A DNA stretch of 64,000 bases. Origin: Paraflavitalea soli (lineage in GTDB: Bacteria; Bacteroidota; Bacteroidia; Chitinophagales; Chitinophagaceae). The notes beneath the pieces were generated by a model. That model searched no databases. It was not told the DNA's origin and worked only from the letters and a program-made list of their open reading frames with translations. Below are positions 1 to 64,000 of the stretch, in pieces (position 1 is the stretch's first letter; each line of letters starts with the position of its first letter). The position numbers were made by a program, and so were the translations under genes. The stretch covers positions 1,616,546 to 1,680,545 of the forward strand of contig NZ_CP032157.1 of the NCBI RefSeq assembly GCF_003555545.1, in the 5' to 3' direction.

Positions 1-1
1 G

Positions 2-796
2 GAAGCACCTGTTTCTGATGACCTGGAAAAAGCCTTTACAAAACTCAGGAACAGTACGCGCTCTGCCGCCATCATTCCATTCAAAGACATGGAAGATTTT
101 GCCAAAGAATTGGAAAAGGAGCTACAAAACACAGCAAAGGTGGGCAAGGGACTAGACGCTATCCACACCGGATTGGTGAAACTATTAAGGGAAACCCGGA
201 GCAACCTGGAATACCGATACGACCGCCTCGTTGTTGATATGAAGCAACGTTTCCCTTCGGAGGATGGTGGGTTAGGACCTACCAGCATGGCCAATTTTTC
301 CATGGTGCACCGTGAGTATGGCGGTAAACGTTACGGATTGGATATTGAACATTTCTGGATCCGGCTACTGAAAGTGATCCGGGGCGACAAGGACTTTTAC
401 CCGATGCTGGAAGAATCGAAAAACCAACTCGACTTCAGCATTGCCTTTACCATTGTTTTGGGTGTGACTACACTAATATGGATAATCCTTGGCTTTTGTG
501 CGGAAGGCTTCTGGCCATTTACATTGGTGGCGGTCCTGGGGCCTATTGCTACCAATATCGCTTACCAGGTGGCCATACAAAGCTACCGGGGATTCACCGA
601 AGTGGTGCGCAGCGCCATTGACCTCAACCGGTTTCAATTGCTGCAATTGCTGCATATTGAATTGCCTGGTGATGGGGCAACCGAAAAAGCACTATGGAAA
701 AAACTGGAAACAGGCGATGATACTTTATCGTATCAGCATCCGGCGCCAGCTGCTAAAAAAGAAGCGGTGGCAGAGGATGGTGAAGCATTCGGTTGA
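2..796 (+). CDS. Hypothetical membrane protein, 5' end outside the window
   Basis: I do not recognise a family. The frame is open from the window edge, with residues such as EAPVSDDLEK before the first ATG at 89, so the true start probably lies upstream. The N-terminal part is charged and helical. Two hydrophobic segments encoded at about 430-575 look like a membrane hairpin, followed by a basic cytoplasmic-type stretch and an Ala/Lys/Glu-rich tail. The stop at 794-796 lies 23 bases before the next ATG (820), so the two genes are probably co-transcribed. A start at 89 (235 aa) is the alternative. Confidence 0.6.
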   Translation, partial: EAPVSDDLEKAFTKLRNSTRSAAIIPFKDMEDFAKELEKELQNTAKVGKGLDAIHTGLVKLLRETRSNLEYRYDRLVVDMKQRFPSEDGGLGPTSMANFSMVHREYGGKRYGLDIEHFWIRLLKVIRGDKDFYPMLEESKNQLDFSIAFTIVLGVTTLIWIILGFCAEGFWPFTLVAVLGPIATNIAYQVAIQSYRGFTEVVRSAIDLNRFQLLQLLHIELPGDGATEKALWKKLETGDDTLSYQHPAPAAKKEAVAEDGEAFG

Positions 797-819
797 TCAA
801 GCAAAGTACCAATCAAGAA

Positions 820-1269
820 ATGAAACAGATAATCCGCTTTATTGTCAAACACCGGGTATATTTTATTTGGCTTTCATTGGTAGCTGTACTCGCTACTTTG
901 AAAGGGTGTTTCCTGAAAAATGCTTTATTGGATACTGCGCCCGCACCAGCTTCCAAACCATCTCCCCTGGTAGAGGCTGCGCCGGATTCGGCCATCCTGC
1001 TCTTGTCCTTAACCAAAGAAGAAGCCATCTTGTGCCGCGGGATACATAAAGGAAGCCAGGTCATCCTTTGCCGGACAGATTCAACGACGGGAGCAACACC
1101 TGCTGACTGTTACGGCCCCATCCGTGTAGCCGCGGCCCATAGCAATAGCACCGAGACGCCAGGTGATCTTTTATTCCTGCAGGTGCCCATCACAGAAGTG
1201 TGGAAGATCAACGCTTGTTTAGCTGCCACCAAAAGGTCTATTTTGCTGCTTCCACCCAAGAGCCGGTAA
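820..1269 (+). CDS. Hypothetical membrane-anchored protein (149 aa)
   Basis: The N-terminus has basic residues followed by one hydrophobic stretch (about residues 11-27) ending near a Cys (LKGC). This is either an uncleaved anchor or a weak lipobox. The rest is a small, probably periplasmic domain with several Cys and no family I recognise. ATG 820 is preferred over the in-frame TTG at 793, which overlaps the previous stop and would put a polar stretch before the signal. A strong terminator follows at 1301-1337. Confidence 0.55.
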   Translation: MKQIIRFIVKHRVYFIWLSLVAVLATLKGCFLKNALLDTAPAPASKPSPLVEAAPDSAILLLSLTKEEAILCRGIHKGSQVILCRTDSTTGATPADCYGPIRVAAAHSNSTETPGDLLFLQVPITEVWKINACLAATKRSILLLPPKSR

Positions 1270-1300
1270 AAAGGTTATCGCTAGTAACAGCTTTTCATAT

Positions 1301-1337
1301 AAAAAGCCCCCGGGATGTAGTACCAGGGGGCTTTTGT
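1301..1337. terminator. Bidirectional Rho-independent terminator
   Basis: A perfect 10-bp stem, AAAAGCCCCC (1302-1311) with GGGGGCTTTT (1326-1335), has an A-run on one side and a T-run on the other. It sits between two convergent genes ending at 1269 (+) and 1356 (-), so it can serve both. Confidence 0.85.
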
Positions 1338-1355
1338 ATTTGGAGAGGCTATGCT

Positions 1356-3368
1356 TTAGTGGGGCATGTTCAAAGGGCGCCGCCGTAAAACTTCATTCAG
1401 GGCTAATAGTTGATTGGGGAAATTGGGCAACCTTAAGCAGGGTGAATGAAAGACCAGGTTTTCGAGGCTGCTTCCCCTGAAGAAAGCTTCATTGAAACCT
1501 TTTTGTGGCAGGGGACTGGGACCGGGATCGTTGACAAAGAAATCGCCAATGGGATCGTTATCATCATCCGCTGCACTGGGGTTGTCATCTGCGCCCATGC
1601 CGGTCATAAAACCGGATAGGCCGGCTGCAGATCCGATATTCCTGGGTCTTATGTGGGTGAATAGGTTCCGTGTCTCTCCTTTGTGACAACCACTACAAGT
1701 GCCAAAAGAAAATTCCCGGCGTTTGAAGGGATCAATGGGATTAGCAGCATTACCCCGCCAATGATAGCTGTTGGGTGGTGTATTGTCGGGAGCACTTACT
1801 ACTATGGGGGCATGAATGCCTTTAACCGGGTCGGGTATGGTATAATTGGGATTGAGGTTGGCAGGAGTAAAAGGCACGGTATTGGCGAAGGCTGCCATAG
1901 CCGCCAGCTTGCCGGCATTAAAACCAACTAAAAAGCCATTGGAGCCTACCATCGGTTCATGACTGGGATGGATGATGTTTAGTTTATGGGTGGTGCCATC
2001 GATCTCAAAGTCGCGGATATCCCAGGGATGGGTGGGGGTAAAGGTGGCCGGCAGGAAATCATTGGTGCGAAAATGGTTCAATGCACTTCTGTTGGCTTTG
2101 GAAGGATCGGCATTGATGGCTGTAAAGACATCGGTAATGGCCTGCAGCTTTGTATTGAAGTTGGGGCCAAATGCTTCGGATTGCAGGTCCCACCATTGTT
2201 GTCCGTATGCTTTTAATGCTTCGCAGTTTTTGATGGGGATGCCATATTCCATGATAAAGGTCATGGTGCCGAGGTCGTTGTTGCTACTGCCACAGTCGGT
2301 GCGGCTGTCGGAGAACGCAAAGACAAAACGTCCTTCTCCCGGATTCCTGAAGCCGCCATACCCGGAGTTGCCCCGCAGATCGAGCCGGTTGACGATCGCC
2401 AGCAAGCGTACCGGGAATTCTTCGGCTTTCAAAGCCATGGTTTGCCATCCTGCCGGTACGCCGGTGCCTGCGGGATTGGGCAGGCCGCTGTTCTTTATCC
2501 AGGCCCTGATGAGTCTTGCTTTCGAGATGGACCGGTTGGTACTGGCATCTGTACTGGAAAGGGTATGGGCACTGAACAGGAAATTATCCACCCAGTCGAT
2601 CAGGAATTGTTCGACGGTAACGGTGGTTACGGGCTGATTGGCCATGTTGGCCACCAGGGTCTTAAAGCTCCATACGCCATTGGGGTTGCCTTTATTACCT
2701 GTGCGGCAGGGATCATAGGTCCTGGTGAGGTCTTCCACCACGGATACATCTCTTATCATAAGACTTTTATCGCGGATGGCGGGCATGGAGGCTTTGGTGA
2801 CCATGGTGAAAAAGAACACTTTGATGGGTAGCTTCAAATGCAGGCGGAAGGAATCGAGGGTGATGGGCTCAAACTCGCGTTTTACTTCGCGCACACGGCC
2901 GGCAAAGCTGGTAATGAGGTTATTTTGTTTGGCCAGTACTTCCTTGTTGTTGTTGATGACGGTAGCCAGTTCTTCATCACTCACTTTGAGTGGTACGCTG
3001 AATTGACCATCGTTGGCTATTTCATCTCCATTAATACCCTGGTCGGTTAATTTGAATTGTGTCTTTTCATCGATGTTGAGGGGTAAGGTATTGATGCCCC
3101 GCAGGCGGGTCTCTTCTTTGGCAAATGATGCGATCAGGAGGACTGTATTGCCGTCCTTATCGGGCTTTTCCAGTTTTTTGATGAAGATATCCTGCACAAC
3201 AGGCGGTGATTGGCTAAAAGCCTGCATTAAGGTGTCACTGGGCAGTACCTCGGTGACCTGGTTAACGGGCGGTTTAGGACCTCCGCACCCTTCGCATCCA
3301 TACAATACAAAACACAGGAATAAAATTACCCAAAGGGATACCCCTTGCAGTGAAAGAATCTTTTTCAT
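1356..3368 (-). CDS. Secreted lipoprotein with one CxxCH haem-type motif (670 aa)
   Basis: A type II signal peptide with lipobox LYGC near residue 25 is followed by a Cys/Gly/Pro-rich linker, so the product is likely an outer-membrane lipoprotein. A domain near residues 45-140 containing DQGINGDEIANDG resembles the surface beta domains found in anchored Bacteroidota proteins. Around residue 555 the sequence CSGCHKGETRN gives a single CxxCH, the covalent haem c attachment motif, which suggests a cytochrome-like or redox role. No distal Met ligand can be assigned by eye. The gene is monocistronic, flanked by a terminator at its 3' end and a divergent glycosyltransferase. Function is not known. 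Confidence 0.7.
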   Translation of the reverse strand: MKKILSLQGVSLWVILFLCFVLYGCEGCGGPKPPVNQVTEVLPSDTLMQAFSQSPPVVQDIFIKKLEKPDKDGNTVLLIASFAKEETRLRGINTLPLNIDEKTQFKLTDQGINGDEIANDGQFSVPLKVSDEELATVINNNKEVLAKQNNLITSFAGRVREVKREFEPITLDSFRLHLKLPIKVFFFTMVTKASMPAIRDKSLMIRDVSVVEDLTRTYDPCRTGNKGNPNGVWSFKTLVANMANQPVTTVTVEQFLIDWVDNFLFSAHTLSSTDASTNRSISKARLIRAWIKNSGLPNPAGTGVPAGWQTMALKAEEFPVRLLAIVNRLDLRGNSGYGGFRNPGEGRFVFAFSDSRTDCGSSNNDLGTMTFIMEYGIPIKNCEALKAYGQQWWDLQSEAFGPNFNTKLQAITDVFTAINADPSKANRSALNHFRTNDFLPATFTPTHPWDIRDFEIDGTTHKLNIIHPSHEPMVGSNGFLVGFNAGKLAAMAAFANTVPFTPANLNPNYTIPDPVKGIHAPIVVSAPDNTPPNSYHWRGNAANPIDPFKRREFSFGTCSGCHKGETRNLFTHIRPRNIGSAAGLSGFMTGMGADDNPSAADDDNDPIGDFFVNDPGPSPLPQKGFNEAFFRGSSLENLVFHSPCLRLPNFPNQLLALNEVLRRRPLNMPH

Positions 3369-3644
3369 GCTTAGTTGTTTTAAATGAATGATGTGCGCCC
3401 TGTTTTTAAGGGAGGATCATGTTTAGCGCGGCAAAAAGGAAAAGCATACCATGAATAAGGGGGGATAAATATTCATCAATCCTGGCAGGGGAGAGCATGA
3501 TAAATATGCGTACTGTGAAGATAAATGATCAGAACGGGCCTGACAATACCACTTATAGGGTAATTTTTCAAGGACGTGGATGGCGTACGGCATCTAGCCA
3601 CCCCTGTTATTCCGTATGTAAGGTAATTACCCAATATCTCAACG

Positions 3645-4736
3645 ATGACCTTCCACAGGATATCCTTCTGTACGGTATGCATGAACAGGACGCTCCACCT
3701 GAAGGAGACGCTGGTCCGGAACATCCTGGATAACAGCGCTTATCCCAACCTGGAATATGTGCTGTTGAACTACGGCTCGAAAGATGATATGCATGCATGG
3801 GTAACGGGCGAAATGAGCCAATACCTGGAATCGGGCCTGCTTAAATACTATAAAGCCGACTTTCCGGAAGTCTTCAGGATGAGCCATTCCAAGAATATGG
3901 TCTTTAAGCTGGCGACCGGCGATATTTTGTGTAGCGTGGATGCAGACAATTTTACGGGTCCCGGATTTGCGGCCTATATCAATAAGCTGTTTGCCAGGGA
4001 TAAAAACATGTTCCTGGCGCCACCCTGGGTAGGGCCAGACAAGAAATGGTGGGATGTGCAGGGGAGGCTATGCCTGTGGAAAAAAGACTTCTACCGTTTT
4101 CGTGGTTATGATGAGGGGATCGTGGATTATGGGTATGATGACCAGGACTTCAAATACCGCATGATCGATGGTGGCCGCCGCAAGTCGATTGTGCGGACCA
4201 GCCGGTTTCTCCGGGCCATCGAACATACGGACGAACTGAGGATAGCGGGCGGTATGACCTCCAAAATGTTGCTTACAATACTGCTGGCTCCCAAAACGGA
4301 CAGGGAATGGGAGATGCTCTACCTGCGTACAGACAACCGGTTTGAGCGGTTCCGGGTGATGGCCCGTGGTATCGGCTTCGATAAAGCACAGCAGCCCAGT
4401 GGTGATGTAGGCGGAAAGCTGGTGTTGAAACTGTCGGACTATGCCACCGGAAACTATAATGCCCATGATGCCGGTATTGCCTGCAGCCAGGACAATGGGG
4501 CCCTGCTGGAACTGCTTTCGAGGCATCATCAACAGGAGTTGGTGGACGGTAATGGCCAGGTGTATTACCGTCTGGAGCCGGGGAGGCTGCAGGATCAATT
4601 GCTAATGGGGCGGGCTTGCTTTATGGGAAAGCTGAAACTGCTGGAGAATAAACAGCATCGTACAGGGATCAACCAACAGGGGTTTGGACAAGGCGCGGTA
4701 ACGGTACATTCATCGGGGAGGCAGCTTGTGTTATAA
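3645..4736 (+). CDS. Family 2 (GT-A fold) glycosyltransferase
   Basis: The product transfers a sugar from a nucleotide-sugar donor; the acceptor is unknown. The N-terminus ISFCTVCMNR is the usual first beta strand of GT2 enzymes. A DxD-type metal/nucleotide motif (VDADN) lies near residue 100, and GYDEGIVDYGYDDQD near 160-175 matches the galactosyltransferase C-terminal acceptor segment (GxDE...xxED-like). There is no signal peptide or membrane segment, so it is cytosolic. The 363-aa length fits a single catalytic domain plus a C-terminal extension of unknown role. The start at 3645 is set by the position of the first strand. The upstream 276 bp holds no convincing gene. Confidence 0.8.
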   Translation: MTFHRISFCTVCMNRTLHLKETLVRNILDNSAYPNLEYVLLNYGSKDDMHAWVTGEMSQYLESGLLKYYKADFPEVFRMSHSKNMVFKLATGDILCSVDADNFTGPGFAAYINKLFARDKNMFLAPPWVGPDKKWWDVQGRLCLWKKDFYRFRGYDEGIVDYGYDDQDFKYRMIDGGRRKSIVRTSRFLRAIEHTDELRIAGGMTSKMLLTILLAPKTDREWEMLYLRTDNRFERFRVMARGIGFDKAQQPSGDVGGKLVLKLSDYATGNYNAHDAGIACSQDNGALLELLSRHHQQELVDGNGQVYYRLEPGRLQDQLLMGRACFMGKLKLLENKQHRTGINQQGFGQGAVTVHSSGRQLVL

Positions 4737-4784
4737 CAGAGACCATCAATCGCATTCATCAATCACCATAAAACTGTAAGCATT

Positions 4785-4889
4785 ATGAACCCCGTTCCGG
4801 AAGGATTGCTTTATACCAGGGAGCACGAATGGGTAAAAGTAGATGGAACTACAGCCACTATATACTTGCGGACGCAAAGCCACTTTTGA
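4785..4889 (+). pseudogene. gcvH: Remnant of glycine cleavage H protein gene
   Basis: The 34-residue reading frame starts with MNPVPEGLLYTREHEWVKVD, which matches the highly conserved start of GcvH (pattern xxPxxLxYTxEHEWxxxxG). It then leaves the family sequence after about 26 residues and stops at 4889. The lipoyl-lysine region is absent. A further 4926-5009 segment is open for 27 codons and looks protein-like (TEANTEKYASQLAKA) but is not recognisably GcvH. The whole 4737-5038 gap therefore appears to be degraded coding sequence, probably a partial duplicate. Confidence 0.6.
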
Positions 4890-5038
4890 TGGCCGGTACT
4901 GCAAGCTGGTTTGTAAATGCGGGGTGTGCTGGGCAAACTAACGGAGGCCAATACCGAAAAATATGCTTCGCAACTGGCGAAGGCGGTTGCTTTGAAGGGT
5001 GAAGAATAGCTTTCAGGTATCAGGCGCTATACAACGGA

Positions 5039-7180
5039 TCAAGGTTTGATCTCAAGTTCAAAAGCAGCATTCAGTGTGAGCTTGCCTTCGACTTCGGTGC
5101 CTGTACCTGCCAGTTTCCAGCCCTTTGCTTTACCGGTTTTACCTTTGGCGAGCAGGTCGGCAATTTGTTTGTCGGTAAGTTTTTTGCCAAAAACTTCAAA
5201 GGGTATTTTGAAGCCGCAGGCTTTGAAATTGGCGCAGCCATAAGCGGTATTGCCTTTCTTCAGCAAATGGGCTTTGCATTTGGGGCATTGCTGCTCTTCG
5301 ATCAGGATTGTCTTTTTGGGTGCTGCGGATTTAGACTCTTTCTTAGGCTTATCGGCTTTCTCTTTTTCCTTTTCTTTGGCGGCCGGTTGATCGGGTACAA
5401 TGGTGATCACTTTGTAATTAGCGGTCTTTACCTCGGTAGTAAGGTCAATGACCATCTGGATCAGTTCCTGCTTGAAGGTCTCCATGGCATACTCGCCTTT
5501 TTCGATGAGGCGTAGTTTGCGTTCCCAGATACCGGTGAGCTCGGGGCTTTTGAGAATTTCGGTCTGGATGGTATCTATGAGGTCGATGCCGGTTTGGGTG
5601 GCAAAAATATTCTTCTTGCGTTTCTCTATATACTTGCGGCGAAAGAGGGTCTCGATGATATTGGCACGGGTGGAGGGACGGCCAATGCCATTGTCTTTGA
5701 GCAGTTCGCGCATTTCCTCATCATCAACCTGTTTGCCCGCTGTTTCCATGGCGCGCAGGAGGGTGGCTTCGGTGAAGGCTTTGGGTGGAGAGGTTTTGCC
5801 CTGGTGAATTCGCGGGGTATGGGGACCGCTTTCTCCTGCTACAAATACGGGCAATATCTTTTCTTCTTCCTCGCCTTCTTTTTTAGCGGTCACATCATTG
5901 ACATATATTTCTTTCCAGCCAGGTTCCAATATTTGTTTACCGGTAACTTTGAACGGTACCTGACCTACTTTACCCAGCACGGTGGTATTGGAAATCTTAC
6001 ACTCCGGGTAGAAGGCGGCAATGAAACGCCTGGCTACGAGGTCGTAGATCCGTTTCTCTTCCGGCCCCAGGCCGGATGGATAGACGCCTGTAGGAATGAT
6101 GGCATGGTGATCGGTCACTTTCTTGTCGTCGAAAACGGTTTTCAATTTAGGGATCGGGTTGGCCAGTACCGGGGCAGTGAGGGCTGCATAAGGCGTAAGG
6201 TCCTGCATGATGGTCGCAATTTTAGGATGCAGGTCTTCGGAAAGGTACGTGGTATCTACCCGGGGATAGGTCACCAGTTTCTTTTCATACAGGTTCTGGA
6301 TATATTTCAGGGTGTCGTCGGCGGAATAGGCATATTTTTTATTGGCTTCCACCTGCAGGCCGGTGAGGTCGAACAGGCGGGGGTTGCCTTCTTTGCCTTC
6401 TTTCTTCTCAAAGGAAGTGATCTCAAAGGGATGTTCCTTCAGGTACGCCAATCCTTTCTCTGCCCTGTCCAATACTTTGATACGGTCGATGGTAGCGGTG
6501 AATTCGGTATCGCGGTAGATGGTCTTTAATTCCCAGTATTCTTCGGCCACGAAGGCATTGATCTCTTTCTGCCGTGCTACGATCATGGCCAGGGTAGGGG
6601 TTTGCACCCTGCCGATGGAGAGCACTGTTTTGCCCTGGGCAAATTTAGTGGTGAACAAGCGGGTGGCATTCATGCCCAACAGCCAATCACCAATAGCGCG
6701 GGCGCTGCCTGCTGCATAGAGGTTGTCGTACTGGTCGGCATTTTTTAGCTTTTGGAAACCTTCGCGGATGGCTTCTTCTGTAAGGGAGGAGATCCATAAC
6801 CTTTTGACGGGGGCGGTGCATTGCGCTTTGAGCAATACCCAACGCTGGATGAGCTCACCTTCCTGGCCTGCATCACCACAGTTGATCACTTCGTCACACT
6901 GCTTTACCAGCTGCTCTATTACTTTGAATTGTTTTTTGACGCCGTCGTTGTTGATGAGTTTGATGCCAAAACTGGGCGGGATCATGGGCAGGGCTTCCAG
7001 TCGCCAGGATTTCCATTGGTCGGTATAATCATGTGGTTCCTTCAGGGTACAGAAGTGCCCAAAGGTCCAGGTTACCTGGTACCCGTTGCCTTCGAGGTAT
7101 CCGTCCTTGCGGTCTTTGGCGCCGATGATCGCCGCTATATCTCTCGCCACACTTGGCTTTTCAGCAATGCAAACCTTCAT
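5039..7180 (-). CDS. topB: DNA topoisomerase III (type IA)
   Basis: The enzyme relaxes negative supercoils and decatenates DNA through a transient 5'-phosphotyrosine. The TOPRIM domain opens with KVCIAEKPSVARDIA and has the acidic NCGDAGQEGELI motif. The strand-passage domain carries SIGRVQTPTL and the catalytic tyrosine near residue 305 (VTYPRVDTTYL). After a Lys/Glu-rich linker (about 600-630) there is a four-Cys zinc ribbon (CPKCKAHLL ... CANFKACGF) and a C-terminal repeat with GKKLTDKQIADLLAKGKTG. At 713 aa it matches the usual chromosomal Bacteroidota form. It is transcribed divergently from the acidic protein gene at 7280. Confidence 0.95.
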   Translation of the reverse strand: MKVCIAEKPSVARDIAAIIGAKDRKDGYLEGNGYQVTWTFGHFCTLKEPHDYTDQWKSWRLEALPMIPPSFGIKLINNDGVKKQFKVIEQLVKQCDEVINCGDAGQEGELIQRWVLLKAQCTAPVKRLWISSLTEEAIREGFQKLKNADQYDNLYAAGSARAIGDWLLGMNATRLFTTKFAQGKTVLSIGRVQTPTLAMIVARQKEINAFVAEEYWELKTIYRDTEFTATIDRIKVLDRAEKGLAYLKEHPFEITSFEKKEGKEGNPRLFDLTGLQVEANKKYAYSADDTLKYIQNLYEKKLVTYPRVDTTYLSEDLHPKIATIMQDLTPYAALTAPVLANPIPKLKTVFDDKKVTDHHAIIPTGVYPSGLGPEEKRIYDLVARRFIAAFYPECKISNTTVLGKVGQVPFKVTGKQILEPGWKEIYVNDVTAKKEGEEEEKILPVFVAGESGPHTPRIHQGKTSPPKAFTEATLLRAMETAGKQVDDEEMRELLKDNGIGRPSTRANIIETLFRRKYIEKRKKNIFATQTGIDLIDTIQTEILKSPELTGIWERKLRLIEKGEYAMETFKQELIQMVIDLTTEVKTANYKVITIVPDQPAAKEKEKEKADKPKKESKSAAPKKTILIEEQQCPKCKAHLLKKGNTAYGCANFKACGFKIPFEVFGKKLTDKQIADLLAKGKTGKAKGWKLAGTGTEVEGKLTLNAAFELEIKP

Positions 7181-7279
7181 AATCTTGAAAAGACCCCAAA
7201 TGTCGGGATTTTATACTGTCTATTTGGTAATTTTAGGGTGGAAGCTCGAATTTCCTACACATAACTAAACAGGCAGACC

Positions 7280-7579
7280 ATGAGTAAGAAGGCTAAAAAC
7301 AAACCTACAGATCCGGAAGAAGACAAGAAATTTCCTTTACCGGAATATAAGCAAGAAGATGATATTTATAACCGGGCAAAAGAAGAACCGCTGGATGATG
7401 AAGGACAACCTGTAAAAGGCAAAGGGGGTAACCGCAACAAACAGTTGGGCGATGATCTTGATGTGCCGGGTGCTGAGCTGGATGATGCAGATGAAGGGGT
7501 AGGTGAAGAAGATGAAGAAAACAATTATTACAGCCTGGGCGGCGATAACCACGATGATCTGGAGGAAGACCGGGATTAG
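7280..7579 (+). CDS. Small acidic hypothetical protein (99 aa)
   Basis: The protein is very rich in Asp, Glu, Lys and Gly, with a basic start (MSKKAKNKP) and an acidic tail. It has no hydrophobic core, so it is probably intrinsically disordered and cytosolic. No family recognised. It lies 8 bp upstream of the hydrolase gene at 7588 and is probably co-transcribed with it. Its start is supported by the 99-bp divergent intergenic region with topB. Confidence 0.65.
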   Translation: MSKKAKNKPTDPEEDKKFPLPEYKQEDDIYNRAKEEPLDDEGQPVKGKGGNRNKQLGDDLDVPGAELDDADEGVGEEDEENNYYSLGGDNHDDLEEDRD

Positions 7580-7587
7580 CACACACT

Positions 7588-8253
7588 ATGCCTACCAAGT
7601 CAATAAAACTCACGGTGTCTGCTGCTATCGGCAAGGTATCTGCCATTGTGATGGCGCCTGCCAGACCAACGGCTATCCTGACGCTCGCGCATGGAGCAGG
7701 CGCTAATATGGATCATCACTTTATGGTCGAATTGGCTACGGCCTTGTCGAAAGCGGGCATTGCGACGCTACGGTTCAATTTCCCGTTTACCGAAAATAAA
7801 AAAGGCCGACCTGATACGCCGGCGGTGGCGCACGAAACGATCGCAGCAGCGATCGATAAGGCGCATGCACTATACCCTTCGCTTCCCTTGTTTGTGGCAG
7901 GCAAATCTTTTGGCGGACGGATGTCGTCGCAATACCAGGCTGCCAACAAACGTAAGGAGGTAAAGGGGCTTATCTTTTATGGGTTTCCGCTGCACCCTGC
8001 GGGTAAACCATCCACTGACCGGGCTGAACACCTGCAAGAAATAAAAGTGCCCATGCTTTTTCTACAGGGCTCGAAAGATGCGCTGGCTACCTGGGACCTG
8101 ATCGAACCGGTATGCAAAGCACTCAAAAAAGCCAAACTGGTTAAACTGGAAGGCGCTGACCACTCTTTCAAGGCCGGTAAAACGGATACGATGGCCTTGC
8201 TGACGGAGGCCACGCAACAATGGGTGTTATCGGTGGTGAAGAAACTTAAGTGA
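7588..8253 (+). CDS. Alpha/beta-hydrolase, dienelactone hydrolase/KANL3-Tex30-like
   Basis: The product is a predicted serine hydrolase of the small alpha/beta fold. The N-terminal strand is followed by LTLAHGAGANMDHHF (oxyanion loop), and the nucleophile elbow is GKSFGG near residue 112. The acid lies in LFLQGSKDALA, and the catalytic His in EGADHSF near the C-terminus. There is no signal peptide, so it is cytosolic; the substrate is unknown. It forms a two-gene operon with the acidic protein gene. Length (221 aa) is typical for the family. Confidence 0.8.
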   Translation: MPTKSIKLTVSAAIGKVSAIVMAPARPTAILTLAHGAGANMDHHFMVELATALSKAGIATLRFNFPFTENKKGRPDTPAVAHETIAAAIDKAHALYPSLPLFVAGKSFGGRMSSQYQAANKRKEVKGLIFYGFPLHPAGKPSTDRAEHLQEIKVPMLFLQGSKDALATWDLIEPVCKALKKAKLVKLEGADHSFKAGKTDTMALLTEATQQWVLSVVKKLK

Positions 8254-8348
8254 TCCTGACACAAGTTGCCCTTTCACTTTCTGCGGAAAGTGGCTGTTTT
8301 GGCGTTTGATGCTATTAGCATACTGTATCCATATTGAAGGTATGCTGA

Positions 8349-8373
8349 AGCTATACTGTAGCTATACTGTAGC
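8349..8373 (+). repeat. Short tandem repeat, 11-bp units
   Basis: AGCTATACTGT occurs twice in tandem (8349-8359, 8360-8370) followed by AGC. It lies 18 bp outside the IS end in an intergenic stretch of low complexity. No function assigned. Confidence 0.5.
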
Positions 8374-8390
8374 GTAGCTTGTTTCGGGTT

Positions 8391-8415
8391 TGTCTTGTAC
8401 TGAAAAAACCTTACA
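8391..8415 (+). repeat. IS terminal inverted repeat (orfB side)
   Basis: A 25-bp end starting TGTCTTGTACTGAAAA. It matches the opposite end with a few substitutions and one indel, and it ends in CCTTACA as that end does. Confidence 0.8.
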
Positions 8416-8481
8416 GTTGGGCAGGTCAATACGGTTTTTACTTTACATGCTTAGGCAATAATACGGATATCGCTTTACAGG

Positions 8482-9393
8482 TTAAGTATTTAGTTGGTCA
8501 TCTGGTTTTGTTTTTCGTTTTCTGGTTTTCCATCTTTTTTTCAATTTTCCCTCTCTCAGATGTGCCTGATCAGGTGTAAGGTTATCACAGCTCATATGTT
8601 GGCGCAGCCTGTTATAGCGGTCAATGGCCTTATGGGTAGCTGCTATTGCCTGGCTATAGCCTTCAAATGTTCCATCCAGGTCCAGTTCAGTTTTAAGTAT
8701 TCCATTTACCCTTTCTGCTACCGGATTTTCATAGGGGCTGCCTGTCTGGGTCATACTGATGCGGATCTGATTAGTTTGTAAAACATTTACATACTGGTCA
8801 CAGCAGTATTGTATTCCTCTGTCAGAGTGGTGGATAAGGCTTTGGGGTACATAGTCTTTTAAGGACCTTATAGCTTTGTTCAGGGCTATAAGGCATCCCC
8901 GGACCCGCAGGTTCTGACTTACATGATAACCGACTATCTTTCTGGAGTAGGCATCGGTTATCAATGAGAGGTACGAAAAGCCCTTTTCGGTACGCAGATA
9001 GGTAATATCACTCACCCACTGTTGCTGGGGCTTTAGTGCTTCCAGCCCTTTGATCAGGTTGGGCCATTTTCGATAAGGGTGGTCCGACCAGGTGGTACGG
9101 GCATGGTTCTTTTTACGCTTTTGCAGCATGTTATGCTTTCTGAGTAGTTTAAAGAACCGGTCCCTGCCCATTGTGATGTTATGGGACTGCAGGGCTGGTC
9201 GCAGAGAGCCCAGTAATTTTACAGCGCCTTCTTTCTTTAAGACTTTGCGTGCTTGTGTTGCCAGGTCCAATACAAGTTCTTCCCGCAACTGCCCGTTGGC
9301 CGCCTGCCATCCATGTTCATAATAAGCCTGCCTTGTTTTACCAAACAATGCGCAAAGTGTGCCTATCGCTGCCTGAGGATAGTGCTGTTTCAC
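8482..9393 (-). CDS. IS3-family transposase OrfB (DDE integrase)
   Basis: This is the catalytic subunit of the transposase. After an N-terminal HTH_21-type region (about residues 45-100) the retroviral integrase core carries the DDE triad: Asp in WVSDITY, Asp in HHSDRG and Glu in NPVAERVNG. The C-terminal tail is basic. It starts with GTG at 9393, overlapping the TGA stop of OrfA as GTGA. This suggests translational coupling rather than the programmed -1 frameshift common in IS3 elements. Confidence 0.92.
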   Translation of the reverse strand: MKQHYPQAAIGTLCALFGKTRQAYYEHGWQAANGQLREELVLDLATQARKVLKKEGAVKLLGSLRPALQSHNITMGRDRFFKLLRKHNMLQKRKKNHARTTWSDHPYRKWPNLIKGLEALKPQQQWVSDITYLRTEKGFSYLSLITDAYSRKIVGYHVSQNLRVRGCLIALNKAIRSLKDYVPQSLIHHSDRGIQYCCDQYVNVLQTNQIRISMTQTGSPYENPVAERVNGILKTELDLDGTFEGYSQAIAATHKAIDRYNRLRQHMSCDNLTPDQAHLREGKLKKRWKTRKRKTKPDDQLNT

Positions 9394-9764
9394 TTGCCGG
9401 ACTGTTTGGTACCAAACTTTTTTACAATGTCCACTCCCAGCTCCTTACCGGCATTTTCAAGTAACATTTCCCAGGCTGCTACTTTGAGATTGGCCTGTTG
9501 TAATTGCTTTCTGAGTTCTTCTACTTCACTGGTTGTGGCAGGCTGCTGCGATTGTTGTGTCGGCTGGACAGGTGGTATTTCTCCCGTGGGATAGTTTGCC
9601 TTATACCATTTTACAAAATGCCGGACTGTACTTGGACCAGGAAGACCATACTTGATAGCCAATTTCATATAGCCCAGATCACTACTTAGATACTCACGGG
9701 CTACTGCGATCTTGAGGATGTTGTCATGGACAGGATCCCGACCGCCCTTGTTGTTTGAACTCAT
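9390..9764 (-). CDS. IS3-family transposase OrfA (HTH, leucine zipper)
   Basis: The 124-aa DNA-binding subunit has an N-terminal helix-turn-helix (about residues 10-55, KLAIKYGLPGPSTVRHFVKW). A Pro/Gln-rich linker follows, then a C-terminal coiled coil (EVEELRKQLQQANLKVAAWE) of the leucine-zipper type that mediates multimerisation in IS3 elements. Its stop overlaps the OrfB start. The upstream 41 bp to the ORF-side inverted repeat (9806-9831) should hold the promoter. Confidence 0.9.
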   Translation of the reverse strand: MSSNNKGGRDPVHDNILKIAVAREYLSSDLGYMKLAIKYGLPGPSTVRHFVKWYKANYPTGEIPPVQPTQQSQQPATTSEVEELRKQLQQANLKVAAWEMLLENAGKELGVDIVKKFGTKQSGK

Positions 9765-9805
9765 AATGGGTAAATTTAGGTTTCTGTATACTTACTACCC
9801 ATTTA

Positions 9806-9831
9806 TGTAAGGAGATTTCAGGAACGAGACA
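9806..9831 (-). repeat. IS terminal inverted repeat (orfA side)
   Basis: A 26-bp end read on the minus strand from 9831. It pairs with 8391-8415 and is followed directly by the GTT target duplication. Confidence 0.8.
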
Positions 9832-9964
9832 GTTTAGAGTTTGGTGTCTCGGGTTACTCCGTGCTTTGTACTTTCCTGGCTGTTGGTAACCGGCTGATCT
9901 TTTTGGCGGTTTGGCATTGCCTGGCTTCCTGCTCCTGCCATACTGACCTTTAATAACACTCAGT

Positions 9965-10135
9965 AAACATACGACATAGAATATGCCAAATCCAAAAGTG
10001 TCATGGCCGGTTTGGTTAATTTTGTAATTTTTGTAAAAAATCGACGCACATTACGTCGATTTTTTACATTTTATACCAAATAGACGAAACCGGCCATGTC
10101 GCATTTGGAAACGGGTATCTGAATGTCGTACGTTT
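9965..10135. repeat. 171-bp interrupted inverted repeat (near-palindrome)
   Basis: Matching arms are nested around a centre near 10050. They are AAACATACGACAT (9965-9977) with ATGTCGTACGTTT (10123-10135), CCAAAT (9986-9991) with ATTTGG (10103-10108), CATGGCCGGTTT (10002-10013) with AAACCGGCCATG (10087-10098, perfect), and GTAAAAAATCGACG (10033-10046) with its perfect complement at 10054-10067 over a 7-nt loop. No gene overlaps it. It could form a long hairpin or cruciform and may be a miniature mobile element. It is not an ordinary terminator. Confidence 0.75.
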
Positions 10136-10238
10136 GTTGTGAACAGTTACCAAGCGATCGACCATGTGGACGGGGCCCCTAAGCATGGTTGAAGATGATG
10201 ATGATGAGTGTTGTGCAACACTACTGAATACAAGCTGC

Positions 10239-10263
10239 GAGCTACGAGCGTTGAGCTACGAGC
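10239..10263 (+). repeat. Direct repeat GAGCTACGAGC x2
   Basis: Two identical 11-mers, 14 bp apart, sit in a run of AGC/GAGC words. This is simple intergenic repeat sequence with no known role. Confidence 0.5.
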
Positions 10264-10598
10264 TTTTGGTTTCGATCTTTCAGGTTTTTGGATCTGGCTT
10301 TTTGCTGTGGACTTATAGCGATCAGCGGTTGGCTGGTGGTTTTCATCTGTCAGCTGAGGGCTATTGCCACTGGGTATTTTTCTGCTATGTGTGATCAATG
10401 GTTATGGTGACGTCGACTACCGATCAACGAAAAGCACATTACAAAACAGAAAGTGTTGGCGCCCAGGTTTTGGTTGTTGGTTATTAACGATCAGCGCCTG
10501 ACCGGTAACCGGCGGCCTTGTTGCGGACAATGTTGTCTGCGCGCAGGTGTGTGGGTGCCGGAGGATAAACTATACCGCTTATCTACTATAGGCTTATT

Positions 10599-10630
10599 AA
10601 GCCCTGCTCATCGGAGCGGGGCTTTTTCTT
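10599..10630 (+). terminator. Orphan Rho-independent terminator
   Basis: An 11-bp stem, AAGCCCTGCTC (10599-10609) with GAGCGGGGCTT (10614-10624), has one G-T pair, the 4-nt loop ATCG and a T-rich tail. No gene on the plus strand ends within the preceding 2.3 kb, since the IS genes read the other way. It may therefore end an unrecognised RNA. Confidence 0.75.
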
Positions 10631-10842
10631 TTTCTGTTGGAGCGTGAAAACGGTGAACGGGCATCGCAACAACCTGTTGCAGAAAACGGGTAGCCGTAAT
10701 GTGACCGGCCTGGTTTTATATGCATTAAGAAATCATGTGATCACGCTCCCGTAGTACAGCAAGGCCATGCAACATTTCCAACAGGGCATTGTATTTAATG
10801 CTTGTAAACCATCTGTCCGGACAACTATAAATCCTTCTAACC

Positions 10843-12861
10843 ATGCGCATCCTGCTGCCTCCATGCATTAAAACAGCTGGTCTCTTTACAGTGGGCCTGC
10901 TGTTTGGCCTGACGCTATTGGCCCACAATGGTAAGATAGCCTATGCCTATCCACTGGGCGCTATTAAGGTAGACGGCGACTTTTCCGACTGGCCCTCAAC
11001 AGCCGTCAGGTACAATATAGACACCCGCCTGTCTGATGCCAAGCCTACCGGTACGGACGATCTCAGCGGATACTTCCAGGTGGGTTACCGGGCTGACAAC
11101 CGGTCCCTTTACCTGGCTTTTACCGTGACCGACGATGATTTTGTGGAAGACAGTACGAAGCAGGTACGCTGGAATACGCAGGATGGCCTGGAGCTCAGTC
11201 TCGATGCGCGGCACCTGCCGGGCCGCTCGGGCGTAACTTCCTTTATGTGCAGCAAATACCTACGCAATATCAACAACGCCTATTATGATCCTTTTTCTAA
11301 AAATGCCTCCTGGAAAATTGTGGAGGTAGTGATGGTGCAAAAAGGAAATACGCGATTCTACGAATGGCGTATCAGCCTGGGCGATCAGTTTGTCATCGGC
11401 AAATCGGTGGGAGCTGACTTCCTGATATTTGACATGGACCGGGATAGCAGCTTTACTTATACTTCATGGGGTAAGGGTGATGCCAAATACAGGAATCCGA
11501 ATAGCCTGGGCGATATACTCCTGATGCCTGTCCGGGTAAACCTGGGGACCGTGACGGGCGCCATAGCCTGGGAAAAACCAATAAGCGAAAAACTGCCTGG
11601 TACGGTTCGTTTTACTTCCGTTCAACACCCGGCCACCTGGGTGCAGGTAGAAGTGGATAGTACGGGCGCTTATGCGGCCACCATTCCACCGGGGAATTAC
11701 ACGGTACAATTGCCGGATGCTTATTTTCAACGGGGTAAAAAACTGTATGGCACTGCATCGGTAAAAGCCATTACCCTTGCTGTTAAAGGCAGCCAATCTA
11801 TACAAGCGCCTTCGATATACATACCCTCCACGCCTGTACCGGACCTGGTGCCGGAAAAAGGCATCCTGCATCAATTTACCGCAGCAGATGCGGCAAAGGT
11901 GGACCAGTTTGTTGAAACCTATCAGCAATACTACAAGATACCAGGAGTATCTCTTGCCCTGATCAAAGACGGAAAACTGGCGTATTACAAAACCTATGGG
12001 GTCAAAAACACCTTTACCGGGGAGAAGGTTGATAGTCTTACCCTTTTTGAAGCGGCTTCGATTACTAAACCTGTATTTTCCCTGGCCGTTCAAAAGCTGG
12101 CAGAACGCGGTGTCATTGACCTGGACAAACCGCTCTACCTCTATCTTCCCTACAAAGACATTGAATACGACGACCGGTATAAACTGATCACGGCAACACA
12201 TGTATTGACCCATCGCACGGGTTTTCCCAACTGGCGATGGATGACGCCGGATAACAAGCTGAAGCTGCTGTTTACCCCCGGCACGCAGTATAATTATTCG
12301 GGCGAAGGTTTTGAATACCTGAAAATGGTGGTAGAGAAGATCACCGGTAAAAAAGTGGAGCAGGTATTACAGGAGGAAGTGATAGAGCCCGTGGGCTTGT
12401 ACCATACTTTCTTTTCGCGCAATGATTCCCTCCGGGCATTGGTGGCCAATGGACACAATGATGGATTGCCCAACTACGACGAATTGCCGGATTCGCCCGG
12501 CATGGCTTATTCCATGCATACGGAAGCACGCATCTTCACCCGGTTCTTGCTGTACCTGCTGGAGCAAAAGGGATTAAAGGCATCGACCTATGAAAACATG
12601 TGGCGGAAGCATTCGGACTTTGTCTATGATGCAGACGACGATAAACCCACTGTGCCGGAGTATATGGGCATGAGTTTTCAGATACGGGAAACACCCTTTG
12701 GCAAATCCTTTGGACATGGAGGCAATAACGGCGATTTCAGGTGTCAATTTGAAGTGTACAAAGACCTCAAAATGGGCTATGTGCTGTTTACCAATGCGGA
12801 TACGGCCTACCCACTCCTGGATGTGATGCGCCGGTTCCTGGTGGAAGGGAAAGGGCAATAA
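10843..12861 (+). CDS. Secreted serine hydrolase (class C beta-lactamase fold) with N-terminal CBM9-like domain
   Basis: The 672-aa exported protein begins with a signal peptide (about residues 1-35). A CBM9-like beta-sandwich follows (about 38-200: IKVDGDFSDWP, LYLAFTVTDDDF), as used for carbohydrate binding. A small middle domain (about 225-330) precedes the beta-lactamase/transpeptidase-like domain from about 350. That domain has the SxxK nucleophile motif at Ser406 (ASITK), a YxN-like YNYS motif and HGG near residue 625. Such enzymes are esterases or peptidases rather than resistance lactamases. The gene stands alone, and the HTCS gene follows after 58 bp. Confidence 0.82.
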   Translation: MRILLPPCIKTAGLFTVGLLFGLTLLAHNGKIAYAYPLGAIKVDGDFSDWPSTAVRYNIDTRLSDAKPTGTDDLSGYFQVGYRADNRSLYLAFTVTDDDFVEDSTKQVRWNTQDGLELSLDARHLPGRSGVTSFMCSKYLRNINNAYYDPFSKNASWKIVEVVMVQKGNTRFYEWRISLGDQFVIGKSVGADFLIFDMDRDSSFTYTSWGKGDAKYRNPNSLGDILLMPVRVNLGTVTGAIAWEKPISEKLPGTVRFTSVQHPATWVQVEVDSTGAYAATIPPGNYTVQLPDAYFQRGKKLYGTASVKAITLAVKGSQSIQAPSIYIPSTPVPDLVPEKGILHQFTAADAAKVDQFVETYQQYYKIPGVSLALIKDGKLAYYKTYGVKNTFTGEKVDSLTLFEAASITKPVFSLAVQKLAERGVIDLDKPLYLYLPYKDIEYDDRYKLITATHVLTHRTGFPNWRWMTPDNKLKLLFTPGTQYNYSGEGFEYLKMVVEKITGKKVEQVLQEEVIEPVGLYHTFFSRNDSLRALVANGHNDGLPNYDELPDSPGMAYSMHTEARIFTRFLLYLLEQKGLKASTYENMWRKHSDFVYDADDDKPTVPEYMGMSFQIRETPFGKSFGHGGNNGDFRCQFEVYKDLKMGYVLFTNADTAYPLLDVMRRFLVEGKGQ

Positions 12862-12862
12862 A

Positions 12863-12870
12863 TACTTTTG
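12863..12870 (+). promoter_or_regulatory. Putative -7 promoter element of the HTCS gene
   Basis: TACTTTTG fits the Bacteroidota -7 consensus TAnnTTTG exactly. It lies 50 bp before the ATG at 12920, directly after the upstream stop, so the HTCS probably has its own promoter. Confidence 0.5.
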
Positions 12871-12919
12871 TACATTGCAGTATAAATGTATTGTTGACGC
12901 TTATCGATCTTGAAGAGTT

Positions 12920-15900
12920 ATGCATACCGGTCGTCGTTCCTGCTTGTCTTTTTCCCTGCCCGCCTGGATAGCCATACTGCTTTGTATGGTGACGGGCCGC
13001 GCTGCGGCCCATGAGGGATTGCCGCTTTCTTACCTTGGCATAGAACAGGGATTGTCCAACAATGCTGTGCGCAGTATCTTCCAGGATCACCGCGGATTTA
13101 TGTGGTTTGGCACCTTCGATGGGCTCAACCGGTACGATGGCTATGGTTTCCAGGTGTTTCGCAATACTTTCCATGATACGGGCTCACTGGCCGATAACCT
13201 GGTGCACACTATTAATGAAGATCGTGATGGCAATATCTGGGCCGGCACCAACCAGGGTGTGAGTATCTATGCGGCCGCTACCGGTCGATTCTCCCCGTTG
13301 CGGTACAAGCCGTATGGCGCCCCTGCTATACGCATCCTCAATACAGAAACCAAGGATATACAGCGCACCCGGGCCGGTGATATGCTGGTGGCCAGCCTGA
13401 TCGATGGCCTGCTCATTGCGCCACAAGGCTATGCAACTGCCTGGCAGGTACCGCTGGTGATCAATGATACTATCTACACCAATTATGCGGCCGGCACCAT
13501 CCGGATCGATGACCAGCAGCAGGTCTGGGTATTTGTGATCTCCAAGGGACTGTGCCGGTATGATGCGGCCAGCCGGCAATTGAGACTCGTGAATGGCTCG
13601 CTCAAAGCGGCATTTTCCTTTCTGCCCGACGGCAGCCAGTTTTGGGTGGGCACCAACAATGGCATTTTTACCTACGATACCAGGACCAATACCTATGCCC
13701 GCGCACTCAACCAATACGATGCAGAACTGGCCACGGATAAAGTGGCTGGCTTTGCGATCGACCGTCAGCGGCGGTTGTGGATGGTGACCAAGGGCAATGG
13801 CGTCAAATTCTATGATCCCGCCACCAGGCAGGTAACCCACCTGGTAGCGGACGGCCGGCTCAACAGCATCAGCAATGAGAATTTCAATACGGTAGTGGAG
13901 GATCGCGAGGGACGCATCTGGCTGGGATCGCACCGCGGTGGTATCAACATCATTGACCGGCAGAAAGACCGCTTCACCACCATTGCCCATGATCCGCTCG
14001 ATGCCAATAGTCTTGTCAATAACTATGTTTCCGCCTTTTATGAAATGTCGGACGGGAGGATATGGGTGGGCTCCGAATTCGGGGGGCTCAGTTTATGGGA
14101 CCGCCGGAACAACCAGTTTACCAATTTCAAATACAACGCCAGCCACCCGGAAGGCATCAGCAATAACTTTATTACCTCCATACGGGAGGACCATACCGGC
14201 CAGGTATGGATTGCTACTTACTGGGGTGGTATCAACCGGTTTAATAGATCCAATAATACTTTTACCCGCTATAAATGTCTGAACCCGGCCTTTGGCAACC
14301 AGGAAAACAAAATGGTGTATCAACTGCTGGTGGACAAGGAAGGCATATTGTGGGCCACTACCTTGCAGGAAGGGGGTATGAAGGGAGCGCTGTATCGTTA
14401 CAACAAAGCAGCGGACCGTTTCGAAGCCTTCGATACCCGGCTGTCGGAATTATTTGTGTTGACGGAAGACAGCCAGGGAGCTTTGTGGTCGGGCAATCTC
14501 TCGCAGCTTATCCGTATTGACCGGCAAAGCAGGCAGCATGAATATTATACGCTGGGCAATACCATCCGCAGTATTGTGGAAGATGCACAGGGCAACCTGT
14601 GGGTGGGTACGGAAGGCGGAGGACTGGTATTGTTTGACAGGACAACAAAAAGCATTGTTGCCCGATATACTATGGCAGAAGGGTTGTGCAACAATGCGGT
14701 GCTCAATATCCTGCCAGATGGGAAGGGCAATCTTTGGATAAGTACCTTCAATGGGGTATCGCGCTTTCATATCGCTACCAAAACTTTCCAGAACTATTAC
14801 CAGGGTGATGGACTGCAGAGCAACCAGTTCAACCCCAATACCTGCCTGGCCCTGCGCTCGGGTGAACTGATGTTTGGCGGTATCAAAGGATTCAATATAT
14901 TTCATCCGGAGAAAATACTGTCTACGGCCAGGCCTGCGCAGGTATTCCTGACCGGTATTACCGTCGATAACAAACCGGTGCCTTTTACAGAGCAGATCAA
15001 GGTACCCTATAGCCAGGCTGTTTTCTCTTTTCAATATGTGGTGCCCGAATACAGTACGCCCGGAAAGATATCTTACGCTTATTATATGGAAGGGTGGGAC
15101 AGGGGCTGGAACTATACGGGCAACCTGCGTACCGCCAGCTATACCCACCTCAATGAAGGGCATTATGTTTTCAGGGTAAAAAGCACTAATACCGATGGTG
15201 TATGGAACCCCGAAGAAGTGGTGCTGCACATCACTGTATTGCCGCCCTGGTACCGCACCTGGCTGGCCTACTTCCTGTACGCGGCGGTGGTGGTGAGCCT
15301 TATCTATACCTGGTGGCGCTACCGTAGCCGGCAAACACGCCTCAAATACGAAGTGGCCATTGCGCACCTCGATGCAGAGAACAAACGCGCAGAGCTGGAG
15401 CTGGAACGGGCCGAACGGGAAAAGGAACAGGTGCTCAATGAACAGGAACGGGCTATGCAGGAAAAGAAACTTACCTTCTTCACCAATATCTCCCATGAGT
15501 TCAGAACACCGCTCACGCTCATCATCAATCCTGTGAAGGACCTGCTGTCGCGCCAGCAGGAAGAGCCACAAAAGACTGATGGGGACCTGCAGACGGTGTA
15601 CCGCAATGCCCGGCGTATGCTGAGCCTGGTAGACCAGCTGTTGTTGTTTCGCAAGGCGGAGAGTGGTCACGACCGGATAAGGCCGGGCCGGCAGGATGTA
15701 TGCGCACTGGCGCATGATGTGTACCTGTGTTTTGTGCAACAGGCCAAGGCCAAAAAGATCAGCTATGAATTTACGTGCAGCAATGAACAACTGGAGGTAT
15801 ATGCCGACCGGGAAAAGCTGGAGATCATCTTGTACAACCTGTTATCGAATGCGCTGAAGTATACGCCCGATGGCGGCCATATTGTATTGATGGTGGGTGA

Positions 15901-17092
15901 GACTGCCGGCGAGATCGTGATCCGCGTGCAGGACAATGGCATCGGCATTGGCGAGGATGCCGGGGAGCAATTGTTTGAAAAGTTCTACCGGGCTTCGGGC
16001 AAGATGCTTACTACCCAAAAAGGATTCGGTATTGGTCTGTACCTGGTAAAGCATTTCACGGCACAGCACAAAGGGCGCATTGCGTATGAAAGCAAGGAAG
16101 GGGAGGGCACCGTGTTCACCCTCCACCTGCTGAAAGGACAACAACACTTTGATGCCGGCACCATCATTGAGCAGGAGCCTGCCCAAGCTGCGCTGCTGGA
16201 AGAGCTGGCGCTGGAAGATGCCTTGAGCGGACAAGCAGCCAGTACAGAACAACCTGACGGGCCGCTTGAAGCGGTAGTGAGTGAAAAGAAGTCCATCCTG
16301 CTGATCGATGATGACGACCAGTTATTGCAATACCTCACGACGCTTTTTAAAAATACCTACCAGGTGTACCTGGCTTCAGATGGGGAGGATGGATTGAAGC
16401 TGGCCCGCAAACACCTGCCGGACCTGATCGTGTCGGATGTACAAATGCAGGGCATGAGTGGTATTGACCTGTGCAGCCATATAAAGGAAGATGCTTCGTT
16501 GCAACATATTCCGGTGATCCTGCTTACCGCCAGCACTTCATCTGAAGTGAAGCTGAAAGGTGTGGAAGGCGGCGCAGATGATTATATTACCAAACCTTTT
16601 GACAAAGATATCCTGGTAGCCAGGGTGGCCAGCTTGCTGAAAGCGCGCACCATTTTACAGCACTATTTTTACAATGCCATTACGCTCAACAATACCGACC
16701 AGAAGATATCGCAGGAATACAAAGAGTTCCTGGAACGCTGTATTGCCATTGTGGAAAATAACCTGGAGAACGAGGACTTTAACCTGAAGATGCTGCTGGC
16801 GGAGATCGGCATGAGCCGGTCGAACCTGTTCCGGAAAGTGAAACTGGTATCGGGGCTGTCTATCAAATCTTTTATTCGTTTTATCCGGCTGCGGAAAGCG
16901 GCTGAGCTGTTTATCAACACCAATTATAATGTGGGTGAAACGGCCTTCCGGGTAGGTATTTATGATATCAAGTTCTTCCGGGCCGAGTTCAACAAAGTGT
17001 TTGGCATCAATCCTTCGGAGTACATCAAAAAATACCGCAAAGCTTTTGGCAGTCAATACCAGGTAAACCTGAAAGACCCGCCGCCGAAGTGA
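12920..17092 (+). CDS. Hybrid two-component system regulator (HTCS)
   Basis: One polypeptide of 1390 aa contains a full signalling system. It has a signal peptide, about fourteen reg_prop beta-propeller repeats (roughly residues 30-670; start LGIEQGLSNNAVRSIFQD), a Y_Y_Y domain (about 690-775), a transmembrane helix near 783-803 and a coiled coil. The histidine kinase has phospho-acceptor His859 (HEFRTPLTLI) and an ATPase domain (NLLSNALKYTPDGG, DNGIGIG). A receiver domain follows with acidic DDDD, phospho-acceptor Asp1173 (SDVQM) and Lys in TKPF, then a C-terminal AraC helix-turn-helix (about 1285-1385). In this family the propeller binds an oligosaccharide in the periplasm and the AraC domain activates carbohydrate genes. 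The likely target is the C-rich site at 17126. Confidence 0.95.
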   Translation: MHTGRRSCLSFSLPAWIAILLCMVTGRAAAHEGLPLSYLGIEQGLSNNAVRSIFQDHRGFMWFGTFDGLNRYDGYGFQVFRNTFHDTGSLADNLVHTINEDRDGNIWAGTNQGVSIYAAATGRFSPLRYKPYGAPAIRILNTETKDIQRTRAGDMLVASLIDGLLIAPQGYATAWQVPLVINDTIYTNYAAGTIRIDDQQQVWVFVISKGLCRYDAASRQLRLVNGSLKAAFSFLPDGSQFWVGTNNGIFTYDTRTNTYARALNQYDAELATDKVAGFAIDRQRRLWMVTKGNGVKFYDPATRQVTHLVADGRLNSISNENFNTVVEDREGRIWLGSHRGGINIIDRQKDRFTTIAHDPLDANSLVNNYVSAFYEMSDGRIWVGSEFGGLSLWDRRNNQFTNFKYNASHPEGISNNFITSIREDHTGQVWIATYWGGINRFNRSNNTFTRYKCLNPAFGNQENKMVYQLLVDKEGILWATTLQEGGMKGALYRYNKAADRFEAFDTRLSELFVLTEDSQGALWSGNLSQLIRIDRQSRQHEYYTLGNTIRSIVEDAQGNLWVGTEGGGLVLFDRTTKSIVARYTMAEGLCNNAVLNILPDGKGNLWISTFNGVSRFHIATKTFQNYYQGDGLQSNQFNPNTCLALRSGELMFGGIKGFNIFHPEKILSTARPAQVFLTGITVDNKPVPFTEQIKVPYSQAVFSFQYVVPEYSTPGKISYAYYMEGWDRGWNYTGNLRTASYTHLNEGHYVFRVKSTNTDGVWNPEEVVLHITVLPPWYRTWLAYFLYAAVVVSLIYTWWRYRSRQTRLKYEVAIAHLDAENKRAELELERAEREKEQVLNEQERAMQEKKLTFFTNISHEFRTPLTLIINPVKDLLSRQQEEPQKTDGDLQTVYRNARRMLSLVDQLLLFRKAESGHDRIRPGRQDVCALAHDVYLCFVQQAKAKKISYEFTCSNEQLEVYADREKLEIILYNLLSNALKYTPDGGHIVLMVGETAGEIVIRVQDNGIGIGEDAGEQLFEKFYRASGKMLTTQKGFGIGLYLVKHFTAQHKGRIAYESKEGEGTVFTLHLLKGQQHFDAGTIIEQEPAQAALLEELALEDALSGQAASTEQPDGPLEAVVSEKKSILLIDDDDQLLQYLTTLFKNTYQVYLASDGEDGLKLARKHLPDLIVSDVQMQGMSGIDLCSHIKEDASLQHIPVILLTASTSSEVKLKGVEGGADDYITKPFDKDILVARVASLLKARTILQHYFYNAITLNNTDQKISQEYKEFLERCIAIVENNLENEDFNLKMLLAEIGMSRSNLFRKVKLVSGLSIKSFIRFIRLRKAAELFINTNYNVGETAFRVGIYDIKFFRAEFNKVFGINPSEYIKKYRKAFGSQYQVNLKDPPPK

Positions 17093-17125
17093 GGCAGGAG
17101 CAGTGCATTGGGATAAAATGGACGC

Positions 17126-17185
17126 TTTACCCCCCTTGAACGGCTTTTACCCCTCCCGGTCATCTTGTTTCCGCACTGTATTTTG
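17126..17185 (+). promoter_or_regulatory. C-rich repeat operator plus -7 element, probable HTCS target
   Basis: TTTACCCCCC (17126-17135) and TTTTACCCC (17145-17153) repeat with a 20-bp phase. They are followed about 30 bp later by TATTTTG (17179-17185), close to the TAnnTTTG -7 element. The same arrangement, nearly base for base, occurs at 26981-27039. AraC-type HTCS regulators bind paired direct repeats upstream of their targets, and this one lies between the HTCS gene and the next gene. Confidence 0.6.
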
Positions 17186-17200
17186 CAATGAATGATACCT

Positions 17201-18859
17201 ATGCGCCTCTTTCGCACCTACCTGTTGCTATTTATATTGTTGAATGGTTCCTGCATTACCATCCTTGCCCAGGAATGGCAATGGTCGGTACCGGTGACAG
17301 GCGCCAAGGGACCTGTACGTGCTTTTCTGTGGATACCAGCGCATTGTAAGCAGGTGCGTGGGGTGGTATTGGCGCAGCACAATATGGAAGAAATATCGAT
17401 CCTGCTCAATCCTTCTTTCCGGAAAACCATGGGGGAGATCGGTTTTGCCGAAGTATGGGTTGCTCCTTCCTTCAATCATCCTTTCAATTTTAAAGAAGGC
17501 GCCGGAGAGGTGTTCAATGCCATGATGGATTCCCTGGCGGCGGTATCCGGGTATGATGAATTGCGCCGGGCGCCTATCGTGGGTATGGGGCATTCGGCGG
17601 CGGCGAGCTGGCCTTATTATTTTGCGACCTGGAATCCGTCGCGTACCCTGGCCAGTGTATCCGTGAGTGGGCAATGGCCCTATGTGCGGGGACAGGCTGC
17701 CCCTGACATCTGGACCGCGGAACAACATATCAATTATATCCCGGCGCTTGAAACCATGGGTGAATATGAAGCGGCCGCTACCTGGTCGGCAGAAGGATTG
17801 AAAGAAAGGCAGGAACATCCTTTGATGCCGCTGAGCATGCTGGCTGTTCCGGGAGAAGGGCACTTTGCGAGTTCCCAGGCCAAAACAGATTTCCTTGCTT
17901 TTTATATTAAGAAAGCCGCGCACTATCGTCTGCCTAAAACAGCAGCAGGCAAAGGCGCCCAGCCATTGATCCCTATTGATCCCACGCGGATGGGCTGGCT
18001 GGCAGACAAATGGCGACCTGATGCCCCGCCTGCTGCGCCGGCTGCTCCGGTGGGTAAGTATACCGGCAATGCAGCGGAAGCCTTCTGGTATTTTGATGAA
18101 GAGACGGTGCGGGCAGTAGAAAAATATGGCGCGCTCTACAAAGGTTTGAAGCCGCAATTGATCGGCTTTGTACAGGACGGCAAACTGGCTCCGCAAAAGA
18201 ATTCCCATCTTCAGATCGACCTGAAATTTCTGCCGGAGGCAGACGGCATTACCTTCCACCTGGAAGGGGGCTTCTATGATACGGTGGGTGGAGCAACACC
18301 CAGACTGGCCAACTGGACAGGGTTACCTGCCGGATCGAGGATTGGTCATGCTGCCGGTGGCGGGCCTATTACCATCGACTGGGTGGCCGGCCCTTTTAAA
18401 AAGATCAATGCGCATACTTTTGCTTTGCAATTAGGGCCGGGCCTGGAAGCCAATCCCAAAAACTATGTACTCACTTTTATTGCCCGTCACCCGGGCGATG
18501 CCCAATACAAACCCATCGTGCAGCAGGCGCAGATGACCCTGCCTGCCAGGCTCACGGAAGGGAAGGAGCAACACATCAGTTTCCCCGCGATTGCCAACCA
18601 GCAAGTCGGGGCTAAAAGTCTCGTTCTGAAGGCTGTCTCCGATGCCGGTGTGCCGGTGTATTATTATGTGCTGGAAGGTCCTGCCATACTTAATGGCAAT
18701 ACCTTATCCTTTACCCGCATTCCCCCCAAAGCAAAATATCCCGTAAAGGTCACCGTAGTAGCCTGGCAATATGGGCTGGGCCGGGAGCCCAGGCTGCAAT
18801 CGGCAGAGGCGGTGGTGAGGAGTTTTTATATTGTGAAAGTGAGCTATCCTTTCTTCTAA
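17201..18859 (+). CDS. Secreted alpha/beta-hydrolase-like protein (552 aa)
   Basis: A signal peptide (about residues 1-24, ending ITILAQ) is followed by an alpha/beta-hydrolase-like domain. That domain has VVLAQHNM (oxyanion region), the nucleophile elbow GMGHSAA near residue 130 and a candidate His in PGEGHFASS near residue 225. The C-terminal half (from about 280) is beta-rich and unrecognised. A serine esterase or depolymerase-like role is inferred. An in-frame ATG also exists at 17192. I chose 17201 because the -7 element at 17179 would start transcription near 17190, and because the signal peptide begins there. It is probably controlled by the adjacent HTCS. Confidence 0.75.
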   Translation: MRLFRTYLLLFILLNGSCITILAQEWQWSVPVTGAKGPVRAFLWIPAHCKQVRGVVLAQHNMEEISILLNPSFRKTMGEIGFAEVWVAPSFNHPFNFKEGAGEVFNAMMDSLAAVSGYDELRRAPIVGMGHSAAASWPYYFATWNPSRTLASVSVSGQWPYVRGQAAPDIWTAEQHINYIPALETMGEYEAAATWSAEGLKERQEHPLMPLSMLAVPGEGHFASSQAKTDFLAFYIKKAAHYRLPKTAAGKGAQPLIPIDPTRMGWLADKWRPDAPPAAPAAPVGKYTGNAAEAFWYFDEETVRAVEKYGALYKGLKPQLIGFVQDGKLAPQKNSHLQIDLKFLPEADGITFHLEGGFYDTVGGATPRLANWTGLPAGSRIGHAAGGGPITIDWVAGPFKKINAHTFALQLGPGLEANPKNYVLTFIARHPGDAQYKPIVQQAQMTLPARLTEGKEQHISFPAIANQQVGAKSLVLKAVSDAGVPVYYYVLEGPAILNGNTLSFTRIPPKAKYPVKVTVVAWQYGLGREPRLQSAEAVVRSFYIVKVSYPFF

Positions 18860-18947
18860 TAAGCGCAATTGTATATCTTTTTGAAATTTAATCACTTAGG
18901 CTATGTGTTTTGATTAATTGTGTGACTTGAAGTAACTTGTCCCTCGT

Positions 18948-19478
18948 ATGATCGCATTTTTTCAAAAAATCACAGATGTACTTAATGGATCCAATATACC
19001 CTATATGCTTTCTGGTAGTGTAGCTATGAGTATATACATCGTGCCTAGAGCGACACGAGATTTTGATTTTATTATTCATCTTGACCCGAAAAATATAGAT
19101 CTGTTTATAGAGCATTTTAAAGATGGTTATTATTGTGATAAAGATGCCATTGAAGACGCGGTAAGAAGGCGGAGTATGTTCAATATCATCGATCATGCAT
19201 CTGGCTTTAAAGCAGATTTTGTGGTTTTAAAAGACGAGGCTTTCCGGCAGGAAGAATTTAATAGAAGGAAAAAAGTTGATTTTTTCAATAAAGCGATTTA
19301 TGTGGTATCTCCGGAGGATTTACTTATTTCAAAAGTAATATGGATACAGCAGTATCAATCGGCGCAACAGGCAGAGGATATTAAGAATCTTGCGGCTATT
19401 GAGAATATGGATTGGTCCTATATCAAGAAATGGATCAGCAAATTGAATTTGAAAACATTTGATTTATTGTCGTTATGA
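18948..19478 (+). CDS. Nucleotidyltransferase-fold protein, AbiEii/MNT-like
   Basis: The 176-aa protein carries the nucleotidyltransferase signature: LSGSVAMSIY (glycine/serine loop) followed by ATRDFDFII, where the DxD acidic pair would bind metal, and a third acidic candidate in FKADFVVL near residue 90. Such stand-alone domains occur in AbiE- and MNT-type toxin-antitoxin pairs and in RNA or antibiotic adenylylation. Its stop overlaps the start of the next small gene (ATGA at 19475), so the two are translationally coupled. The region is A/T-richer than its neighbours, consistent with transfer. The role is not proven. Confidence 0.7.
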   Translation: MIAFFQKITDVLNGSNIPYMLSGSVAMSIYIVPRATRDFDFIIHLDPKNIDLFIEHFKDGYYCDKDAIEDAVRRRSMFNIIDHASGFKADFVVLKDEAFRQEEFNRRKKVDFFNKAIYVVSPEDLLISKVIWIQQYQSAQQAEDIKNLAAIENMDWSYIKKWISKLNLKTFDLLSL

Positions 19479-19666
19479 ATGATACCCCACAACACATAAA
19501 GGACTTGCAGTTGAAAATATGGCTTTCGAAATCTCCTGCAGAGAGGCTTAAACAGTTTATGGAAGATAATACTGCTTTATTTCAGTTTTGGAAAGCTGCC
19601 AAAAAATCTACTATTGAGGCTAATGATCCTACCGTTGAAACTAAAACAACTGATTCGCCGCAATAG
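19475..19666 (+). CDS. Small helical partner protein of the nucleotidyltransferase (63 aa)
   Basis: A short helical protein (IWLSKSPAERLKQFMEDN near residues 14-32) has a polar Thr/Glu-rich tail. It overlaps the upstream nucleotidyltransferase gene by 4 bp. I do not recognise a named family. The coupling and size resemble small partners in toxin-antitoxin-like pairs, but no toxin or antitoxin motif is evident. Confidence 0.55.
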   Translation: MNDTPQHIKDLQLKIWLSKSPAERLKQFMEDNTALFQFWKAAKKSTIEANDPTVETKTTDSPQ

Positions 19667-19674
19667 TCAATTTA

Positions 19675-19821
19675 TTACTCTGTTCTCAAACTTTTCACGG
19701 GATTTGCGATGGCGGCTTTGATAGACTGAAAGCTGACCGTTAATAAAGTAATCATCAATACGCCCCACCCGATGCCGCGAAGATCCACCATGATAGATTT
19801 ATAAACCAGGGTAATACAACT
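19675..19821 (-). pseudogene. C-terminal remnant of a MacB/FtsX-like ABC transporter permease
   Basis: On the minus strand, 48 codons are open before the stop at 19675-19677. They end VSFQSIKAAIANPVKSLRTE, the very conserved tail of MacB-like permeases in Bacteroidota, preceded by part of the last membrane helix (GWGVLMITLLT). A TGA at 19822-19824 and unrelated sequence cut off the rest, so only the last few percent of the gene survive. Confidence 0.75.
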
Positions 19822-19856
19822 TCATCGTACTTTTAAAGTATAAACGTAGATCAGCA

Positions 19857-20708
19857 ATGGCCCTCTTAGAGAAATATATTACCGGCTATGTTATATCAAA
19901 GGATGGAACAAGGGTTGGCTATAGACAAACCGGGTACGGGCCGGGAGTTATTCTTGTCCATGGTGCGATGATGACCTCTAAAAATTTTCTGCAACTTGCC
20001 AGTTTCTTATCCAATGAATTCACTGTTTATATTCCAGACAGGCGGGGTCGCGGCTTAAGCGGTCCATTTGGCCAGAATTATGGCATTGGATCAGAAAGCG
20101 AGGATCTGCAGGCATTAATCCATAAGACAGGAACAGATAAGATATTTGGGCTTAGTTCTGGTGCTATTTGTGTACTTCGAACTGCCATTATAGAACCCGC
20201 TCTAAAAAAAGTAGTACTCTACGAACCTCCGATCCCGGTCAAGGGAACTAACCCTGCGGCCTGGGGCAGTCGCTATGAATCGGCCCTCTCCCGCGGAAAC
20301 TTTGGAAAAGCAATGTTCACGGCCATAAAAGGCACCGATGATCCCTCTTTATTTACAGCCTTGCCGGGCTTTCTTATTGCACCATTGTTAAATGTTGGTA
20401 TAAACGCAGATGCGAAGAAACAAACGGACGATCATGTGCCCTTGAAATCCTTAATACCAACCATGCATTACGATCTTCTATTGGTGCGTGAATCACCTGG
20501 ACTTATAGACCGGTGTAAAGAAATTAAAGCTGAAATGCTGCTGATGGGTGGAACCAGGAGCCAACGTTACCTTAAACTTGCACTTGATACATTAAGCACC
20601 GTTTTGCCGCAAGCAAAACGTGTAGAATCGCGCGGCTTGGGGCATACGGCCGCCGATAATGACAACAGTCCGGAAAAAATTGCAAAAGAGTTAATAGCCT
20701 TTTTTTAA
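19857..20708 (+). CDS. Alpha/beta-hydrolase
   Basis: A cytosolic alpha/beta-hydrolase fold protein of 283 aa. It has VILVHGAMM (oxyanion loop, about residue 33), the strand motif VYIPDRRGRGLSGP, nucleophile elbow GLSSGA near residue 100 and a candidate His in GLGHTAADN near the C-terminus. The acid is less clear (probably near the MLLMGG loop). There is no signal peptide. It has its own promoter region, since the upstream 190 bp hold only the antisense permease remnant. The substrate cannot be inferred. Confidence 0.8.
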   Translation: MALLEKYITGYVISKDGTRVGYRQTGYGPGVILVHGAMMTSKNFLQLASFLSNEFTVYIPDRRGRGLSGPFGQNYGIGSESEDLQALIHKTGTDKIFGLSSGAICVLRTAIIEPALKKVVLYEPPIPVKGTNPAAWGSRYESALSRGNFGKAMFTAIKGTDDPSLFTALPGFLIAPLLNVGINADAKKQTDDHVPLKSLIPTMHYDLLLVRESPGLIDRCKEIKAEMLLMGGTRSQRYLKLALDTLSTVLPQAKRVESRGLGHTAADNDNSPEKIAKELIAFF

Positions 20709-21121
20709 CCGCGCAGGATGCAACATAAGTTGTAGTCAATGGTACAATAGTTATTTGCCCCGGCTTTATAAACCCTTCCCAGTTGTATACCCTGCAAACC
20801 CTTCATTACCCGCCGTGTGATTGAAGTACTTTTCGCCATTCCAGGTCTGAATGAATGTCCCCATGGCAACATCATATATGAGGGGAGTAACATGCAACTT
20901 CACCATTATAATCCCTTTTATTATGGTACAGTGTTTTAACGCTACCCAACACTGTTAAAACACCTGTTTTAACCTTAACTAAACAATATGGGTGAAAAAA
21001 CCCTTTTCCGGATAGCAATTTAATTTCAGCTTTGAATAAGTCCGACAGCTATGAATGCAATGCCGGGGCCTACAATTAGTTCTTGTCATAATTTGCCTTT
21101 AAATGGTTTAAATAATATTTT
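20709..21121. other. Intergenic region without a confident gene
   Basis: A 62-codon minus-strand frame (20705-20893) is open but overlaps the upstream gene end and has no family likeness. The right half holds a 55-bp block (20957-21012) repeated upstream of the 26.2-kb operon, and is A/T-rich like a promoter. Confidence 0.5.
20957..21012 (+). promoter_or_regulatory. Shared upstream element, copy A
   Basis: The block runs from AAAACACCT through CCTTAACTAAAC and ATGGGTG to TTCCGG. It matches a block upstream of the minus-strand operon (26314-26366) at about four of every five positions and in the same orientation relative to the gene. It precedes the trypsin-like gene at 21122. Conservation between two otherwise unrelated genes points to a common regulatory site or a mobile promoter segment. 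Confidence 0.5.
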
Positions 21122-21850
21122 ATGCTATCAAAGAAAAACAAACCAACCCGTAAAAAGTCAACCCAATCTAAGGAAGATAGCAAGACCGAAAAGCTGAAGC
21201 AGTTTATCCGGGCTCGTGGCGCCGATTTTTTGTTGGATAAAAATATTTCTTCTGTTGGTATTGGGTATAAGCAAAAGGATGGTAAATCAACCAAAGAACT
21301 AGCTATACAGTTTACAGTAAATAAAAAGGTGGGACTTGATTTACTGGAATCGGTAGAAACAACCGAAATACCAACATCAATAGTAGTAGATGGAGTTGAA
21401 TTCCCGACCGATGTAGTTGAGCGCAGCTTTTCAAAATCGTTTAAAATTGTACCGGAAGAAATTGGGAGTAGCCGCAAAACCCGTGTTGATCCGATTGTGC
21501 CAGGTATAAGTATAGCCAATACAAAAATCAGCGCCGGCACTATTGGAGGCATCGTGTTTGACAAGGAAACCGGAACTCCATATATTTTAAGTAACTGGCA
21601 TGTACTGCATGGCCCTGAAGGGAATATTGGTGACACTATCGTACAACCAGGGCCGTTTGATGACAATCGTATTCAATTGAATCAGATAGGGAAACTGGTT
21701 CGCTCACATCTGGGGGCTGCCGGCGATTGTGCGCTGGCCAGTATGGAAAGCCGCACTTTTAAGCAGGAGATATTTGAGCTGAATGTTGCAGCAGAACAAA
21801 TTGGTGAGCCGGATTTGGGAGATAAAGTTAATGCTGGGACAATGAGATAA
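21122..21850 (+). CDS. Trypsin-like serine peptidase, C-terminally truncated
   Basis: A basic N-terminal stretch (about residues 1-30) is followed by a domain with internal strands (SSVGIGYKQKDGKST). The first half of a trypsin-like barrel comes next: catalytic His in LSNWHVLHG near residue 160 and Asp in AAGDCALA near 200. The GDSG segment with the catalytic Ser should lie about 60-90 residues further, but the frame ends at 242 aa shortly after EPDLGDKV. The product therefore lacks its nucleophile. There is no signal peptide. It is probably a pseudogene cut at a recombination junction near 21835, just before the lipoprotein gene. Confidence 0.65.
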   Translation: MLSKKNKPTRKKSTQSKEDSKTEKLKQFIRARGADFLLDKNISSVGIGYKQKDGKSTKELAIQFTVNKKVGLDLLESVETTEIPTSIVVDGVEFPTDVVERSFSKSFKIVPEEIGSSRKTRVDPIVPGISIANTKISAGTIGGIVFDKETGTPYILSNWHVLHGPEGNIGDTIVQPGPFDDNRIQLNQIGKLVRSHLGAAGDCALASMESRTFKQEIFELNVAAEQIGEPDLGDKVNAGTMR

Positions 21851-21892
21851 AGAGACATGAAGTCGTGTATCAAAAAAAATAAAAAAGTAAAT

Positions 21893-22360
21893 ATGAAAAG
21901 AATAAACCTGTTAATTTTCTTACTTTCAGTTTGCTTGGTGATTTCATGCAATAATAAGTCAGATAAACAAGCATCAAAGGAAAAAACACACCTTTCAGAG
22001 GGCGAAAGCAATATTTTAAAAGAGAAAATTTCTGAAGAGAATATCTTTTGGCAGAGCGGTGATTGTGAATTTCTATTCAAGAATGATGGAAGCGTTATTG
22101 CGCTAAAGCATGAAAAAGATGGAAATACTTTTACTGAAAATGGCAAATGGAGTTATGACAAAGAAGATAAAAATCTTACGTTAGCATGGAACGAAAAGAA
22201 ACAACGTTCTGTAACAGTTGCAGAGATACTTCCTGAATGGACAGAAATTTATACTTCTGATAACATCTACTTTGGTGAAGGTTTTTGGGCGGATACATGG
22301 TCAACAATGTTTATTTTAAAAAGGATGAAATTAATTGACGATCGTTTTAATGTAAATTGA
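21893..22360 (+). CDS. Small lipoprotein (155 aa)
   Basis: A type II signal peptide with lipobox VISC (about residue 19) precedes a Lys/Ser/Glu-rich linker and a small domain. The domain has GDCEFLFKNDGSVIAL and GKWSYDKEDKNLTL, the layout of lipocalin-like or META-like beta domains in Bacteroidota. ATG 21893 is chosen over 21857 because it places the signal peptide at the start. Composition is A/T-rich compared with the PUL genes. Function unknown. Confidence 0.7.
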   Translation: MKRINLLIFLLSVCLVISCNNKSDKQASKEKTHLSEGESNILKEKISEENIFWQSGDCEFLFKNDGSVIALKHEKDGNTFTENGKWSYDKEDKNLTLAWNEKKQRSVTVAEILPEWTEIYTSDNIYFGEGFWADTWSTMFILKRMKLIDDRFNVN

Positions 22361-22711
22361 ATAGGTGAAAGTTCCCGTTTACATGAACCTTTTTGCATTT
22401 TGTTCCCTTAGTTTGAACCTGCATAATAACGTATCACAGAGACTGGACGTTGAAACTTTGGCTATCTGGCTCTCGGTCCAATTGCCGTCTACATACTTGT
22501 AAAAGCGTCAAGGTAAAGTTCTTCTTATTCCCGGGCCAGGAGGCTTCAGAGCTCTATATGAACCCTCTTATATTTTCCATGTGTCGCAGTTCGAACCTAC
22601 AAATATCTCTGTAACAATAAATTGCGTAGAGAGTTAAATGCGTTACTAATTTCATTAAACTAAAAAACCTTCAGATTCAACGATCTGAAAGGTTCATTTT
22701 TTATCGTCGGG
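22361..22711. other. Intergenic region carrying repeat copy 1
   Basis: No gene is seen. From 22524 onward the sequence is a diverged copy of 26392-26599 and ends in a terminator and a tRNA 3'-end fragment. The first 160 bp show nothing recognisable. Confidence 0.6.
22661..22694 (-). terminator. Rho-independent terminator in repeat copy 1
   Basis: AACCTTCAGAT (22666-22676) pairs with ATCTGAAAGGTT (22683-22694) around a 6-nt loop with one bulge. The A-run at 22662-22667 becomes the T-tail on the minus strand. It lies directly downstream of the tRNA-like end at 22704-22720. Confidence 0.7.
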
Positions 22712-22720
22712 TTGACTGGA
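22704..22720 (-). other. Degenerate tRNA 3'-end fragment
   Basis: On the minus strand TCCAGTCAACCCGACGA matches the T-stem, acceptor strand and discriminator layout of the better copy at 26571-26594, but the T-loop is broken and the CCA is mutated. No tRNA body lies upstream. Confidence 0.45.
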
Positions 22721-22723
22721 CCA

Positions 22724-22930
22724 ATTTCGAATCAGTATTTGGAGGATTTGATAGAAATTCAGCGACTTAAATATTTATTTACCTCTAATGAAGTGCTAGC
22801 TTTTAAAAAGAAAGGCACCTATTTCAGAGTAGGTATATTAGAAGACATGTGCTTAAATAAATCCTATGTCTACTCTGGTAAAGAAACTGATGATCCACGG
22901 AAAGTGGTGAAAACGAAAAATGTTTTAATG
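22724..22930 (+). pseudogene. Possible gene fragment, unrecognised
   Basis: This open stretch has a protein-like composition (YLEDLIEIQRLKYLFTSN, then GTYFRVGILEDMCLNKSY). It has no ATG near its beginning; the only upstream start is a TTG inside the tRNA-like fragment. Beyond about 22930 the frame runs antisense to the inhibitor gene, so its continuation to 23125 is probably chance. It may be the middle of a truncated gene. Confidence 0.25.
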
Positions 22931-23377
22931 TGCTTCAGCCGGATTAGTTTTGATACAGCAATGACCATAGTTGTTCCCCAGGCCTCTGCGCAGCCAAAAG
23001 TCAAGATACGACCCTTGTTTTTTTCTGATCACCAGCGAATAAAGAAAGATCCACTTTTGCCGGTTCTCTCCCAGGTTCACAGTATGAAAGGATTGATTGA
23101 CCAACTCGATGATATCTTTCTGTAGGCGGTTGGTGTCCAAATCCCAAGCCAGTCCGGCGCCTGCATTCAGCGAAAAGGTAATGGCCAGCGTATCGCCCAC
23201 TCTCGCCTGGAGTATTAGTAAGGTATCGCCTGCTTTTTGTCCTTCTGCGTACAAGCAGTTGTTGATGGAGATGGTTTGGGGCATTGTTGAGCTGGTAGTG
23301 GTCACCGTTTTATTAAGTAAACACGATTGCAATACAACACACCACAAAAGGAGAAAAATCCCGCGGCCCATAACCAA
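22925..23377 (-). CDS. Chagasin-like (I42) cysteine protease inhibitor lipoprotein, apparently frameshifted
   Basis: A lipoprotein signal peptide (lipobox LQSC near residue 19) precedes a chagasin-type domain. VGDTLAITFSLNAGAGLAWDL corresponds to the family's GDxLxLxLxxNPTTGYxW loop, except that NPTTG reads NAGAG. After QKWIFLYSLVIR the family pattern continues only in another frame (KGRILTFGCAEAWG, like the RPWE loop). The switch is at a run of seven A (minus strand, 23018-23024): removing one A restores an open frame that stops at 22870. The gene follows the papain-like peptidase by 10 bp, matching protease with inhibitor. It is either inactivated, a sequencing error, or read through by slippage. 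Confidence 0.65.
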   Translation of the reverse strand: MVMGRGIFLLLWCVVLQSCLLNKTVTTTSSTMPQTISINNCLYAEGQKAGDTLLILQARVGDTLAITFSLNAGAGLAWDLDTNRLQKDIIELVNQSFHTVNLGENRQKWIFLYSLVIRKKQGSYLDFWLRRGLGNNYGHCCIKTNPAEAH

Positions 23378-23387
23378 AGTTATTGTT

Positions 23388-24644
23388 TTATCGGGCTACA
23401 ACCCAACAGGCCTTTAACCCGATATTGCAACTCTTGTAATCCAGCCACATATACCCGCTCTGGGTGCCCGTACCACCAGTTATTCCCCAGCCTTCGCCCC
23501 ACGAGTTTTTTATCAGCCAGGCTTGTTTATCATCATCCCAGCCGATGATCAACACCGAATGGTTAGAGGAAAAACTGCCATCGGATTCTTTGTAACGGTT
23601 ACTGTCGCGCCATACATTACCTTCCACTCGTTTATACATTAACCATCCAGGAGTAGTGTTTACTGAGCTCACCACACTGCCAAACCGGCAAATGGCGTCC
23701 TTGATCTTTTTGATCGAGGCAGTATCGCCCGGTGTTTCGCACGATATCATGCTCCAGTCTTTAAGGCCATGGCCTGTAGCAGGTTGCCGGCAGGACTGCA
23801 AAAATTTACCGGTGAAAGAATAAGCTGAAGAGTCGGCAAGCAAAACGGAGGGGGCATCCATCCATTTAAAAACCAAATAACTACTGCCGCCGTTGGAATC
23901 TCCCCCTTTGGAGCAATCAATGATCTCCTGTTGAGAGGAAACAATGTTCTGCTGCGGATGCCTGATCTGGTAATTAATGTCGAAAGCTTTGGCAGCGGCA
24001 ATGGCCCAGCAGATGATATAGGGAGTTTGATCGATAGTAGATGAGTTCACACCAAACATCCTGATATCCAGTTGGCGGACGCTCGGGTCCAGTTGCCTGC
24101 CCGCAAACTTCAAGAAGGGGTATTGGGCGGCATTAGAACAATGACTGGCCAGAAAAGCGAGTTCGGCCGCAGGAAGCCGGCCGCCCCTTTCTCCAGTCAG
24201 GAACTTCAGGGGAATGAACGATTTGCTGGTAATGCCCAATTGCACCGTGCTCGCCAGCCCGCTATTGAAGTTGGCTTTGAATTGCCGGATTTCCGCCAGT
24301 TTATTGTCTTGCAGTTCGGTGAGCCGAGCAAAAAAAGCTGCCGTGTCTACCAGTATAGACGAGGCAGGCTGTTCTATTTGGTTGATAAAGTTCAGCGAAT
24401 CCAAAGCGATCGCTTTGATCACTGCACTGTCCTTGATCAACAGATCCTGTTTGGAATCGATCATATACATTACCTCTGATAGCCTTGCTCTTTTAACGGC
24501 GGCACGGCCACTGATAAAATAATTGACTCCAATCACCACCAGGGTTAAACCAAGCAAAAGCAACAAAACTAACTTGTTCCTGCGTCGGCGCCCCTTCCGC
24601 TGCCGCTGATCGTCATCCCATATAAATTGTTGAGAGTTTGTCAT
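23388..24644 (-). CDS. Membrane-anchored papain-like (C1A) cysteine peptidase
   Basis: Residues 1-25 are charged, followed by one transmembrane helix (about 25-45: LVLLLLLGLTLVVIGVNY). A coiled-coil-like region (about 50-130) precedes the peptidase domain. The catalytic Cys lies in TPYIICWAIAAAKA near residue 212, where CGSC of classical papains is replaced by YIIC. The His is in SNHSVLIIGWDDD near 366 and the Asn in WLIKNSWGEGWG near 385. The oxyanion Gln is probably DQTP. The active site should face the periplasm. It starts 3 bp after the upstream gene and is followed by the chagasin-like inhibitor gene, a protease/inhibitor operon. Confidence 0.82.
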   Translation of the reverse strand: MTNSQQFIWDDDQRQRKGRRRRNKLVLLLLLGLTLVVIGVNYFISGRAAVKRARLSEVMYMIDSKQDLLIKDSAVIKAIALDSLNFINQIEQPASSILVDTAAFFARLTELQDNKLAEIRQFKANFNSGLASTVQLGITSKSFIPLKFLTGERGGRLPAAELAFLASHCSNAAQYPFLKFAGRQLDPSVRQLDIRMFGVNSSTIDQTPYIICWAIAAAKAFDINYQIRHPQQNIVSSQQEIIDCSKGGDSNGGSSYLVFKWMDAPSVLLADSSAYSFTGKFLQSCRQPATGHGLKDWSMISCETPGDTASIKKIKDAICRFGSVVSSVNTTPGWLMYKRVEGNVWRDSNRYKESDGSFSSNHSVLIIGWDDDKQAWLIKNSWGEGWGITGGTGTQSGYMWLDYKSCNIGLKACWVVAR

Positions 24645-24647
24645 GGC

Positions 24648-25163
24648 CTACTTTTTTCCCAGGTTATAGTTGATGGAAAAATAGGGCTTAAACACAGCTT
24701 GGTTGGTCAGATCGCTTTTCAAAGCGGCATCGTCTTTCACGGCCCCGCCCTCGGTCAGTTTGTTCAGGTCTTTGTGATAGCCGAATATACAGCCTGCGGA
24801 GATAGAAAAAGAGGAGCCAAACGAAAGTCCCAGCCCTACCGGGAACAATGCATCCTGAACGCCCGTGGTCACGCCCACTTGGGCAAAGGGGTATACTGGG
24901 TCCCAACTCGCAATGATCAGGTTCAGGAATACCGTGGGCCGCACATTCACTTTCACATCGTCGGTTTTTGCTACGGTGTTCACGCCGTTGTCTGTTTTGA
25001 TAGCATATTCAGGGTAGCTGAATTGAGTATAGATCACGCCTGTTGATACAAAAGGATACAGGCCCAGCTTTTTGGCAATGGTAAATGATTTGGTGGTCGC
25101 CTTTTTAACATCTTCAGTGCCGTCATCCTTGAGTGGGGTAAGGGTATAGTTGATTTCTTTCAT
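24648..25163 (-). CDS. C-terminal half of a probable outer-membrane protein (in frame with 25203-26252)
   Basis: The 171-aa frame consists of amphipathic beta strands (LGLYPFVSTGVIYTQFSY, FAQVGVTTGVQDALFPVGLG, FSISAGCIFGY, KPYFSINYNLGKK) typical of the last strands of a beta-barrel. It has no signal peptide. It continues the upstream gene in the same frame: only one TAA (25203-25205) and 13 sense codons separate them. It probably forms one 534-residue protein with the upstream part when the stop is ignored. Confidence 0.6.
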   Translation of the reverse strand: MKEINYTLTPLKDDGTEDVKKATTKSFTIAKKLGLYPFVSTGVIYTQFSYPEYAIKTDNGVNTVAKTDDVKVNVRPTVFLNLIIASWDPVYPFAQVGVTTGVQDALFPVGLGLSFGSSFSISAGCIFGYHKDLNKLTEGGAVKDDAALKSDLTNQAVFKPYFSINYNLGKK

Positions 25164-25202
25164 TGTTTTGATGTTCCAGTCAAGTTTATCGTTAAAGTCC
25201 TT

Positions 25203-26252
25203 TTAAAACCCTTCGTGCATGATCTTACCGTTAACTGATACGCCGCTGAAATCCTTGGCAAAATCGGTCAGGCGTTTAATAAGAGTACTGTCTTGGGTGA
25301 TCAGCGATTCCTGACTGGCAAAAGAAGCCTGTGTGGCAGTAGTCAGGGTTTTAGCAAATATGGTGGAATAGCTTTTAAATTCTTTGAGTCTGGCGGGAAT
25401 GAGATCGGCGGTAAACAGTGCATCGAAATCAGAAGTAAGCAATTTTTGAACATCTTTAAGCTTGTCTTTGGCATCCTTGTCCCGTTCAGCAAGAACGTCC
25501 TTCCAGTTACCGGCAGTGGTAAGCTCATCGTTGAATTTGGTATAGTCGTCATCAACTTTGTACAGGTTGCTGGCCGTGAGTTTCACCCATCCGCTGACGG
25601 TCCGGTTGGTGCTACCGGTAGAAGGGATATTTAATTCTCCAAAGAGAAACTGTTCGGTTGTTTGAATATCATTAATCCTGTCGGCAATAGCATTGTATTT
25701 TTTCAGCAGGTCTTCACTGGCCACAATGGCGTCGGGTTTTATTAAGGTGACAAACTCCAGAATCCATTGGTTAAGGATGACGCTGGGTTTAACTTCTGTC
25801 ATCTTTTTATCATCGCCAGGGAGCGCTTTGTCTTTTGTTTCTGAAGCATCTTTGGTAGCGCCTGTGGGTAGTTTGGCAATGAAGTCGGTGATCGCTTTGT
25901 AGGAGGGGTCTTCCACATTTTTCTGGGTCGATTTAACCGTGGTGCGCAGGGGGTTATAAAAGTGGAAATAGACCTGGAAATCGTTTTTGTGGTTATTCTT
26001 AATATTGAAGATCATGTCAGCGTCCAGCTTATGTGTAATGTCCTCGTCATCTATGCTGTAGTATAAGGTCAGGTCTTTGTCAAAATAGATAAATACGCTG
26101 TTCTTAATGCGGGTGCCGTTGATCCTATTAAAGACGCCATCGTCCTGGCATCGGGCCGCCTGCGGAGACAGCAGGCTGATAACCATCAGCAAACAAAACA
26201 ATACAAAACAGGCACAGGAGCATGGGCGCTTAGCGAAATGAAAACGAGACAT
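25203..26252 (-). CDS. Exported protein, N-terminal part of a probable outer-membrane protein ending at an in-frame TAA
   Basis: ATG 26252 begins a signal peptide (about residues 1-35, basic then FVLFCLLMVISLLS, with cleavage near ARCQ). The longer frame from 26336 would add 28 residues before it. The mature part is helical and charged with several coiled-coil-like stretches, and contains VFIYFDKDLTLYYS near the start. It ends GKIMHEGF then TAA, after which the frame stays open into the barrel-like gene. A CAA-to-TAA change would explain this. It is the first gene of the operon barrel-protease-inhibitor and lies downstream of regulatory copy B. Confidence 0.65.
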   Translation of the reverse strand: MSRFHFAKRPCSCACFVLFCLLMVISLLSPQAARCQDDGVFNRINGTRIKNSVFIYFDKDLTLYYSIDDEDITHKLDADMIFNIKNNHKNDFQVYFHFYNPLRTTVKSTQKNVEDPSYKAITDFIAKLPTGATKDASETKDKALPGDDKKMTEVKPSVILNQWILEFVTLIKPDAIVASEDLLKKYNAIADRINDIQTTEQFLFGELNIPSTGSTNRTVSGWVKLTASNLYKVDDDYTKFNDELTTAGNWKDVLAERDKDAKDKLKDVQKLLTSDFDALFTADLIPARLKEFKSYSTIFAKTLTTATQASFASQESLITQDSTLIKRLTDFAKDFSGVSVNGKIMHEGF

Positions 26253-26313
26253 AAACAGTAGTAATTGGTGAGCAAATTCGGTTGTTGTATAAATATATTG
26301 CAACTGTATGGAG

Positions 26314-26380
26314 CCGGAACCCGTTAAAACACCCATGTCGTTTAGTTAAGGTAAAAAAGGTGTTTTCACCCATGTCGTTT
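26314..26380 (-). promoter_or_regulatory. Shared upstream element, copy B, with 14-bp direct repeats
   Basis: On the minus strand this block matches copy A (20957-21012), sharing CCTTAACTAAAC and ATGGGTG. Copy B also contains CACCCATGTCGTTT twice (plus-strand view 26330-26343 and 26367-26380), 37 bp apart. It sits 62 bp upstream of the operon start at 26252, a suitable place for a regulator site. Confidence 0.5.
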
Positions 26381-26528
26381 TGTAAGCTTCCCTTATTTCC
26401 GGTCCAGAAGGCTTTATAGTTATTATCTGAACCCTTTTAGATTTTGTCTTTTATAGTTCGAACTCATAAGTGTTTCTGTAACAATTAATAGTATAAGAAA
26501 GTAAACGTAGTAGCATTTCTTTAAAAGC

Positions 26529-26561
26529 AAAAAACCTTCAAATCCAACGATCTGAAGGGTT
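26529..26561 (-). terminator. Rho-independent terminator in repeat copy 2
   Basis: AACCTTCAAAT (26533-26543) pairs with ATCTGAAGGGTT (26550-26561), with one mismatch and one bulge. The A-run before it gives the T-tail on the minus strand. It trails the tRNA-like end. Confidence 0.6.
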
Positions 26562-26570
26562 CATTTTTTA

Positions 26571-26594
26571 TGGTCGGGGCGGCTGGATTCGAAC
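26571..26594 (-). other. tRNA 3'-end fragment with encoded CCA, probable attachment-site scar
   Basis: On the minus strand the 24 bases read GTTCGAATCCAGCC then GCCCCGACCA: T-loop (TTCGAAT), T-stem 3' half (CCAGC), acceptor 3' half (CGCCCCG), discriminator A and CCA. No D-arm, anticodon arm or 5' acceptor half lies upstream, so it is not a functional tRNA. Integrases commonly recombine into exactly this part of tRNA genes and leave such copies. Confidence 0.65.
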
Positions 26595-26942
26595 ATTATC
26601 TTTTAGACCTCTGGAAATCCAACAACTAAAGTGGATACCCCAAGAGACCTGGCGAGGGTCGTTCTTTCCAACCTGTTAACTCCCGGCAGTTCCCCAGGGG
26701 CGGTTCACTAACAGCTCTCTCATAGACCCTTCACGCCGGAAGCACCGTCGTAGTGAGCGGGTAGTAAGCTAATAGAAAGAGAATAGTAAGAAAAGAGGGC
26801 TCAAATGCAGCAGGGACGCGCAAAGGCATTAACAGTAGGGTAAAGGGTGGTGGTAAGCCCGGACATCAAGCCGAAACTATACTCCCGGTAAGCAGCTGTG
26901 ATGGGGATTTCCTTCCGGACTTTCCGGTTTTCCGTCATCCCG

Positions 26943-26996
26943 ACTTAAAAAAGGGGGGTAAAACCCTCAAAATGGTCGCCTTACCCCCCTTTTAAG
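26943..26996. repeat. C/G-rich inverted repeat at the HTCS-type promoter
   Basis: CTTAAAAAAGGGGGGTAA on the left arm is complementary, apart from one or two bases, to TTACCCCCCTTTTAAG on the right arm, with about 20 bp between. The right arm is also the first repeat of the C-rich operator, so the site shows both direct and inverted repeat symmetry. Confidence 0.6.
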
Positions 26997-27039
26997 GCTT
27001 TTTCCCCACCCCCGGTTTTTGTTTTACCCCCGTATTTTG
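26981..27039 (+). promoter_or_regulatory. HTCS-type C-rich promoter, second copy
   Basis: TTACCCCCC (26981-26989), TTTTTCCCC (26999-27007, 20-bp phase) and TTTTACCCCC (27022-27031) precede TATTTTG (27033-27039). The order and spacing of the first two repeats and the -7 element nearly match 17126-17185, including the flanking AAAATGG-CGC and GGCTTTT words. No SusC-type gene follows directly; the next gene is the LacI regulator 367 bp away. Confidence 0.55.
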
Positions 27040-27361
27040 CAGGCGTTATTGAACGGGTAAAGAAGATAAATTCTTTACCATGACTGTCGAAGTCTTTTTT
27101 TTAGCGTAGTTGCTCAATCGATTAATTGGATCCTGCCTGGCAAAAAGACCTTCACGAAACGATACGCAACCAAACTTGCCAAAGATGAAACAACACAAAC
27201 ATCCTCCCGCTTCCAGCCATCCCTTTCGGGCCAGTCCGGCCGCCGGCACATAAACCTTATTGATCTATAGATGGGAACCAACCCACACAGGCCATGACCT
27301 CATAAATGCCTGAACGGCCATCTCATGCCCATCCCCGAGGGGAATAGTTTAAAAGGAAGCA

Positions 27362-27385
27362 CCCTTCGACAAGCTCAGGGTGACA
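27362..27385 (+). repeat. REP-like element (CCCTTCGACAAGCTCAGGGT)
   Basis: A short palindromic word, CCCTTCGACAAGCTCAGGGT plus GACA, sits 20 bp before the LacI-gene start. Related copies are at 28470-28492 and, inverted, at 40337-40357. It belongs to a dispersed intergenic repeat type. Confidence 0.6.
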
Positions 27386-27405
27386 CTTTAATCTGAACAG
27401 AAAAA

Positions 27406-28494
27406 ATGAAGAAAAAGATCTCCATACATGATATAGCCCGGCAGCTGGAAGTGTCGGCAGCCACGGTTTCTTATGTGCTGAATGGAAAATCGGCCGAGAA
27501 ACGGATCAGCGCCGGCATGGAGAAAAAGATACTGGCCTATGTGGAGGAATGCGGTTACCGTCCCAACCGGGTAGCGAAAAGCCTGCGCACGGGTAAAAGC
27601 AAGATCATTGGCATGCTGGTAGAAGATATATCCGACCCTTTCTTCTCCAGTATTTCAAGGATCGTGGAAGCCCATGCCCATCAGCTCGATTATAAAATAT
27701 TCCACGCAAGCACGGAGAACGACGCCCTCATTACCCGCGATCTCCTGCAGGTATTCAGGGATACGCAGGTAGATGGCTATATCATAGCTCCGCCGCCCGG
27801 CATAGAAAAAGACATTCAGGCGCTGCTCGACGATAACCTGCCGGTGGTGTTATTTGACCGTTTTTTTCCGGAGTTGAAAACGCACAACGTAGTCGTCGAT
27901 AACCGGGAAGGCGCCTCGGCAGCCATTCAACACCTGGTGAGCAATGGCTATTCTGCTATTGGTTTTGTAACCCTGGATTCCGAGCAGACACAGATGAATG
28001 ACCGCCTGGCAGGTTACGACAATGCCATGCTGCAAGCAGGTCTGCTGCCCATGGTATTAAAGATCCCTTATGAAATGGAAAGAGAAAGCCTGGTGATGGA
28101 AAAGATCGATCAATTCCTGGCCATGAACGGGCAACTGGATGCGATGCTCTTTGCCACCAACTACCTGGCCATTGGCGGATTGGAAGCCATCCACCGCCGA
28201 CAACTGACCATACCGCATGATATAGCCGTGGTAGGCTTTGATGACAATACGCATTTCTCGTTGTTTTCACCCGCTGTAACCGCCGTGGCCCAGCCGGTAG
28301 AAGAGATGTCTAAGACAGTGATAGAAGAACTGATGAAAGTGCTGTCGGGCAAGGTGAAAACATTGAGCCGGGAAACGATCGTATTGCCTACCCAATTGAT
28401 CATCCGTCAATCATCCGTATCCCGTGTAAAGAAGCCCGCTTCCAGTGGAAAACAAACACCCGTCAGGACGGCTTCGACAGGCTCAGCCCCGTAA
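27406..28494 (+). CDS. LacI-family transcriptional regulator of the PUL
   Basis: An N-terminal LacI helix-turn-helix (residues 4-50: ISIHDIARQLEVSAATVSYV) and hinge precede a periplasmic-binding-protein-like sensor domain (about 60-340: SKIIGMLVEDISDPFFSS, VVLFDRFF, VVGFDDN). It would bind a sugar breakdown product and control the adjacent susCD operon. Its last residues (TASTGSAP) are encoded by a REP-like sequence (28470-28492), so the C-terminus has been remodelled by a repeat insertion. The family normally ends around residue 340, so this 362-aa form has a short extension. Confidence 0.92.
   Translation: MKKKISIHDIARQLEVSAATVSYVLNGKSAEKRISAGMEKKILAYVEECGYRPNRVAKSLRTGKSKIIGMLVEDISDPFFSSISRIVEAHAHQLDYKIFHASTENDALITRDLLQVFRDTQVDGYIIAPPPGIEKDIQALLDDNLPVVLFDRFFPELKTHNVVVDNREGASAAIQHLVSNGYSAIGFVTLDSEQTQMNDRLAGYDNAMLQAGLLPMVLKIPYEMERESLVMEKIDQFLAMNGQLDAMLFATNYLAIGGLEAIHRRQLTIPHDIAVVGFDDNTHFSLFSPAVTAVAQPVEEMSKTVIEELMKVLSGKVKTLSRETIVLPTQLIIRQSSVSRVKKPASSGKQTPVRTASTGSAP
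28470..28492 (+). repeat. REP-like element inside the 3' end of the LacI gene
   Basis: GGCTTCGACAGGCTCAGCCC is a variant of the 27362-27385 element with compensating changes in both arms, so the hairpin is kept. It overlaps the last codons and lies just before the stop. Confidence 0.55.
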
Positions 28495-28606
28495 AGGCGG
28501 GGTAAACTCTGACATTCGTTTCTTAATTCCGCGACATTGATATAAACCTTGACCTGTGCTAACAGATTAAATCCTAAAACGTCATTCAAAAATTAAACTT
28601 GCCATT

Positions 28607-31600
28607 ATGAGTAAAGCGCAAAGATTGTTGCAAAAAGGGGTTATGCTGTGCAGTGCCCTCTTGTTGCTGGCAGTACAGCCCCACCTGGCTTGGGCACAGG
28701 CCACTAAAACGGTGACAGGGGTGGTGGTAGATGTACAGACCAACCAGCCGGTAGCAGGCGTGAGTGTAAAAGTGAAGGGAACTGCCGGCGGCACTTCGAC
28801 CAATGAAAAAGGACAGTTTACGATCACAATACCCGACAATGGAGTGCTGGAGATCAGTAGTGTGGGGTATGAGAAACAGGAAATAGCACCCGATGGATCG
28901 GGCAGCCTGCAGGTAAAGCTGGCGGTGGTGAACCAGCAGTTGAATGATGTAGTGGTGGTAGGATATGGCACCCAGCGCAAAGGATCGCTGACGGGCGCGG
29001 TCACCACCGTAGGCGCCAAAGCGTTCCAGGACAGGGGCCCGGTGGCCAGTCCGCTGGCTGCTTTGCAGGGGCAGGCGCCGGGCGTTACGGTTACCCGCAA
29101 CTCTTCGCAGCCTGGTCGTGAAAGCTGGAGTTTCCTGATCAGGGGCAATTCTTCGGTGAATGGTACGGAACCACTGGTGATCGTAGATGGATTGACACTT
29201 CCGAATGTGGGAGCGCTGAATTCATTCAACCCGGCTGACATTGAAAATATTACTTTCCTCAAGGATGCCGCCGCGGCTTCCATTTATGGATCCAGGGCGG
29301 CAGGCGGTGTTGTACTCATTACCACCAAAAGGGCCAAAACAGGCAAACCTACCATCCAATACAATGGTTCGGTAAGCCGTAAAATAGTAGGCCTGCAACC
29401 CAAGCTTACAGATATCACTGGCTGGGGTCCTATGATGAAAGAAGCGAGGGCCACGGATGGCTTTCTGCCCAGCGATATCTGGTACAACTATGCCGATATG
29501 GCCATCTATGCCGTGCAAAATAATAAGCAATGGCTTTCCAAAGCAGATGCCACAGCGCTTGGGTACGGTATGAACTTTACGGATGTAAAAGACTTCGTGT
29601 TTTTTCCCGGCACCATGCAGGATGTGCTGTGGGGTGATGCCACTTCCACAGAACACCAGGTAAGCATGGCTGCCAAAGGCGAACGCTCGGGCTACCGGCT
29701 CTCCCTGGGTTATCTCGACGATGGGAGCCTGCTGCAGGTAGGAAAGAACTCGAATAAGCGGTACAACCTGCGTCTCACGCACGATTACCAGTTCTCCAGC
29801 GCCTTTAAACTGGAAAGCAATATCTCCCTGGAAAAAAATGACATCATACAACCCGCCAATATCGGCGGGGTGCTCAACAATGGCATACAACCAGGCATGC
29901 CCACTTCTACCATCGATGGTAAACCTTTTGTATGGGGATCAGGCATTGCCAATGCGGCTCCCAATAATATTGCCGATTATGGTGGTGATGGAAAAGAGAT
30001 GAATACGCGCCTCAATGCCAATTTCAACCTCACCTGGAACCTGGCCAAACACCTGAAAGCCGTAGGTTCTGCCGGTTATTATTATAGTAATACGGATTAT
30101 AGAACACAGGAAAACCTGATCAACTTTTATGATTACAGCGGAAAATCACTTATTTCTTCCCTGGCTCCCTCCGGTAGCGGCAGGAGTTTTTACCAACGTG
30201 GCAACCGCAAGGAAGCCTATTATAACCTGAATGGCTATGTAGAATATGCCAATTCATTTGGCAAGGACCGGGAACATGACCTGAAAGCCATGGTAGGCGC
30301 ACAATATGAAAGACAGGAGCTGAACCTGTTTTCTGCCAAAACCCTCGATGTGGTCAATGGCGTACCGCCGTCATTAAGCCTGAGTTATGGTGATCCTACT
30401 ACCAAAACAGTAGGTGAGACGCAGAACCATTATGCCCTGGCTGGTTATTTTGGCCGGGTGAACTATGTGTTCCGCAATAAATACCTACTGGAAGTAAACG
30501 GTCGCTATGATGGTTCTTCCAAATTCAGCGCCGACAACCGCTGGAAATTATTCTACGGTGTATCTGCCGGCTGGCGCATCAACCGCGAGAAATTTATGGA
30601 GAACCTCCCGTTCATCAACGACCTGAAGCTGCGGGCATCTTACGGAAGTGTAGGCAACCAGAGCGGTATCGGCTTGTATGATTATATCTCCCTGCTCAAC
30701 CTGGCTTATTCTACTGGTCCCGGCAGTTCCGGCTTTCCCATCATCGGCAATAGCCCGGTGGTGAGGATCGCGCCGGGTGGCCTGGTCGCTTTCGACAGGA
30801 CCTGGGAAAAAGTGGAGACCAGCAACCTGGCCCTGGATTTTGCAACCCTGGGCAGTCGCCTGAGTGGTACCGTTGAATATTTTGTGAAGAACAATAACAA
30901 TATGTTGATCTCCCGCACCTATCCTGCCGTACTGGGCGCAGGCGCTCCGGCAGGTAATAACGGACACCTCAGTACCAATGGTTGGGAGCTGTCCCTGAAC
31001 TGGCGTGATAAGACCGGCAAACTGGGCTACAATGTGGGCGGCAATATTTCCCGCTACACCAATAAACTGGTAAGCTTTGGCGGACAGAAAGTGATATCCA
31101 CCAATAACCGGGGTTTGAACAGTGCGGTGGAAGGTTATCCGATCAATTCTTATTTCGGTCTTGTATATGCCGGTCGTATCCAAACACAAAAGGAATTGGA
31201 GGATTACCTGAAACTGGTACCTAATAACAATATTGGTATGCCCAACGGCGGTGCTGCTGCACAAGCCAATAACCGCCTGGCGCTGGGTGATAATATGTAC
31301 AAGGACATGAATGGCGATGGCAAGATCACTTTCCCCGAAGATGCCGTGGCCCTGGGTACCGATGATCCCCGTCTTACCTTCTCCTTCAATGCAGGCGCAG
31401 AATGGAATGGCTTTGACCTGAATATCATTTTCCAGGGAGTAGGAGAGCGTACGATTGTACGTGATGGCAACTGGCGCATACCCGCCGCGGTGGTATTCCA
31501 GGCGCAGAATGCCGCTTTCCGGGATAAATGGTGGACACCCACGCGTACAGATGCTTACTATCCCCGCATCTCTACTACGGGTACCATCAACAACTACAAT

Positions 31601-31894
31601 TACTTCCCCTCGGATTGGGTAGCTGAGAACGGCGCTTACCTGCGTCTTAAGAACCTGGTGATCGGTTATACCCTGCCTGCTGCCATTACCAATAAGGCCC
31701 ATATTCAGCGCCTGCGGTTCTACGTATCCGGTAATGACCTGTGGGAGAGCACGAAGATCCGCGATGGCTGGGACCCCGAAGCTTCCAGAAATGTGGCCAA
31801 TTCGGGAGATAGTCAGAACGGCAACCAAAGTACTTTCAGTGGCAGGTATCCCTTCTACCGTTACCTCACCTTTGGCGCAAACCTAACTTTTTAA
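28607..31894 (+). CDS. SusC/RagA-family TonB-dependent transporter
   Basis: The product is an outer-membrane channel that imports oligosaccharides captured by its SusD partner, driven by TonB. It has a signal peptide (about 1-31), a carboxypeptidase-D regulatory-like domain (about 35-110: VTGVVVDVQTNQPVAGVSVK), a plug starting DVVVVGYGTQRKGSLTGAV, and a long barrel ending in YLTFGANLTF with a terminal aromatic residue. The 1095-aa length is normal. There is no STN domain, so it is not coupled to an anti-sigma factor. The SusD gene follows after 17 bp. Confidence 0.96.
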   Translation: MSKAQRLLQKGVMLCSALLLLAVQPHLAWAQATKTVTGVVVDVQTNQPVAGVSVKVKGTAGGTSTNEKGQFTITIPDNGVLEISSVGYEKQEIAPDGSGSLQVKLAVVNQQLNDVVVVGYGTQRKGSLTGAVTTVGAKAFQDRGPVASPLAALQGQAPGVTVTRNSSQPGRESWSFLIRGNSSVNGTEPLVIVDGLTLPNVGALNSFNPADIENITFLKDAAAASIYGSRAAGGVVLITTKRAKTGKPTIQYNGSVSRKIVGLQPKLTDITGWGPMMKEARATDGFLPSDIWYNYADMAIYAVQNNKQWLSKADATALGYGMNFTDVKDFVFFPGTMQDVLWGDATSTEHQVSMAAKGERSGYRLSLGYLDDGSLLQVGKNSNKRYNLRLTHDYQFSSAFKLESNISLEKNDIIQPANIGGVLNNGIQPGMPTSTIDGKPFVWGSGIANAAPNNIADYGGDGKEMNTRLNANFNLTWNLAKHLKAVGSAGYYYSNTDYRTQENLINFYDYSGKSLISSLAPSGSGRSFYQRGNRKEAYYNLNGYVEYANSFGKDREHDLKAMVGAQYERQELNLFSAKTLDVVNGVPPSLSLSYGDPTTKTVGETQNHYALAGYFGRVNYVFRNKYLLEVNGRYDGSSKFSADNRWKLFYGVSAGWRINREKFMENLPFINDLKLRASYGSVGNQSGIGLYDYISLLNLAYSTGPGSSGFPIIGNSPVVRIAPGGLVAFDRTWEKVETSNLALDFATLGSRLSGTVEYFVKNNNNMLISRTYPAVLGAGAPAGNNGHLSTNGWELSLNWRDKTGKLGYNVGGNISRYTNKLVSFGGQKVISTNNRGLNSAVEGYPINSYFGLVYAGRIQTQKELEDYLKLVPNNNIGMPNGGAAAQANNRLALGDNMYKDMNGDGKITFPEDAVALGTDDPRLTFSFNAGAEWNGFDLNIIFQGVGERTIVRDGNWRIPAAVVFQAQNAAFRDKWWTPTRTDAYYPRISTTGTINNYNYFPSDWVAENGAYLRLKNLVIGYTLPAAITNKAHIQRLRFYVSGNDLWESTKIRDGWDPEASRNVANSGDSQNGNQSTFSGRYPFYRYLTFGANLTF

Positions 31895-31911
31895 TGTAAG
31901 CACGCAGACAT

Positions 31912-33678
31912 ATGAAAAAGACACTCCTAAAATATACAGGTATTCTGACGGCACTCACCCTCTTTATGCAGGTAAGCTGTAATAAGCTGGTAGACCTGAA
32001 GCCCATCAATGAAATATCCGATGTGGATTACTGGAAAAGCGCCGATCAATATAAACTGGCGGCCAATGAATTTTATACTTACCTGATCTCCTTTGGGCAG
32101 GTATTGTACGATCCGTTTGGCGCCAATTCCAACGGCGGCTCCCCGCATTCTGATCTCCGGGCCGACCTCACCTATAATATCAATGTGTTCAGCAATGGCA
32201 ATAACCCGCTGATCATTACTGATGGTAACTGGAATACCGGGTTTACCAGGCTGCGGGCGATCAATTATTTGCTGGATAAATCTACTAAGTATACCAATGC
32301 TCCAGAGATCGCACAATATGTAGCGGAAGCGAAGTTCTTTCGCGCCTATGTATATTTCGATCTCCTGCAGCAGTATGGCGCCGTGCCGATCATTCAAAAG
32401 CCGCTCGATGTATCTTCTCCGGAATTGATGGCGGCACGCAATACCCGCGATGAAGTAGTTGACTTTATTGTGAAAGACCTGGAAGAGGCTATTACCGTGC
32501 TGCCTGTAGAAACGGCATTGGGCGCAGCGAATAAAGGACGCATCAGCGCGGGTGCAGCCCAGGCCTTCCTGGGCAGGGTCACCTTATACGAAGGCACCTG
32601 GCAAAAGTTCAGGAATGGCAATGCCGGGCGCTACAATGGTTTGCTTGATAAATCCATTGCCGCCAGCAATGCGGTGATAGCCGCGCCGGATTACCAGTTG
32701 TTTGCACCTGCTATTTTAGGCGATTCAGCGCTGAAATATCTGTTCATCCTCGAAGATGAAAAGAGTAACCCCGCCGGATTGAATAAATCCACCAACAAGG
32801 AATATATACTGGCCAACCGCTATTCCTTTACCCAGCGGCAGATCAGGCAAAACGTTACGCATACCTTTTGGGGTTATGGCCTCACCAAAAAGTTTGCCGA
32901 CCTGTTCCTGAGCGAAGATGGCCTGCCCATCGATAAATCGCCTTTGTTCCAGGGCTATGCCCAGACCCGTTCTGAATACAGGCAGCGCGACCACCGGATG
33001 CTGTACATGATGGCGATCGACTCCAACTATTACTGGGATAATGAGAACCCTGGCGCTAGGACCACCTGGACGGGCGACGCCGCAGACATTGCCAGTTCAC
33101 GAGGCCGTAACAACAATGCCACGGGCAGCGGTTACCGCAACCAGAAATGGGCGACGGAAAGAAGGCTGAATGATAATGAAGAAGGGTATGACTGGCCGGT
33201 GATCCGCCTGGCGGAAGTGTACCTCAATTATGCAGAGGCTGTCTTTGAACGCAACGAGACCATTGCCGATGCCGACCTGGATAAATCGCTCAACCTGGTG
33301 CGCAACCGGGTAAACAAAGCCATGCCCAAACTGAGTAATTCCCTGGTGAGTGCCAATAACCTCGATATGCGTACGGAGATCAGAAGGGAAAGGACCATTG
33401 AATTGTTCCTGGAAGGTTTCCGCCTGGATGATCTGAAGCGGTGGAAGACCGCCGAAACAGAAATGCCGATGAACCTGCTGGGCATAAAATGGAAGGGCAC
33501 GCGCTGGGAAACACGATACCTGGTGAATGGCAATCCTCCTTTCCCGGTAGATGCCAATGGCAACCTGATCCTGGAAACGGGCAGGAAATGGTCAGACAAG
33601 AATTACCTGCTGCCTGTGCCCACGCAACAAATACAACTGAACCCCAACCTGAAGCCAAATAATACCGGTTGGGAATAA
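31912..33678 (+). CDS. SusD/RagB-family glycan-binding lipoprotein
   Basis: This surface lipoprotein closes the SusC channel as a lid and binds glycan. The signal peptide has lipobox QVSC (about residue 23), followed by NKLVDLKPINEISDVDYWKS, the usual SusD start. TPR-like helices follow (EAKFFRAYVYFDLLQQYG). The C-terminal part has the conserved LAEVYLNYAEA and RRERTIELFLEGFRLDDLKR segments. It is 588 aa, typical. A hairpin-forming repeat (33689-33721) separates it from the lyase genes and may lower or stabilise downstream expression. Confidence 0.95.
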   Translation: MKKTLLKYTGILTALTLFMQVSCNKLVDLKPINEISDVDYWKSADQYKLAANEFYTYLISFGQVLYDPFGANSNGGSPHSDLRADLTYNINVFSNGNNPLIITDGNWNTGFTRLRAINYLLDKSTKYTNAPEIAQYVAEAKFFRAYVYFDLLQQYGAVPIIQKPLDVSSPELMAARNTRDEVVDFIVKDLEEAITVLPVETALGAANKGRISAGAAQAFLGRVTLYEGTWQKFRNGNAGRYNGLLDKSIAASNAVIAAPDYQLFAPAILGDSALKYLFILEDEKSNPAGLNKSTNKEYILANRYSFTQRQIRQNVTHTFWGYGLTKKFADLFLSEDGLPIDKSPLFQGYAQTRSEYRQRDHRMLYMMAIDSNYYWDNENPGARTTWTGDAADIASSRGRNNNATGSGYRNQKWATERRLNDNEEGYDWPVIRLAEVYLNYAEAVFERNETIADADLDKSLNLVRNRVNKAMPKLSNSLVSANNLDMRTEIRRERTIELFLEGFRLDDLKRWKTAETEMPMNLLGIKWKGTRWETRYLVNGNPPFPVDANGNLILETGRKWSDKNYLLPVPTQQIQLNPNLKPNNTGWE

Positions 33679-33688
33679 CCGTATCCAA

Positions 33689-33721
33689 AGGGTGGGTCGC
33701 CCATTAAGGGCGGCTCACCCT
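33689..33721 (-). repeat. Intercistronic palindromic repeat, same family as 40366-40398
   Basis: AGGGTGGGTCGCCC (33689-33702) and GGGCGGCTCACCCT (33708-33721) form a 14-bp stem with two wobble-type mismatches around ATTAA. The reverse complement is nearly identical over 33 bp to 40366-40398. Confidence 0.7.
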
Positions 33722-33771
33722 AACTACCCCCCAACAAAACATTCCATTCATCAAGTCGAATGCGTTCACAT

Positions 33772-36621
33772 ATGAAGATCAACACTTGCCTGTTTTCCTT
33801 TACCATCCTCTTCGGTTTGTCCATCCAAGCCCAGGAGATCAAATTGCCGGCTGCCTTTTCGCAGGCACACCCGCGTCTGCAGGTCAACAAAGCTGATAAG
33901 GATGCCATCAACCAGGCCATCCGCACTGGGGATGCCGCCCGCCGGGCTTTCGACCAGTTGAAGGCAGGCATTGATGTGTATGTAACGCGGCATGAAACAG
34001 ACAGCAGCTGGATGGTATCACGCTTGCAGATGTATTGGAAAACGAAGTCTACCGAAGTATATATCCGGGGCGGCGTGTATGATCATGCAGAGGGAACAGC
34101 ACCGGTGCCTACCGTGCGTTTCCCCGGTTCCAGAGGTGGTGTTACCGTATATGCAGCGCCCAAACTGGAAGACATCCTGCCCTATATGGATGATCCTCGT
34201 GGGGCCTACCTGATAAACCGGTCAAAACCTGGTCAACCCCTGGAGTGGACGGATATATCGAATACCAGTGGCATACTCGATGGCATCAATAAGAATATTA
34301 TGGGCATGGCCAATACGGCTGCCCTGGTGTATTTTATTTCCGGCGAAGAAAAGTATGCCCGCTTTGCCTACGACCTTTTCAATACTTATATGACCGGTAT
34401 GTATTACCGCCAACCGCCGAAGGATGTATCTCATGGTCATCATGAAACCATTGGCGGGCTATCCACCTTCGAAGTGATCCAGGAAACACCCATCATCAAT
34501 AGCATCACCGGTATTTATGATTGCCTGTATGATTATATACAGCAAAAAGCGCCGGCCAATATGCCGGTGTATACGGCCGTACTGCGTAAATGGGCGGATG
34601 TACAAATTGATCATGGGGTGGCTTTCAACAACTGGGACCTTATTGAAGCCCGCAATATCCTGACCATTGCTTCGGTATTGGAAGACAATCACCAATACCC
34701 CGATGGAAAAGGCCGGCAGTATTATATCGATTTTGTACTTAATAAAAATGTAGAGCGGCAATGGTCGATCCGGAAACTGCTGGAAGGTTATGATGCGGAT
34801 AACGGACTGTGGTCCGAATGTCCGGGTTATTCCATGGGCGTACTCGGTGATTTTACAGAACTGGTGAGGCGTTTTGACCGGCAGTTCCACCACGACCTGC
34901 TGCCCGATGTACCCATTCTACAAAAGGCCGTACTGGCTTCTGCGCAATACCTGTTTCCTAATGGTTTCTTCACTTCCTTTGGTGATTCTCATTATGGCCG
35001 ACTGTCAACAGCGGGTGCGGCCAACCTGGTGGCCAATGCACAACAGCATGGCAAGAAAGAACAGGAAGCGATCTACACCCGCTACATTAAGACGATCAAC
35101 GAACTGAATAGCCGCACAGGGCAGAGCACCAATGGTGCTGCCATACAACCCGGCAGAAAGGAAGGCCTGGCAGCTTTGTTGCCCGATGAGAACAATGTAC
35201 TCAATGCATCTATAGCTCCCGGCCATATCAGTGATTATGTAACGCCCGTTTTTTCGGCACCCCATGTAAGTTATTTTGCTTTGCGCAATGGGTTTCATCC
35301 GGTGGATGGCCTCATGGTGGCTATGTCGGGCTCCAAAGGCAACCATATGCATGCGGGTGGTATCTCCATGGAAATATTTGGCAAGGGTATGGTACTTGGC
35401 CCGGAAAGCGGGATCGGCACCAATTATTTCCAGCAGGATTATGCAGAATACTATTCACAGTTTCCGGCACACAATACCGTAGCTGTAGATGGCATATCGG
35501 CCTATCCGGTTATGAAAAGCAATCATGGTTTTGAGGTGAAGCATGCTTATCCTGCCTCCGGTGTAAAAGAAGGTTATTTCCCCGCTGTAAGTTTTGGTGA
35601 TCTTATCTTCCTGGAACCGGAAACCCAATCGGATCAGGACCGCCTCACCAGCATCATCCGCACCAGCGATACCACGGGTTATTATGTTGATGTTTTCCGC
35701 TCCAAACGCCGCGATGGGAAAGATAAAATGCACGACTATTTCTACCACAATATGGGGCAGCAGGTAACGGTGAACGATGCCAGTGGCAAGCCCCTGGTAA
35801 TGCAGCCAACGGAGGAACTATCCTTTAGCGGTGGTCACCTCTTTGCTTATGATTATTTCTGGGACAAGCAGTTTACCAATACCGCACAGGATGTAAAAGC
35901 TGTGTTCAATCTTGCTATGCCCGGCAAAGATGCTATGCAGATGAATATGTGGATCAAAGGAGCGGAGGGCCGGAAAATATTTTCGGTAAAAGCGCCTAAG
36001 TCCAGATCGGTAGATAGGATGGGCCTGCCGGAATCCATTGCCGAATTGCCCTTGCCTACTATTATAGCCCGTCAAAGTGGAGAAGCCTGGACAAAACCTT
36101 TTGTGGTGGTCTTTGAACCATCCACTACTGCACAACCGGCTTCCATCCGCTCAATACAATCTTTTACGCCAACCCAGGCGCCTGCCGGTTTCACCGGGCT
36201 GATCATCAGCGGCAAGGCAGGCGATCTGCAAACCATATTTGCCGATGCCGGTGGCCAACGGCTATTAACCCAGGAGGACAGGTCATTCCAGGGCACCTAC
36301 GCGGTGATCAGTGAAGCAAAGGAAGGGTTGCAGTATTTATTCCTGGGCAACGGCCAGTCTGTAGCAAAAGGCGGCTACAGTATTAAAGCCCGTGCAGCCA
36401 ATACGAGCGCCGCTTTGTGTCGTACGGCGCAGGGATGGTCTTTTACAGCCAGTGCACCGGTGACGATTACCTTGCCGGCAACCGCCCTGGCCGGTAAAAC
36501 AACCATTACTTATACACGCGATAATAAAACCATTACCATTCCGGGTAAAAGAATGGTTCAAAACAAACAATCGGTATTTCAATTTGACTTGCCGGCGATG
36601 TCCTATACCAGCCTGCAATAA
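33772..36621 (+). CDS. Heparinase II/III-like polysaccharide lyase, secreted
   Basis: The enzyme is predicted to cleave a uronic-acid-containing glycan by beta-elimination. ATG 33772 starts a signal peptide (about 1-20, ending LSIQAQ); the ATG at 33760 is four codons upstream. An N-terminal (alpha/alpha) toroid (about 20-400, with ARLNVNK-type start HPRLQVNKADKDA and HGHHETIGGLST) precedes the heparinase II/III beta-sandwich. The latter has GNHMHAGGISMEIFGKG and YSQFPAHNTVAVDG near residues 520-580. The His-rich segments are likely catalytic or metal sites. The exact PL family cannot be fixed by eye. It is 949 aa and belongs to the PUL. Confidence 0.8.
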   Translation: MKINTCLFSFTILFGLSIQAQEIKLPAAFSQAHPRLQVNKADKDAINQAIRTGDAARRAFDQLKAGIDVYVTRHETDSSWMVSRLQMYWKTKSTEVYIRGGVYDHAEGTAPVPTVRFPGSRGGVTVYAAPKLEDILPYMDDPRGAYLINRSKPGQPLEWTDISNTSGILDGINKNIMGMANTAALVYFISGEEKYARFAYDLFNTYMTGMYYRQPPKDVSHGHHETIGGLSTFEVIQETPIINSITGIYDCLYDYIQQKAPANMPVYTAVLRKWADVQIDHGVAFNNWDLIEARNILTIASVLEDNHQYPDGKGRQYYIDFVLNKNVERQWSIRKLLEGYDADNGLWSECPGYSMGVLGDFTELVRRFDRQFHHDLLPDVPILQKAVLASAQYLFPNGFFTSFGDSHYGRLSTAGAANLVANAQQHGKKEQEAIYTRYIKTINELNSRTGQSTNGAAIQPGRKEGLAALLPDENNVLNASIAPGHISDYVTPVFSAPHVSYFALRNGFHPVDGLMVAMSGSKGNHMHAGGISMEIFGKGMVLGPESGIGTNYFQQDYAEYYSQFPAHNTVAVDGISAYPVMKSNHGFEVKHAYPASGVKEGYFPAVSFGDLIFLEPETQSDQDRLTSIIRTSDTTGYYVDVFRSKRRDGKDKMHDYFYHNMGQQVTVNDASGKPLVMQPTEELSFSGGHLFAYDYFWDKQFTNTAQDVKAVFNLAMPGKDAMQMNMWIKGAEGRKIFSVKAPKSRSVDRMGLPESIAELPLPTIIARQSGEAWTKPFVVVFEPSTTAQPASIRSIQSFTPTQAPAGFTGLIISGKAGDLQTIFADAGGQRLLTQEDRSFQGTYAVISEAKEGLQYLFLGNGQSVAKGGYSIKARAANTSAALCRTAQGWSFTASAPVTITLPATALAGKTTITYTRDNKTITIPGKRMVQNKQSVFQFDLPAMSYTSLQ

Positions 36622-36643
36622 ACCTTACACTCAATTAACGATT

Positions 36644-39600
36644 ATGCAAGCCAGATCTACTTATTTTTTCATTGCCCTGCTGCTGCTCTGTCAGTGGTCC
36701 TCGGCGCAAACCGGGTTGCTGAACGATAGTTTCGCTACCGGTAATACCTACAATTGGAAAGCTGTTAGTGCAGGCTCCACCGGTCAGATCATAAACGGCC
36801 AGTTTGTGATCACGCCTGCACCGGCGTCCGGTAAATACCGGGGCGACTTTCAAAAAACAGGCGGTGTTACTTTTCACGCCGGTGCTTATCCCATTGTGGC
36901 GATCAAGATGAATAAGCCACCCCGTTGTAACTTCTTCTTCGATACCAACCTGGGTTCTTACAACGGCGCCAACAACAATGCTACCAAGATAGCCAGCGCC
37001 ACCGGTAATATTTATTACTGGGACCTGTCTACAGGCAAACTGGGCACTACGGTGCTTTCTACTACCAGCCCTACCACGCTTAGTTTGTTCCAGTTTAAGA
37101 TTGCCGACATTGTATATACCCAGGCTGAAATAGCCGCCAACGACATCAGTTATGAAATAGACTGGATCAAAACATTTGCTTCCGTGGCCGAGCTGCGGGC
37201 TGCTGTAGGGGTCACTAATCCGCCCAGCTTTTCTTTTACCGGTCAGTTTGCGCATCCGGGTTTGTTGCACAATGCTGCTGATCTGCAAAGGATAAAAGGT
37301 TTTGTTGCCAATCAATATGGCCGGCCTTACCAGAGCTATCAGTTGCTGCTGGCTTCCAGCCGTTCCTCGGCCAGTTACAATATGGCCGGTCCTTTTCAAT
37401 CCCTCACGCGTGATAATTCATTAACCGTAAATGGTGTGCCCGGCGGCACGGTAAAGGGTGGGGTGGAAAGTGATTTCCTGGCCGCCTATTACAATGCCCT
37501 GATGTATAATATTACGGGCAATGAGGCCCATGCCTTAAAAGCTACCCAGATCATTGATGCGTATGCAGCTACCACTGTAAATATTATTGGAGCAGATGCC
37601 GAACTGAACGGGCTGTATGGCTTTATGCTGGCCAATGCAGCCGAACTGATGCGCTACACCTACAGCGGCTGGTCACCACAAAAACAGGAGCAGGCCGGGG
37701 CCATGTTGCGGTCGGTATTCTATCCTGTATTACAAAACTTCAGGCCCTGTGGGCATGGCAACTGGGATATCATTTGCATGAAAGCCCTGATGGCCATTGC
37801 CATCTATAGCAACGACACTACCATGTTCAACCGCGTGGTCAATTACTTTTACCATGGCGAAGGCAATGGCAGCATCGACAATTATGTATTGACCGCTGCC
37901 GGTCAGTTGCAGGAAAGCAACCGCGATCAGCCGCATACCATGCTGGCCCTTGGCTCCCTGGCTGAGCTGTCAGAAATGGGATTGAAGCAGGGTGTTGATC
38001 TTTATGCTGCTTCCGGCAATGCGATCATGCGCGGCTATGAGTACACTTCCAAATACAATCTTGGTTTTACCGTAGACTATCAGACGGCCTATGATTATTG
38101 CGAAAAGAACTATGCCGATTATACACCGGAAGCTATTTCTCCCAATGGTCGTGGTTCCTTCAGGGCTGTCTTTGAAATAGCGTACAACCATTATGTTTAC
38201 CGCAAGGGGCTGCAAATGCCCTATACCCTGAAGGTGATGAATGTGATGGGGCCGGAAGGCGCACCGTTCGGGGCCGACAATCCTGGCTACGGCTCTTTAT
38301 TCTTTTACCTCAACAATGCGCCTGATCATCCGATCGATACAACAGCCCTGCCGGTGGATACCACCCTGGGGTTGATCAATGACAACTTCACCACTACGGC
38401 CGATGGCTGGGCCGCTGTGACCAGCGGATCAACAGCCACGGTACAGAATGGTCAACTGGTGATCACCCTGGTAACCCAGTCGAATGGCAAGAAGCGGGGC
38501 GATGTAAAGAAGACGGCTGGCGCCAGTTTGTTCACACCCAACTATCCCATACTGGCCATCAAATTGAAAAAGCCGGCGGCCGTGAACCTTACTTTCGATA
38601 CCAACCTCGGCGCTTATGGCAATGGCGCCAACAAATGGACGGGCAAGGTAGGGGAGGATGTCTATTATTATGACCTTACCAGGGTTGGTTTTGGTCCCGG
38701 ACCGCAATTCCTGTCAACCGCTGCGCCTACTACCTTGTCAACTTTTCAGTTTAAAGTAGCCGACGTGAGCTCTGGCGAGGCCAGCTATGCAGTAGACTGG
38801 GTTAAAACAGTAAAGACCGTGGCCGACCTGGAAAACCTGGTGCCACATATTGCACAAAACATCAGCTTCGATCCCTTGCCGGCAGCCCTGCTGGGAGATA
38901 CCGCCAGGCAGCTGGGCGCCGTGGCCAGCTCTGGTTTGCCGGTGGCTTATACCAGTTCCGATACGACGGTGGCTGCAGTGGTGGATGGTGTGGTGACGAT
39001 CAAACAGGCGGGTACTACCACCATTACGGCCAGCCAGCCGGGTGATGCTGCTTACCTGGCTGCAACACCTGTGGTACGCACCCTCACCGTATCACCCCTG
39101 CATGTAACCGTTCAACACCTGGATGGAGACCAGGGAGCGATTGCCAACAACAGCATCCGTCCTTACCTGCAATTGGTGAATGAGGATACCCTGGCGGTAG
39201 CCTATGGTGAACTGACGGCCCGCTATTGGCTTACGGCAGAGAACTTTGCCGGTATCAATACCTGGATCGATTACGCGCAATTGGGCAATAGCAAGGTGGC
39301 CATGAAATATGTACCATTGAGTGTACCCCGCGCAGGCGCTTACGGATATATTGAATATGCCTTTGATCCATCGGCAGGCATCCTGCTGCCGGGCAATACC
39401 TCAGGACCTATACAGTCGCGCATGGCCAATACCGATTGGTCGGCCCTGCAGGAAACAGATGATTATTCCTATGCAAACAATACAGCGTATGCCGGCAACA
39501 GCCATATCACCTTGTACCGCAATGCAGTGCTGGTATGGGGTGAGGAGCCGGCTGCCGCAGCGCCACAGGTAATGGTGAAAGCCTGGTCATCGGCACAGAG

Positions 39601-40327
39601 CAGCGGGCAGCAGACCATCAGTACTTATCTCACCCTTAACAATGAAGGCAATATGCCGGTAGCTTATGGCGACCTGTCTGTGCGCTACTGGTTTACCGCA
39701 GAGGGTGCTGCCCCGCTCAATGCCTGGATCGATTATGCCAGGCTGAGCAGCAGCAATATCCTGCGCAGTTTCCATGCCGTAACACCAGCATTGGCCGGTG
39801 CCGATCAGTATTTAGAGATCAGGCTTAATCCCGCGTTGGGCAACTTATATCCTGCCAGCAGTACAGGCAATATCCAGTACCGCATCGCCAAATCAGATTG
39901 GTCGGTCTTTACGCAGGCCAACGATCATTCCTACACAGCGCCTGCGCCATTGGCAGTCAATGATCATATCACCGTTTATTATAAAGGCGAGCTGATCTAT
40001 GGAACAGCACCCGGTGCTGAACTGCTGACCAACAGCGGCCATCAGCAGGCAACGAATACTGCAGACAAAACAGACATCAGCACAGCTGCCCAACAGCAGG
40101 TGGTCTTGTTTCCCAATCCTGCCACCGGTAATTTAAACATCCGCCTGGGCAAACCCGAACAGGGCGCACAGGTGCAGGTATATACGTTGAAAGGACAACT
40201 GCTGCTGAAACAAAGGATCACCGGCACCAGTCATACGATCTCTTTGCAGGGCTTGCCGGTGGGTATGTACAATGTGGAGGTACGCAACGGAACGATGGTG
40301 ACAACGAAGCTGGTATTTAAAAACTGA
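36644..40327 (+). CDS. Multimodular T9SS-secreted lyase: DUF4979-like, alginate lyase-like, Ig-like and two CBM3 modules
   Basis: A signal peptide (about 1-21, ending SSAQ) starts at ATG 36644. Modules follow in order. First comes a DUF4979-like beta domain (about 22-195, LLNDSFATGNTYNWKAV). Next is an alginate lyase-superfamily (alpha/alpha) barrel (about 205-555) with GHGNWD and QESNRDQPHTMLALG, the Asn/His/Arg/Gln active-site pattern of that fold. A second DUF4979-like domain (about 565-735) and a bacterial Ig-like domain (about 740-815) come next. Two CBM3-type modules (about 820-970 and 975-1120; paired motif YGELTARYWLTAE and YGDLSVRYWFTAE) and a type A T9SS sorting domain (last 75 residues, FPNPATGNLNI) complete it. 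The stop overlaps no neighbour; repeats follow. Confidence 0.85.
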   Translation: MQARSTYFFIALLLLCQWSSAQTGLLNDSFATGNTYNWKAVSAGSTGQIINGQFVITPAPASGKYRGDFQKTGGVTFHAGAYPIVAIKMNKPPRCNFFFDTNLGSYNGANNNATKIASATGNIYYWDLSTGKLGTTVLSTTSPTTLSLFQFKIADIVYTQAEIAANDISYEIDWIKTFASVAELRAAVGVTNPPSFSFTGQFAHPGLLHNAADLQRIKGFVANQYGRPYQSYQLLLASSRSSASYNMAGPFQSLTRDNSLTVNGVPGGTVKGGVESDFLAAYYNALMYNITGNEAHALKATQIIDAYAATTVNIIGADAELNGLYGFMLANAAELMRYTYSGWSPQKQEQAGAMLRSVFYPVLQNFRPCGHGNWDIICMKALMAIAIYSNDTTMFNRVVNYFYHGEGNGSIDNYVLTAAGQLQESNRDQPHTMLALGSLAELSEMGLKQGVDLYAASGNAIMRGYEYTSKYNLGFTVDYQTAYDYCEKNYADYTPEAISPNGRGSFRAVFEIAYNHYVYRKGLQMPYTLKVMNVMGPEGAPFGADNPGYGSLFFYLNNAPDHPIDTTALPVDTTLGLINDNFTTTADGWAAVTSGSTATVQNGQLVITLVTQSNGKKRGDVKKTAGASLFTPNYPILAIKLKKPAAVNLTFDTNLGAYGNGANKWTGKVGEDVYYYDLTRVGFGPGPQFLSTAAPTTLSTFQFKVADVSSGEASYAVDWVKTVKTVADLENLVPHIAQNISFDPLPAALLGDTARQLGAVASSGLPVAYTSSDTTVAAVVDGVVTIKQAGTTTITASQPGDAAYLAATPVVRTLTVSPLHVTVQHLDGDQGAIANNSIRPYLQLVNEDTLAVAYGELTARYWLTAENFAGINTWIDYAQLGNSKVAMKYVPLSVPRAGAYGYIEYAFDPSAGILLPGNTSGPIQSRMANTDWSALQETDDYSYANNTAYAGNSHITLYRNAVLVWGEEPAAAAPQVMVKAWSSAQSSGQQTISTYLTLNNEGNMPVAYGDLSVRYWFTAEGAAPLNAWIDYARLSSSNILRSFHAVTPALAGADQYLEIRLNPALGNLYPASSTGNIQYRIAKSDWSVFTQANDHSYTAPAPLAVNDHITVYYKGELIYGTAPGAELLTNSGHQQATNTADKTDISTAAQQQVVLFPNPATGNLNIRLGKPEQGAQVQVYTLKGQLLLKQRITGTSHTISLQGLPVGMYNVEVRNGTMVTTKLVFKN

Positions 40328-40336
40328 TGGATCTGG

Positions 40337-40357
40337 CACCCTGAGCTTGTTGAAGGG
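40337..40357 (-). repeat. REP-like element, inverted copy
   Basis: CACCCTGAGCTTGTTGAAGG is the reverse complement of the 27362 element with one change. It lies 10 bp after the lyase stop, immediately before the tandem repeat block. Confidence 0.6.
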
Positions 40358-40365
40358 CCGTCTTC

Positions 40366-40474
40366 AGGGTGAGCCGCCCTCAAAGGGCGACCCACCCTCA
40401 AAGGGTGACCCACCCTCAAAGGGTGACCCACCCTCAAAGGGTGACCCACCCTTAAAGGGCGACCCACCCTGAAG
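40366..40474 (+). repeat. Palindromic repeat expanded into 18-bp tandem units
   Basis: A hairpin, AGGGTGAGCCGCCC (40366-40379) with GGGCGACCCACCCT (40385-40398), is followed by tandem 18-mers. Units at 40377, 40395, 40413, 40431 and 40449 read CCCTCAAAGGGTGACCCA with T/C changes in the first and last, then a partial unit to 40474. The unit edges are themselves complementary (GGGT-ACCC), so stacked hairpins can form. There are no spacers, so it is not CRISPR. It lies between two PUL genes of the same strand. Confidence 0.85.
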
Positions 40475-40511
40475 ACAATATGTAATCAGGAAACACAAAA
40501 TAATAAAGTGG

Positions 40512-41720
40512 ATGAAAGTGAACAAGTGTATAGTATGGATGAGCGTAATAGCCGGATGGTTGTTGACGGGTTGCTCTACCGGGCAGCCGGTGCAGGCCGA
40601 TAAAGAACTGGACTATTGTGTTACCCAGCTATCTAAAACGATCCGTACCTTATCTGATCCCAACCGTTTACCACGCAGTATCGCCCGGGGGAAAAAGGAT
40701 TGGCGTTTTGTAGGTTACCGCGACTGGACCAGCGGCTTTTGGCCTGGCTTGTTGTGGTATGCTTATGAATACACGCATGATGAACAATGGAAACAACAGG
40801 CCGGCCTTTATTCCGCCGCCTTATTTCCCCTGGTAGATTCTGCCGCTATCGATCATGATCTCGGTTTCCAGGTGTATTGCAGCATGGGCAATGGATACCG
40901 CTTAACGCAGGATAGCACGTACAAAACAATATTGTTGCGGGCGGCAGATAGTTTGTCCAAACTCTTTAATCCCAAAGTAGGCACCATCCTTTCCTGGCCG
41001 CGCGCGGTGCCCGGTACCGACTGGCCATTGCGGCACAATACGATCATGGACAATATGATCAACCTGGAACTCTTATTTTGGGCCGCTAAAAATGGTGGCG
41101 GCCAACAGCTCTATGATATGGCCGTGCGGCATGCGGAAACAACGATGCACAACCATTTCCGTCCGGATTATACATCTTATCACGTAGTAGTTTATGATAC
41201 CGCCACCGGACAGAAGCTGAGGGGCATTACCCACCAGGGCTTTTCTGATAGCAGTATGTGGGCCAGGGGACAATCCTGGGCCATCTACGGTTATACCATG
41301 GTGTACCGCGAAACAAAGGACCCCCGGTTTCTCGACTTTGCCCAGCAGGTAACCGATGTATACCTGGCGAGGCTGCCGGAAGATGGGGTGCCTTATTGGG
41401 ATTTTGAGGCGCCGGATATTCCCCAGGCGCCCAGGGATGCCTCGGCGGCAGCGGTGACGGCTTCCGCTTTGCTGGAGTTGTGCACCTTCGTAACAGACAC
41501 TGCCAAAGCCAACCTGTACAGGACAAAAGCAATAGCCATGCTGGCTGCTCTTTCTTCTGACAAATACCAGAGCCGGGAACAGAACAATGCTATGCTGTTG
41601 CACAGCACCGGGCACTTGCCCAATGGCGGTGAAATAGATGCATCGATCATTTACGCAGATTATTATTATATGGAAGCATTGCTTCGTTTGAAGAAACTAA
41701 AAGAAGGAGGATTGAAATGA
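40512..41720 (+). CDS. GH88 unsaturated glucuronyl hydrolase, lipoprotein
   Basis: The enzyme removes the 4,5-unsaturated uronic acid left at the non-reducing end by polysaccharide lyases, by hydrating the double bond. The lipobox is LTGC (about residue 21). The (alpha/alpha)6 barrel shows DWTSGFWPGLLWYAYE, the first conserved Asp in DHDLGFQVY (about residue 116) and the second in DNMINLELLFWAA (about residue 180). GITHQGFSDSSMWARGQSW closes the substrate pocket. It is 402 aa, normal length. Its stop overlaps the GH97 start (ATGA), so translation is coupled. It confirms that the PUL substrate contains uronic acid. Confidence 0.93.
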   Translation: MKVNKCIVWMSVIAGWLLTGCSTGQPVQADKELDYCVTQLSKTIRTLSDPNRLPRSIARGKKDWRFVGYRDWTSGFWPGLLWYAYEYTHDEQWKQQAGLYSAALFPLVDSAAIDHDLGFQVYCSMGNGYRLTQDSTYKTILLRAADSLSKLFNPKVGTILSWPRAVPGTDWPLRHNTIMDNMINLELLFWAAKNGGGQQLYDMAVRHAETTMHNHFRPDYTSYHVVVYDTATGQKLRGITHQGFSDSSMWARGQSWAIYGYTMVYRETKDPRFLDFAQQVTDVYLARLPEDGVPYWDFEAPDIPQAPRDASAAAVTASALLELCTFVTDTAKANLYRTKAIAMLAALSSDKYQSREQNNAMLLHSTGHLPNGGEIDASIIYADYYYMEALLRLKKLKEGGLK

Positions 41721-43615
41721 TTCATGGTAAAGCTTTATTGTTGATAGCAGGTATTAGTGGGATAGGAGGTAGTAGTTTGGCGCAAAATATACTGGAAGAA
41801 ACTAGGTTCAATGTGCGCTCCCCGGATAACAATATCACCGTACAGTTTTACCAGAAACAATTGTCGCCCGGTAAAAAGGAAATGTATTACCAGCTTAGTT
41901 ACAAGAACAAACAGGTGATACAGGAATCTGTGCTGGATATACAACTGGACAATAACCTGTCGGAGCGCGCGATGGCCTTACCCGTAGACCGGCACGAAAA
42001 ATGGTGTGAGAACCTGCTGGTGAAGAAAGCTACGACGGTAGCAAGGGATACTACCTGGCAACCACCCTATGGCGAAAGCAGCAGCATACGCGATCATTAC
42101 AACGCGCTGATCGTTGACCTGGTGAAGGACGACAATCCCATTTATCCGATGCAGGTGGAGATACGCGCTTACAATGAAGGTGCTGCGATCCGCTACTTCT
42201 TCCCGGAAAATGTAAAAGGCACTTATTACCGGGTGATGCAGGAGAACACTTCCTTTACCTTGCCCGAAGGCACGCTGGCCTGGCATGCTTCCTGGGCGCA
42301 GGCGCCGTATAAACTATTGCCCCTGCGTAACTGGCCTGATGAAAGTGAAAGACCGCTCACACTGAAGCTACCCGATGGGAGGTATGCCTGCCTGGCGGAA
42401 GCCGGCATGACAGACTATGCACGCACCAAGTTCAAACTGAGTGCTACAAAGCCACATACCATTGTGACCAGTATGTATACCCCGGCCGACCTGATCTCGC
42501 CATTTGGTACACCCTGGCGGGTGATCATGGTAGGAGAAAAACCGGGCGACCTGGCAGTCAACAACCAACTGCTGCTGAACCTCAATGAACCTTCCAGGAT
42601 CAAGGACGTTAGCTGGATAAAGCCGGGCAAGATCATGCGGGTAATGACGCAGACCACCGCAGATGCGAAAGCCAATATTGATTTTGCGGTGAAGCACAAC
42701 CTGCAATACATCCTCTTCGATTGGAAATGGTATGGCCCTGCTTTTAGTTTTTCATCGGATGTTACCAAGGTAGCCATCCCTGATCTTGACCTGCCCGGCA
42801 TCATTCAATATGGAAAAGAAAGAGGAGTTGGGGTATGGTTGTATGTGAACCTGCAGGGCTTGTATGCGCAATCAGATTCTTTGTTCCGCGTGTACAAACA
42901 GTGGGGCGTGAAAGGGGTGAAGTTTGGTTTTGTGCAGGCCGGTTCTCACCGGTGGACCACCTGGCTGGAAGAGATGTTTAAAAAGGCTGCCGCCAACGAG
43001 ATCATGGTGAATGTGCACGATGACTGGCGGCCTACCGGCGAGCAAAGAACCTGGCCCAACCTGATGACCGCCGAAGGTGTCCGGGGTAATGAGGAAATGC
43101 CCGATGCTACGCACAACACCGTATTGCCCTTTACCCGGTACATAGCCGGCGCGGCTGATTATACAATATGTTATTACGATACAAGGATCAAGACCACCCA
43201 TGCACATCAGCTGGCATTGGCAGCCATCTATTACAGTCCCCTGCAAACCTTGTACTGGTACGACAAACCTGCGATGAGCAACAATGAGCCGGAACTGTCT
43301 TTCTGGGACCATATTCCCGTGAGCTGGGATGAGACAAAGATATTGCAGGGGGCGCCGGGTGAATACATTACCACGGCCCGGCGCAAGGGAGCGGAGTGGT
43401 TCGTAGGCACCATCACCAACAATGACGCAAGGATCGTAAAAATTTCCTGCAGCTTTTTACCCAAAGGAAAAAAGTATATGGCTACCATCTATTCCGATGC
43501 CCCCCTGGTAAGAACCAACACAAAAGTAAAAGTGGAAGAACGGACAATAGATGCCTCCACGGTATTAGAAGTAAAACTATTGCCCTCCGGCGGACAGGCC
43601 ATTTGGATCAAATGA
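41717..43615 (+). CDS. GH97 family alpha-glycosidase (alpha-glucosidase/galactosidase type), secreted
   Basis: A signal peptide (about 1-22) precedes an N-terminal super-sandwich domain (FNVRSPDNNITVQFY), a (beta/alpha)8 barrel and a C-terminal beta domain. The barrel has the family landmarks FDWKWYGP near residue 335, NVHDDWRPTGEQRTWPN near 435-450 and EGVRGNEEM. GH97 contains inverting alpha-glucosidases and retaining alpha-galactosidases. Which type this is depends on the base/nucleophile position, which I cannot fix without alignment. It overlaps the GH88 and ROK genes by 4 bp on both sides. Confidence 0.92.
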   Translation: MIHGKALLLIAGISGIGGSSLAQNILEETRFNVRSPDNNITVQFYQKQLSPGKKEMYYQLSYKNKQVIQESVLDIQLDNNLSERAMALPVDRHEKWCENLLVKKATTVARDTTWQPPYGESSSIRDHYNALIVDLVKDDNPIYPMQVEIRAYNEGAAIRYFFPENVKGTYYRVMQENTSFTLPEGTLAWHASWAQAPYKLLPLRNWPDESERPLTLKLPDGRYACLAEAGMTDYARTKFKLSATKPHTIVTSMYTPADLISPFGTPWRVIMVGEKPGDLAVNNQLLLNLNEPSRIKDVSWIKPGKIMRVMTQTTADAKANIDFAVKHNLQYILFDWKWYGPAFSFSSDVTKVAIPDLDLPGIIQYGKERGVGVWLYVNLQGLYAQSDSLFRVYKQWGVKGVKFGFVQAGSHRWTTWLEEMFKKAAANEIMVNVHDDWRPTGEQRTWPNLMTAEGVRGNEEMPDATHNTVLPFTRYIAGAADYTICYYDTRIKTTHAHQLALAAIYYSPLQTLYWYDKPAMSNNEPELSFWDHIPVSWDETKILQGAPGEYITTARRKGAEWFVGTITNNDARIVKISCSFLPKGKKYMATIYSDAPLVRTNTKVKVEERTIDASTVLEVKLLPSGGQAIWIK

Positions 43616-44526
43616 GTACCATAAATGATAATCTATCTATGAAAACGGAATATGTAGTAGGAGCTGATATTGGGGGCACGCATATCTCAGCGGGATTGGT
43701 GAACCTCGTTACCAAAACAATGGCGCCTGGATCGGTGGTGCGCAGAACAGTAGATCCCCATGCACCTGCCCGGGATATTATAGCCGCCTGGCATGCAGCC
43801 ATACGGGAACCGGCCCGTTTTTTTGAGGGCGGTCTGTACCGTGTGGGCATTGCCATGCCCGGCCCTTTTGATTATGCCAAGGGTATTTCCCTGATCCGGG
43901 GATTTAATAAATACGAGTCGCTCTATCAGCTGCCTGTAAAAGAAATGCTGGCGCAGCAACTGGGTATACCTGCTGCCGATATCCAACTAAAAAATGATGC
44001 GGCGGCTTTTCTGCAGGGAGAAGTGTTTTGTGGCGCTGCGATGGGTTATGATAAAGCAGTGGGCATTACACTGGGTACTGGTCTGGGTTCAGCCAGGACT
44101 ATCGGGGACGATACGGAAGAAGGGACGCTGAATGTATTACCCCTGCACAATGGTATTGCTGAAGATTATATTTCTACCCGTTGGTTTCTAAAAAGATATG
44201 CCGAACTTACAGGATATGAGTTGCAGGATGTGCGGGCTTTGACAGAGAAACTGGCGTACGATGCCCATGCCGGCCAGGTATTCCGGGAATTTACCGCCAA
44301 CCTTGCCACGGTACTCCGGCAGTTTATAACGGAAGAGCAACCGGCCATAGTAGTTATAGGAGGAGGTATCGCCAATGCCTTTGAGGTATTTTATTCCGGG
44401 CTCAGTGCACTGCTCACGGGCAAGACCGGTCATACGGTGATCAGGCAGTCAGCGCTGGGTGAATCAGCCGCCATGATCGGGGCCGCCAGTATTTTTGGTA
44501 AGAAGCCCGCTTCGTCAACTGTATAG
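43612..44526 (+). CDS. ROK-family sugar kinase
   Basis: Predicted cytosolic hexose kinase that traps the imported monosaccharide. The ATP-phosphate loop is GADIGGTHISAGL, GIAMPGPFDY marks the substrate region, KNDAAAF holds the probable catalytic Asp, and VGITLGTGLGSA binds nucleotide. The zinc-binding CxCGxxGC loop of classical ROK proteins is missing. There is no helix-turn-helix, so it is a kinase rather than a repressor. ATG 43612 overlaps the GH97 stop; ATG 43639 (MKTEYVV) is an alternative. A TTG at 43603 is unlikely. Confidence 0.85.
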   Translation: MSTINDNLSMKTEYVVGADIGGTHISAGLVNLVTKTMAPGSVVRRTVDPHAPARDIIAAWHAAIREPARFFEGGLYRVGIAMPGPFDYAKGISLIRGFNKYESLYQLPVKEMLAQQLGIPAADIQLKNDAAAFLQGEVFCGAAMGYDKAVGITLGTGLGSARTIGDDTEEGTLNVLPLHNGIAEDYISTRWFLKRYAELTGYELQDVRALTEKLAYDAHAGQVFREFTANLATVLRQFITEEQPAIVVIGGGIANAFEVFYSGLSALLTGKTGHTVIRQSALGESAAMIGAASIFGKKPASSTV

Positions 44527-44561
44527 ATCATAACCCAATCGTTCATCATAACAATCAATAT

Positions 44562-45965
44562 ATGCAGGTTTCCGTCAACACAGCATCTACCGGGCCGTCA
44601 ACTACTGGCCAATCTTTTTCCGGCAATCTGGTAGGGATCTCCCTGATCGCCGCGCTGGCCGGTTTCATTTTTGGATTTGATACCGTGGTGATCTCAGGCG
44701 CCAATCTTCCCATTAAAGAGCTTTGGCATACCACTCCCTGGTTCCACGGTTTTTTTATTATGTCCATGGCCCTGTGGGGAACCGTGGTAGGCGCTTTATT
44801 GGGTGGCATTCCCACGCAGCGTTATGGCAGAAAAAAAGTATTGCTGTGGATCGGTATCTTCTTTAGCGTTTCGGCCCTGGGCTCTGCGTTGGCACAGGAC
44901 CCCTATACTTTTTCTTTTTTCCGTTTTGTCGGTGGGTTGGGCATTGGCATTTCTTCAGTGGCTGCGCCCACCTATATCTCTGAAATTTCTACGCCTGCCA
45001 CCCGGGGACGGTTGGGCGCCATGTACCAGTTCAATATTGTGTTTGGCATATTGATCGCTTTTCTTTCCAATTACTTTTTCAAAGGCATGGGTGGCGCCAA
45101 TGACTGGCGCTGGATGCTGGGTGTGATGGCCCTGCCTTCCCTGATATATACTTTTATGGTGGTGGGCATCCCGGAAAGTCCCCGGTGGTTGTTGGCCAAA
45201 AAGCAGGACGAAGCAACGGCCAGACAAGTATTGAAGCGGCTGGGCGTTGCCAATGTGGAGGCAGAGATCGCTTCTATTGTAGCAGGCATGCAACATGAAA
45301 AGGCTGCGGGCAACCCTTCAGGGTTCTTCAGTACCCGGTACAAGACCATATTGTGGCTGGCATTTATGGTGGCATTTTTCAACCAGTGGTCGGGTATCAA
45401 CTTCATTTTATACTATGCCCCGGAAATATTGGAAAGGGCTGGACTGGCAGCCAAAGAATCGTTGCTGAACTCCATTGCTATCGGCGGCACCAACCTGCTG
45501 TTTACCTTTGTAGGTCTATACCTGATCGACCGGGTAGGCAGAAAGACCTTGTTGATCATCGGTTCGGTGGGGTATATTATCAGTCTTGCCATGGTGGCCT
45601 GGTCTTTTTATGCCGGCGCAGGCCCTGGCTTGTTAATGACCTTTCTCTTACTCTTTATTGCTTCCCACGCAGTAGGGCAGGGTGCTGTCATTTGGGTATT
45701 CATCTCCGAGATATTTCCCAATAAAGTGCGGGCCATGGGCCAGTCATTCGGCGCCAGCACCCATTGGGTCTTTGCAGCGATCATCACTTTGATCACTCCT
45801 GTTTTCCTCGATGCAGACAATGGAATATTCAAAGACAATCCCTGGCCCATCTTCGCCTTCTTTGCTTTCATGATGGCCCTGCAACTCATCTGGGTGCTTA
45901 CCAGGGTGCCGGAAACAAAGGGTGTGTCATTGGAAGACCTTGAGAAAAAATTAGTCAAGGAATAA
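44562..45965 (+). CDS. MFS sugar porter (12 TM)
   Basis: The inner-membrane protein should carry the released sugar, probably as H+ symport. Sugar-porter motifs are present: GFIFGFDTVVISGA in helix 1, GRKKVLL after helix 2, STPATRGRLGAMYQ after helix 4, DRVGRKTLL after helix 8 and VPETKG at the C-terminus. QWSGINFILYYAPEI in helix 7 is the sugar-binding QQ/xGxN-like segment. It is 467 aa, normal for the family. It lies between the kinase gene (35 bp) and the beta-helix enzyme (6 bp) in the PUL operon. Confidence 0.94.
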   Translation: MQVSVNTASTGPSTTGQSFSGNLVGISLIAALAGFIFGFDTVVISGANLPIKELWHTTPWFHGFFIMSMALWGTVVGALLGGIPTQRYGRKKVLLWIGIFFSVSALGSALAQDPYTFSFFRFVGGLGIGISSVAAPTYISEISTPATRGRLGAMYQFNIVFGILIAFLSNYFFKGMGGANDWRWMLGVMALPSLIYTFMVVGIPESPRWLLAKKQDEATARQVLKRLGVANVEAEIASIVAGMQHEKAAGNPSGFFSTRYKTILWLAFMVAFFNQWSGINFILYYAPEILERAGLAAKESLLNSIAIGGTNLLFTFVGLYLIDRVGRKTLLIIGSVGYIISLAMVAWSFYAGAGPGLLMTFLLLFIASHAVGQGAVIWVFISEIFPNKVRAMGQSFGASTHWVFAAIITLITPVFLDADNGIFKDNPWPIFAFFAFMMALQLIWVLTRVPETKGVSLEDLEKKLVKE

Positions 45966-45971
45966 GCCGCC

Positions 45972-47501
45972 ATGAAGATGATCCGTACCCCGTTGTTCAA
46001 ATGTCTTTATTTACTTGTTTGTACCTGCCTGTTCGTAATAGTAGCCGGCCAGTCAATAATGGCGCAATCATCAATAAAGCAGGGCCGCTATAATTTCTCA
46101 GCTGTGCCCGCAACAGATAAGGAGCACAGCAGTTTAAAAGCCTATCCTGCGCCGGCAGGAGTGGAACAAAACACTGACTTCACCGTGCGTGTGCGTCTAC
46201 CCGGGCAGTCCTGGCAGGACTTGCCGGCATACCTGGTGAAGGTAGATCAGGTACAGGGCACCAGTCATACAGTGGAACATGCTTGTATGAGCTATTTCGA
46301 CTTTTCGGGGGAGGCAGAAGTGTCTGTGACGTTTAATAAAGGAAGGATTGAAGCCGCGCGTATCCGTCCGCTTTCCTATGGTATCCCGCACACCATTAAG
46401 GGCAATACCATCAGGTTTACACTGGCGAAGCCTGCTAATCTTTCTGTAGAAGTGAATGGCGATATCTTTCATAACCTGCACCTTTTCGCCAATCCCATCG
46501 ATAGTTTTGTGGCCAACGCAACAGATACCAACCTCCTGTATTATGGAGCTGGTATTCATGAGCTGCCTGGAGGAAAACTACAGGTGCCTTCCGGTAAGAC
46601 GGTTTACATAGCGGGAGGGGCGGTGATGAAAGGACAGGTGCTCATTGAGGGGGTGCGGAACGTGCGTGTGCTGGGCAGGGGGATGGTAGATCAGTCTGTA
46701 AAAATGGGTATACGGATAGCCAATGCCAGAAACGTGTTGGTAGAAGGACTCTTCGCCACCCAATGCGCCACAGGCGGTTCTGATTCCGTAACCATCCGCA
46801 ATGTAAAGACCATGAGCTATTATGGCTGGGGCGATGGCATGAATGTGTTTTCGAGCAACAATGTATTGTTTGATGGGGTCTTCAACCGCAACTCTGACGA
46901 TTGTACTACCGTGTATGGTACCCGCCTGGGTTTTACCGGTGGCTGTAAAAATATTACCATGCAGCATTCCACCCTTTGGGCTGATGTAGGCCATCCCATC
47001 CTGATAGGCACCCACGGCAATACCCCCAACCCTGAAGTGCTGGAGAACCTTAATTACATCGACATCGATATCCTCGATCAGAAAGAGGCGCAGTTAAACT
47101 ACCAGGGCTGTATGAGCCTGAACCCCGGCGACAATAACCTCATCAGGAATGTGCGTTTTGAGAACATCCGGGTAGAAGATTTCCGGCAGGGACAACTGGT
47201 GAACATCCGTGTATTTTACAATGCCAAGTATTGCACAGCGCCCGGGAGGGGCGTGGAGAATGTGCTGTTTAAGGACATCACTTATACCGGGAAGCAAGCT
47301 GAAGTTTCCATCATTGCCGGTTATGATGAAAACCGCAAAGTAAAGAATATCATCTTTGAGAACCTCCGGATCAATGGCCGGCTCATTACCGATGATATGC
47401 CCGGTAAACCGAAATGGTACAATACCGGCGACATGGCCCGTATATTTATCGGGGAACATGTGGAAGGGGTTGTGTTCCGGAGATCGGGTACGGATAAGTA
47501 G
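45972..47501 (+). CDS. Right-handed beta-helix glycoside hydrolase, GH28/GH49-like
   Basis: A signal peptide (about 1-31) precedes an N-terminal beta-sandwich (about 40-165) and a parallel beta-helix built of short NVRVLGRG- and NVLVEG-type rungs. Acidic residues in the usual catalytic faces are present: GWGDGMNVFSSNN near 290, NSDDCTTVYG near 310 and GHPILIGTHGN near 340, similar to GH28 polygalacturonases and GH49 isopullulanase/dextranase types. The N-terminal sandwich plus helix layout favours the latter group, but the family cannot be fixed by eye. It is the last gene of the PUL operon, meeting a convergent gene at 47545. Confidence 0.75.
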   Translation: MKMIRTPLFKCLYLLVCTCLFVIVAGQSIMAQSSIKQGRYNFSAVPATDKEHSSLKAYPAPAGVEQNTDFTVRVRLPGQSWQDLPAYLVKVDQVQGTSHTVEHACMSYFDFSGEAEVSVTFNKGRIEAARIRPLSYGIPHTIKGNTIRFTLAKPANLSVEVNGDIFHNLHLFANPIDSFVANATDTNLLYYGAGIHELPGGKLQVPSGKTVYIAGGAVMKGQVLIEGVRNVRVLGRGMVDQSVKMGIRIANARNVLVEGLFATQCATGGSDSVTIRNVKTMSYYGWGDGMNVFSSNNVLFDGVFNRNSDDCTTVYGTRLGFTGGCKNITMQHSTLWADVGHPILIGTHGNTPNPEVLENLNYIDIDILDQKEAQLNYQGCMSLNPGDNNLIRNVRFENIRVEDFRQGQLVNIRVFYNAKYCTAPGRGVENVLFKDITYTGKQAEVSIIAGYDENRKVKNIIFENLRINGRLITDDMPGKPKWYNTGDMARIFIGEHVEGVVFRRSGTDK

Positions 47502-47544
47502 GGGCATATCATAAATTCGTGAGGGAAAACAGATTCAGTAAAAG

Positions 47545-48579
47545 TCAGTTTGCCGTGTTTGTGTTCAGACTCATTTTTGAAGGGGTATCCTCCAATCCTT
47601 TGGCCAGTAAATCCAGGCGGCGCATGCGTAAGTTCATGTGATGGAGTACTGCTTTTTCATAGTCGCTCGATTTGTCTCCCATCTTGCTAAAGAGTACCAA
47701 CATCTCAATGAAAAGAAAGAATAATATCCAAAGCAACCAGAAACAGAGAGCAACGTAAGAGCCTGAAATAAGTTGTACCATTACCTTAAGTTCATCGAGG
47801 AAGCCGGTTTTCTCCTTTAGTTCTCGCTCCAGTTCTGGTCTTATATGAAGCAGGTCATTTTCTTTTCTGGCCTTTTGTTGACGCATGGCGCCTATTGCAG
47901 AGTCGATCGGTTGTATTAATGCTAATTTAGGATTAGGCATGCTTCCCCTTATTACGGTATTGGTATTGTGTGTGTCGAAAATCGTCGAATCCCTGCCTGT
48001 AGATCCTTTTACTTTGTTTTGCACAATCGTCTTCTGAACCTGAGTTGTAATAATAGGAATGGTAGGGTGAATGCCTATATCATCTATGTATCGCTTTTTT
48101 TCCTCCTCCTTGTTGTTGATCGTGGTATCCAAGGCCATGATCTGGCTTCTCAGTTCGGCCGTTTTAGAGGGCAGGATCAAATCTACCCGTTTAGAATTAT
48201 AAGACACTTTCTCCAGTTCAATATCCTTTTCCAGCAGGATCTGATCGATAATGACAGCTCCTAAAATTGACATCATAAAAGCCAGGCAAAACCTGAAAAT
48301 AAGGAGCCATTTTCCCGGATGGATGGAAAGGATGATCTGTTTCTCTACCTGTACAATGATGATAATGGCAATGATCCCTGCTGCCACAGAACCGCCTATT
48401 GAGGAGCCCAGGTATCGTTGGGCAAAGGTGAATCCGATGAAAAACCATAATATACAAACGATCAGCATGGCAGCTGTGTATTTTTTCACTGCCTTGAAGG
48501 CTGCTTCGCTACAGCCTTGAAGAATTTGGTAGTTGTAGCCGGTCAGAAAGCAGCCGAAACGCACCCATAAATTTCTCAT
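47545..48579 (-). CDS. DUF4407 membrane protein
   Basis: The N-terminus (FGCFLTGYNYQILQGCSEAA) and paired membrane helices (about residues 35-75 and 88-112) fit the DUF4407 family. A long coiled-coil-rich periplasmic or cytosolic loop (about 115-270) follows, then a last helix (about 280-300: YVALCFWLLWILFFLFIEML) and a charged tail. DUF4407 has no known biochemical role. It is the last gene of a minus-strand cluster of five small genes starting at 50077, with a spacing of 9 bp to its upstream neighbour. Confidence 0.8.
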   Translation of the reverse strand: MRNLWVRFGCFLTGYNYQILQGCSEAAFKAVKKYTAAMLIVCILWFFIGFTFAQRYLGSSIGGSVAAGIIAIIIIVQVEKQIILSIHPGKWLLIFRFCLAFMMSILGAVIIDQILLEKDIELEKVSYNSKRVDLILPSKTAELRSQIMALDTTINNKEEEKKRYIDDIGIHPTIPIITTQVQKTIVQNKVKGSTGRDSTIFDTHNTNTVIRGSMPNPKLALIQPIDSAIGAMRQQKARKENDLLHIRPELERELKEKTGFLDELKVMVQLISGSYVALCFWLLWILFFLFIEMLVLFSKMGDKSSDYEKAVLHHMNLRMRRLDLLAKGLEDTPSKMSLNTNTAN

Positions 48580-48588
48580 ATAATAGGA

Positions 48589-49152
48589 TTAAAAGTTTCT
48601 ATTTAAGATGGAGTGCCCCGAAATAGCTGCGAGGCCATTTCTAAAGCCCCGGGTATAGCTAATAATGATCCCATGGCCAACACCCTGGTTTTCTTTTGCC
48701 TGGTCTTCAATTTCGATTACCTGCCTGATATGACTCTCCGCGGTTTCTTTTTTGACGGTAAGTTCTTCCACGGTATCGATCATGCCAGTTCTGCTCCTGC
48801 TGACGATGTGGAAATTGATCTGCCTGATAAAGTCCTCGTAAAACGTCTTCACTTTCCGGATAGATCGTTCCAGGTCATTTTTTAGAGCAATCACGTTCTG
48901 GTCGAGGTGGGTGGTGTCGGGATTGATCAATGCGTCATTATACCCTTTGGATTCATAGTTTTTGTCCAGGAACTCATAGAGCTGGTGTATGCCACCATTC
49001 TGTTGATTGGCTGGTTTCGCTTCAGGCGGCGCTTTTTCGGGTTGTTCTTTTTCTATAAAGAGCTCTTCAGGTATGTCGGGCACGGCTTCAAGGGGTGAAG
49101 TGCCGTTATGGCCATTTCGTTGTTGCCGATTGAAAATGCTAAATAGTCCCAT
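48589..49152 (-). CDS. Hypothetical coiled-coil protein (187 aa)
   Basis: The first 60 residues are polar and Pro/Glu-rich with a possible N-terminal membrane-touching segment (MGLFSIFNR). The rest is helical with two long coiled-coil stretches (about 75-165). No family recognised. It sits between the DUF4407 and HNH genes with gaps of 9 and 12 bp, so it probably works with the DUF4407 protein, which is also coiled-coil-rich. Confidence 0.65.
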   Translation of the reverse strand: MGLFSIFNRQQRNGHNGTSPLEAVPDIPEELFIEKEQPEKAPPEAKPANQQNGGIHQLYEFLDKNYESKGYNDALINPDTTHLDQNVIALKNDLERSIRKVKTFYEDFIRQINFHIVSRSRTGMIDTVEELTVKKETAESHIRQVIEIEDQAKENQGVGHGIIISYTRGFRNGLAAISGHSILNRNF

Positions 49153-49164
49153 AGTATAGTTGTA

Positions 49165-49563
49165 TTAAACGTTGACGGTTGGTACTTTGTATTTGTTATG
49201 ACCCCGGCTGTGACAGGATTCGCAAAGCGTCATGAGCAGCTTGTCGGGATAGTCCCAGGGAAGGCGAAACCTTTGTTCGTTTACAATGAAATGATACTGG
49301 CGATGATGGACCTGCAATTCTTTGTCACTTTTGCAATGCACGCAACGATGCTGATCCCGGATCAGTATTTCTTTTCTTTTTGCCTTCCAGTTGGGATGGA
49401 ATAATAATGCGCCATACGACCCGTGAGTGACTGTTGGCAGAGACTGGTCTTTTCCAGTAATAAGGTTGCCGTTATTTTGCTCGTTATCTCTTTGTATATA
49501 ACGGCGATATGGGTCGTCGTCCTTAAACGCGAGGTACCGGTACGGAGAACTTGTTTGTGACAT
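49165..49563 (-). CDS. HNH endonuclease-fold protein (132 aa)
   Basis: The C-terminal half is an HNH nuclease: RDQHRCVHCKSDKELQVHH supplies a CxxC zinc pair and the double-His catalytic motif, and LCESCHSRGHNK supplies the second CxxC and final His. The N-terminal 60 residues are polar and unrecognised. ATG 49563 is chosen because the longer frame starts with TTG at 49593. HNH domains of this type act in restriction, homing and phage packaging. Here it is embedded in a cluster of unknown proteins. Confidence 0.8.
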   Translation of the reverse strand: MSQTSSPYRYLAFKDDDPYRRYIQRDNEQNNGNLITGKDQSLPTVTHGSYGALLFHPNWKAKRKEILIRDQHRCVHCKSDKELQVHHRQYHFIVNEQRFRLPWDYPDKLLMTLCESCHSRGHNKYKVPTVNV

Positions 49564-49611
49564 ATGGATGATTGTATAAGGTGAGGTATTCAAATGCGCT
49601 GGACTGATCTT

Positions 49612-49836
49612 CTAATCTTCCCACTTACAAAGCGTTTTGCCTCTGTTGCGGGCTTCTTTGAGTGACAGACTGATGATAGCATGCCTGCAGTTGCTCAGGC
49701 CCCGGCAGGTGGCTTTGTAGTGATACCTGATGGCATTTTTGCTGTCGCACACATAGACCTTCGTTTCAGGGATAGAACATCCTGTTGTAAGGCAACCAAT
49801 ACAGAGTAATATTTTCAGGGATAAGGTGGTTCTCAA
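49612..49836 (-). CDS. Small Cys-rich lipoprotein (74 aa)
   Basis: A type II signal peptide with lipobox TTGC (about residue 20) precedes a compact domain with ordered Cys and His: VYVCDSKNAIRYHY, CRGLSNCRH and GKTLCKW. This pattern recurs in unnamed small Bacteroidota proteins, so it is probably a conserved family. The only in-frame start is TTG at 49836, supported by the signal peptide beginning there. Possible metal binding is inference. Confidence 0.65.
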   Translation of the reverse strand: MRTTLSLKILLCIGCLTTGCSIPETKVYVCDSKNAIRYHYKATCRGLSNCRHAIISLSLKEARNRGKTLCKWED

Positions 49837-49867
49837 AGGTCAGTGATTAAGGAGGCTATTGGTTGTC

Positions 49868-50077
49868 TTAGTACATATGGCAGGGCCTGCAGCAATGAAC
49901 ACATCCATTTGCGCGGCGATGCGTTTGTTTTGCCACCTGCACGGCTTCTTTGCATGTTTCGTAATCCCCCAGGTAAGTCTTGTTTTTAACCTTTGGAAAG
50001 TATGGACAGCTTTCTATGTGCACTTCGTGGTCGCCGTTGTACTGGGGAGTGTCGTTGACGTAATATTTTAGTTTCAT
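49868..50077 (-). CDS. Small Cys/His-rich cytosolic protein (69 aa)
   Basis: The protein is compact with YVNDTPQYNGDHEVHIESC near the start and GCVHCCRPCH at the end, giving five Cys and three His that could bind zinc. I know this pattern only from unnamed small Bacteroidota proteins. It is the first gene of the minus-strand cluster down to 47545, 31 bp before the lipoprotein gene. Confidence 0.65.
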   Translation of the reverse strand: MKLKYYVNDTPQYNGDHEVHIESCPYFPKVKNKTYLGDYETCKEAVQVAKQTHRRANGCVHCCRPCHMY

Positions 50078-50174
50078 GGTAGGCTAGATTTTAGTGACAT
50101 ACCAAAAATAGAAACTGAAAAACGTCTTTTTTTATGGGAAACCGTAAGCAGGGTCTTTGAGGAAAAAAGATTTC

Positions 50175-50840
50175 CTATATTATTCCCTTATCCTTGCAGA
50201 AGGCAACGAGTTGTTCGTTCTTAGTGAAATTGAGGGCATCTTTCATTTGATTGAGTTTCTTTTCAAGGCTGCTCAATCCGGATGGTTTTATCTGGTTTTG
50301 TAGAAGATAAGCAGGAATGTCCTTTTGCAGCATACCACTGGCCAGCAGGGATATGATGGTGATCTCATAGTCTGAAAACTCATAGGCATTCTTGCTGTTG
50401 ATCAGCTGCATGATATGGCGGGGAAAATAGCGCCGGTGCTGGGCTAGTTCACCGATCGCCTGTTTAAGTTCTTTTGCATCATTTCTGGCTTTACGCACGT
50501 AACCGTCAATCTCATATTGGGTATACAACTGTTCTATGGTGGCAGGTTTGTTCTCTGCAGAGAATACCAGGATCTTCAGGTCTGGCTGAACCTGCCTTAC
50601 GGCGGTAATAAGATCAAATCCTCCGGTTAAGGTCTGTATACGTTCGTCTGCTTCAAAATACAGATCGGTAATAAGCAGGTCGAAGGAGCGGTCTGACCTG
50701 GTTGCTCTGGTGATCCGATCAAGGGCGTCATCACAATAATATACATGCTCAATATGGGTGATGCTGAGTTCTTCCAGTGTTTTCTGCACGGAGATATTGG
50801 CGCTTTCGTGGTCTTCTGCTATTAATACCTTTGTGATCAT
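50175..50840 (-). CDS. Response regulator (receiver plus LuxR-type-like C-terminus)
   Basis: The receiver domain (about residues 3-125) has the acidic pair in IAEDHE, phospho-acceptor Asp in LLITDLYF near 57 and Lys in YVRKAR near 109. The C-terminal helical domain (about 150-221: FSDYEITIISLLASGMLQKD) resembles a LuxR-type HTH but is poorly conserved. Its ATG overlaps the kinase stop (ATGA at 50837-50840), so it is the cognate partner of that kinase. Confidence 0.85.
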   Translation of the reverse strand: MITKVLIAEDHESANISVQKTLEELSITHIEHVYYCDDALDRITRATRSDRSFDLLITDLYFEADERIQTLTGGFDLITAVRQVQPDLKILVFSAENKPATIEQLYTQYEIDGYVRKARNDAKELKQAIGELAQHRRYFPRHIMQLINSKNAYEFSDYEITIISLLASGMLQKDIPAYLLQNQIKPSGLSSLEKKLNQMKDALNFTKNEQLVAFCKDKGII

Positions 50841-52495
50841 AATATTGGGACTGTTGGAATGGAAATAAGGATCTTCAATCCTTTGGTTATTTCCTCAAAT
50901 GTAAAGTCGCCGCCAATTCCTTTTATACGGGTTTCCGTACTGGTGAGTCCGTTTCCATATTTAAAGCCGGATGGCAGTCCCACGCCATCGTCCTTATAAT
51001 GAATAAGGATGCAGTTTTCCCGGGCCTCAAATTTCACCACCACATTTTCGGCCCTGCTGTGTTTCTTCATATTGACCATCAGTTCCTGTAGCACCTGTTC
51101 TACTTCCTGCTGCGCCCTGGGTGTGATACGGTCCCAAAGAGACTGACTGTTGCCGGTTACATACACGTTGGTGCTTGAGTTGCCGAATGCTTTCAGCATG
51201 CCGGAGATGGTGTTCTGGAAATCCTGGTGGGGCACTTTCTGTGGTTCATATGAAATATTCCTTGACCGTTCGTACAGGTCTTCGATATTGTCGAGCAAAG
51301 GGCCTTTATCAATCGTTTCCTTATGTTGGATATCAGCCATCATGCGGTATAGACCATTTGCTACCACATCATGCACTTTCTGCGAGGTTTTAATCTCTTG
51401 AGCCTGGAGGGCAAGACGTGATGCCGCTTCCAGTTGTTGTTTCCGTTTGCGGTACCAGATAAGAGCAATGATGGCGACAACTATAAAAAAAGAAATGGCA
51501 GACCAAAATGCCACTTGCTGTCGGGCTTTGTCCTTTTGCAGTTGAAGGTTATCGGCCTTACTCTTTTCTGTCTCATATCGAATCAGGGCGAACTGGTTTT
51601 TGGCAGCATTGTGGGCTGTTTGAAGGCTATCGATCAAATATTGATAGCGGATAAAGTATGGTTTTACCTGTGGGGATGGACTTAGGTTTAGCAGTTTGAC
51701 GAGTGCTTCCAATGTATCGTCGCTGCTGTTAAGTTCTTGTGCGATGGTATCTCTCTTTAGAGCGTAATACAAGGCTGAGTCCGGGCGGGTGTCGGTGTAA
51801 TAATCTGCCAAATGTGCGTAACTTGCGTTCAGTCCCCACTTATCCTTTAACTTTTCCCGGATAGATAATGCCTGTAAAAGGCTTGGTCCTGCGGGGTAAT
51901 GGTGATCTTGTAACCACCGGGTTCTGGCCTGGTTAGATAATACCCTGGCGTATTCTTTTGGATTGCTTTTGATGGAATCAATAATGATCAGGTATAGACT
52001 GTCGGCCTGCAAATAGTCTCCCTTTTTCTGGTAGGTGAGCGCCAGACTGTTTAACATCCTTATACGGTATTCGTTATCGACGGCGAATGCCAGTGCTTTT
52101 TGAGAATAATCAATGGCCTCATTGTATTTTTTCAAGTGCTGGTTGCTAACGGCTAATTCGTGATAAGCCGATTGCAGACAATATCGGTGTGCCTGCTGGC
52201 GTTCATCAAGATATGGGAGAGATGTTACGAAACTCTCCTGGGCTCCATAATAGTCTCCTTCTAAATTTTGGATCAAACCCATAGATATGTAAGCCGTTGC
52301 TACCTGGAGGCTGTCTGTAGAATCGTTGGCGATGGTATTATAATAATAGAAAGCAGAATCGTACTTATTAATGTTGTAGAAGGAATCAGCTTTGTCAAAT
52401 ACGGAAAACCGTAAATCAGGTATTGGCTGTTGCTTATTTTTACAGGCAAAAAGACTGGCAATCAGTATTGGCAGGAGGAAGTATATTACTCGCAC
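50837..52495 (-). CDS. TPR-containing sensor histidine kinase, lipoprotein-anchored N-terminus
   Basis: A GTG start at 52495 begins a lipoprotein-type signal (lipobox LFAC near residue 18). Six or so TPR repeats (about 25-280) form the periplasmic sensor, then comes one membrane helix (about 328-348, AFWSAISFFIVVAIIALIW shortened here). A dimerisation helix with His in SQKVHDVVANGLYRMM near 373 and an ATPase domain (ELMVNMKKHSRAENV, DDGVGLPSG, GNGLTSTETR) follow. The latter are of the NarL/HisKA_3-like class. The sensor ligand may be a peptide or a peptidoglycan-type molecule, which TPR domains often bind. Confidence 0.87.
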   Translation of the reverse strand: MRVIYFLLPILIASLFACKNKQQPIPDLRFSVFDKADSFYNINKYDSAFYYYNTIANDSTDSLQVATAYISMGLIQNLEGDYYGAQESFVTSLPYLDERQQAHRYCLQSAYHELAVSNQHLKKYNEAIDYSQKALAFAVDNEYRIRMLNSLALTYQKKGDYLQADSLYLIIIDSIKSNPKEYARVLSNQARTRWLQDHHYPAGPSLLQALSIREKLKDKWGLNASYAHLADYYTDTRPDSALYYALKRDTIAQELNSSDDTLEALVKLLNLSPSPQVKPYFIRYQYLIDSLQTAHNAAKNQFALIRYETEKSKADNLQLQKDKARQQVAFWSAISFFIVVAIIALIWYRKRKQQLEAASRLALQAQEIKTSQKVHDVVANGLYRMMADIQHKETIDKGPLLDNIEDLYERSRNISYEPQKVPHQDFQNTISGMLKAFGNSSTNVYVTGNSQSLWDRITPRAQQEVEQVLQELMVNMKKHSRAENVVVKFEARENCILIHYKDDGVGLPSGFKYGNGLTSTETRIKGIGGDFTFEEITKGLKILISIPTVPIL

Positions 52496-52564
52496 TAACG
52501 GCTATTTGACTTAAAAATAGAGAATTTAGGAATTATCAGTAAAGAATTATTGATCGGCATTAAG

Positions 52565-52597
52565 AAAAAAGTAAGGCAAGCGATGGCTTGCCTTACG
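52565..52597 (-). terminator. Rho-independent terminator of the small peptide gene
   Basis: A perfect 11-bp stem, GTAAGGCAAGC (52571-52581) with GCTTGCCTTAC (52586-52596), has a 4-nt loop. The A-run at 52565-52570 gives a T-tail on the minus strand. It lies 12 bp after the stop of the gene at 52608. Confidence 0.85.
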
Positions 52598-52607
52598 GGT
52601 TCAAACG

Positions 52608-52772
52608 TTATGGTTTTGGCGGTTTGGGCGGAATGGGGCTGTTTTCTCCGCCGGTGTCTCCACCGCCACCATCATCCAGGGTGGTAACCTGGCCGTTGTT
52701 GTGGTTATGATTATTATTGCTGTGGTTGGGGCATAGGAATGCCAGTAGCAATGCTAATATGATGTTGATCAT
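52608..52772 (-). CDS. Small secreted peptide/lipoprotein (54 aa), Asn/His- and Gly/Pro-rich
   Basis: The frame begins MINIILALLLAFLC, a minimal signal peptide with a lipobox-like AFLC. It is followed by an Asn/His run (HSNNNHNHNN), a GGGGDTGGE loop and a PPKPPKP tail. It has a clear terminator and a long upstream leader, which support a real transcription unit. It lies directly upstream of the TPR kinase gene on the same strand. It may be a surface or signalling peptide; no family recognised. Confidence 0.55.
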   Translation of the reverse strand: MINIILALLLAFLCPNHSNNNHNHNNGQVTTLDDGGGGDTGGENSPIPPKPPKP

Positions 52773-53135
52773 TTTTTTTGTTTTTAGTAAGTGAATTGTA
52801 AAGCAGCCGATTGCCGTGCATCCGGCTGCGGGGTTGCTGGTCAGTGAAGAAGCGCTTCTTACTTGTTTTGGGAAGAGTGAGCGTAGATAGCGGAAGTCTT
52901 TAATCGCTTCCCAAGCCGGTTACCGGCTTCCGTTTTCCTTGCTCGGTTTGAGATCAGTTCTGTACAGTGTACCTCTTAGCTATAGAGGTGATTGGCTGAT
53001 GACAGAACGAAGATAGCACGAGGCAATAGGTTGAATAGTAGTCAGTTCCAGCAATTCCAGTGATTCCGATTATTCCATCCGGAATTCCGGGAATACAGAA
53101 TGGGTTCCGATAATTCGGTTAGCTAAATCTAGATT
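52773..53135. other. Divergent intergenic region with structured leader
   Basis: This 363-bp region separates the minus-strand peptide gene from the plus-strand gene at 53136. Read on the minus strand it can form several hairpins: CCTCTATAGCTAAGAGG near 52972-52988, AAGCCGGTAACCGGCTT (52912-52928, perfect with a TTA loop), and the two GGGAAG/CTTCCC and CAGCCG/CGGCTG pairs. It thus looks like a structured 5' leader. The right end holds phased TTCC repeats. Confidence 0.5.
53046..53090 (+). promoter_or_regulatory. Phased TTCC repeats with a 12-bp palindrome
   Basis: TTCC occurs at 53046, 53055, 53064 and 53073, exactly 9 bp apart, three of them preceded by A. They are followed by the perfect palindrome CCGGAATTCCGG (53079-53090). 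The array lies 46-90 bp before the ATG at 53136 and could bind a multimeric regulator. Confidence 0.45.
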
Positions 53136-54107
53136 ATGCCTACATATTTTATTGATTATGAAACACTGGTCCTAGAGGTTTATCATCAAAAGAAAGCTAA
53201 TAATGAGCTTCTCCCTGGCTTGCGGATACTAAGACCAGCCAAGCTCAAAGAGGCTTGTGAATGGGTATGTAATGACAGGTTTGAAAGAAACGACGAACAG
53301 ACTATTAGGAATTTTTTTGGTAGAAGTGGCAATCAGAAAGAATGTTTGAATGCAATTCAACGATGTGAGATAGATAAGTTTAGGCCAATTATCAATTTCC
53401 TGAATGGGGATACATCAAAGACTGATGAGAAGAACATCGAGCTTTTAGCGTGGCTGATTGATTTTAAAGAGAGGCCATTTGATCCTAATAAAATATATAG
53501 CGGGACTTTCTCTGGCGATGCAGGAAAAGTAACTGCGGGAGAAGAAAATCAGGGCGCTGAGAGTTCCATTCCTAACACTCCACCTACGCTTGATAACCAA
53601 GAAGATGTATCTGTAGAACCGGTGAATCAGGGAGAGAGTGGTGCCCCAGATGAAGAGAAACAGCCTGAAGGAATATCGGAGGAAGTAATCCCGGCTGAGA
53701 GCGATAAATTGAAATGGCAAACCCGGAGTACTGCCATTGCCGTGATTTTGCTATCCATTATAGGTGCAGGTGGGTATTGGTGGTTGAACAATAGGGGCAC
53801 AAATGGTATTGGGGGGTGCATGTATTGGACAGGCGATCATTATGAATCGGTAGCCTGTAGCCCGAGACCAGACAAAGCATTGGTCGTACCGTTAGATACC
53901 GTAATGGTTAAATACTTTAGGAAAATAACTGTTCCAGATACTATTACTAACCGGGCTAAGGGAAGGGTTTGGTATTCCAAGATCAATAATAAAGTTGAAT
54001 TTTATACTTCAGATGGATATCATCCGATCGTAACAAGTCATCATCTGAAGCCCTTGTCTGATCATATTATTGCGACGTATATTTATCCGGGAATGACCGT
54101 GAATTAA
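53136..54107 (+). CDS. Single-pass membrane protein with conserved C-terminal extracytoplasmic domain (323 aa)
   Basis: A cytosolic N-terminal domain (about 1-115) is followed by an acidic Pro/Glu/Gln-rich linker (about 125-190). One membrane helix (about 197-216, AIAVILLSIIGAGGYWWL) and a C-terminal domain with CMYWTGDHYESVACSPRP, VPLDTVMVKYFRKITVPDT and FYTSDGYHPI complete it. I recognise the C-terminal pattern from unnamed Bacteroidota proteins but not its function. The layout resembles a membrane sensor such as an anti-sigma factor, without a recognisable partner here. Composition is A/T-rich. Confidence 0.65.
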   Translation: MPTYFIDYETLVLEVYHQKKANNELLPGLRILRPAKLKEACEWVCNDRFERNDEQTIRNFFGRSGNQKECLNAIQRCEIDKFRPIINFLNGDTSKTDEKNIELLAWLIDFKERPFDPNKIYSGTFSGDAGKVTAGEENQGAESSIPNTPPTLDNQEDVSVEPVNQGESGAPDEEKQPEGISEEVIPAESDKLKWQTRSTAIAVILLSIIGAGGYWWLNNRGTNGIGGCMYWTGDHYESVACSPRPDKALVVPLDTVMVKYFRKITVPDTITNRAKGRVWYSKINNKVEFYTSDGYHPIVTSHHLKPLSDHIIATYIYPGMTVN

Positions 54108-54151
54108 TGATTAACTAAAATTAGTAAAACCAGACTTGCTATATAGAAAAT

Positions 54152-54817
54152 ATGAAAACTGCTGCCACCTCTACCGAAGAAAAGCTGGGCTTTTTAAACC
54201 TGCTGATCATTGTATTGTCAGTGTATGTACTGCTCGCACTCATGTTTGATACTTTTCTCAAACTCCCACCGGAAGTATCCAGGGTACTCCTGATAACAGA
54301 CAATATTATTTGCGGGGTATTCCTCGTCGACTTTTTGAGGCGGTTTTTCCAGGCCGACAATAAACTACGATTCATGCGCTGGGGATGGATCGACCTGGTA
54401 TCGAGCATTCCCATGTTGGATTTTATGCGCGTAGGCCGCGCATTCCGATTAATCCGGTTATTCCGAATACTGCGCGCTTTCCGCTCTACCAAACTCCTGG
54501 TCCAGCATATATTTAAAAGAAGAACCCGGGGCACATTAACGGCGGCTTCGATAATAGCTGTCTTAATGGTCATCTTCTCATCCATTGCCATATTGCAGGT
54601 AGAGACCGATGCCAACAGCAATATCAAAACTGCAGAAGACGCCATTTGGTGGGCTTATACCACCATTACCACTGTTGGTTATGGTGATAGGTTTCCGGTC
54701 ACCTCAGAAGGCAGGATCATCGCGATGGTGCTGATGACAGTTGGAGTGGGGCTGTTTGGGACCTTCACGGCCTGGCTGGCTTCCTGGTTTGTGGGGGAGA
54801 ATAAAAAGGGGGATTAG
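54152..54817 (+). CDS. Voltage-gated-type potassium channel subunit
   Basis: Six transmembrane segments are predicted in 221 aa. S4 carries regularly spaced Arg (RVGRAFRLIRLFRILRAFR, about residues 90-110). A pore loop with selectivity filter TTVGYGD (about 172-178) lies between S5 and S6, so the pore is K+-selective. The cytosolic N- and C-termini are very short and there is no RCK or nucleotide-binding domain. It would form a homotetramer. It stands alone with 44 bp to the upstream gene and 319 bp to the downstream module. Confidence 0.92.
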   Translation: MKTAATSTEEKLGFLNLLIIVLSVYVLLALMFDTFLKLPPEVSRVLLITDNIICGVFLVDFLRRFFQADNKLRFMRWGWIDLVSSIPMLDFMRVGRAFRLIRLFRILRAFRSTKLLVQHIFKRRTRGTLTAASIIAVLMVIFSSIAILQVETDANSNIKTAEDAIWWAYTTITTVGYGDRFPVTSEGRIIAMVLMTVGVGLFGTFTAWLASWFVGENKKGD

Positions 54818-54991
54818 ATAAAACTCCAAGTGGATCGATGCGCTTGGGGCGGTTATGGCCAAGGTGGCTGCTGGTGACCGTACTGTTGACTTAAATCATT
54901 TATTTAGAGACTGTCCCATTACAATAAGGCCCTGACATTTGCAGTTAGTGCTTTATTACTTAACTTGTACTAATCCTTAAATCCTTTGACT
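54818..54991. other. Intergenic stretch with a protein-like relic
   Basis: An open frame of about 36 codons (54824-54932) with no good start reads WIDALGAVMAKVAAGDRTVD and then LNHLFRDCP before a stop. This is unusually protein-like for spacer sequence and may be the tail of a lost gene. Nothing else is seen apart from A/T-rich promoter-like sequence after 54940. Confidence 0.35.
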
Positions 54992-55135
54992 ATGAAATCT
55001 ACGCACCAATTGCCAGCCCTGTTGGCCTACCCAGATCTCATCCTTTTTGTAAATCGCTCGTTATCCAGCATTGATGCTTCTAGTTCTAATTATCAGAGCA
55101 GCCATTCTATTATTAAAGTAATTCATAACGATTGA
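54992..55135 (+). CDS. Possible small ORF directly upstream of the ATPase gene (47 aa)
   Basis: An ATG-led frame beginning MKSTHQLPALLAYPDLILFV ends at 55135, one base before the ATG of the ATPase gene. That spacing suggests translational coupling or a leader peptide. It matches no family and has no clear ribosome-binding site, so it may be chance. Confidence 0.3.
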   Translation: MKSTHQLPALLAYPDLILFVNRSLSSIDASSSNYQSSHSIIKVIHND

Positions 55136-55136
55136 C

Positions 55137-58007
55137 ATGAAACTATTTCAGATCTTAGAAAGCTACGACACAGCCTCGCTAGACCAAATCTCTGCGGATA
55201 AGATTGATGAGGCGATCAGTTTACGGTTACCCCAACAAGTAATCCTACAGGAGGTTATATCGGCCTTAAGTTCACAGTCGTATATCTCAGGCAGGATTTT
55301 ATATGGCAAGCCCCCCACTTTTGCCATGCTAAACCTGATCCTGCAAGCGCCTGACTATGCTGTAGGCATAGACGATTTTAGGACCCGTGTACTAGATTAT
55401 ATCAAAGAACTGTCCACCCGTGCAGGCCAGAGCAAGGTGACCGCAGAAAAGAATCCGATACTCTATACCAAGATCCTCAAGAAAGCATGGGAAAACGATG
55501 GGTTGATCGATAAAAACGAATCCCAGATATTGGAACTACTAAAATTTGAGCTGGGTATTTGGGACCGGGAACATTTTACCCTGATGCACGACGAGAGCAT
55601 CATTGGATTGTGGGACCTGGAGCAGGAATACTACCTGGCCAGAAATACCCTGTTGGCTACGGGTATTGTACTGACCTCCGGCAACCGCTATGTAATGGCA
55701 GACGAAGTGGCGGAACAGATCAAAAAAGTATTCGGTATAGAGATCATGGATAGTTCCTATAAAAGATTGCTGGCTGGCCTTAGCCGGGAAGACCTTGCCC
55801 TGATTCTGAACTATTATGCGCTCAATGTCAGTGGTACCAAGGACGCGATGATCGACAGGATCCTTAATAGCCTGATCCCACCTTCTGAAGTTCTGAATCA
55901 ATTGCACCTTGATAGTTTACGGGAACTTTGCCGCCGTTCAGCCATTCAAATCAGTGGAATAAAAAGTACCGTCATTGCCAATATCCTGCAGTTTTTTGAC
56001 CAAAATCTTGATCTTGTAATGGCTCCAGCTGTGCAACAAGCGCCAGTTTTACCTCCTGCTCCCGAACTCCGGGAAATGGATGCAGAGATTTATAGTAAGA
56101 TATTACTTAGCCTGACCGGTCAACAACTCTATGATATCCTCGCCCAAAGTAACCTGATGACCAGTGGTTCTAAAGAAGAAAAGGTAAAGCGTATCGTGGA
56201 TAGTTATCTTTCTGAAAGATCAGCATTGAATCATCTTCGTAAAGACGACATTGCCCAGTTGTGCCGCAAATTTACTTTGCAGAGCTCCGGTTCCAAACAG
56301 GAATTAATTGATCGGCTCCTGGATTATATACCCCCTGTGTTGCCCATTCCACGCGAAATAGTGGACTACCAGCCCTTACAGCCTGCGACATCTGCTTCCA
56401 TAGACCCCAAGGAATCGGCATCGCTACCTATTAGCCAGGAATCCGTGCCTGTTCCATCGGGTTTTGATGACGTCAATGCAAAATTCCCGGGGCTTAACCA
56501 GGAGGAGAAAATTATACTTGCGATCCTCAAAGAAGCAAAATCTATTACAGAACAGGACCTGGAAAGAATTGTAGCCAAACACAAACTGAGCTGGTTTTTG
56601 CATAAGGCCCATATGGCTGAATTAATGGCCAAGCTCAAAAGAGAAGGGAAATCATTGATTCAGATCAAAAGCGTACAGAATACCAATATTTATCAATGGA
56701 TAGGTGGCGAGAATGCCGATGATCAGGTGGTGGGAAAAAAGTCTGCGAGGGATATCATCGATGCCCTGCGTCACGGAGTGGTGCCTAAAAATAATCTCAA
56801 CCTGCTGATGGTGGGTCAACAAACTGCCAAAACTCATCTCTCGGAAATATTGCTGGAGGTAAATAGTGCGAAGTCTCATTTTAAATTTATTCGTGGTCAA
56901 TATGGTTCCGGTAAAACCTTTCTCTGTTCCTGGCTCAAGGAATTTGCGATTGACAATGAATTTGCGGTATCCTTCATGAATATCAGTCATGATCAGCCTC
57001 TTTCAGACCTACCCGTCTTTTTCTCTGGCATGATTGCCGGACTACGTACACCGGAAAAATTAGATTCCAGTGCCCTGGTGGATATTTTGGAATCGTGGCT
57101 GCTCAATATCCATAATAAAACCGCCAAAATAGAAGGCATTGTGCCCGCTGGCCCGGATAGTATAAAGGCCCTTACACGGGCCGTAGAAAAGACGATTGAA
57201 GTAGAACTTGCTAACCTGAGTGGTATTGAACCTGGCTTTTCCCAGGCTTTGCGTGCCTTTTATGAAGGAAAGGTCAGCGGCGATCTTGAACTGACTGCTA
57301 ATGCCGTGGCCTGGATCACAGGTAGCAGGTCACTGTCTGCACAGGCCCTGCGGGATATTGGCGTTAAGGGGTACCTGGAGCCCAGTAATGTCTTTGCGAG
57401 AATGCGGGCGATTCTGGAAATAATTAGCGGAGCCCGGTACAAAGGGTTGCTGCTGCTGGTAGATGAACTGGAGCTGGTACGCAAGTTCCCCCATGCCCGT
57501 CAACGAGAACAAGCCCTGGAAACATTACGCTTGCTGATCGACGAAGCTGGTAAAAATGCATTACCGGGTTGCTTACTCATCTTCACGGGAACTGATGAAT
57601 TCTTTGAAGATGAGCGCTATGGCCTTCGGAGTTATGAAGCGCTGGCCGAAAGGGTCATGACGCCCTTTACCCACCAGAGCTTTGTCAGCATGCGTCAACC
57701 CATTATCAGTTTGGAATCACTCGACTCCGAGCGATTAAACAGTGTTGTTCTAAAGATCAGGGACCTATATGGAATTGCCTACAGTTGGGACGCACAGCAA
57801 TTTGCCGACGATGCGTCTATTTCCCAATTGATCCAGGAATGGACCTTGTTTGGGGAGGAAAGTGTAGATCGCAAACCAAGACCCATACTCAGAGAGTTCA
57901 TACAAATGCTCGATCTCTGTGAAGAAAATAAAGGCGTATCGCTGTCCCAGTTCCTAAAAAAGCCAAACCTCGATATAGCATCACCCACTACCTTTCACGC
58001 TAATTAA
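55137..58007 (+). CDS. SAP-repeat P-loop ATPase, BrxD (DUF2791)-like
   Basis: The N-terminal part (about 1-200) is helical and resembles tellurite-resistance/TerB-like helical domains only vaguely. Four SAP-type DNA-binding repeats follow (about 213-246, 255-287, 325-358, 364-396; each with an L-x-x-x-G-x-K-x-E pattern such as TSGSKEEKVKRIVDSYL). A linker and a winged-helix-like segment (about 450-520) lead to the ATPase domain with Walker A GQYGSGKT at 587-594 and Walker B LLLLVDELE with Asp776 and Glu777. The ATPase part fits the BREX ATP-binding protein BrxD. It is followed after 6 bp by the Lhr/BrxHI-like helicase gene, as in type 2 BREX, but no other BREX gene is nearby. Confidence 0.75.
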   Translation: MKLFQILESYDTASLDQISADKIDEAISLRLPQQVILQEVISALSSQSYISGRILYGKPPTFAMLNLILQAPDYAVGIDDFRTRVLDYIKELSTRAGQSKVTAEKNPILYTKILKKAWENDGLIDKNESQILELLKFELGIWDREHFTLMHDESIIGLWDLEQEYYLARNTLLATGIVLTSGNRYVMADEVAEQIKKVFGIEIMDSSYKRLLAGLSREDLALILNYYALNVSGTKDAMIDRILNSLIPPSEVLNQLHLDSLRELCRRSAIQISGIKSTVIANILQFFDQNLDLVMAPAVQQAPVLPPAPELREMDAEIYSKILLSLTGQQLYDILAQSNLMTSGSKEEKVKRIVDSYLSERSALNHLRKDDIAQLCRKFTLQSSGSKQELIDRLLDYIPPVLPIPREIVDYQPLQPATSASIDPKESASLPISQESVPVPSGFDDVNAKFPGLNQEEKIILAILKEAKSITEQDLERIVAKHKLSWFLHKAHMAELMAKLKREGKSLIQIKSVQNTNIYQWIGGENADDQVVGKKSARDIIDALRHGVVPKNNLNLLMVGQQTAKTHLSEILLEVNSAKSHFKFIRGQYGSGKTFLCSWLKEFAIDNEFAVSFMNISHDQPLSDLPVFFSGMIAGLRTPEKLDSSALVDILESWLLNIHNKTAKIEGIVPAGPDSIKALTRAVEKTIEVELANLSGIEPGFSQALRAFYEGKVSGDLELTANAVAWITGSRSLSAQALRDIGVKGYLEPSNVFARMRAILEIISGARYKGLLLLVDELELVRKFPHARQREQALETLRLLIDEAGKNALPGCLLIFTGTDEFFEDERYGLRSYEALAERVMTPFTHQSFVSMRQPIISLESLDSERLNSVVLKIRDLYGIAYSWDAQQFADDASISQLIQEWTLFGEESVDRKPRPILREFIQMLDLCEENKGVSLSQFLKKPNLDIASPTTFHAN

Positions 58008-58013
58008 TGAGTT

Positions 58014-60224
58014 ATGGTTTCCATCAATCAACTGCCTGCCAGACTAAGCAATCATCTCAAAGACAAGGGATGGACAGACATGACCTCGATTCAGAAGGCC
58101 GCCTATCAGCATATTTTCGATGGTACTAGCTGTATCATCGAGGCACCCACTTCCGGTGGCAAAACCGAAGCCGTATTGTTTCCCCTACTGGCGCGTTTTG
58201 CCGGCCCAACTACCCCGGGTGTCCGTATTCTGTACATTGCTCCGCTCAAGGCCCTGTTGAACGACCTTTTTACCAGGGTTAAAAAATATGCTGAATGTTG
58301 TTCCCTGGATGCCTTCAAATGGCATGGAGACGTAAGTCAGGGAGATAAGGTAGAGCAAATGCTCTACCCCGCACAGATTCTGCTAACTACTCCTGAATCC
58401 ATCGAAGCGATATTGCTCCGCAAGGCCAACTGGCAGCAAGTTTTTGCGAACCTAGAAACCATCGTGATCGATGAGGCGCATTATTTTGCACAAACTGAGC
58501 GAGGCGCCCACCTAATGGCCCTACTTGAACGCATCGGAGAAGGCATCGGTAAAGTACCACAACGCGTGGCAGTTACCGCCACCATAGGTAATCCCGAGGA
58601 GTTGGTGCAGTGGCTTACTGGCAACAGGCCGGGCGGCATTCCTATAAAAGTTCCCAACTCAACATCGAAACAGCGTGACTTTCTCATTGAGTTCATTGAC
58701 GAAGAGACCTCTAATCTTCACAGCCGTCTCTATCAATTATTACCCAATAAGAAAAGCATTGTTTTTGAACGTTCACGCAGCGGAACTGAGGACACTGCCA
58801 CTCGTATCAACGAACTCAATCAGCTTACTCAAAGTCGTATACCTGTAAAAGTAAAAACACACCATTCTTCTGTTAGCAAGCGACTGCGGGAGGATGCGGA
58901 AGTATCTATTAAAATGGCTTCTGAATCATCACTCAATGCCATCATCAGCACCTCGACATTGGAATTGGGTATCGATATTGGTGACTTGGACCAGGTGATT
59001 CAGGTTGGGGGGTTACATAGTTCGGGTTCCTTTCTCCAACGTGTGGGACGAACTGGCCGTAGAGATGGAAGACCGCAGTTCTTCCGTGGTTTTTGCATAG
59101 AGGCAGGAGAGCTTGTACTACTGGCCGGCTGCGTTAGCCTGGGCATGGCTCATCAATCTGAAAAGATATTGTTTCCTAAAAGAGCCTTTCATATTCTTGC
59201 GCATCAGATCATTTGTATTTGTCTACAGAAGAAAGGTGCCACGCCCGACCAGATCTGGCCAATCCTTTCCAGAGCCGCCTGCTTTGCTGAAATTACACGC
59301 ACAGAATTTGATACCCTTATCGCTTTTATGGTCAAAGAAGATCTGCTGCGCTACATTCACGGAATGACACTAATGACAGGCGATAAAGCCGAAAAGGAGT
59401 TTTTACGCGCCAGCGGTAAGAGACTGTTTGCTATTTTTGATACCGGTATCATGTATGATGTGGTAGATGGTAAAAAGCTCGTCGGTACCCTGGATGCCGA
59501 TTTTATGAGGATTCAGCAGCTTCCATTTGTATTTGTACTTGGGGGTATAGAATGGAACGCAAAAAAGATTGATCACCAAGCCCAACAAGTATTGGTCAGC
59601 AGGAATGAATCGGGCAGCGCTCCCCAATGGACCAGTATGAGAAGCAAGGATGTGCCTTTTGAACTAGCGCAAGAGATTGGGCGATTATTAGTCGCTGGAA
59701 AGCCACTTGGATTCTTGGATTTCCGGGCAACAGTGATCATGAGAAGGGAAGCTAACCAGCATAGCGGCCTGGGTTGGGATAACCATACCTGGACTCTTGA
59801 CCCCTCGGCGAATGACGGAAAGTTTTATCTATGGACTTTTTGTGGGGATAAGATCAACCGGGCAATCAAATTCTTATTAGATGCTGAACTCGGCATTCGT
59901 GCCAAATATGATTATCAATTGGTCACCATTGATATCGATAAAAAAAAGCCCACCTCTTCTGCAAGGATCATAGACTATTTAGTTTCCCTGGGCAATTCGA
60001 CGGAAAAAGAGCTTGAGCAAATAATCATGCCGAATATGAGGGCTAGCTGGTTCTCGAAATTTTCGATATGCCTGCCTGATGAGCTGGCAAAGATCACCCT
60101 TAGGGAAAAGGGTATTGACCTGGCGGGCCTTTTACGAGAAATTAATAAAATACAGATCCGGCAGCTGAATGACGACTTGCCAGCTGGGTCTTCAGGGACA
60201 TTTGAAGCTGAAGCGGTAGAATAA
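58014..60224 (+). CDS. Lhr-like DEAH helicase, BrxHI-like
   Basis: A superfamily 2 helicase of 736 aa. It has the Q-motif-like TSIQKAAYQHIFDG, Walker A APTSGGKTEA (Lys50), Walker B VIDEAH (153-156), TAT-type motif III TATIG, a second RecA domain with STLELGIDIGDLD, and motif VI QRVGRTGRRDGRPQ. The C-terminal half (about 390-736) is a winged-helix/Lhr-type region cut shorter than full-length Lhr. No nuclease or zinc ribbon is visible. It is paired with the BrxD-like ATPase, likely as one operon, and may translocate on DNA under control of that ATPase. Confidence 0.82.
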   Translation: MVSINQLPARLSNHLKDKGWTDMTSIQKAAYQHIFDGTSCIIEAPTSGGKTEAVLFPLLARFAGPTTPGVRILYIAPLKALLNDLFTRVKKYAECCSLDAFKWHGDVSQGDKVEQMLYPAQILLTTPESIEAILLRKANWQQVFANLETIVIDEAHYFAQTERGAHLMALLERIGEGIGKVPQRVAVTATIGNPEELVQWLTGNRPGGIPIKVPNSTSKQRDFLIEFIDEETSNLHSRLYQLLPNKKSIVFERSRSGTEDTATRINELNQLTQSRIPVKVKTHHSSVSKRLREDAEVSIKMASESSLNAIISTSTLELGIDIGDLDQVIQVGGLHSSGSFLQRVGRTGRRDGRPQFFRGFCIEAGELVLLAGCVSLGMAHQSEKILFPKRAFHILAHQIICICLQKKGATPDQIWPILSRAACFAEITRTEFDTLIAFMVKEDLLRYIHGMTLMTGDKAEKEFLRASGKRLFAIFDTGIMYDVVDGKKLVGTLDADFMRIQQLPFVFVLGGIEWNAKKIDHQAQQVLVSRNESGSAPQWTSMRSKDVPFELAQEIGRLLVAGKPLGFLDFRATVIMRREANQHSGLGWDNHTWTLDPSANDGKFYLWTFCGDKINRAIKFLLDAELGIRAKYDYQLVTIDIDKKKPTSSARIIDYLVSLGNSTEKELEQIIMPNMRASWFSKFSICLPDELAKITLREKGIDLAGLLREINKIQIRQLNDDLPAGSSGTFEAEAVE

Positions 60225-60258
60225 ACATGCCAGCCGGCAAGTCAAGCATTATTAAACC

Positions 60259-61011
60259 TTACGCATGCAACGAGGTCAGCGATTGATCCTTTACAATTTC
60301 CTTCACCATATTGCCCATCCGGGTGTAGGTGGCCCTGTATAACAAGCCTGCCATACTGATTCTTCTAACGCCACAGTCTGCCAGGGTTGCTATTGATGAA
60401 AGGGCTGCTACACCCACCACATTTACCGGCAGGATGGTAGCCGAACAGATCTTTTTAATAATATTGGTATCCTGCACACCGGTTACAAACAGGCCGTCTG
60501 CGCCGGCATCCTGGTATAGCTTTGCTCTTTTCAAGGTGGTTTCCAGCGGAGCCGGCAGTTTTAACAGGAAGGCATCTATGCGTGCGTTGAGGAATAAGCG
60601 TTGACCTGATTTTTGCAGGTAGTTCTTTATGCAGATCAGTTTTTCGAGGTAGGTTTCTTCTCCTTCGGCATCTTCTATGTTGATACCTGCAACGCCCAGG
60701 TCAATTAAGTGTTGGATATTGTCTTGCAGGGTGTCCATGTCTTTTGCATATCCTCTTTCCAGGTCCACGGACAATGGTATGGTTGTACAGGCGCTGATCC
60801 TTTTGACTATATACAGGAGTTCGCTAAAGGGAATTACTTCACCATCCTTATACCCCAATGAGTCGGCAATAGCGCCACTGGAAGTAGCGATCGCCTCATA
60901 GCCGGCATTTTCGATCGCCAGCGCACTCTTCACATTCCATGCATTGGCTAACAATAGTGGTTTTGATTGATGATGCAATTGATAGAAAGTATCAAAATGG
61001 GTATGTTTCAT
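60259..61011 (-). CDS. Isocitrate lyase/PEP phosphonomutase family enzyme
   Basis: A (beta/alpha)8 enzyme of 250 aa that acts on 2-oxo- or phospho-carboxylic acids, breaking C-C or rearranging C-P bonds. The start LLLANAWNVKSALAIENAGYE, metal-binding LSVDLERGYA near residue 85, GINIEDAEG near 112 and LNARIDAFLL near 145 are the landmarks. The active-site loop lacks the KKCGH signature of isocitrate lyase, so it is of the carboxyvinyl-carboxyphosphonate/oxaloacetate-like subgroup. The exact substrate is unknown. It is monocistronic. Confidence 0.88.
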   Translation of the reverse strand: MKHTHFDTFYQLHHQSKPLLLANAWNVKSALAIENAGYEAIATSSGAIADSLGYKDGEVIPFSELLYIVKRISACTTIPLSVDLERGYAKDMDTLQDNIQHLIDLGVAGINIEDAEGEETYLEKLICIKNYLQKSGQRLFLNARIDAFLLKLPAPLETTLKRAKLYQDAGADGLFVTGVQDTNIIKKICSATILPVNVVGVAALSSIATLADCGVRRISMAGLLYRATYTRMGNMVKEIVKDQSLTSLHA

Positions 61012-61115
61012 AATGAAAAGCTCTTATAGTGAGCTTGATTACAAAACTACTATCTGAAACATCAACGGACGGGGTGTAAAGTAGACATTGTGTCGGGTTG
61101 ATTTGGCCATGCTAT

Positions 61116-61589
61116 CTATGCAGAAGGCATGTTAAATGACCAGCCACCTATTATTAGATCCTGGACGGCCTCATTTTGTTTGGCGCCTTCCAGTTTGGTA
61201 TAGATGCCTTTATCGCGTACCATTTTCTTTTCAATAAAATACCTGCCGGCAAAACCAATGATGATCCCGGCAAAAATGCTGAAAAAGCCGAAAGGGCCCC
61301 ATAACAGGAAAGACAGTATGATGATACCCAAGGCAATGCTCCCGCTAATGAGTGCTGATTTCCTGGCGGCATTTTCGTGTATGGCCATACAGGACGGGCA
61401 CCTGGGGATACCTATCGGGATCTTGCTGTATTTGACGGATCGGTAAACGATAATATTGGTGCGGTCATTTTCCTTATAGAGGGGAATAAAATAATTGTCC
61501 TCCATATGGGCGGAGTTTTCCATTTCACAAAACTGACACTTCTTCTCAGTGGGCTCCATCCTTTTCTTAGCAGGGTTGAAGTTGTACAT
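61116..61589 (-). CDS. Zinc-ribbon-like membrane protein (157 aa)
   Basis: The N-terminal half has CQFCEMENSAH and RCPSCMAIHEN, two CxxC knuckles that could hold zinc. Two membrane helices follow (about 82-115, IALGIIILSFLLW and FSIFAGIIIGFAG), then a charged tail. No named family. It lies 11 bp after the gene at 61601 and is probably in the same transcription unit. Confidence 0.65.
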   Translation of the reverse strand: MYNFNPAKKRMEPTEKKCQFCEMENSAHMEDNYFIPLYKENDRTNIIVYRSVKYSKIPIGIPRCPSCMAIHENAARKSALISGSIALGIIILSFLLWGPFGFFSIFAGIIIGFAGRYFIEKKMVRDKGIYTKLEGAKQNEAVQDLIIGGWSFNMPSA

Positions 61590-61600
61590 GGCCGGGCTTT

Positions 61601-62128
61601 TTAATTTTCAACGTTGGCATATACTGTTTTGGAAATGATGTAGTACACAATGGCGGCTGGCGCAGCGGCAATCAGCATGGGGATGACCATTTCGATCTTG
61701 ATATAACTGGTCCTTCCTGCAAAATAGAAGTTATAGGCAAGGGGAAAAACAAAGGGAATAATAATGCAGGCGACCAGACCGGCAATGGGCTTAGGCCTGT
61801 AGGCCCAGTAACCAGTTACGCCAGCCACAGCAATGGCGATTATATACCAGATCATGGAACTGACTTCAAATATGGGGCCTATCGCGGAGATCATCAGCAC
61901 GATAAGCGGCGCCACTTTTTTGGCTTCCTCGCTTTGGTTTTGCCGGTCTACCTCTTTAAACTTTTCATTTTTGTAGGCCCTGAATTCTGCCACGATCAGG
62001 CTTTTGGCAGTGGCGGTATCATAACCATTGCTTACCAATTTCTGAACCTCCGCTTCTGCTGAAAAACCTGGTTGTATAAAGGATTGTCTTAATTCGTCTC
62101 TTAATTGTGGGGTAAGGGTACTGTTCAT
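61601..62128 (-). CDS. Multi-pass membrane protein (175 aa)
   Basis: A cytosolic helical N-terminus (about 1-65, LRDELRQSFIQPGFSAEAEV) is followed by four predicted membrane helices (about 72-88, 92-108, 112-132, 145-168). No family recognised. It is the first gene of a two-gene unit with the zinc-ribbon-like protein, and the upstream 115 bp holds its promoter. Confidence 0.65.
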   Translation of the reverse strand: MNSTLTPQLRDELRQSFIQPGFSAEAEVQKLVSNGYDTATAKSLIVAEFRAYKNEKFKEVDRQNQSEEAKKVAPLIVLMISAIGPIFEVSSMIWYIIAIAVAGVTGYWAYRPKPIAGLVACIIIPFVFPLAYNFYFAGRTSYIKIEMVIPMLIAAAPAAIVYYIISKTVYANVEN

Positions 62129-62243
62129 TTTTCAATGTTGGGAATTGGGAATAAGGTTTCTGCCAGATCAACCCAATAAAGAAACAACATTATTTTTTAT
62201 TTTGCAACCCACCGCATAGCAGATATTAATTTGATCAAACAGA

Positions 62244-63203
62244 TCACTTCATTACCTGGAATACCACCGGCTGTGTGACGTGTTGTGGTATCTTAGTATT
62301 GAATACGGTGGCGGGTTTCCACCTGGGCGATTCGGTCACTACACGCATGGCTTCCTCAGCGAGTTTGGGATGCACTTCTTTCTTATTCAGCACCTGTACA
62401 TTGGAGATCAGCCCCTGCTCATCAACAAAGAAGTCAACCAGTACGGTCTGTGTAGCTGAACTTTGATCGCGGGGGATCTTGAGGTATTTGACGGCCAGTT
62501 CGGTCTTCAGGTTGCCCTGCAGGTATTTGTTCCAGCCGCCACTGCCGGCAAACCGCGCCGGTACACTGATCGCTTCAAACGTGAACTTCTTCTCGGGCAA
62601 GGCAGGCAGGTTAAAAACAGCCTTGTCAACAGGTGTTTGTTTGATGGAGGTACATTGATGGGTTAAGGTATAAGAGTTGTTTACCTGTGTGCAGCCAAGC
62701 CATACAGAGCTGGTTTCCCGGGCAAACACATCGAAGCGCCCGATCTTATTATCCTTGTGGTAGGCTGGGTTGAGGTACAAGGAGGGCGCATAGAAAAATT
62801 TGGTGGCCGAATTGCTGGTGGTAACAATGATCGCTTTACAATCTATGCCGGCAATATTCTTTTGTTCAGCCGGTCTTTCCACCTTTACGCCCTGGCTGGT
62901 GTCGGCCGCATAATCCACATAATATAACGTGTCGATGCCTTTGAATTTGAGATAGGCCCGCTGCTTTTCCGGAATATAATATTCCTCACCATAGCTGGTG
63001 GTGCGGCGGATATAACCTTCTTTGATCGTGATCTCCAGCTTATCTCCCAGTCCAAGCATGATCTTCCAGACCTGGTCGCTCACGCCCGGTACTTTTGATT
63101 TTGTATCTACTGAATAAGTAATGGTTCCTTCAAAATCTTTTTGTTGCGCCAACAGGTTGTTGACAAAGATGATCAGCAGGCATACAAGGCTACTCTTTTT
63201 CAT
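62244..63203 (-). CDS. TonB C-terminal domain protein with GLPGLI-like periplasmic domain
   Basis: A signal peptide (about 1-19) precedes a GLPGLI-like beta domain (about 20-205: FEGTITYSVDTKSKVPG, NIAGIDCKAIIVTT). A TonB C-terminal-type domain (about 230-319: VLVDFFVDEQGLISNVQVL, SPRWKPATVFNTKIPQ) follows. In Bacteroidota such proteins are either energy transducers or secreted scaffolds. Because it lacks an uncleaved N-terminal anchor, energy transduction is doubtful. Confidence 0.75.
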   Translation of the reverse strand: MKKSSLVCLLIIFVNNLLAQQKDFEGTITYSVDTKSKVPGVSDQVWKIMLGLGDKLEITIKEGYIRRTTSYGEEYYIPEKQRAYLKFKGIDTLYYVDYAADTSQGVKVERPAEQKNIAGIDCKAIIVTTSNSATKFFYAPSLYLNPAYHKDNKIGRFDVFARETSSVWLGCTQVNNSYTLTHQCTSIKQTPVDKAVFNLPALPEKKFTFEAISVPARFAGSGGWNKYLQGNLKTELAVKYLKIPRDQSSATQTVLVDFFVDEQGLISNVQVLNKKEVHPKLAEEAMRVVTESPRWKPATVFNTKIPQHVTQPVVFQVMK

Positions 63204-63250
63204 AACGGTTGATTTTGCTCACTATGATTCTATGTATTGAAATTTTCGGC

Positions 63251-64000
63251 TCAGGTATCGCAAGACACATCATCCCAGTCCTGGTCACTGTACCTGATCA
63301 GCCAGTTGAGGGCATAATGCCTTTCATAAACAACTCCCGGGTGAATGACCTCCATGTCCCTGTTATTAATGCGGGCATCGACACAGGCCCAATCCAGCCG
63401 ATAATAGAGATCGGCAGCATCCAGTATTTCTTCTTTTGACCTCGACGTGGTAATAGAATTAATGAATTCATTGGGTTCTTGGTCAGGATTGATCGGGTAA
63501 TCGCCTGGCTCAACGCTACCCAAGTCGCACAGTACATCGGGAAAAGGCAGCTCATCAATTTTATAGATAGACCATAACAAGGTGTAAATGCCTTCACTTT
63601 TCCAGCTTTCGTGCCGCTTTCGCTCCGGTGTTGGATTGGCAAAGAACTGCCGCTCGTCTGGTGTCACCAATGACCATAAGAAATGAGTTTCCAAGTATAG
63701 CCTGGCCTCTTCCCCCGTCATATCATCATTAGCCACCAGGTTGGCAATAGCCAATACGGTCACACGCTGAGCGATCTCGTTCGGCGTCCGCAGTATTGTT
63801 TCAGCTGCCGATTCGATACAAGGCAAATGTTTGTTGATCTTAATATGCCGGGTAGTCAGCAGTTCTTCCGACCGGGCCTTTCTATCCGTTTGCTCCGGCA
63901 CCAACACGATGGCGGTATGGTCAAAATCCTGGATGTTTACCTTCACATCGAGGGTCGACACATTACACCGGCCTTGCTGGTCCAATAGCAGGTTGAGGTG
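63251..64000 (-). CDS. DUF4272 domain protein, 5' end outside the window
   Basis: The frame stays open to the window edge (HLNLLLDQQGRCNVST precedes the apparent start), so the gene continues to the right. Residues near 40-230 match DUF4272: RSEELLTTRHIKINKHLPC, FLWSLVTPDERQFF, SEGIYTLLWSIYKID and HYALNWLIRY. The family has no known function. There is no signal peptide in the visible part. Confidence 0.8.
   Translation of the reverse strand, partial: HLNLLLDQQGRCNVSTLDVKVNIQDFDHTAIVLVPEQTDRKARSEELLTTRHIKINKHLPCIESAAETILRTPNEIAQRVTVLAIANLVANDDMTGEEARLYLETHFLWSLVTPDERQFFANPTPERKRHESWKSEGIYTLLWSIYKIDELPFPDVLCDLGSVEPGDYPINPDQEPNEFINSITTSRSKEEILDAADLYYRLDWACVDARINNRDMEVIHPGVVYERHYALNWLIRYSDQDWDDVSCDT

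What the first reader, a model, noticed from the sequence alone, without database searches (positions are those of the whole stretch)
54992..60224. Stand-alone BrxD-like/BrxHI-like module with a four-repeat SAP DNA-binding array
Two adjacent genes, 6 bp apart, encode a P-loop ATPase with BrxD-like features (GQYGSGKT; VDELE) and an Lhr-type DEAH helicase. In type 2 BREX these occur as brxD and brxHI together with pglX, pglZ, brxC (pglY) and others; none of those is within the window. The ATPase also has a long N-terminal part with four SAP-like repeats, which would give it its own DNA recognition. A K+ channel gene and a possible 47-aa upstream ORF lie beside it. This could be a minimal defence or DNA-processing system. 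The family link is knowledge plus visual motif reading; the independent function is inference.
Basis: partly seen in the sequence, partly recalled or inferred. Interest (0 to 1): 0.8.

Follow-up and report, generated by a model that had tools for sequence, protein, structure and literature searches.

The report
SAP-fused BrxD-like ATPase–helicase pair
Two neighbouring genes encode an ATPase with its own built-in DNA-binding array and a partner DNA helicase; they form a conserved pair related to the engines of known anti-phage systems (BREX-2, Shango), and are probably a small phage-defence system of their own.

Summary
Genes 55137-58007 (956 aa) and 58014-60224 (736 aa), 6 bp apart, encode a BrxD-family AAA+ ATPase (PF10923, 331 bits) whose N-terminal half carries four SAP repeats, and an Lhr-like BrxHI/SngC-type helicase. 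The 47-aa ORF and the K+ channel are not part of it. The pair is adjacent in nine of nine genomes where both places are visible (window included), with no other shared neighbour family except one SusC-like match. In these nine genomes PF10923 finds only this gene, TerB_C nothing, and PglZ above cut-off only one PorX-sized protein each. The dyad forms its own clade, apart from BREX-2 and Shango, in both trees. Its N-terminal half is not detectably related to the Shango sensor SngA, but a relative of it precedes a candidate FokI-like nuclease in two genomes. Best reading: a two-gene relative of BREX-2/Shango with a DNA-binding sensor fused to the helicase-loading ATPase. Defence is inferred from family, patchiness and defence genes near 5 of 8 other loci; a control scan did not establish an excess. 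'Minimal stand-alone module' is largely supported; Shango is the nearest working precedent.

The parts
55137..58007 (+). BrxD-like AAA+ ATPase with N-terminal SAP-bearing half (956 aa)
   Evidence: PF10923 E 1.1e-98 at residues 534-942; seven full-length homologues 49-73% identical
55137..55769 (+). N-terminal helical module (residues 1-211), fold unassigned; partly shared with 516-aa candidate nuclease proteins in two other genomes
   Evidence: model positions 56-289 and 63-289; blastp residues 37-289, 25-26% identity
55773..55874 (+). SAP repeat 1 (residues 213-246)
55896..56006 (+). SAP repeat 2 (residues 254-290)
56106..56207 (+). SAP repeat 3 (residues 324-357)
56229..56330 (+). SAP repeat 4 (residues 365-398)
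   Evidence: Pfam SAP 1e-12, best stretch 364-398
56487..56699 (+). possible winged-helix segment (residues 451-521) after a variable linker
   Evidence: element order H455-466 H472-481 H485-502 E510-513 E518-521, but pLDDT mostly under 60 there; 47-75% identity to the window against 8-28% for the linker
56736..57962 (+). BrxD/SngB-type AAA+ domain (residues 534-942); Walker A 56895-56918, Walker B VDELE 57459-57473
   Evidence: Walker motifs kept in 9 of 9 rows that cover them
58014..60224 (+). BrxHI/SngC-like Lhr-type DEAH helicase (736 aa): DEAD 24-196, Helicase_C 238-350, WH_Lhr 380-532
   Evidence: helicase motifs kept in 8 of 8 rows, with DETH for DEAH in one and SAT for TAT in another

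Best explanation
A self-contained two-gene system for acting on foreign or abnormal DNA, most likely an anti-phage defence module. The N-terminal module and SAP array of the first protein bind DNA. The attached BrxD-type AAA+ ATPase then loads or switches on the partner Lhr-like helicase at that site, and the helicase disrupts the bound DNA (for example phage replication intermediates). It works like Shango (sensor + SngB + SngC) and like the BrxD-BrxHI dyad of BREX-2, but with the sensor fused to the ATPase and built from SAP repeats instead of TerB domains. SHOWN: domains, intact motifs, strict pairing, own clade in both trees, no PglZ-based BREX and no SngA-like partner found, patchy distribution. 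INFERRED: DNA binding by the array, helicase loading, defence. No nuclease or modification enzyme is conserved with the pair, so self/non-self discrimination by DNA structure rather than by methyl marks is the expected (untested) logic.
For: Pair adjacent in 9 of 9 genomes with both places visible (the helicase is in two ORFs in L024). All-against-all blastp of flanking genes finds no shared neighbour family except the pair and one SusC-like match. FUSED ATPases and helicases are monophyletic (100/99 and 100/100), separate from 22 Shango and 5 BREX rows; ATPase and helicase distances correlate, r = 0.88 over 8 genomes, pairs not independent. Nine of nine genomes have exactly one PF10923 match and one PglZ match above the cut-off, ORF 521-536 aa; the window genome's one is response regulator + PglZ; none has a TerB_C match. 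Purifying selection: dN/dS 0.01-0.07 in the four regions with finite dS, between two Flavihumibacter copies, dS saturated. Patchy: 3 of 244 same-family genomes (window's included) carry it, 0 of 3 other same-genus genomes. Known or candidate defence genes within 8 kb in 5 of 8 other loci: SIR2; PDC-M16A and type IV REase; PDC-S27 and caspase; Cas9; DRT UG5-nitrilase. Shango, with homologous ATPase and helicase, inhibits phages as a three-gene system (PMC10250203, passages). PMC12839542 (passages) proposes that BrxD may load or activate BrxHI and says that BrxD lacks additional DNA-binding domains; here an array of a DNA-binding domain family is fused on.
Against: No experiment. The window locus and L024, L025 and L034 show no recognisable defence neighbours (only two window neighbours were scanned with PADLOC). 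The control does not establish an excess of defence genes: at E <= 1e-15, 31 PADLOC families match among 60 neighbour genes and 38 among 61 control genes, each list cut at 25; by name the neighbour list shows at least seven kinds (DRT, PDC-S27, type IV REase, PDC-M16A, Cas9, PD-T7-4, SoFic) and the control list about three (SNF2-type helicase, SIR2, mad3), but proteins cannot be counted from these tallies. The fold of residues 1-211 is unassigned; the AlphaFold model is weak (best of five 71, the others 55-58) and a second job failed (pLDDT 38). SAP domains can also bind RNA or serve as scaffolds (recalled), and no nuclease accompanies the pair.
Confidence: 0.55

Rival explanations
1. A dispensable DNA-repair or DNA-processing module: the SAP array brings an Lhr-like helicase to damaged or unusual DNA of the host itself.
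For: Lhr proteins are called well-characterised DNA repair helicases (PMC10953399, abstract opening in a listing); PF19306 WH_Lhr match; three of eight other loci and the window have no recognised defence neighbour.
Against: Very patchy (3 of 244 family genomes; absent from 3 of 3 other same-genus genomes). All nine genomes have further helicase matches, among them an ORF of 821-888 aa in 7 of 9, the size of the Lhr-like DEXH helicase model TIGR04121 (804 positions; their identity was not tested). The nearest PADLOC families are in defence systems.
Confidence: 0.2
2. Remnant of a BREX-2 or Shango operon that lost its other genes.
For: Homology of both genes to BrxD/SngB and BrxHI/SngC.
Against: Separate clade, with the same N-terminal half in every copy seen whole; intact motifs and low dN/dS; same two-gene layout in Chitinophagaceae and an Ignavibacteria MAG; 20 of 22 PF10923 regions examined from 395 phylum genomes are Shango, and no ORF in the 22 has a PglZ or BrxC query among its two best hits.
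Confidence: 0.05
3. A defence system that works with an unlinked host partner, such as RecBCD-like nucleases or a solitary methyltransferase, rather than alone (overlaps with the best explanation except for 'self-contained').
For: No nuclease in the pair and no conserved third gene; a relative of the N-module occurs in two other genomes fused to a candidate nuclease, so recognition plus cleavage is a natural combination.
Against: No direct evidence for any partner; Shango acts from a plasmid carrying TerB-like, ATPase and helicase genes with flanking sequence (PMC10250203, passages).
Confidence: 0.3

Closest known systems
Shango (SngABC)
   Same: Homologous ATPase (SngB) and helicase (SngC) in the same order; works without BREX genes; 20 of 20 high-scoring short PF10923 loci in the phylum sample are Shango.
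   Different: No SngA/TerB gene found; sensor fused to the ATPase and made of SAP repeats; profile comparison of the N-terminal half with SngA gives probability 0.1% and 1%; separate clade.
Type 2 BREX, brxD-brxHI dyad
   Same: Same ATPase-helicase dyad; the best PADLOC models are BrxD and BrxHI.
   Different: No BREX PglZ in the nine genomes; PglX and PglW not searched; BrxD is described as lacking additional DNA-binding domains (PMC12839542, passages), whereas this one has four SAP repeats; below the NCBIfam BrxD cut-off.
Lone 516-aa N-module + SAP + candidate FokI-like nuclease proteins (L032, L033)
   Same: Homologous N-module and SAP region (blastp E 2e-9 and 8e-16).
   Different: Ends in a candidate nuclease (PF09254 E 0.0008, 19.4 bits against a cut-off of 25, in one of the two; no match in the other) instead of an ATPase; no helicase partner found beside it.
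Other BrxD/BrxHI-like dyads: L038 (Deinococcus plasmid), L128 (genome G601)
   Same: BrxD-like ATPase next to BrxHI-like helicase, with no PglZ or PglX annotated or matched in the stretch read.
   Different: Neighbours are an LRV/HEAT-repeat protein (L038) or a DNA methylase and a HinP1I-like REase (L128).

Membership tests
BrxD/SngB ATPase family (PF10923, DUF2791) | Match to the family profile over the AAA+ domain | tested here: met
   331 bits, residues 534-942, profile 3-412 of 414
BrxHI/SngC helicase family | Full-length match to BrxHI/SngC models with helicase core and Lhr winged helix | tested here: met
   508 bits BrxHI, residues 4-706 of 736; SngC 392 bits; WH_Lhr
BREX (any type) | PglZ protein in the operon | tested here: not met
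   One PglZ match above the cut-off in each of 9 genomes, ORF 521-536 aa; the window genome's lies millions of bases from the pair and is response regulator + PglZ. One further match, below the cut-off, is also in the window genome. The other eight proteins were not scanned for the response-regulator domain.
BREX (any type) | BrxC ATPase | tested here: inconclusive
   PF10923 finds only the fused gene in 9 of 9 genomes, but no BrxC protein was shown to be caught by this model here
BREX type 2 | PglX methyltransferase and PglW | not tested
   No genome-wide search for PglX or PglW was run; none was recognised among the neighbours scanned
Shango | SngA with TerB domains | tested here: not met
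   No TerB_C in 9 of 9 genomes (its 14 control genomes were silent too, but the Pfam model matches 5 of 5 SngA proteins); hhalign of the N-terminal half with SngA 0.1% and 1%
Shango | SngB and SngC in one operon | tested here: inconclusive
   Homologues present but in a separate, supported clade and scoring lower with SngB/SngC than with BrxD/BrxHI models
Anti-phage defence system | Protects against phage | not testable with these tools
   Needs a phage challenge
SAP domain | Match to SAP profile and helix-extension-helix units | tested here: met
   helix pairs 217-244, 258-288, 328-355, 369-395 in the model

The most novel reading that the evidence does not exclude
The BrxD-BrxHI (SngB-SngC) dyad is a general plug-in engine of prokaryotic immunity, and this is its smallest form: a two-protein system in which a SAP-array DNA sensor is covalently coupled to the helicase loader, needs no methyltransferase or nuclease of its own, and detects invaders by DNA structure. 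A relative of the sensor module is joined to a nuclease in other genomes. The fusion would reveal what BrxD does in BREX-2 and SngA in Shango: bring the loader to target DNA.
Probability: 0.4. Interest if true: 0.75.

Novelty: new variant of a known kind. Interest (0 to 1): 0.55.

Why it matters
The 2026 BREX survey calls the role of BrxD distinct yet uncharacterised and suggests that it loads or activates BrxHI (PMC12839542, outline and passages); the passages read on Shango state no mechanism (PMC10250203). A natural fusion of a DNA-binding-type array to the BrxD-type ATPase points to this ATPase acting at a chosen DNA site, and gives a two-protein system small enough to reconstitute. Print check: ten library searches with SAP-domain, BrxD/BrxHI, DUF2791, Shango or SngABC terms list no title or abstract opening that describes such a pair; three were cut (20 of 77, 12 of 42 and 15 of 142 papers listed). 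Passages were searched in five papers. Supplements, preprint servers and subscription papers were not searched.

Tried and rejected
TerB hypothesis: residues 110-140 look TerB-like by eye, so I suspected a fused SngA. Two profile comparisons, Pfam and Foldseek (no match at E <= 0.001, 50 of 252 weaker ones shown) did not support it; dropped.

47-aa upstream ORF: not conserved. K+ channel as partner: backbone gene. Island boundary: synteny with G214 breaks after the channel, but none of the genes of 80 aa or more to the right of the pair, up to 15 kb beyond the window, matches the compared 32 kb of G214 either, so the size of the differing segment is unknown; GC is unremarkable.

Viral contigs, plasmids and phages, each with the first 533 residues: no relative. 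The plasmid search with the whole ATPase matched 689 records, all under 60% identity and none covering 80% of the query.

AlphaFold of residues 1-213 alone failed. The PDB profile search for the candidate nuclease half gave nothing significant.

Neighbour control: I gave only 61 of the 109 control genes. It matched more PADLOC families (38) than the 60 neighbours did (31), so no excess is claimed; a SIR2-like control protein probably lies in L069, in a genome that carries the pair. After re-reading this I lowered the best explanation from 0.60 to 0.55.

Rows dropped: L030 (209 residues at a contig end) from pair counts and trees; L024 from the trees and from helicase alignment A4, because its helicase is in two ORFs; L113, L116, L123, L125 and L127 from the 38-row tree (15 of the 20 new Shango loci were added); L053 was fetched, has no annotation, and was not used. 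L012 and L013/L028, two contig ends of one genome, are counted as one locus.

Full report
WHAT IS THERE. Two + strand genes, 55137-58007 (956 aa) and 58014-60224 (736 aa), lie 6 bp apart. Protein 1: residues 1-211 are a predicted helical module without a family match; four SAP repeats lie at about 213-398; then a variable linker, a conserved segment that may be a winged helix (about 451-521; low model confidence), and a BrxD-family AAA+ domain (534-942; PF10923, E 1.1e-98). Protein 2: DEAH helicase with Lhr-type winged helix, full-length like BrxHI (508 bits) and SngC (392 bits). Walker A/B are kept in 9 of 9 homologues that cover them, and helicase motifs in 8 of 8, with DETH for DEAH in one and SAT for TAT in another.

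THE SAP ARRAY IS REAL. Pfam reports SAP in the window protein and in both homologues tested. Profiles built from single repeats of eight other proteins were run on the window protein: of 12 cross-comparisons 8 score 6.5-24.6 bits, 1 is marginal and 3 fail, while 200 shuffles reach at most 1.1-3.7; repeat 4 finds repeats 1, 2 and 3 at 17.3, 19.3 and 6.5 bits. The G.K motif of each repeat is kept in all nine proteins that cover it. In the AlphaFold model of residues 1-533 the four repeats are helix pairs, and the highest-probability Foldseek matches (0.97-0.99, but E 0.26-0.32 and target TM-score 0.35-0.38) are chains of DEK-nucleosome complexes; the model is weak (best of five at pLDDT 71, the others 55-58). 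Nine PDB sequences match the profile up to E 1, several of them SAP proteins by recall, the best at E 0.004.

THE PAIR IS CONSERVED. The N-terminal half was found in ten genomes with the right start and context, window included. The fused gene is seen whole in eight; in G170 its halves end at two contig ends (L012, L013), and in L030 only 209 residues are seen. Where the next gene can be seen (nine genomes) it is the helicase in 9 of 9; in L024 (Chitinophaga oryziterrae) the helicase is in two overlapping ORFs. All-against-all blastp of flanking genes shows no other shared family, one SusC-like match aside. In each of these nine genomes PF10923 finds only this gene. PglZ finds one protein of 521-536 aa above the cut-off in each; in the window's genome it is response regulator + PglZ, i.e. 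PorX-like (the name is recalled), and there is one more match below the cut-off. TerB_C finds none (its control genomes were silent too, but the model matches 5 of 5 SngA proteins). PglX and PglW were not searched genome-wide.

A THIRD LINEAGE OF A KNOWN ENGINE. In trees of 38 ATPase and 37 helicase rows, the fused dyads (8), Shango dyads (22) and BREX dyads (5) each fall on one side of a branch in both genes (FUSED 100/99 and 100/100, SHANGO 100/100 and 98/96, BREX 89/95 and 94/90); a 21-row pair of trees agrees. The trees are unrooted and hold long branches, so which group is nearest to the fused lineage is not resolved: the ATPase tree draws it with Shango (89/78), the helicase tree with BREX (95/91). 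In 395 genomes of the phylum sample 23 have a PF10923 match over the cut-off. The 20 loci with ORFs of 430-466 aa and over 470 bits (19 genomes) are all Shango, with SngA on one side of the ATPase and SngC on the other; two genomes have the fused form (the window's and G385); one (L128) is an odd dyad with a DNA methylase and a HinP1I-like REase; one (G398, 26 bits) shows no dyad. No ORF in the 22 regions read had a PglZ or BrxC query among its two best hits.

THE N-TERMINAL HALF IS A MODULE. Two other genomes have a 516-aa protein related to the N-module and SAP region (blastp E 8e-16 and 2e-9; Pfam SAP in both), ending in about 200 residues with an invariant D...D.K pattern. One of the two matches the FokI cleavage domain (E 0.0008, under the cut-off), the other does not, and a PDB profile search found nothing significant: a candidate nuclease, not a shown one. 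Neither protein has a relative of the helicase in its fetched stretch. In that family it occurs in 2 of 92 genomes. So a related presumed recognition module is coupled to a helicase-loading ATPase in one setting and to a candidate nuclease in the other. It is not detectably related to SngA (hhalign probability 0.1% with 5 rows, 1% with 19 rows).

DEFENCE CONTEXT. In 5 of 8 other loci with flanks, known or candidate defence genes lie within 8 kb: SIR2 (L011), PDC-M16A helicase, HipA-like kinase and type IV REase (L012/L013), PDC-S27 ATPase and caspase (L026), Cas9 (L029), DRT UG5-nitrilase directly downstream (L031). L025 has a relaxase upstream. In L024, L034 and the window I recognised none; only two window neighbours were scanned with PADLOC. 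A tally over 60 neighbour genes (31 families) and 61 control genes from carrier genomes (38 families) does not establish an excess: the neighbour list names at least seven kinds and the control list about three, but both are cut at 25 and do not count proteins. The fused form is rare and patchy: 3 of 244 same-family genomes including the window's (three others there have Shango), 2 of 395 in the phylum sample including the window's, 0 of 3 other same-genus genomes. Selection is purifying (dN/dS 0.01-0.07 in the four regions with finite dS, two Flavihumibacter copies, dS saturated).

MECHANISM. Shown: parts, pairing, conservation, separate lineage. Inferred: the N-terminal half binds DNA; the AAA+ ATPase, of the ORC/Cdc6 class according to PMC12839542 (passages), loads or activates the helicase there; the helicase disrupts the DNA. 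The same paper proposes BrxD as a possible loader of BrxHI and says it lacks additional DNA-binding domains; here such a piece is fused on. Shango, with homologous ATPase and helicase, protected P. aeruginosa PAO1 from several phages when its three genes were supplied (PMC10250203, passages), which makes a two-gene form with a fused sensor plausible. Which DNA is recognised is unknown.

VERDICT. Real, conserved, and a new variant of a known kind: it works like Shango or a BREX-2 sub-engine, and is a member of neither by the features tested.

Noticed in passing
L128 (G601:C62) 1150-8107: Two tandem BrxD-like ATPases and a short BrxHI-like helicase next to an N6/N4 DNA methylase (PF01555) and an R.HinP1I-like endonuclease (PF11463): possibly a restriction-modification-linked dyad system.
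   Followed up: partly
L038 (Deinococcus psychrotolerans plasmid NZ_CP034187.1) 2023-9437: BrxD-like ATPase and BrxHI-like helicase preceded by an LRV/HEAT-repeat protein and an unmatched 451-aa protein; a further, separate use of the dyad.
   Followed up: partly
L032 7455-9005 and L033 2008-3558: Lone 516-aa proteins: N-module + SAP region + candidate FokI-like nuclease domain, 65% identical to each other.
   Followed up: partly
L024 10878-13026: Helicase gene of the Chitinophaga oryziterrae pair is in two overlapping ORFs (frameshift or assembly error), while its ATPase is intact.
   Followed up: no
L122 2-7435: Shango locus with several SngA-like proteins in a row (three long ones and one cut at the stretch's end) before SngB and SngC.
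   Followed up: no
L035 6015-9727: Sulfitobacter plasmid Shango operon followed directly by genes annotated as a PD-(D/E)XK nuclease family protein and a UvrD-type helicase.
   Followed up: no
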